Shown piece after piece: positions 1-21,794 of a stretch of DNA of 21,794 nt. The position numbers were made by a program, and so were the translations under genes. The stretch lies in IMG/VR virus record IMGVR_UViG_3300037246_000282, positions 1 through 21,794 of that record, one strand, 5' to 3'. The notes beneath the pieces were generated by a model that worked only from the letters and a program-made list of their open reading frames with translations, was not told where the DNA came from and ran no database searches. Each line of letters begins with the position of its first letter. Position 1 is the stretch's first letter. This stretch comes from a virus.

Positions 1-1280
1 TCTTTAAAGTAAACTTGTGAAGCGTATTTGTTGTGAAAGTCTTTTATTTCTTTTTCAGTTGTATCGTCTTGAACTTTAAATTCTAATATTTCATTGTCAT
101 TTGTATTGCCAGGATATCCACTCCCTAAAAATGTATTACCATAACCTCCAGCAGTACCTATAGCTCTTGTAAAAGAAAACACTCCGTTGAAATATACGTC
201 TTGAGTAAGGTTTAGAGGGTCATCTATAATAACAACATCATAAACGACACTAGCAATAATATTAGTCGCTATTGTTTGATATATAGTCGAACCATTATAT
301 AAATCTAAATTATTATTTCTATTTGTTAATAACATATATGGATTTATATTTGTAGGCGATGAACCCGTTGAAAGAATAGGATTGTTTAACTTATTCAACT
401 TAAATCTTATAAACACAGCTTGCTTTTTAGTCTTTGTTATTATTGAAGGCAATTTTACATAGGAACCATCTTTAAACACCATCCCCTCTTTAGTACTTAA
501 AGCCCCAATAATCTCACCATCATTACCATTTCCTGAAAGATCAATAAGCTTTCCACCCTCAGCAGGAATCATATTAGTTGCAAAAACTAAGCCGTCTTTA
601 TTTAATGATACTGGTTTAGGATAATCAAAATTTCTTTTAGTTATTCCCAGTGTGAAATCTTGATTAAGATAGTCTGTAATTTCTTTTACTTCATCCTCTG
701 ATAAAACTCTATCATACATTCTAGTGTTATATATTTTACCCTTAAAAACATTCCCAGGGGAGCCTCTTTCTCCTATTCTACAGTTATATATAGATTGTAC
801 ATCACCTTGGCTTGCTGACATATCTGTTGAATGTTTGTTTATACCATAATTATAAAAGGTTATATTCCCGTCTCTATCACCTGTTATCACGAATAAAAAG
901 TCTTTATCAATCTCAACATCAACTGTTAATAGAAAATAATTATAATCAGTACCTAATATATTTATTTGAAAAAGAAAGCTTCCATCATTTGCTATTTGGA
1001 AATTCCATCCAGGAGTTCCTCCTGAGCTTTTTTTAGATAACATATGCGATGATACTAACTTTTCAGAATTAAAGTGAGAAACAACAGTAAAATCACCAGC
1101 ACCTAAATTAAAGTTATCCCCTAAGTTTAAATGAGAACCACCATCATAAATATGTTCAATACCTTTACTACCTTTTCTACAAGTAATACCATTATTCGTT
1201 AAGGTATTGCCAAGTGCGTCGGAAACATTACCTTTCCTACTACTTACATCTAATATTAAACCCTTGCGAATATCTCCCAT
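1..1280 (-). CDS. Tandem LamG/concanavalin-like domain virion protein, C-terminus cut by window edge
   Basis: An open frame starts with ATG at 1280 and runs off the left edge without a stop, giving 426 visible codons. Two laminin-G/concanavalin-type units can be read. The first spans about residues 8-205 and ends in the typical GKIYNTRMYDRVLSEDEV stretch (residues 181-198). The second starts about residue 228, carries DLSGNGNDGEIIG (247-259), and ends near residue 420. Such beta-sandwich domains usually bind carbohydrate or mediate adhesion, and in phages they occur in tail or receptor-binding accessories. The start overlaps the stop of the 124-aa gene by one base (TAATG), with GAGG about 10 bases upstream. 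It is the last gene visible in the tail-accessory block. The domain class is fairly secure. The role in receptor recognition is inferred. Confidence 0.82.
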   Translation of the reverse strand, partial: MGDIRKGLILDVSSRKGNVSDALGNTLTNNGITCRKGSKGIEHIYDGGSHLNLGDNFNLGAGDFTVVSHFNSEKLVSSHMLSKKSSGGTPGWNFQIANDGSFLFQINILGTDYNYFLLTVDVEIDKDFLFVITGDRDGNITFYNYGINKHSTDMSASQGDVQSIYNCRIGERGSPGNVFKGKIYNTRMYDRVLSEDEVKEITDYLNQDFTLGITKRNFDYPKPVSLNKDGLVFATNMIPAEGGKLIDLSGNGNDGEIIGALSTKEGMVFKDGSYVKLPSIITKTKKQAVFIRFKLNKLNNPILSTGSSPTNINPYMLLTNRNNNLDLYNGSTIYQTIATNIIASVVYDVVIIDDPLNLTQDVYFNGVFSFTRAIGTAGGYGNTFLGSGYPGNTNDNEILEFKVQDDTTEKEIKDFHNKYASQVYFK

Positions 1281-1654
1281 TAAATCATATCCTCAACTAC
1301 AAACGTTGCTTTATACTCCTCAAAACTAGGGGCATCATCTGGTTTTCCATCACTCCATCTAACTATATCTAAAACAACCCGTTCTTTCATATCTGTAGGA
1401 ATAATTTCACTAGAAACACTTTGTACTAAGTCTTCAACTGTACAATCTAAATGCTCTCTTACGTGATTTTGGATTTCTTTTTCAATCCTACCAACTTCTA
1501 ATAAAACCATTTCTATATGCGCATAAGATATATTTAGTTTAGTAAATATCCAGCTTAGAGTTTTTCCACTATCTAAAGCATTATATATTTTTAATAATGT
1601 TTGATTGTCTAAATCTGCCAATACTTTAGTTTGTGTTTTTCTTTTAAATAACAT
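1280..1654 (-). CDS. Conserved-type hypothetical protein, 124 aa
   Basis: I do not recognise the family. The protein starts with a basic stretch (LFKRKTQTK), then a helical segment (about residues 13-60) that could hold a helix-turn-helix-like fold (LDSGKTLSWIFTKLNISYAHIE), then an acidic C-terminal half. The start is well supported: CAGGAG lies 7 bases before the ATG, inside the last codons of the upstream 491-aa gene (GGA GAA TAA), so translation is probably coupled. Its stop overlaps the start of the LamG-type gene. Lying between two virion proteins, it could be a small structural protein, an assembly factor or a tail-fibre chaperone. No function is claimed. Confidence 0.75.
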   Translation of the reverse strand: MLFKRKTQTKVLADLDNQTLLKIYNALDSGKTLSWIFTKLNISYAHIEMVLLEVGRIEKEIQNHVREHLDCTVEDLVQSVSSEIIPTDMKERVVLDIVRWSDGKPDDAPSFEEYKATFVVEDMI

Positions 1655-1656
1655 AT

Positions 1657-3132
1657 TTATTCTCCTGTACTTCTAATATGACCTTGAGCTTGTACTCTAA
1701 AACTTACTAATCCCGATATATCATCTCTTAATTTGATTCTTAAACCCTCTCCAGACCTTAATCTGAAAACAGTTCCTCTTTTATCTTCTCCGCCGAAAGT
1801 TATTCTAAATCTAACCCCCCATACCGTAGATGGAGTTGTCCTATCTGTATATATTAAATCAAATCCTTCAATTGCAATTTCATCATTATTATGAACAGTA
1901 AATGTGTTTTTTATAATACCATTTTTTCTACTAAATGTCATCCCATTTAATAAAGATGGTAAATCACCAAATAATCCATCATTAGGTTGAGTAGCTACTA
2001 TCATAGTACCTGTAATTCTATGTATATCTATTTCAAGCCCACTTGTAGCGCCTACATTAACTTCAAAATCTCTTTCATTTACTGCTGCGCCTGAAGCATC
2101 TACATTCATTTCTCTACTAAGAAATATAACAGTGTCCCCAGCACTAAACGCGAAGTCTAAAGGTGCATCTAATAATAAAGTAGCTGTAGCTGTTGCAACA
2201 GTTGTTAAATTTCCAAAGTAAAACCTATTTTCTCCAGACCCACCAGAAAATATACCTATAGTAGTTCCCACAGGAAGAGTCACAGCAGAACTTAAAGTAA
2301 TTGTTGTGTCATCAATAGCAACTGGATTTAATAATGCGTTTGGTGGTGTCCCTTCTGGTTCTGTAAAATAGAAACCAACAGAATCATTATCTTTTGTGTC
2401 AGTTATTACAACTGGCGGAGATACACTTTCAGCAGAGGCTCCATATCCAAGAGCATAGTCAATTGAAATAGTTGAAGCAGGTGAACCAATTAGAGCTGCT
2501 CTAGTTTGTATGTCAAGATATGATAATGTATTAGAAATATTATAAGTAAGTACCACAGTTTCACTTTGATTTGGAAAACAATATGTTTGCTGTCCTTTTA
2601 GTGGTAAGTCATATGAAATCAAATCATCTTCAGTTTTTTTGGCTAATATTTTGAATTCAGCACGGTCTGCTGCAGTCCCTTCTGTAAAGCTTAAAAAAAT
2701 AGTTAATGTAGTGAAGTTTTCAGCACTTACAGTATTTCCTTGTTTTATCCAATCCGTATTTGAAACCCCAATATCAGAATCAGTAACAAGAGATTGAGCT
2801 GGCAGTTGTTTAGCCCATGCTGGAGTTATAGTCGCTGTTCTTTGAGCTTGTAAGTCATAGTCAGTAGTCACCTCACCAATATTAAAATCTATTGCAAGGT
2901 TATCAGCGTCATCCATTGAAGATGTATCAAAAGTTAATGTTAAAACATTACTCGCAATAGGGCCTCCTAAAGAAGGTTTATTAAATTGATATATAATCTT
3001 ATTATCTGTTACGTTTGTAATAAGTCTTATTTGTTCTAACTGAACCGTCCCCAAATCTGAGAATGTTATTGTCCCTGCGGCGGCATCAAATTCTGCACTA
3101 CCCTTATCAACTCCTACTAATATATTACTCAT
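1657..3132 (-). CDS. Beta-rich virion structural protein, 491 aa
   Basis: A long Ser/Thr/Asp-rich, beta-prone protein without transmembrane segments. The N-terminus (residues 1-75: NILVGVDKGSAEFDAAAGTI, then ITNVTDNKIIYQF and LTFDTSSM) has the look of a widespread phage structural-protein N-domain. Residues about 275-340 form a small beta module (TITLSSAVTLPVGTTIGIF ... AGDTVIFL) that resembles segments in the adaptor and tail-fibre proteins here. The C-terminal part (about 345-487) is a further beta domain ending in LRDDISGLVSFRVQAQGHI. A strong AGGAG lies 7 bases before the ATG, in a 17-base initiation region identical to those of the coat gene and the 207-aa gene. It is likely an exposed head or tail accessory protein. 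The exact role is unknown. Confidence 0.82.
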   Translation of the reverse strand: MSNILVGVDKGSAEFDAAAGTITFSDLGTVQLEQIRLITNVTDNKIIYQFNKPSLGGPIASNVLTLTFDTSSMDDADNLAIDFNIGEVTTDYDLQAQRTATITPAWAKQLPAQSLVTDSDIGVSNTDWIKQGNTVSAENFTTLTIFLSFTEGTAADRAEFKILAKKTEDDLISYDLPLKGQQTYCFPNQSETVVLTYNISNTLSYLDIQTRAALIGSPASTISIDYALGYGASAESVSPPVVITDTKDNDSVGFYFTEPEGTPPNALLNPVAIDDTTITLSSAVTLPVGTTIGIFSGGSGENRFYFGNLTTVATATATLLLDAPLDFAFSAGDTVIFLSREMNVDASGAAVNERDFEVNVGATSGLEIDIHRITGTMIVATQPNDGLFGDLPSLLNGMTFSRKNGIIKNTFTVHNNDEIAIEGFDLIYTDRTTPSTVWGVRFRITFGGEDKRGTVFRLRSGEGLRIKLRDDISGLVSFRVQAQGHIRSTGE

Positions 3133-3142
3133 TGTTATTCTC

Positions 3143-3607
3143 CTATAATGCTATTGCGTATGGAATAGGGTCTTCAACAACCTCTTCCCAATTTGTTGCG
3201 TCTAAATCTGGTGCTGTACTTATTGTTGTCCCAGTTGTATTGCGATAAAGAATCCCGTCATAAACCAAAACGTCTTTTATATTTATATCTACACCAATAC
3301 TTAAAAAGTTAGTCCACTCTCCATCCTGTATGTTTACTAAAGTAGCGGCGTCTTCTGCAAAAGTAACTTGCAAGGGAATTGATTCCCAAGTGATTCCATC
3401 TGAGATATAAGTTCCCTTTGGATGTGCATAAACAGTTTTTAATGGAGTTCTCCAATCCCAACTACCACCAGAATTTTCAGCAACATAATAGATGTCATCT
3501 TTATTAGATAGACCTGGGGTTGGTAGGTTGGCATAAACGTCAACTCTACCATTTATTAAACTAGCCAATTCTATTGCTGTAATACCCTTAATAACTGTTG
3601 TAACCAT
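3143..3607 (-). CDS. Small virion/tail accessory protein with carbohydrate-binding-like segment, 154 aa
   Basis: The protein has two short aromatic-rich modules. The first, about residues 22-80, includes ANLPTPGLSNKDDIYYVAEN and SDGITWESI, a pattern common in phage tail proteins. The second, about residues 112-145, includes DVLVYDGILYRNTTGTT and DLDATNWEEV. The second resembles the short chitin-binding type (CBM5/12-like) repeats often found at the ends of phage fibres: a Y-x-G-x-x-Y core followed by a W. AGGAG stands 6 bases before the ATG. It sits between two beta-rich virion genes with short gaps, and its TAG stop lies next to the ribosome binding site of the 491-aa gene. It is probably a fibre or decoration component. 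The resemblance is from pattern recognition only. Confidence 0.75.
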   Translation of the reverse strand: MVTTVIKGITAIELASLINGRVDVYANLPTPGLSNKDDIYYVAENSGGSWDWRTPLKTVYAHPKGTYISDGITWESIPLQVTFAEDAATLVNIQDGEWTNFLSIGVDINIKDVLVYDGILYRNTTGTTISTAPDLDATNWEEVVEDPIPYAIAL

Positions 3608-3617
3608 CTGTTATCTC

Positions 3618-4241
3618 CTAGTTAGCGTTGTAAGGTGCTAAATCTAAGTAAACCTTAGCTCCTGCTGTGAATGTATTGAAAACAACTCTCATAGCCAAAG
3701 GATTAAATGCGAAATTTGTATTTCCACCAACTGCAACTGCTACAAAAGAAGAATCATCGTGGTCTTTCCAATTAATTACAGCATCTTTGTTTTGTATTTC
3801 AGAAAATGTATTTTGTAATGTATAATTTACAGTTCCAGTTACCGAAGTAGCAATACCTGTCGATTCAGCTCTATGATTTAGAGGAATAGGTAGAGCATAA
3901 ATAACACCCGCCACAGTTCCTAATTTCATAGTATCAGTTCCAATAGTTTCCGATGGAGTTATTGATTGGATTTTATGTCCTGGGTTTGTTATAGCAACTG
4001 TTAATGATGCACCTGGCATATTTTTAGTTTCAGTTACTTTTCTGTTATTTTCATCAAAATAAACAATTGTAAATGTTTTTGACGAATGGTCTACTGCACT
4101 ATTATTAGTTAATAGTAAAGAATGTGCCATTTCATCTGATGTTTTAGTGTTTTCCAGTGTCCATATAGCGCCTGTCATTGCAGAAGCAAACTCTGTTGCG
4201 TTAGCCACTACGGGCGTATATGTTTTGTGTTTTTGTCTCAT
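3618..4241 (-). CDS. Hypothetical virion protein, 207 aa, with a strong coat-like translation start
   Basis: I do not recognise the family. The protein is Thr/Ala/Asn-rich with alternating beta-prone stretches (FTIVYFDENNRKV, GTVNYTLQNTF, AMRVVFNTFTAGAKVYLDLA) and no hydrophobic helix, as expected for a virion surface protein. Its ribosome binding site is AAAAGGAGAATAACA before ATGAG, the same initiation region used by the coat gene and the 491-aa gene, which suggests high expression. It lies between the Lys-rich 67-aa gene and the 154-aa gene. An abundant structural or decoration protein is a reasonable inference, but the sequence does not establish it. Confidence 0.75.
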   Translation of the reverse strand: MRQKHKTYTPVVANATEFASAMTGAIWTLENTKTSDEMAHSLLLTNNSAVDHSSKTFTIVYFDENNRKVTETKNMPGASLTVAITNPGHKIQSITPSETIGTDTMKLGTVAGVIYALPIPLNHRAESTGIATSVTGTVNYTLQNTFSEIQNKDAVINWKDHDDSSFVAVAVGGNTNFAFNPLAMRVVFNTFTAGAKVYLDLAPYNAN

Positions 4242-4262
4242 TGTTATTCTCCTTTTATTATT

Positions 4263-4466
4263 TTAGAATTTTTTTGTAAATTTTAGTCCTATGTAAACGC
4301 CTTTTTTAGTTTTATTTTTCCCGGTCCTACAATCTTTTGCTTTTATTTTATCTTTTTTAACTATTAAAGCAATCTCATTATTTTTCTTAGTCTTAATATA
4401 TAATGGATTCTTTTTATTTTTAATATAAGATTTAATTCTTCTTTTTGCCTCTTTTTTATTTGTCAT
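4263..4466 (-). CDS. Very Lys-rich basic small protein, 67 aa
   Basis: The protein has 22 Lys and 3 Arg against 4 acidic residues in 67 positions, so it is strongly positive along its whole length. It has a short hydrophobic core (NEIALIVKK, GVYIGLKF) that could form a small beta sheet. AAGGA lies about 10 bases before the ATG and overlaps the end of the upstream 71-aa gene (CCA AAG GAA TAA). Such charge suggests binding to nucleic acid or to an acidic surface, but no known fold is recognised. A basic protein within tail genes is unexpected. Its AT-rich lysine codons fit the rest of the window, so it does not look foreign. Confidence 0.6.
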   Translation of the reverse strand: MTNKKEAKRRIKSYIKNKKNPLYIKTKKNNEIALIVKKDKIKAKDCRTGKNKTKKGVYIGLKFTKKF

Positions 4467-4471
4467 AGATT

Positions 4472-4687
4472 TTATTCCTTTGGAAATTGTATTTTTATTG
4501 CAGCAACCTTATCTTGCCAAGCTTCTAAACCGTTTTCAGTTATAAATTCTATTTGTTCAGCTAAAGAGCCATAAGCCTCAGTTCTTAACTGACTATATGT
4601 TTTTTTTAGTGCTATTGACTCATCGTAAGCTATCGCCTCTTCTGTAGTCATCTTTTCTAAACCTTTTTTAGTTCTTCTATATTCCAT
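4472..4687 (-). CDS. Small conserved phage protein (XkdW-like C-terminal motif), 71 aa
   Basis: I chose the ATG at 4687 (MEYRRTKKGLEK) over a longer in-frame ATG at 4747. AAGGA sits 8 bases before 4687, and the longer form would overlap the tail-fibre gene by more than 40 bases with an unconvincing N-terminus. The C-terminal half (about residues 40-71: AYGSLAEQIEFITENGLEAW, then IKIQFPKE) has the R-x-x-AYGS-x-x-EQ...W...IK...PK pattern seen in small proteins next to tail-fibre genes of many phages. It lies directly downstream of the tail fibre, which fits a small tail or assembly accessory. The biochemical role of this family is not known to me. Confidence 0.75.
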   Translation of the reverse strand: MEYRRTKKGLEKMTTEEAIAYDESIALKKTYSQLRTEAYGSLAEQIEFITENGLEAWQDKVAAIKIQFPKE

Positions 4688-4703
4688 AATTTGTTCCTTT
4701 TTT

Positions 4704-6098
4704 TTAAATCCTATAGTCTGTGTATCCGTATGTGCGGATTGATACAATATCCCAAGTCCCTGTTACGCTTGACTTTACATAAAATTTACTTTCAACTATA
4801 TTCAAAAAGTGGGTCTCTAGATTAGTAGGTGTGGTAGCACTAGTTTGAACATTACAATTTTGTAGAGATAGGGTTGTTGGGAAGCTATCTGTTGTTGGAG
4901 ATACCTGAGCAAATCTATCCCCGCTCCTATTAAACATACAATGCACTTTCGCTCTTATATGAGTACTATTAGGCACTGATATATTATATCCAATTCCAGC
5001 TTCACTAGACGCTGTTGAGGTGCTATCTAGTATATTTTTAACATATTCTATCTCGCAGCCATTACCCTCTATTTCAGTAGATTTAAATTCAATTAAATTT
5101 GCAGCACTATCATTTATAAATGAAAATATTCTTCTATAAAATAAATAACCATCTGTAACTATGTTTGAGTCTGCTAATAAGTTTTCTGCATTAGGTTGTG
5201 TGTCGTATCCAGAATCTACAGTTCCATCAGTTTTATTAATAACAAACATATGATAAGTAGCATTAGGAGCTAATCCGTTCTTTTGGACATTATCACCAGA
5301 TACATCAATCGAAAACGCAGATTCTAAAGTTGCAGTGGTATCATTTGTAATATCAGTTATCATTCTATATTCTGCATTAGAACTTGAATAAAGAACGTCC
5401 CCTACTTTAAACTCAGTTTGAAACAAAGAACTTGTACCAGTTACCGCTGTTCCTGTCGTATTAAACGTTCCTGTTTTTGTTACTGTTTGAGGCATACCAC
5501 CCATATCTGTTCCAGCTTGCCATACAGCATCAGTTTGTTTTGTTATTTCTGTTTCTAAGTTTATGTCGCCGTCATTTGTTGCATTTCTACAAGTTCCTGT
5601 GCTAATAGTAATATCGTGGTCTGTATCTGCCGCATTACTTGGAATTAAATTATAAATAAACCCTTGTGGTGTGATAATAGTGTTAGCTAACGCATTTTTT
5701 ATAGCAAAAGGTGTAACAGCTCTTTCGTTATCTGTACCTTGAATAACTTCTTCAGTAGTAGCCAACTCAACAACACCTTGATAAGTAGTTGTCGCTTGTT
5801 GCTTAATATCATCAAATAGAACCTCGTTTGTGAAGTCATAATTATCTACTGTTTTAATAGTAACGTCATCTGCATCAGTTAATATTATCTTATAGCTTAG
5901 TTTTTGCATATACATTGTTGGGAATCTTCCGTCCGAATCTGCTACAACAGGATTGCTTAACGGTGTAGTTAAACTTGAATCTGCATATACATTTTGAAAG
6001 TTAGTAGTCCCAGCTTCGTAGAAGTTTAATTTACCACCACTAATCGGCTCTCCGTTAGTGTCATAGTATGCTATGAATGGATTTAAAAATTTAGTCAT
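4704..6098 (-). CDS. Tail fibre / tailspike protein with particle-binding N-terminal domain, 464 aa
   Basis: Residues 5-92 (NPFIAYYDTNGEPISGGKL, YADSSLTTPLSNPVV, DGRFPTMYM) match the N-terminal virion-attachment domain common in podoviral tail fibres and tailspikes. Residues 106-137 carry a classic tail-fibre repeat (GVVELATTEEVIQGT, AVTPFAIKNAL). Residues about 208-270 form a small beta module (GTAVTGTSSLFQTEFKVGD). The rest is beta-prone, and no enzymatic motif is evident. It follows the ejection-protein genes, the place of tailspike gene 9 in P22, but is shorter than P22 gp9 (about 667 aa). The ribosome binding site AGGAGA lies in the last codons of the upstream gene. Host-receptor binding is inferred from the domain and position. 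Confidence 0.88.
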   Translation of the reverse strand: MTKFLNPFIAYYDTNGEPISGGKLNFYEAGTTNFQNVYADSSLTTPLSNPVVADSDGRFPTMYMQKLSYKIILTDADDVTIKTVDNYDFTNEVLFDDIKQQATTTYQGVVELATTEEVIQGTDNERAVTPFAIKNALANTIITPQGFIYNLIPSNAADTDHDITISTGTCRNATNDGDINLETEITKQTDAVWQAGTDMGGMPQTVTKTGTFNTTGTAVTGTSSLFQTEFKVGDVLYSSSNAEYRMITDITNDTTATLESAFSIDVSGDNVQKNGLAPNATYHMFVINKTDGTVDSGYDTQPNAENLLADSNIVTDGYLFYRRIFSFINDSAANLIEFKSTEIEGNGCEIEYVKNILDSTSTASSEAGIGYNISVPNSTHIRAKVHCMFNRSGDRFAQVSPTTDSFPTTLSLQNCNVQTSATTPTNLETHFLNIVESKFYVKSSVTGTWDIVSIRTYGYTDYRI

Positions 6099-8066
6099 TT
6101 ATTCGTCTCCTATAATGTTTGAACCATAAGCACCTGATTGAGATGCTAGAATTGATTTAAGGAACGGGTCTAATTGTCTTGTTCCACTTAAGATATTTTC
6201 TGCTCCGCCTCTTGCCATTTGATTAAGTCCTAGCATAGCTCCACCGCCCACCGCTCCAGCTCCGAAAGCTAAAGGTGCAGATACCGCCCCACCAACTCCT
6301 AGCGCAGCAGTTGCCGCTATGTTTCTTGGAGTCATAGCTTCTTTAACCGCCTTAGCACCTGATTTATAAGCTAATTTCTTGTCTATCGATTTGTTTATTA
6401 ACTGAAGATTTTTATATACTCCAGATTCTTTTTCTAATACGCTTTGCATTCCATCTGCTATTTCTTCACCAAACTCACTTTTAATTGAGTCATAATTTTG
6501 GAAAGTATCTAATCCTTCTGCGAAGTTTCTTGACATTCTTCCTTTTAATGAAGTCATATTTTCTGCTATTTTCTTTTTAGAAATAGATTTAGCATAATTA
6601 GTATTAATATTTGCATAATCTCCGCCTAACTCTTCAAAGTGAGTGTTTATTTGTTTTTTAAGAGTATCAGCATATCCACTATTTGCAGTGTTTTTTCTAC
6701 CTTCTTCTGCTAGTTTGCTCTTTACGTCTTGCATAACTGCCACTGAATTTTTAGGTAATTTTTTAAGCTGAGGATTATCCTTTATTGCTCTTATATATGC
6801 TGTGTTTGCTACTCTATCTAAATCTTTATCTCCAACATTAAAAACATCATCCATCAAGTCTTTTCCAACAGATTTACTTTTATTAGTGTCAAACCAACCT
6901 TGATAATCTTTTTTAGCTACCTTTTGTAAACCTTCAACATCATCCACACCGAAAGTATTAAGAACTGATTTTTGTACTCTACTAGGAGTGTTCTTTAATT
7001 CTTGAACTATCTTAGGTCTTGCTTTACTAGCAATCGCCTTACTAACATCAATCCCTTGAGATACTTTACTTGTTAATTTTTCATCACTTGCAATTTCTAA
7101 AATAGTTTTTGCAGGTGTTTTAGTTGTAGTTAAATGTCTTGCAAGATAAACAGCGTTATCTTTTACTTTTTCTGGAATACCTTTTTCAACAAGCTTTCCA
7201 GTTCCTTTAAGAACCTTACCAACCCCTTTAGCCAATGCAGGTGAAACAACACCCAGTCCAGCGCCTAAGGCAGTTGAAGCTATATCTCCATCTGATTCAC
7301 CAAAAGCACCTAATGCTCCAGCGCCAGCTCTTCCACCCATTGAAGCGGTTGCCCCTAATGCTTTACTTCCTATTAGCTTACCAACACCAGAGCCTCCCAT
7401 TACTGAACCTGCTATTCTAGCCATAGTTTCTGCAGTTCTTGCTTCAGGTGGCATTTGTTCATATTCTGCGTCTATTTCTGCCATAACTTCTTCATAAGAT
7501 TTGTCAGTCAACCCAGCTCTTATACCAGCTTCTATTTCGTCTGCAAATCCACCAGCCAATCCTAATGAAGCAGCGTCTAATGCAAATTTTCCACCAGACC
7601 TTAGTGCATTTTTAACATTTACAGGGTCTATTAATTCTTTTCCAAACTCAGACATAATCCCTGGTTGGTTTTCTAAACCTTGTTTTGAACTTATTAATCC
7701 AGTTACATCTTCAGGTGTCATTTGTCTTCCGTAAGCTTGTTGTATTGCTTCAGGGTTTAATCCTGCTTGTTGTAAAGCTTGAATGTTTTGAGGGTCTAAT
7801 GGTTGTATTTCTTGAACAGGAGCAATAGGTTGTTGAACTGTTTCAATAGGAGCTTCTGTAGATACTTGAGCCTCCTGAGGTGCTTGAATACCTAAATCAT
7901 AACCTTTATCCGATAAAAATTGCATAGCCTTTTCTTTAGGCATACCAGAAGCTTTCGCTTTCTTCATAAAATTTCTTGCTTTATCGTCTAATTTCTTTTT
8001 TATCTTTGATACCAAGCTTTCTTCTTTGAGAAGCAATATTTCTTTTCTTTTGTTGTATAAAAGCAT
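6099..8066 (-). CDS. DNA ejection protein (P22 gp16 position), up to 655 aa
   Basis: A large internal virion protein, near P22 gp16 in length (about 609 aa) and third in the ejection block. The N-terminus is basic. Residues about 70-125 are Gln/Pro-rich. There are several Ala/Gly-rich hydrophobic stretches (DAASLGLAGGFADEIEAG, GGRAGAGALGAFG, near the C-terminus AATAALGVGGAVSAPLAFG), typical of proteins ejected to span the envelope. The start is uncertain. The ATG at 8066 overlaps the previous gene by 86 bases and has no clear ribosome binding site. Alternatives in frame are TTG at 8015 and ATG at 7967, the latter 14 bases past the upstream stop; neither has a good site. The function is inferred from position and composition. 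Confidence 0.82.
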   Translation of the reverse strand: MLLYNKRKEILLLKEESLVSKIKKKLDDKARNFMKKAKASGMPKEKAMQFLSDKGYDLGIQAPQEAQVSTEAPIETVQQPIAPVQEIQPLDPQNIQALQQAGLNPEAIQQAYGRQMTPEDVTGLISSKQGLENQPGIMSEFGKELIDPVNVKNALRSGGKFALDAASLGLAGGFADEIEAGIRAGLTDKSYEEVMAEIDAEYEQMPPEARTAETMARIAGSVMGGSGVGKLIGSKALGATASMGGRAGAGALGAFGESDGDIASTALGAGLGVVSPALAKGVGKVLKGTGKLVEKGIPEKVKDNAVYLARHLTTTKTPAKTILEIASDEKLTSKVSQGIDVSKAIASKARPKIVQELKNTPSRVQKSVLNTFGVDDVEGLQKVAKKDYQGWFDTNKSKSVGKDLMDDVFNVGDKDLDRVANTAYIRAIKDNPQLKKLPKNSVAVMQDVKSKLAEEGRKNTANSGYADTLKKQINTHFEELGGDYANINTNYAKSISKKKIAENMTSLKGRMSRNFAEGLDTFQNYDSIKSEFGEEIADGMQSVLEKESGVYKNLQLINKSIDKKLAYKSGAKAVKEAMTPRNIAATAALGVGGAVSAPLAFGAGAVGGGAMLGLNQMARGGAENILSGTRQLDPFLKSILASQSGAYGSNIIGDE

Positions 8067-8931
8067 TTAAGGCTGATTCTTTTTCTGCTGGAGATTTATT
8101 TACATCACCAAGAGTCTTCTTTAAAGTCTCTCCTTCTTTCTCAGTAAATGCAGCTCCGAAAGTGTCTCTCAATAATGGAAGAACTAAATTATCTATTTTA
8201 GAAACATATTCAGTTCTAGCAATCATTCCCGGAGTAGTTTTTCCTAACTCCCTTGCAACTGCATCTATAGCTCTACCAGATTGTTTGTAAGTAGCCTCTC
8301 TTCCAAGGACTCTTAATTCATCTACCGCACCCATAAGCTCAGGCATCTTAGATTCCATATTCTTAAGTTCTTCTTGTGAACCAGCTGTGAATTTAGCCGT
8401 TTCTTTTGCAGTAGTTTCTCTAGCCGCTAATTCAGGTTTATAACCTAATTCAGCCTGTCCCTTACCTGCTGCTGAAGCTTGTGCTTGACCGAATACGTTT
8501 TCCATACCTTTAGCTTTAGTGTTTGCAAAATCTATATATCTTCGTTGGTCTTCCGAACTCATCTCTTTAAATTCTGGACTTTGTATAATACTCATTGCAT
8601 AACCAAACTCTCCTTTAGGGGAGGCTTGTTTTTCAATCCCACTTGCTGCTATTAACGACGTCAACATAGGGTCTGCTTCTTTTGAGTATTCAGTAGGCAT
8701 ACCTTGTAAATCTATTCCATATTGGGTTGCTGTTTCTATAGCTTGTTGATATGCAGCTTGTTTGTTTTCAGGAGATGCGTCTCTAATGCTCATAGCTAAA
8801 CGACCAGAGATTTCTATATCTTGAGTTTGTTTTTTAGCTGCCTGTTCTTGTGCAAATTCATTCTCTTGAGATTTTAAAAGTTTTCTTTGTCGCATACCCT
8901 GAACTATAAATGGGTTGTAAGCTGCTACCAT
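7981..8931 (-). CDS. DNA ejection protein (P22 gp20 position), 316 aa
   Basis: A predominantly helical, Ala/Gln/Glu-rich protein with charged coiled-coil-like stretches (about residues 16-45 and 195-215), no signal peptide and no transmembrane helix. It begins MVAAYNPFIVQGMRQRK, typical of internal virion proteins. GGAGG precedes the ATG, and the start overlaps the stop of the preceding 170-aa gene (TAATG). It is the second of three ejection-type genes between the gp10-like gene and the tail fibre, as in P22 (7-20-16), though shorter than P22 gp20 (about 471 aa). It is expected to leave the capsid with the DNA and help form the trans-envelope conduit. That role comes from synteny, not from a recognised motif. 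Confidence 0.78.
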   Translation of the reverse strand: MVAAYNPFIVQGMRQRKLLKSQENEFAQEQAAKKQTQDIEISGRLAMSIRDASPENKQAAYQQAIETATQYGIDLQGMPTEYSKEADPMLTSLIAASGIEKQASPKGEFGYAMSIIQSPEFKEMSSEDQRRYIDFANTKAKGMENVFGQAQASAAGKGQAELGYKPELAARETTAKETAKFTAGSQEELKNMESKMPELMGAVDELRVLGREATYKQSGRAIDAVARELGKTTPGMIARTEYVSKIDNLVLPLLRDTFGAAFTEKEGETLKKTLGDVNKSPAEKESALNAFIQQKKRNIASQRRKLGIKDKKEIRR

Positions 8932-9443
8932 TAGAACATCCCTCCAAACATTAATGATGCGATGTCCTCGCCAGCGTCACCAAATGCCTGAGCTCTTCCT
9001 GCTCTCGCTTGACCTATACCTATTTGTGTGTCTGCTATATCCTGTGTAACTCCTGTTTGTGAGTTTAACGCATTCATTCCGTAATTAGCTAAAGAACCTA
9101 GATTACCTAAGTATTGTTGGTATCCTTGCCCTGCTATATTTTGTCCTACACCTTGTAATTCTCTCATTGCAGCACCTGAATTTAAAGCACCTCTTCCTGC
9201 TAAACCTTGCGTTGCAGCGTCTGTACCTTGTTGAATTTGATATTGAATATTAGGGTTTTGCATAAAGTTTTGAAAACCTTGTTGGTCTTGCCCTAAGATA
9301 GCTTGTTGAAAAGCGTCAAAACCTTCCATTCCACCCTCTACAAATGGACTGTATTGTTTTTTCATCCCTTGTAAATCGGCTCTCGCTATTTTCTGACCTT
9401 TCACCTGTTCGTTAGAACCTATTATATCACCAATCGCACTCAT
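8931..9443 (-). CDS. DNA transfer/ejection protein (P22 gp7-like position), 170 aa
   Basis: A Gly/Gln/Ala-rich helical protein. Its central region (about residues 60-125, including QYQIQQGTDAATQGLAGRGA and YQQYLGNLGSLANYGMNAL) has the pattern of phage DNA-transfer proteins that precede gp20- and gp16-type genes. The N-terminus (SAIGDIIGS) and C-terminus (SLMFGGMF) are mildly hydrophobic. AAGGAG lies 6 bases before the ATG, and the start overlaps the GNAT-like gene stop by four bases (ATGA). It is the first gene of the ejection block. P22 gp7 is about 229 aa, so this is a compact version. The family call rests on the sequence pattern plus synteny. Confidence 0.8.
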   Translation of the reverse strand: MSAIGDIIGSNEQVKGQKIARADLQGMKKQYSPFVEGGMEGFDAFQQAILGQDQQGFQNFMQNPNIQYQIQQGTDAATQGLAGRGALNSGAAMRELQGVGQNIAGQGYQQYLGNLGSLANYGMNALNSQTGVTQDIADTQIGIGQARAGRAQAFGDAGEDIASLMFGGMF

Positions 9444-9826
9444 TTGTTACTCCTTATCTCATAAAATTGTTTTCCATCTCCCGAAGAAAATTTCTTCATA
9501 CCAAGTTCGTTTATAAAGGTTCTGACGTCCTTTCTGGAATCGTCTATACCTACAATAATCCTAGATGTCCTGTTCTTTAACATCCAAGATAAACTTTCCT
9601 TTGATATGTTTATTGATTTTTTTCCTCGAAGACTTTTTTCAAAGTCGCAATGAGCCTCATAAAAATCTTCACCTGTTTTAGAAAACAATATTGAAAATCC
9701 TTCTCCACTCATAATTATATTATCAAACTTTTCCCACTGTGTCAAGTCTATTTTTATATTTTTATACTCTTCAAGCTCTTCGAGGAACTTTTTGTGTCTA
9801 TTTAAATTGTTATGAATGGTTATCAT
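9440..9826 (-). CDS. GNAT-fold-like head assembly protein (P22 gp14 position), 128 aa
   Basis: The second half reads like a degenerate GNAT acetyltransferase fold. YEAHCDFEKSLRGKKSINIS (residues 57-76) matches the phage-type pattern in which a beta strand is followed by R-G-K-x-x-x and an alpha helix. It is followed by SLSWMLKN, a strand IIVGI, a helix with FINELGMKKF, and a last strand FYEIRS. Phage proteins of this type (DUF2824-like, including P22 gp14) sit between the tail genes and gene 7, as here. Whether it still binds acetyl-CoA is unclear. GTGGAG stands 7 bases upstream, and its start lies inside the 38-aa gene. The fold call is moderate. The assembly role is by analogy. Confidence 0.68.
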   Translation of the reverse strand: MITIHNNLNRHKKFLEELEEYKNIKIDLTQWEKFDNIIMSGEGFSILFSKTGEDFYEAHCDFEKSLRGKKSINISKESLSWMLKNRTSRIIVGIDDSRKDVRTFINELGMKKFSSGDGKQFYEIRSNK

Positions 9827-9926
9827 TTATAATCTCCACTATATTTGCTAGGATTTTATACCATTCTGTATCTACTCTGCCTTCCTTATCTACTATAGGT
9901 TGGTTAATATCTGGTAATATTATCAT
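9810..9926 (-). CDS. Small protein, 38 aa, in the tail-needle (gp26) position
   Basis: A short gene running ATG 9926 to TAA 9810 encodes MIILPDINQPIVDKEGRVDT followed by EWYKILANIVEIINDNHS. It has a strong GGGAGG 9 bases before the ATG. Its ATG overlaps the TGA of the gp10-like gene (ATGA), and its 3' end overlaps the start of the GNAT-like gene, so it fills what would otherwise be a 96-base gap in a tightly packed operon. The P-x-x-x-x-P-I-V-D-x-x-G-R...W motif occurs in small podoviral proteins and near the N-terminus of some virion proteins. In P22 this slot holds the 233-aa tail needle gp26. A 38-aa peptide cannot be a comparable needle, so its function is open. Confidence 0.7.
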   Translation of the reverse strand: MIILPDINQPIVDKEGRVDTEWYKILANIVEIINDNHS

Positions 9927-11308
9927 TTCCCAATCCTCCCGTCTACAAATGCACCTGAAATACTTATCTTTGTTTGTGAATTACCACTTATCTTAAATAT
10001 TCTGTTTCTTGCTTGACCTAATCTACGGAATATAGCTCTTTTTCTATACTCGCCCACCTTACCAATAGAAACAAATTGTTGATTTTTAAATAAGTAACCA
10101 CCATCATCTGAATATTCCATCATAAGCTTAGGGTCTAAGTTGCTTTCGTTTCCTAGTCCAGTGTCAATATCTATAAGTAATTTATCGTAAATAATTCTTT
10201 TATCATCATCATATACAACTGGGAATGTATTCCCCCAAATTATATCGTTGTTATTTTCAGTAAATACGCTTGTTTTTAATGAATAGATGTTTGGAAAGTA
10301 TTTATCGCAGGCTATAATCTCATCGCCTCTAGCAACAGAATTACACATTCTCCAGTCATCATAACCTTTTGATTGTCTTTCGTGCCAAAATCCAGTTGTC
10401 ACATCATATACTAGTGTTATCTTACCAGGAACTGTCAATACATAAAATGAATGTCCTTCTTGCTCATAAGTAAACGATTCGACCTCACTCAAAGAATATC
10501 TTCCTAACTCTTCATCAATAGCGTCTGTAGATATCTTTTCAGGGCTATAACTACGTGAAGAATAAACACTTCCATCGTCAGCTAACCATATTAAAATGTT
10601 TTCAAAAGAAGCTGCTGATAAAATAGCCTTGCATCCTTTTTGTATGTATGTTGAACCAACTCTAGCATATGGTAATAATGTACTTGATGTTGGTTGCCAT
10701 ATCTCAATACTTCTTTCACCTAGTAACCATAGCTCACCAGCCTTTACCATAACTCTTATTAATTTATCAGGACTAGATTCTTTACTAGCAAACCCCAACG
10801 CAGTCCACGACCTAGGGGCACCCAATTCACTCCAATAAAATTGTTGTGTGTCTGGTTTTGAAACTATAACTCTTTGAGTAAGAACTGCAATTGATGAACC
10901 ATCTGGGAAATCTGAGTCTGTTACTTCACTAAGTGTCGAAGTATCTTCGTTGTAAGTATAAAACTCCCCATTCGATTTAAGAATACATAAGTACTCATTA
11001 AGCTCTTCCATTTGAACCTTACCATCAACTATGCCTAAACTTCCTATTACAGTTATATCATTATTAATATCCATTACATAAAGAGTGTTTTGACCAACGA
11101 TGTAAAGATTATCACCCTTTAAGTATATATTATTTATAGCTTCAGATTCAGGAATAGAACCGATTGTTTCTGCACCAGGTATTTTATCTAATTTAAAACT
11201 AGCTTTAGTACCCTCAGTTCCAATCTTAGCAAACATATTTAAACATTGCTGCGAAGAAAATGGAAGAGAATCTGATTTATAAAACTGAGGTGATATTTGT
11301 ATTCTCAT
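9923..11308 (-). CDS. Packaged DNA stabilisation protein, P22 gp10-like tail hub, 461 aa
   Basis: At 461 aa it is close to P22 gp10 (about 472 aa). It has the repeating beta-propeller-like pattern of the family, with blade-like strands such as NNIYLKGDNLYIVGQNTLYV (residues 59-78), the FYWSELGAPRSWTAL segment, GELWLLGERSIEIWQPT, and TTGFWHERQS. In P22, gp10 closes the portal-gp4 channel after packaging and forms the hub to which tailspikes and needle attach. GGAGG precedes the ATG, and the gene follows the adaptor gene directly, as in P22. The next gene overlaps its stop. This is one of the clearer family assignments here, made by pattern, length and synteny. Confidence 0.85.
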   Translation of the reverse strand: MRIQISPQFYKSDSLPFSSQQCLNMFAKIGTEGTKASFKLDKIPGAETIGSIPESEAINNIYLKGDNLYIVGQNTLYVMDINNDITVIGSLGIVDGKVQMEELNEYLCILKSNGEFYTYNEDTSTLSEVTDSDFPDGSSIAVLTQRVIVSKPDTQQFYWSELGAPRSWTALGFASKESSPDKLIRVMVKAGELWLLGERSIEIWQPTSSTLLPYARVGSTYIQKGCKAILSAASFENILIWLADDGSVYSSRSYSPEKISTDAIDEELGRYSLSEVESFTYEQEGHSFYVLTVPGKITLVYDVTTGFWHERQSKGYDDWRMCNSVARGDEIIACDKYFPNIYSLKTSVFTENNNDIIWGNTFPVVYDDDKRIIYDKLLIDIDTGLGNESNLDPKLMMEYSDDGGYLFKNQQFVSIGKVGEYRKRAIFRRLGQARNRIFKISGNSQTKISISGAFVDGRIGK

Positions 11309-12232
11309 TTAATCCTCCGTGTTTGGTGATAGGAATACACTTGCTGGCTCATTATCAAATGCAAATGCTTCTATTTCTGCTACTTGTTTTCTTTGTGATA
11401 CTCTTTGAGTAGTCATATCATCCACACCATATTCCAAACATACTTCGTCTGCTAGTGCATAAATTAATAATTGTGAATACTCAATAGGGAAATCCATTTG
11501 GTCTGCTGCAGAGTCCGTAATAAATAAAGGACTTCGGTAGCTAAATCTAATGGCGTTCTGAGACGTGCTAGGAGTTGAATATAGGTAAACATCTATTCTA
11601 TCTAACTGTCTATCAGGATAGTAGTTATATGGTCTTCCTTGGTTCTTTTTGTTATTAAGTGCAAAGTATTCATCTCTTGCATATAATGTTAATTCTGTTT
11701 CTGTGTCATCAATTAAGTCAGCAACCATTGCTTGGTCTATATTCATTGGTTTTGATATAGTATCTGTATAAGTATAAACTTGGTTATCACTTAACTCACT
11801 AACGTTTGAATCTAGTTCTATGTCGTTTGATGTAACGTTTACGATTGCAAACCAGTTAATAGCTGTGCCTTGAAGTATTCCGAACTGGTCTCCAATAGTC
11901 ATTCCAGTGCTATCTAATACAGTTACAGTAGACACAGCATCAAATATTCCATCTATACTTGTTTCTATTGGACTCTCTACACATCTTGCTGTAGTTCCTA
12001 CTGAATATTTATTTGTACCTTGAACTAAGAATAAAGTCGAAAAACTTTCTTTCCAAATCTTCAATCCCTTATTAATGTAATGATAAGTCAATGCAGTTAA
12101 TGAATTTTGACCGTCTATAATTTGTTGTGCTGTAAGAGCGTTGCCCTCACCAAGTAAACCAGCCTTTAAAAAAGCTTGTTTTATTAATTCGTTTCTTGTT
12201 AGTATTGAACCTGTATTATTTGATTGTGCCAT
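11309..12232 (-). CDS. Head-to-tail adaptor (P22 gp4 role) with an inserted beta module, 307 aa
   Basis: The N-terminal part (LTRNELIKQAFLKAGLLGEG, LTALTYHYINKGLKIW) and C-terminal part (PIEYSQLLIYALADEVCLEYG, RKQVAEIEAF) form the helical core of podoviral adaptors that bind below the portal. Between them, about residues 95-157, lies a beta module (STVTVLDSTGMTIGDQFGI ... WFAIVNV ... VYTYTD) and then a linker rich in Tyr/Asp. This makes the protein nearly twice the size of P22 gp4 (about 166 aa). AAGGAG lies 7 bases upstream. It stands between the 79-aa gene and the gp10-like gene, as the assembly order demands. P22 gp4 also has muramidase activity, but no such motif is visible here. Confidence 0.83.
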   Translation of the reverse strand: MAQSNNTGSILTRNELIKQAFLKAGLLGEGNALTAQQIIDGQNSLTALTYHYINKGLKIWKESFSTLFLVQGTNKYSVGTTARCVESPIETSIDGIFDAVSTVTVLDSTGMTIGDQFGILQGTAINWFAIVNVTSNDIELDSNVSELSDNQVYTYTDTISKPMNIDQAMVADLIDDTETELTLYARDEYFALNNKKNQGRPYNYYPDRQLDRIDVYLYSTPSTSQNAIRFSYRSPLFITDSAADQMDFPIEYSQLLIYALADEVCLEYGVDDMTTQRVSQRKQVAEIEAFAFDNEPASVFLSPNTED

Positions 12233-12242
12233 TTAAGACTCC

Positions 12243-12482
12243 TTATAAATCTTCAGGTTTTACTTCGTTAGTAGTTAAGAAAATTTCTGTTTCTATTCTA
12301 ACTTCTTTAACCCTATTTGTTTCGCCACGGACTTTTAAAGTCTCTTGGGGATGTCTGGGTTCGTATCCCTTGTCATCCACCATATATCCGTAATGGTCTT
12401 TTCTAAGTTCACCGCTTTTCTTTTCAAAGCCAGTGAAATCGTCAATCATATTATGTTGACCTTTTGTATAAATTCTTCCCAT
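12243..12482 (-). CDS. Small conserved phage protein downstream of coat, 79 aa
   Basis: The sequence has a family pattern I know from genes just after phage coat proteins: a start of the form MGRIYTKGQHNMIDDFTGF, then a Lys/Glu-rich middle with a Tyr-Gly segment (KDHYGYMVDD), then the conserved YEPRHPQETLKVRGE and an acidic end. No catalytic or metal-binding motif is obvious. AGAGG stands 5 bases before the ATG. The gene follows a GC-rich hairpin after the coat stop and precedes the head-tail adaptor, so a role in head completion or connector assembly is plausible. Its biochemical role is not known to me. Confidence 0.78.
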   Translation of the reverse strand: MGRIYTKGQHNMIDDFTGFEKKSGELRKDHYGYMVDDKGYEPRHPQETLKVRGETNRVKEVRIETEIFLTTNEVKPEDL

Positions 12483-12499
12483 AATAACCTCTTAAAGTT

Positions 12500-12519
12500 A
12501 GAGGGGCGCGAACCCCTCT
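12500..12519 (-). terminator. GC-rich hairpin just after the coat gene
   Basis: On the minus strand, AGAGGGG is followed by a six-base loop (TTCGCG) and CCCCTCT: a perfect 7-bp, GC-rich stem in an AT-rich region, 13 bases past the coat stop. No T-run follows, so it is not a canonical intrinsic terminator. It may act as an attenuator or an RNA-stability element that raises coat mRNA relative to downstream genes. Confidence 0.55.
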
Positions 12520-12531
12520 GTTATACTAGGC

Positions 12532-13470
12532 TTATGAAGCACCTTCAGAACCGACTATAGCTCTTGGGTCAAAGCAAGTGAAAGAATATCTTTCAGAACC
12601 TTTGAACTTCATGTTTTCTGTATCAAAGTCGTTGTCTTCAGTGAATTCAACTTCTCTTCTTTGGTAATTAACTAATCCGTTAACATCAGTTCTAATAAAC
12701 CAAGCATCAGCATCAGTTAAGTAGTCATTTGTTACAGGCATTAGTTTACCTTGGATAGCATTGATTGCATTAGTATTAGTAATAGCAGTCGTACTAACTG
12801 AAGCAACAGTAGTCTGAAGATTAGACTTCAAGATTCTTTCTGCTTCATAAGTATTTTCAGAAGAAACGATTAGAGATTCTCCTTTAGCTGCGATAATCTT
12901 ACCTCTATCATCTGTGAACTTTCTAATTTGAATTAGAGCAGTTTCTACAGAAGTTTCAGATAAATCAGCCGCAACAGCTAATACATTTGAAAAGTCACCA
13001 GCTTTAGTTGGATGGTCAGCAGCTAACATTGCTTTACCGTCTCCATAAGTAACACCAGTATCAAAACCGTTGTTATATATGTTTGCAGCAACTAATTCTT
13101 TAGTTTGTCTCATAGATTTAGCCAATTGACCAGCTCTTTTGTTTAACATACCATCTAGTAAGCCTGGATATTGGTTATCTTCCATTTCTTCTCTAGTGAT
13201 TTGGATACCTAAAGCGTAAGTAACGTTATCCGCTCTATTTACATATCCTTGACTCATTGAATCATATTTAACAGAAGCACCTTCTGGTTTAGCAGGTGCA
13301 AGACCTGTTCCAGTAGACAACACATCTTCTTCGTAAGCTCTGCTTGAAGAAACTGTTTCAAATAAATAGTTACATTGTAATGGTTTTTCATCGTAAGAAT
13401 CTCCAAACCATCCTTTAACGCCTTCTTTCAAGGCTTTAGGGAAACTCCCTCTATTAATTATTCCACTCAT
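12532..13470 (-). CDS. Major capsid (coat) protein, 312 aa
   Basis: The protein has the features of an HK97-fold coat of the type with a conserved AADHPTKAG segment (residues 159-167). Earlier parts show the E-loop-like region (SRAYEEDVLSTGTGLAPAKP) and QITREEMEDN. Helical spine residues follow near QIRKFTDDRGKIIAAKGESL, and the C-terminus ends in GSERYSFTCFDPRAIVG. It is shorter than the P22 coat (430 aa), so only the gene order is P22-like here. AGGAG lies 7 bases upstream in a 17-base initiation region shared with two other virion genes, suggesting high expression. It follows a decoration-type gene, with the scaffold further upstream. It is a prime candidate substrate of the phage chaperonin, by analogy with T4 gp23 and gp31. 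Confidence 0.9.
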   Translation of the reverse strand: MSGIINRGSFPKALKEGVKGWFGDSYDEKPLQCNYLFETVSSSRAYEEDVLSTGTGLAPAKPEGASVKYDSMSQGYVNRADNVTYALGIQITREEMEDNQYPGLLDGMLNKRAGQLAKSMRQTKELVAANIYNNGFDTGVTYGDGKAMLAADHPTKAGDFSNVLAVAADLSETSVETALIQIRKFTDDRGKIIAAKGESLIVSSENTYEAERILKSNLQTTVASVSTTAITNTNAINAIQGKLMPVTNDYLTDADAWFIRTDVNGLVNYQRREVEFTEDNDFDTENMKFKGSERYSFTCFDPRAIVGSEGAS

Positions 13471-13485
13471 TGTTATTCTCCTTTA

Positions 13486-14067
13486 TTATACGCCAGCTGT
13501 GTTGTTAGACTCAGTGTGGTTGTTAATTATTACTTCAACTTTAGCGTTTGCACCTAAAGCATTGTTTTCTTCGTTTACTAATTTCAATATTTTAAATTGA
13601 AGAGTAGCAGTAACAGCGATGCCAGTACTCTTGATTTCATCGCCTGACAAGTTAGTTATTGTATCAACAGTTCCTAACGTTCTATCAGCGTTCAAACCAA
13701 CGTTTACAGCAGCTAATGTGCCATCATATTGTGCTTCAAACACAACTCTTGGGTCATCTACTACGTGAGCAACTCTATCTACACCAGTTTTTCCGTAAAC
13801 AGAAGACTCATCTGATAGAGGTTCAAATCCAACTACAACACCAGTAACAGCTCCATTTGTAGCAGCGATGCCAGCAGCAGGCAATGTACCAGCTTTATAC
13901 CCTTGAATTGTAGCAGTGTTAGTTGTACCGCTTTTTAGTATACAGTCTCCCAAACCTACGTTTGCAACTGTTGAAGGAATGAAATATTTAGTAACTTTTC
14001 CGTTCCAACCATATCCGTCTTTAGACTCAATCGGTCTTAGTCCGAATGCTTTATCTTTATTTGCCAT
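13486..14067 (-). CDS. Head decoration/structural protein adjacent to coat, 193 aa
   Basis: The N-terminus (MANKDKAFGLRPIESKDGYG) is of a type common in podoviral and metagenomic phage proteins next to the coat gene. The rest is beta-rich with Gly/Val/Thr strands (AAGIAATNGAVTGVVVGFEP, VVDDPRVVFEAQYDG) and ends in a low-complexity Asn/Thr stretch. There is no membrane segment. AAGGAG precedes the ATG, and the coat gene begins 15 bases past its stop. Proteins in this slot are usually capsid-associated cement or decoration proteins. That role is inferred from position and composition. Confidence 0.75.
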   Translation of the reverse strand: MANKDKAFGLRPIESKDGYGWNGKVTKYFIPSTVANVGLGDCILKSGTTNTATIQGYKAGTLPAAGIAATNGAVTGVVVGFEPLSDESSVYGKTGVDRVAHVVDDPRVVFEAQYDGTLAAVNVGLNADRTLGTVDTITNLSGDEIKSTGIAVTATLQFKILKLVNEENNALGANAKVEVIINNHTESNNTAGV

Positions 14068-14088
14068 TTTAATAGCTCCTTATATGTT

Positions 14089-14124
14089 AAAAAAGAATAT
14101 AATGCCTATTAAAGCTTTATATTC
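14089..14124 (-). terminator. AT-rich hairpin with T-run ahead of the decoration/coat genes
   Basis: On the minus strand, GAATATAA (14124-14117) pairs with TTATATTC (14102-14095) across a 14-base loop and is followed by six Ts (14094-14089). A G-T and an A-T pair can extend the stem to 10 bp. This has the form of a weak intrinsic terminator in the 84-base gap between the 164-aa gene and the decoration gene. It could be a partial terminator or an RNA processing site separating scaffold from coat expression. Confidence 0.45.
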
Positions 14125-14151
14125 CTTATATTTTTTGATTTGTATTAATAA

Positions 14152-14646
14152 TTACTTAGTTTTATAATTACCTTCTACTTTTGTTTTTTGTTCATTAATG
14201 ATGTCTTCAGTTTGACGGACTAACTTACCCTTTTCCTTTTGGTCTGCTTCGTGCCACTCTTTCTTCTTCGCCATTAATATTAGACCATACTCGTTGTTAC
14301 GATTATCTATGCCACCGTGAACGACTACTTGACTTCCTGATTTACCAGTTTTTTCTTTTGCAAGTTCGGAATTATCTACGATAAACCAATCTTCATTAGT
14401 TAGCTGGTTAATTCTTGATGAATTGTTTTTAGCCCATCTATATGTAAAGCGGGGGTCTTGGGCATCTGCTGAAACTTCCAGTTTGCCTCTCCCTCTAGAG
14501 ATGGATTTTCTCTTTCTTTCTCTATCATACTCTTTATTTAATCCGTTGTCAATAGTTTTTTCAACTTTTTCTTCTTTCTTAACAACTAGTACTTTTTCTT
14601 CAGCTTCCACTTGTTTCTTTTCAGCTTGTTTTTTTAATCTAACCAT
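14152..14646 (-). CDS. Charged conserved-type phage protein between scaffold and coat, 164 aa
   Basis: The first 50 residues are a highly charged Lys/Glu/Arg helix (for example KKQAEKKQVEAEEKV). A compact domain follows with ADAQDPRFTYRWAKNNSSRI (residues 60-79), LTNEDWFIVDN, QVVVHGG and NEYGLILMAKKKEWHEADQK. Proteins with the RW-x-N...R-I...G-W/Y pattern occur in many phages just upstream of coat genes. Their function is not known to me, but they may assist head assembly. GGAGG lies upstream of the ATG, with the scaffold gene ending 2 bases before. The C-terminal tail is again basic. Confidence 0.72.
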   Translation of the reverse strand: MVRLKKQAEKKQVEAEEKVLVVKKEEKVEKTIDNGLNKEYDRERKRKSISRGRGKLEVSADAQDPRFTYRWAKNNSSRINQLTNEDWFIVDNSELAKEKTGKSGSQVVVHGGIDNRNNEYGLILMAKKKEWHEADQKEKGKLVRQTEDIINEQKTKVEGNYKTK

Positions 14647-14648
14647 TA

Positions 14649-15533
14649 TTAATCCTCCTTATAAACAGCTTCAAATTCAGCCATTCTTGTTTTTCTATAA
14701 TCTTTTATTTCTTGAGCCGTCGCCCCTTTACGTTCTCTTCTTTTAACATCAGCATCTATGTACCTTTTAACAGTAGCCATATCTTCTGCAGGAATAGAAC
14801 CTTTATTATTAGTCTTAGTATTAGCAGTCCCATTTTGTACAGTGTAAGATTGGTTGTTAGGGTAAGCAATGTTCTTAGCTTGTTTAATAATCTCTGCAGT
14901 TGGTAAATACTTGTTAGTATTATAAATATTACCTACTGTTTGTTGGAAGCCCATAAACTTAATAGGATCTGTTTGTTGAAGTTTAATAGCCTCGTCGGTT
15001 ACTAACCAACCTTGCCATTCTTGAACTTTCCTCTCAGCTTCTTGTTGTTCAAACTTAGCAGGTGTTTCTTTCTCTACTTTTTCTTGAACCTCAATGTCTT
15101 TAAGTTCGTTCTTAAATTCAATAACCTCTGCTTGTTTTTCTTTTACAGTTTCAACATCAAAGTCAGCTTCTGCTTTAGTCATTTTCTTTTCAGCTTTATC
15201 GATAGCCTTTTGTAAATCAACCTTATGCCTTTCTTTTTGTTTAGTTGTAAAGTCAGTGAAGTGCTTAGATTGTTGGCTTACTGTCTTAATCAACTCATCA
15301 TTCTTATCTGCAAGCTTCTTAAGATTTTGTCTTAATACTGGCATCTCATTGAAAGTATCACCTAGATAATCCTTAGCAGATTTAGCTTTTGATGGGTCAC
15401 CTGCAAATTCTTCAGGAGATTTCCAGCCTTGAGATGTTGCAAACGGTCTAGCTTGCTCTTCACTCATACCATTTATTTCTTCAGTTGTTAAGTCCGAGAA
15501 CTTCTTCTCAACGTGTATGTTTTCCTCAGTCAT
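14649..15533 (-). CDS. Capsid scaffolding protein, 294 aa
   Basis: A hydrophilic, mostly helical protein rich in Lys, Glu, Ala and Gln, with a long coiled coil at about residues 75-175 (DLQKAIDKAEKKMTKAEADF, EKQAEVIEFKNELKDIEVQE). It ends in a basic helical segment (DADVKRRERKGATAQEIKDY ... RMAEFEAVYKED). P22 gp8 is similar in size (303 aa) and binds coat through a basic C-terminal helix-loop-helix. Position between portal and coat, length and composition all fit. AAGGA precedes the ATG directly after groES. Sequence similarity to gp8 itself cannot be judged by eye. Confidence 0.82.
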   Translation of the reverse strand: MTEENIHVEKKFSDLTTEEINGMSEEQARPFATSQGWKSPEEFAGDPSKAKSAKDYLGDTFNEMPVLRQNLKKLADKNDELIKTVSQQSKHFTDFTTKQKERHKVDLQKAIDKAEKKMTKAEADFDVETVKEKQAEVIEFKNELKDIEVQEKVEKETPAKFEQQEAERKVQEWQGWLVTDEAIKLQQTDPIKFMGFQQTVGNIYNTNKYLPTAEIIKQAKNIAYPNNQSYTVQNGTANTKTNNKGSIPAEDMATVKRYIDADVKRRERKGATAQEIKDYRKTRMAEFEAVYKED

Positions 15534-15534
15534 A

Positions 15535-15843
15535 TTATTGTTCCTTTTTTTTGTTTAATGCGAAAATATCTATATCTTGAATTATTCGATACATAACATC
15601 TCCATCCTCTATACCATCCCCAGAGTGTTCAGTGAAGTAAACCTCATCTCCCTCGCTTGGAATGTTATCTCTCAAATGGTTAAAGGCATTTTCTCCCACC
15701 TTTAATATTATACCATTATTTTTTTTGAAGGCGTTTCTAAACTTAATGTCAGTATTAAGTACCAGACCACCCTCAGATTCCTTTGTGTCTTTTAAATCAA
15801 CCGCAATCAATATGTGGTTATGAACTGGCATTAGATTTTTCAT
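15535..15843 (-). CDS. groES: Phage-encoded GroES-like co-chaperonin (Cpn10), 102 aa
   Basis: The protein aligns along its whole length with GroES (97 aa). MPVHNHILI (residues 5-13) matches RPLHDRVIV, SEGGLVLN (23-30) matches the mobile loop SAGGIVLT, NGIILKVGE (43-51) matches GEVLAVG, EGDEVYF (64-70) matches VGDIVIF, and QDIDIFA (89-95) matches SESDILA. The GroEL-docking tripeptide IVL is present as LVL (27-29). The segment after it is longer than in E. coli, and a roof-hairpin region (51-64) is present. GroES caps GroEL rings in the cytosol during protein folding. The gene overlaps the 87-aa gene by 26 bases, with GAGG 9 bases upstream, and lies right before scaffold. The partner groEL-like gene is about 4.5 kb upstream, which is unlike the usual groESL operon. 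Confidence 0.92.
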   Translation of the reverse strand: MKNLMPVHNHILIAVDLKDTKESEGGLVLNTDIKFRNAFKKNNGIILKVGENAFNHLRDNIPSEGDEVYFTEHSGDGIEDGDVMYRIIQDIDIFALNKKKEQ

Positions 15844-16081
15844 CTTCTTTTTCCTCTACTATATGTTCTATTTTTGACGTTATTATTTCCTCTATCAATT
15901 CGATTTGTGTTTTAAGTGTTAAGCTTAACTTAAAGAACTTTTCCATATCTAACGATTTAACATCTAGGCTTGTAAGTATTTTCTTGCGCTCATCAACATA
16001 ACTTTGAAGATATGAGAAAAATAATTTACCCATCTCCTCATTTTTCCAAGTCTTTAATTGTGCGTTTGTATATTCACTCAT
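15818..16081 (-). CDS. Small helical protein between portal and groES, 87 aa
   Basis: I do not recognise the family with confidence. The sequence is almost entirely helical and charged (NAQLKTWKNEEMGKLFFSYL, SLTLKTQIELIEEIITSKIE), with an acidic Glu/Lys/Ser tail and no membrane segment. A strong AGGAGG precedes the ATG, and its first base coincides with the last base of the portal stop. Its end overlaps groES. Small helical proteins are common between portal and scaffold genes in podoviruses. It may be an assembly factor, but nothing in the sequence proves this. Confidence 0.72.
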   Translation of the reverse strand: MSEYTNAQLKTWKNEEMGKLFFSYLQSYVDERKKILTSLDVKSLDMEKFFKLSLTLKTQIELIEEIITSKIEHIVEEKEDEKSNASS

Positions 16082-18018
16082 TATTTAATTCCTCCTTCCA
16101 TATCGTTGATTGTTAGTTTCTTCCCTGCTAAAGATGATAGTTCAGCCTTTTCTTTTTTAAGGTCTTTATCCTTAGCACTAATATCAACTATCTTTGCCAA
16201 AGCATTTACTCTTGCAGTAAGTGTGTCATTCTCAGCCTTAAGGGCTTCTACATTAGCCTTAGAGATTACCTCAATATCTCTTCTCTTGTTATCCTCTTTA
16301 ATATTAACAGACTGCATATCAAGTAATTGTTTTTGGCTATTCATTAATTGTAATTGAAGTTCTGCCATAGGGTCTGGTTGTGGTTGTGGTGGCTCTGTCA
16401 TAAAGTCAGGAACATTACCAACCTTCAATGCTTTAAGATAAAACTCTGTTGCTTCCTTTGCATCGATATATGGGTTGTCTAATCTAGCTTGATAAACAGC
16501 ATTTGCTCTTGTTATGTTTTGACCTTCTGTTAATGAGCTTGAACCGTTTACTGGTTCTATTTTGTAATCCTTGCTTTCTTCAAGGTCTTTAGCGTTTGCC
16601 TTACCATAATCCATTACATCAAGGTATTCATCTTTGCTTCCATATTTGTTTTCAAAGAATAATATCTTTTGGACTTCTTCTCCTAATGCTCTATGTATTC
16701 TTTTATAGATTGCCTTGAACTCATTAAGTCCTTGCTCTATCATATAAAGAGTAGTTGTTGCTGGAGTATTCATTCCAACACTTTCAGGATTGATATTTTT
16801 AATTGATGTTATTTCTTTAGCAGATTGAGTCAATGTACCCAATAACAAGAATAAAGTTTGAGAAGGTTCTTTACCTGTAAGCTCTACTATGTTGTTCTTT
16901 AAGTCCATAGCTTCGGGTATCATTTTATATTCACCCATCTTAACTCTTAAAGAACTCCCACTCTTTAATCCTGAACCTCCACCGATAATACCACCTTGAG
17001 TATTTGCAAGAGTACCAGCATCAATCAATTGATTAATAATAGAGTTGATAGTTTTATTCAATGGCATTAGCAATTGACCAAAGCCAATATCATACATTGA
17101 GTTAGTAGCGTCTTTAATGAATGGATATTTAGTGAAGTGTTCAATAGGTTCAATATTTATAACTTCTTTCTTACCGTTAAGCTTAACCATATCAGCGTCA
17201 AACCTTTTAACCATACTTAAGAATTGACCTTCTTTCATATAGGTAGCAACATAAGGTTCTTTGTATCCATCTTCATCAAGGTCATAATACATATGGTTTT
17301 CACACACTACATATTTTGTATCTTCATTAAGTTCTTCTAAATCAATCTCTACATAAACACCTGCTCTGATACGACTTACGATTTCACTTTTACTTAGTTC
17401 AAACTTATGTATCTTTATATCAGCAGACTCAAGAGACATTGCGTCGCTTATGATTATATCTTTAAAGTCAATTAATTCACTCTTAACTTTGCTTTCAATA
17501 GTACAGTAATAAGTCTTTTTAAATTGAGCCCCCATTAAAGCAAGCTTATTAAACATATAGTCTGTTGACTCTTCCCAATCATCTATACCGTATTTCAATA
17601 AGTAGTTTGTATATTTAGCAACTCTTTCAGCTTTGTCAGTCTTTCCTAAAGGTTGCATTTTAGCACCCTCTTCAGATTGATTGTCGATAACTTCTATCTC
17701 ATCTGCACCAATAACCACACCCTTAACGATGTCGTCTTGAAGTATTGCAGTACTTAACATTGCAGCAATTGAATTTGATTCGCTTAATATTAAAGGATAT
17801 TTAACATTACTTGCTCCTTCCCAAGGAAAGTTTTTCTTTGGCTCGTCTCTTTGAATCTTAGAGTGTTTAATAAGCTCTTCGTGTTCTTTAGTTCTTGCCT
17901 CGTGTTCTTTCATATCATTAGCAGATTCTGCCTTAATATTGTTTAGTAAGCCCTCTTTGTCCTTGTCTTTCATTTTATCAAGTATATTTGTACTCAATAG
18001 TATTTTATCTAGTTTCAT
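16081..18018 (-). CDS. Portal protein, 645 aa
   Basis: A podovirus-type portal that forms the dodecameric ring at the unique capsid vertex, through which DNA enters and leaves. The motif NFPWEGASNVKYPLI (residues 63-77) is a hallmark of this portal group near the N-terminus. The core has typical alternating helices and strands (FPKE-like clip region not separately resolved by eye) and GIGGGSGLKSG-type loops (IIGGGSGLKS). The C-terminus, about residues 551-635, is a long coiled coil after a Pro/Gln-rich hinge, comparable to the helical barrel of P22 gp1 (725 aa). AAGGAGA lies 7 bases upstream, inside the end of the 48-aa gene. The position directly after terminase supports the call. Confidence 0.92.
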   Translation of the reverse strand: MKLDKILLSTNILDKMKDKDKEGLLNNIKAESANDMKEHEARTKEHEELIKHSKIQRDEPKKNFPWEGASNVKYPLILSESNSIAAMLSTAILQDDIVKGVVIGADEIEVIDNQSEEGAKMQPLGKTDKAERVAKYTNYLLKYGIDDWEESTDYMFNKLALMGAQFKKTYYCTIESKVKSELIDFKDIIISDAMSLESADIKIHKFELSKSEIVSRIRAGVYVEIDLEELNEDTKYVVCENHMYYDLDEDGYKEPYVATYMKEGQFLSMVKRFDADMVKLNGKKEVINIEPIEHFTKYPFIKDATNSMYDIGFGQLLMPLNKTINSIINQLIDAGTLANTQGGIIGGGSGLKSGSSLRVKMGEYKMIPEAMDLKNNIVELTGKEPSQTLFLLLGTLTQSAKEITSIKNINPESVGMNTPATTTLYMIEQGLNEFKAIYKRIHRALGEEVQKILFFENKYGSKDEYLDVMDYGKANAKDLEESKDYKIEPVNGSSSLTEGQNITRANAVYQARLDNPYIDAKEATEFYLKALKVGNVPDFMTEPPQPQPDPMAELQLQLMNSQKQLLDMQSVNIKEDNKRRDIEVISKANVEALKAENDTLTARVNALAKIVDISAKDKDLKKEKAELSSLAGKKLTINDMEGGIK

Positions 18019-18020
18019 TC

Positions 18021-18167
18021 TTATTCTCCTTTGTTATTTTTTATGATAGGGGTTTTAATTAAATACTTTTTGCCATCTTTATATAACAATCCATATCCTA
18101 TAGGTACTAAGTCCATATCAGATATTATTATTCCTGTTGAGCGCCTTTCATTCTTAAATTCTTCCAC
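18021..18167 (-). CDS. Small GTG-started protein between terminase and portal, 48 aa
   Basis: The 160-base gap between terL and portal holds an open frame from GTG 18167 to TAA 18021. It encodes MEEFKNERRSTGIIISDMDL followed by VPIGYGLLYKDGKKYLIKTP and IIKNNKGE. AAGGAG lies 7 bases before the GTG, overlapping the end of terL, and the stop codon region (GGA GAA TAA) supplies the ribosome binding site of the portal gene, so coupling is likely. The sequence reads like a small compact beta protein (IPIGYGLLYKDGKKYLIK-type hairpin). I do not know a family. The start codon and context make it a probable real gene that simple ATG-based calling would miss. Confidence 0.72.
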   Translation of the reverse strand: MEEFKNERRSTGIIISDMDLVPIGYGLLYKDGKKYLIKTPIIKNNKGE

Positions 18168-18178
18168 CTATATTCTCC

Positions 18179-19786
18179 TTAATAACCGTCTTTTGGACCA
18201 TTATATTCTGTGTGTTCTCTTTCTTCTTTTTGAGGAAAAATTAAATTTATATCTCTTATCCTTGCTAGTGCGTCCAACATATCGTCGTGCTTACCAACAG
18301 GGAATGATGTGTATTCTAGTTTGAATGACTTTGTTAAGTCAACAATCTTCTTTTCATAGTTTTCGTACATAAGTTCTACTGGTATGAATATTTTCCTTGC
18401 TTCGAAAAGGGGTTGTAATGTATCTCTTATCCTATCTTCCTTAGGGATTCTTCCTCCTAAAGCTTCAATTCTAAAGTGGTACATTTCCTCTTTCATTCTT
18501 TCCTTAATATTGTGGACATCTGACATTAGCCCTATTTCTTCGTATCCAACCCTTAAAGGTTTATACTCTCTATGTAATTCAAATAACATATCTATTCTTT
18601 GTGTAGGGTTTAATCTATCCCTTACTATGTCAAGTAAGTATATGTTTCCATCTCCCTGAGTACCAATAACCATATAACAAGAGTAATCACTTGTCTTCTT
18701 CTTTGCGTTAGCTGGGTCAACTAATATGTACTTAATCATATTTGAATGGTCATATCCTACAGCTGGGAAATACTCAAGGTGTTTAATGTTAAATCCTTTT
18801 GCCTTATCTCCCTTTGGATTAAGTAGGTTTTGACAATGTGTAACATATGAACCCTGGTCTATCTTCTTCTTTTCCCATTGCTTTTCACTTAAGAAGATTG
18901 GCTTACCATTCATAGTACCGTCATCTGTGGCAGGGATTGTTTCTACCTTAGTTCCTCTGTCTATTATCTCGCTGTATGTATCAAACAAATGATATCGAGT
19001 TCCTGCATATCTTTTGATAGTTCCCTTCTCTGTCATCATACCCAAGTTATCGGATAACTCCCATCTCTCAGTAGTCTTGTTAATCATATCTTCTGAAGTA
19101 ACTGAGTTCTCTGTAACAACATCATCAAACGAATGTATGTCCGAGTGGAATCCTGTCTTTTGTGAATCAACTAATCCGAAGGCATAGAATGATGGCTCTT
19201 TACGAGTAGTCTTTCTCTTAACGTTTATTCCGTCTTGTTCATTCCATTGAGTAGATTGCTTCTGAGGGTGTTGGTATAATACATCAGGGAATAACTCTCT
19301 TAGTAGCACGTTTGTTTCTAAGATATATTTAATCTGTTTTAAGAATGATTTGGCAACACCAAGGTTATATGATATGATGGCTATGCTTATCTCAGGCTCT
19401 TTTAATATGTCTTGTATGTTTAAAGCTGTCGTGATAGTCAAAGACTTTAAGTGTCCACGAGCAACCAACCAAAGCTTATTAGGCTCTTTCTCTACTCTCT
19501 TACAGAAGTTAAAAGGAAACTCTGCACATCTTAACGCGTGCTTATATAGTTTATCTATCTCATCTTCACTGTTTTGTTCTTCTGTTTGTTTTCCACTATC
19601 ATCTAATATATATCTATAGTCTTCTCTGTCGATAATAGGATTGTAGAAATCCATTCCAAGGATAAACCAACATAGGAAAAACAAGTCTTCCTTAACAAGT
19701 CTTCTCATTATACCATTACGCTCTTTTACTGATAGAGTTTCTAAGTGGTCTACTAAGTCAAAATATTCTTGTCGGTTGTTTAGCAT
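18179..19786 (-). CDS. terL: Terminase large subunit (TerL), 535 aa
   Basis: The packaging motor has ATPase and headful or site-specific nuclease domains. The ATPase half shows a Walker A variant ARGHLKSL (residues 109-116), a Walker B region ending in SFDD (219-222) and the coupling motif GTRYH (262-266). The nuclease half shows a first acidic strand YILVDPA (353-359, D357), YEEIG (415-419) and HDDMLDA (500-506), which together form the RNase H-like metal site. It acts on the portal in the cytoplasm. The start overlaps the TerS stop (TAATG) with only a weak AAGAAG ahead, so coupling to TerS is likely. The length is similar to P22 gp2 (about 499 aa). No frameshift or missing motif is seen. 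Confidence 0.95.
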   Translation of the reverse strand: MLNNRQEYFDLVDHLETLSVKERNGIMRRLVKEDLFFLCWFILGMDFYNPIIDREDYRYILDDSGKQTEEQNSEDEIDKLYKHALRCAEFPFNFCKRVEKEPNKLWLVARGHLKSLTITTALNIQDILKEPEISIAIISYNLGVAKSFLKQIKYILETNVLLRELFPDVLYQHPQKQSTQWNEQDGINVKRKTTRKEPSFYAFGLVDSQKTGFHSDIHSFDDVVTENSVTSEDMINKTTERWELSDNLGMMTEKGTIKRYAGTRYHLFDTYSEIIDRGTKVETIPATDDGTMNGKPIFLSEKQWEKKKIDQGSYVTHCQNLLNPKGDKAKGFNIKHLEYFPAVGYDHSNMIKYILVDPANAKKKTSDYSCYMVIGTQGDGNIYLLDIVRDRLNPTQRIDMLFELHREYKPLRVGYEEIGLMSDVHNIKERMKEEMYHFRIEALGGRIPKEDRIRDTLQPLFEARKIFIPVELMYENYEKKIVDLTKSFKLEYTSFPVGKHDDMLDALARIRDINLIFPQKEEREHTEYNGPKDGY

Positions 19787-20268
19787 TATTTCTTCTTAAC
19801 CTTATTCATTGTTTCTTTAAATGCTTCGTCTGATACTTCGTTTATTCCTAATATTCCAGTAACATTCTTTTGCTCTACATATATCTGAGCTATTTTACCT
19901 TTTAATTCTTCCGCTTTTAACATAGGAGCTAAGTCAGCCTTTTTCATTCCCTCAACAGGTATTCCACCAACTATAACAGGGCTATTCTCAGCAAGTTTCT
20001 TTATTCTTTCTAATTCCTTAAAAGACTTCTTAGCATAATCTTTGAATATATCTTCTAATGGTCCTCTTAGTTCTTCTAGCCTTTGTATTACATTTGTATC
20101 TGATAATAGTTGAGAAGCATTACTTGAAAGAGAGCTATCTTTACTTGATTTGGCTTGGTTAGGATAGGCATTCTTATAGCACTGTAATATAGTTAAGTCT
20201 AATAGAGGTTGAGTTTCTCTTTTAAATAACTCATCTGCAAATCTTATCTTTCCACCTTTATCTGCCAT
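19786..20268 (-). CDS. terS: Terminase small subunit (TerS), 160 aa
   Basis: TerS recognises phage DNA and presents it to TerL. The N-terminal half (about residues 25-70) has the typical small-terminase pattern QCYKNAYPNQAKSS, then SNASQLLSDTNVIQRLEELR, a helix-turn-helix-like DNA-binding unit found in many TerS proteins. The second half is helical with a basic C-terminus (NKVKKK). The length matches P22 gp3 (162 aa). TTAGGAG lies 7 bases before the ATG, inside the 20-aa mini-ORF, and its stop overlaps TerL. It directly precedes TerL, as expected. Confidence 0.88.
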   Translation of the reverse strand: MADKGGKIRFADELFKRETQPLLDLTILQCYKNAYPNQAKSSKDSSLSSNASQLLSDTNVIQRLEELRGPLEDIFKDYAKKSFKELERIKKLAENSPVIVGGIPVEGMKKADLAPMLKAEELKGKIAQIYVEQKNVTGILGINEVSDEAFKETMNKVKKK

Positions 20269-20330
20269 TACATTGCTCCTAATATTAAAGCTATGTATAT
20301 AGCTCCTAGTGTTACTATTATTTTACCCAT
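20268..20330 (-). CDS. Possible 20-aa hydrophobic mini-ORF
   Basis: The gap between groEL and terS encodes MGKIIVTLGAIYIALILGAM, a short peptide that is hydrophobic throughout and could form one membrane helix. GGAG lies 7 bases before the ATG (inside the groEL stop region), and its TAA overlaps the terS ATG (TAATG). These junctions are like those of accepted genes here. However, the frame is only 20 codons, and a hairpin overlaps it, so it may instead be a leader or regulatory element. Confidence 0.45.
   Translation of the reverse strand: MGKIIVTLGAIYIALILGAM
20289..20304 (-). other. Small inverted repeat between groEL and terS
   Basis: On the minus strand, AGCTAT and ATAGCT form a 6-bp stem around an ATAC loop, followed by only three Ts. 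It lies in the groEL-terS gap, inside the 20-aa mini-ORF. It may be a weak attenuator or processing hairpin, or chance in an AT-rich sequence. Confidence 0.3.
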
Positions 20331-20331
20331 T

Positions 20332-21699
20332 CTATTTCTCCATTACATAAGCAGTGTTTAGAAGTAGTTTTGATATACCTGTTGCGCTCTCTAATGTTAT
20401 TCTTAATACCTTAGTAGAATCATATATACCATCATCTGTGAATTTTTCTGCTCTAAAGTCATATACTGAATTGTTTCTAAGTAGTCTGAAAATTAAGTAC
20501 TCTGTTTTTAGTTTAGAGTATCCTGCATTTTTACACATTTGTATGAATAGAGATTTTAAAGGTTTTCTTAATAACTTAACTTCTTTAGATACTCTTAAAA
20601 AGACAACTCCTCCACCTTGGCAGTATCCCTCCTCGAATGAACTCATTGTAGACCTTAATGCATCATCATACCTATCTAGTTTTTCTGTGACTTCTAATCT
20701 TGATGGAGCTCCTACATAAAAAGTAGCAACCTTACTTATTAATTTATCCCAATCTTTCTTTTTAACTTCTGACGGTTTGTTTTCTATTGTCTTGTCGTGA
20801 ACAAATACAGTCTTATCTTTTTCTAGGATTACTTTCTTACATTGCCCTAACCAATCTTTGTTTATATCATATGATGATTTACCTTGGTTACCATCTATTA
20901 CGAAGGCATTTGTAAGCATAGCTATATTTTCGAACTTATTGTCTACATCTGTTGTTGATACTATTGCTATTTTTGCATTTTTTTGCTGGCGGTTTATTAT
21001 GAATGTTGATATCACATCAGTATCTACTTTATCACACACTATAATTAATGGGTGTTTTTGTTTTAAAGCAATTTCTTCTGTTATTTTAAGGATTTGGTTT
21101 ATTCCCGCTAACTCATCTTTACAAACCAAGATATAAGGGTTTTCAAATACTTCTGATTTAAACTTCAGCATATCAGGAGATACTACTCCATCTCCTATTG
21201 AATAACCACTGTCTATTACGTAATGAGATTTGTTAGAATCTGATATCTCAAAGGTAACACTTCCGTCTTTACCTATCTTATGACATACTTCAGAAACGTT
21301 TTTAGATATCTCTTTATCGCCATTTGAAGATATACTTGCTATATCATATAGATTAGCTTTTGTTTTTATTGGTTTTGAAAGTTCTTTTATGTGTTTGTTT
21401 ATTAAATTTATTTCCACATCTAATTGAGAGGAAATTCTTTGAAAGTTTTTGTTTTTAAAATGATTGTAAATTGACTGAGCTAATACAGTTGAAGAAGTTG
21501 TACCATCACCAACATCATCTAATGTTTTTAAAGATACTTGTTTCATTATTTTATCAGATAGAGAATTTTCAGGAAATGCTTTTGCAACAGATACGCCGTC
21601 TTTTGTTATGTAACCATCAGGAAGAATAATATTCTTTCCTTTAGCTCCAAGTGTTAATTTAACAACATCCGCTATTTTATCTATATTTATTTTTCCCAT
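20332..21699 (-). CDS. groEL: Phage-encoded divergent GroEL-like chaperonin, 455 aa
   Basis: It aligns with E. coli GroEL (548 aa) over nearly its full length. The ATP site is kept: TLGAKG (16-21, for TLGPKG), ITKDGVSVA (31-39; D34 equals D52), GDGTT (64-68; D65 equals D87), DDALRST (345-351; D346 equals D398) and GIYDSTKV (424-431; D427 equals D495). EEG and GGGV (357-365) are also kept. The first 14 or so residues and the C-terminal GGM tail are absent, and about 19 residues are missing before YVGA (328-331). In the apical groove, Y199, Y203, F204 and L237 become V172, D176, M177 and T207, while L234 and V263/V264 stay hydrophobic. It is the first gene after a strong promoter and is upstream of terS. 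It probably folds virion proteins with the phage GroES. Confidence 0.95.
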   Translation of the reverse strand: MGKINIDKIADVVKLTLGAKGKNIILPDGYITKDGVSVAKAFPENSLSDKIMKQVSLKTLDDVGDGTTSSTVLAQSIYNHFKNKNFQRISSQLDVEINLINKHIKELSKPIKTKANLYDIASISSNGDKEISKNVSEVCHKIGKDGSVTFEISDSNKSHYVIDSGYSIGDGVVSPDMLKFKSEVFENPYILVCKDELAGINQILKITEEIALKQKHPLIIVCDKVDTDVISTFIINRQQKNAKIAIVSTTDVDNKFENIAMLTNAFVIDGNQGKSSYDINKDWLGQCKKVILEKDKTVFVHDKTIENKPSEVKKKDWDKLISKVATFYVGAPSRLEVTEKLDRYDDALRSTMSSFEEGYCQGGGVVFLRVSKEVKLLRKPLKSLFIQMCKNAGYSKLKTEYLIFRLLRNNSVYDFRAEKFTDDGIYDSTKVLRITLESATGISKLLLNTAYVMEK

Positions 21700-21743
21700 A
21701 ATTTTTCCTCTTATGTATCCTTCTTAGGAGTATATTTATCTAT

Positions 21744-21772
21744 ATAATATCAAACTTAATATTAAAAGTCAA
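21744..21772 (-). promoter_or_regulatory. Sigma70-type promoter for groEL and the late operon
   Basis: On the minus strand, TTGACT (21772-21767) is separated by 17 bases from TATTAT (21749-21744), a near-consensus pair with ideal spacing. Transcription would start about 21737, giving a leader of about 38 bases before the groEL ATG at 21699, with GAGG 7 bases before it. All downstream genes face the same way, so this promoter could drive the whole block. Confidence 0.75.
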
Positions 21773-21794
21773 CATTATTTTACTTATCCTCGTA

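Follow-up and report, generated by a model that had tools for sequence, protein, structure and literature searches.

Results

Gene order in the head module

The window, by which we mean the whole stretch of DNA analysed, comprises the 21,794 bases of an IMG/VR virus record and is possibly a fragment. From groEL to the coat gene every gene lies on the minus strand, and the order of transcription is groEL, small terminase, large terminase, portal, an 87-residue open reading frame (ORF), groES, a presumed scaffold, two ORFs and coat:

21744..21772, minus strand: weak sigma-70-like site (TTGACT-17-TATTAT), which precedes groEL by about 45 bases
20332..21699, minus strand: divergent, short GroEL, 455 residues, recognised by Pfam Cpn60, PHROG 5725 and its fold model
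19786..20268, minus strand: small terminase-like protein, 160 residues
18179..19786, minus strand: large terminase
16081..18018, minus strand: portal, SU10-type, 645 residues
15818..16081, minus strand: ORF of 87 residues in the portal/GroES interval, where most relatives have a small ORF
15535..15843, minus strand: GroES/Cpn10 co-chaperonin, 102 residues, mobile loop KESEGGLVLN
14649..15533, minus strand: presumed scaffold, 294 residues, so named from its position and a similar-looking neighbour in relatives
14152..14646, minus strand: ORF of 164 residues, position conserved across relatives
13486..14067, minus strand: ORF of 193 residues, PHROG 37556, position conserved
12532..13470, minus strand: major capsid protein, 312 residues, Phage_capsid_4/Mu gpT-like, presumed folding client

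The groES gene lies downstream of groEL across a gap of 4,488 bases, in agreement with the initial annotation, which had put the two about 4.5 kb apart. That annotation had also placed groES between portal and scaffold, next to scaffold and coat. The interval is right and groES does adjoin the presumed scaffold; on the portal side, however, the 87-residue ORF intervenes, the scaffold label is positional (14649–15533 gave no family match in family profile searches), and coat lies about 2.07 kb downstream, with the presumed scaffold and another two ORFs in between. Because sigma-70-like sites are no commoner in the window than in shuffles, we do not rest an operon claim on them. Elsewhere in the window, positions 6099–8066 encode a 655-residue protein without a PHROG match, which by its position is possibly an internal or ejection protein.

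A GroES of known kind with an intact mobile loop

The gene at 15535–15843 encodes a genuine GroES, with the GG-LVL motif that had been read from it. Its product scores 41 bits against Pfam Cpn10 (E 2e-10), above the curated cut-off of 21.1, and also matches PHROG 3188 ("co-chaperonin GroES"), and its only sequence match in the PDB is a bacterial GroES. The AlphaFold monomer model (pLDDT 83) matches the folds of Mycobacterium tuberculosis Cpn10 (Z 10.7), Thermus thermophilus Cpn10 (Z 10.4) and T4 gp31 (Z 10.0). The mobile loop, KESEGGLVLN, carries an intact GGLVL motif, GG followed by a hydrophobic tripeptide, and residues 21–40 form a low-confidence stretch of the model, as fits a flexible loop.

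This motif had been noted as needed for docking on GroEL; it does not show docking on the phage GroEL. The form GG-[ILV]-x-[LIVF] is equally retained in most of 70 relatives, including those that have no GroEL, and since the latter would have to use the GroEL of their hosts, the motif cannot indicate which ring is capped. In two relatives (L004 and L017) the loop is lengthened or unusual, without the usual GG-I-x-L form. The acidic flank of the window loop, KESEGG as against KTKGG in most relatives, was considered as an adaptation to the phage GroEL and was not used; relatives vary there too. The window GroES is a typical representative of a known kind; what is striking is how well its position is conserved.

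GroES holds a conserved slot across the coat lineage

The coat protein matches 21 phage records, and we examined 14 of these regions. Whole-record searches found GroES in all 14 genomes, and in 12 it occupies the same slot, in the order portal, small ORF or ORFs, GroES, presumed scaffold, ORFs, coat. The 12 are pelagiphages HTVC023P and HTVC027P, Planktothrix phage Pag-Yong1, Alcaligenes phage QDWS535, Roseobacter phage CRP-902, Caulobacter phage RW, DSL-LC04, 023Pt_psg01 and four Manatee Spring genomes. The exceptions are MW202601, where groES lies elsewhere, and vir526, where it precedes the large terminase. The latter (L014, 1027–1383; host given as Methanomicrobiales) is an archaeal virus that shares this coat lineage and carries groES; GroEL is absent from many archaea.

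Larger samples, which partly share contigs, gave the same picture. At IMG/VR loci found through the coat protein, GroES lies 1,853–2,310 bases before coat on the same strand in 57 of the 57 where both are seen, the upstream part of the others being cut off; the window distance, 2,065 bases, falls within this range. GroES was encoded in 42 of the first 50 IMG/VR relatives, the other eight being mostly cut off upstream of coat, and in a sample nearer to the window it was present in 115 of 115, at 1.5–3 kb from coat in 111. Contigs of bacterial and archaeal genomes have GroES 1.5–3 kb from coat at 66 of 80 loci; most of the remainder are cut off upstream, one (L231) has GroES at 4.4 kb, and two (L247, L251) are without it. 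The module also occurs in bacterial chromosome contigs, probably as prophages, from Gluconacetobacter (L192–L204), Zavarzinia (L186) and Sphingomonas (L211 and L231). The nearest relative of the coat protein (54%) is on JANQNH010000038.1 (L185), a contig that binning assigns to a Nanoarchaeia archaeon; misbinning is likely, and the bin's single GroEL-family match is of thermosome type.

A tblastn search of phage records with the window GroES gave no match at E 0.01. This is not a true absence, since GroES is recovered from all relatives by profile search; the GroES alignment is too variable to serve as a scan query. In HTVC023P-type pelagiphages GroES has been counted among the core genes (PMC9599517), and it is marked in CRP-901-type phages as well (PMC10149686). 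On these comparisons it is an ancestral gene of the head module. Because GroES keeps its slot across a very large lineage, its location does point to head assembly, as the initial annotation had proposed.

GroEL is real, divergent and exceptional in the lineage

The product of groEL scores 98.7 bits against Pfam Cpn60 (cut-off 34.3) and 264 bits against PHROG 5725. Against the NCBIfam equivalog TIGR02348 it reaches 218 bits, below the cut-off of 582, and it is therefore a divergent homologue rather than an orthodox GroEL equivalog. Its monomer model is a complete three-domain chaperonin, with Z scores that reach 37.5 across about 445 residues and a match to GroEL of the GroEL-gp31 complex (2cgt) at Z 36.6 and rmsd 3.2.

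None of the relatives searched carries such a gene. GroEL was found in 0 of the 14 phage genomes (whole-record search), in 0 of 100 IMG/VR relatives (whole records, some of them fragments), and at 0 of 58 portal loci whose sequence reaches more than 4 kb past the portal on its upstream side, the place of the terminases and groEL in the window; among the IMG/VR relatives, no other locus had a GroEL in this position. The two genes had been seen as a pair that evolved together and then separated, a view that relatives keeping only one of them would speak against. Such relatives are the rule here: all 14 genomes have GroES without GroEL. GroES sits in the slot of relatives that lack GroEL, so it is the older of the two in this setting, and GroEL is, as far as these genomes tell, the exception, either added later or kept in very few members.

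In a tree of 89 GroELs the window protein could not be placed, its branch (4.8) being the longest of the 89. Its best sequence match in the PDB, a reconstructed Fibrobacteres-Chlorobi-Bacteroidetes ancestor, is an origin hint only. There are 235 phage records with a match to it, about 30% identical in the best case, and its relatives are encoded in at least 587 IMG/VR stretches, with GroES often adjoining GroEL in the best 80. Single-protein scans of IMG/VR yielded no close relatives of GroEL, GroES or either terminase.

A gene at the end of a contig might have been joined to it in assembly from another phage, and no independent contig with the groEL-small terminase junction was found. We consider a chimera quite improbable: groEL lies 63 bases from the small terminase gene on the same strand, its third-position GC content (GC3) is near that of its neighbour, and its codon usage is in line with that of the remaining window (z 0.7). 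By this measure groEL does not stand out as a recent foreign gene or as a chimera.

A compact GroEL with a reversed inter-subunit ion pair

At 455 residues GroEL is shorter than all 87 comparison sequences, the shortest of which has 487. Compared with E. coli GroEL, several segments are missing: most of residues 1–17 together with the N-terminal strand, part of the stem loop at 42–47, residues around 104–108 and 425–440, which include inter-ring contacts, some of the helix K-L segment, and the C-terminal tail beyond residue 522. At the inter-ring sites, the K105-V107 and E434 regions are deleted and R452/E461 are replaced by I/S. All the ATP-site residues checked are intact (T30, K51, D52, D87, D398, GGG414-416 and D495), as are the ion pairs D83-K327 and E409-R501.

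The inter-subunit pair R197-E386, a key to GroEL allostery (PMC3326522), is reversed (R197D and E386R). An acid at 197 occurs in 0 of the 87 other GroELs, and a base at 386 in one, which has Q at 197. Five of 44 conserved-charge columns are reversed (R197, K226, D253, R368 and E386), and by our own arithmetic the chance that five random reversals include both R197 and E386 is about 1%. K226E/D253K is a candidate second reversed pair. E386 of E. coli GroEL has a second partner, K80, in the ATP state (PMC3326522); K80 is retained in the window protein and would repel R386. In this single sequence on a very long branch, the swap fits a working ring of its own that would mix poorly with host subunits.

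The long branch also raises the question of decay. GroEL retains 65% of near-invariant positions as against a median of 99% in other GroELs, and this, with its length, is what a gene losing its function could look like. Against this stand an open frame, the full three-domain fold of the model, the intact ATP site and the fact that the change at R197/E386 is paired, not random, and we give a functionless GroEL very little chance.

The surface that would meet the lid is mixed. Four positions at which E. coli GroEL binds substrate and GroES are altered (Y199V, Y203D, F204M and L237T), while L234, I259, I263 and I264 in helices H and I are still hydrophobic. A secondary source lists these positions among experimentally reported functional residues (PMC2741606). 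The four changes could mean poor docking of GroES.

Comparison with other phage chaperonins

The closest parallels in gene order are the HTVC023P-type pelagiphages and CRP-901-type roseophages, which share the head module and the GroES slot with the window and, unlike it, were without GroEL in the genomes searched. T4 gp31 and RB49 CocO resemble the window GroES as lids of GroES type with a mobile loop and a proposed role in coat folding, although their sequences are too distant from it for a match; in T4 and RB49 only the lid is supplied (PMC9598537, introduction). The conserved slot shows a lid encoded with the head genes, as expected of the gp31 type.

Both genes are present in Cellulophaga phage phi40:1 and in the Flavobacterium elemo and immuto phages. 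There, in contrast to the window, the two are adjacent or nearly so, lie outside any portal-scaffold-coat cassette, and encode a GroEL of about full length. Phage phi40:1 has in addition a second, partial Cpn10 match (KC821612.1, 50241–50423), distant from its groES-groEL pair. The initial annotation had suggested looking for other split pairs, and such pairs do occur, two examples being Vibrio phage D506 (OZ195882.1), with groEL at 93.5 kb and groES at 18.8 kb, and a T4-like contig (L159), with groEL and groES (1604–3244, 7278–7577) 4 kb apart among replication-type genes that include a clamp loader-like ORF. Among the 114 relatives checked, none has GroEL. The adjacency seen in bacteria and in phi40:1, elemo and immuto is what would recommend an acquired bacterial groESL operon that was split afterwards. 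Synteny contradicts this, because GroES holds its slot in relatives without GroEL and so predates it, and we attach next to no credence to a split operon.

The chaperonins of phages EL, OBP and AR9 are likewise divergent GroELs with altered contacts, single-ring or ring-splitting, and that of AR9 is a BFVD fold match of the window GroEL. They function without a co-chaperonin (PMC7185714, PMC9598537). The R197-E386 pair is lost in EL and OBP, has the usual sense in AR9 and is reversed in the window. These phages suggest an alternative in which the window GroES serves host GroEL only and the phage GroEL folds other clients unaided. GroES without GroEL throughout the lineage and the changes at Y199, Y203, F204 and L237 speak for it; the hydrophobic residues kept in helices H and I, the shared strand and late gene run of groEL and groES, and a pair kept in reversed form where EL and OBP have lost it speak against it. 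We judge this alternative unlikely, if far from negligible. Given the mixed GroEL surface and the co-chaperonin-free precedents, use of the phage's own ring by GroES, at least in part, is ranked only moderately above it.

Discussion

The reading we favor, with a probability of roughly 0.6, is that the gp31-like GroES of the head cassette caps a GroEL ring for coat folding and that the compact GroEL forms a ring of its own with the phage GroES. The lid would have been inherited together with the head-assembly cassette, and the coat protein, perhaps with other head proteins, would fold inside the ring that it caps. In the relatives that ring would have to be the host's. In the window phage, a compact, fast-evolving GroEL heads the same co-oriented gene run; most likely it forms its own ring, from which the reversed ion pair would exclude host subunits, and this ring, perhaps a single one, would act on head proteins together with the phage GroES. 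The protein is a compact, divergent and apparently self-sorting chaperonin beside an inherited lid, and independence of this one phage from the host folding machinery is possible.

A fuller history may be sketched tentatively, and we regard it as doubtful taken as a whole: the lineage long used its own lid on host GroEL and later gained a compact private barrel for head proteins, possibly a single ring, whose swapped charges keep host subunits out and which is fitted to the phage lid.

That GroES is a core gene, and that some phages carry both genes, was already known. What is new is that an ancestral GroES of the head module is joined by an added GroEL that is compact and charge-swapped. The most relevant earlier work is reportedly a 2017 survey of virioplankton chaperonins, which may partly overlap the present findings.

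Taken together, these results show the GroES lid to be an almost invariable component of the head cassette across a phage group that is both very large and widespread, and this constancy means that coat folding there probably depends on replacing the host lid. The window phage is a natural experiment in which a lid from GroEL-less ancestors stands beside an added, altered barrel. The system allows tests of how lid and barrel co-adapt, and of whether the reversal of one ion pair separates two chaperonins in the same cell.
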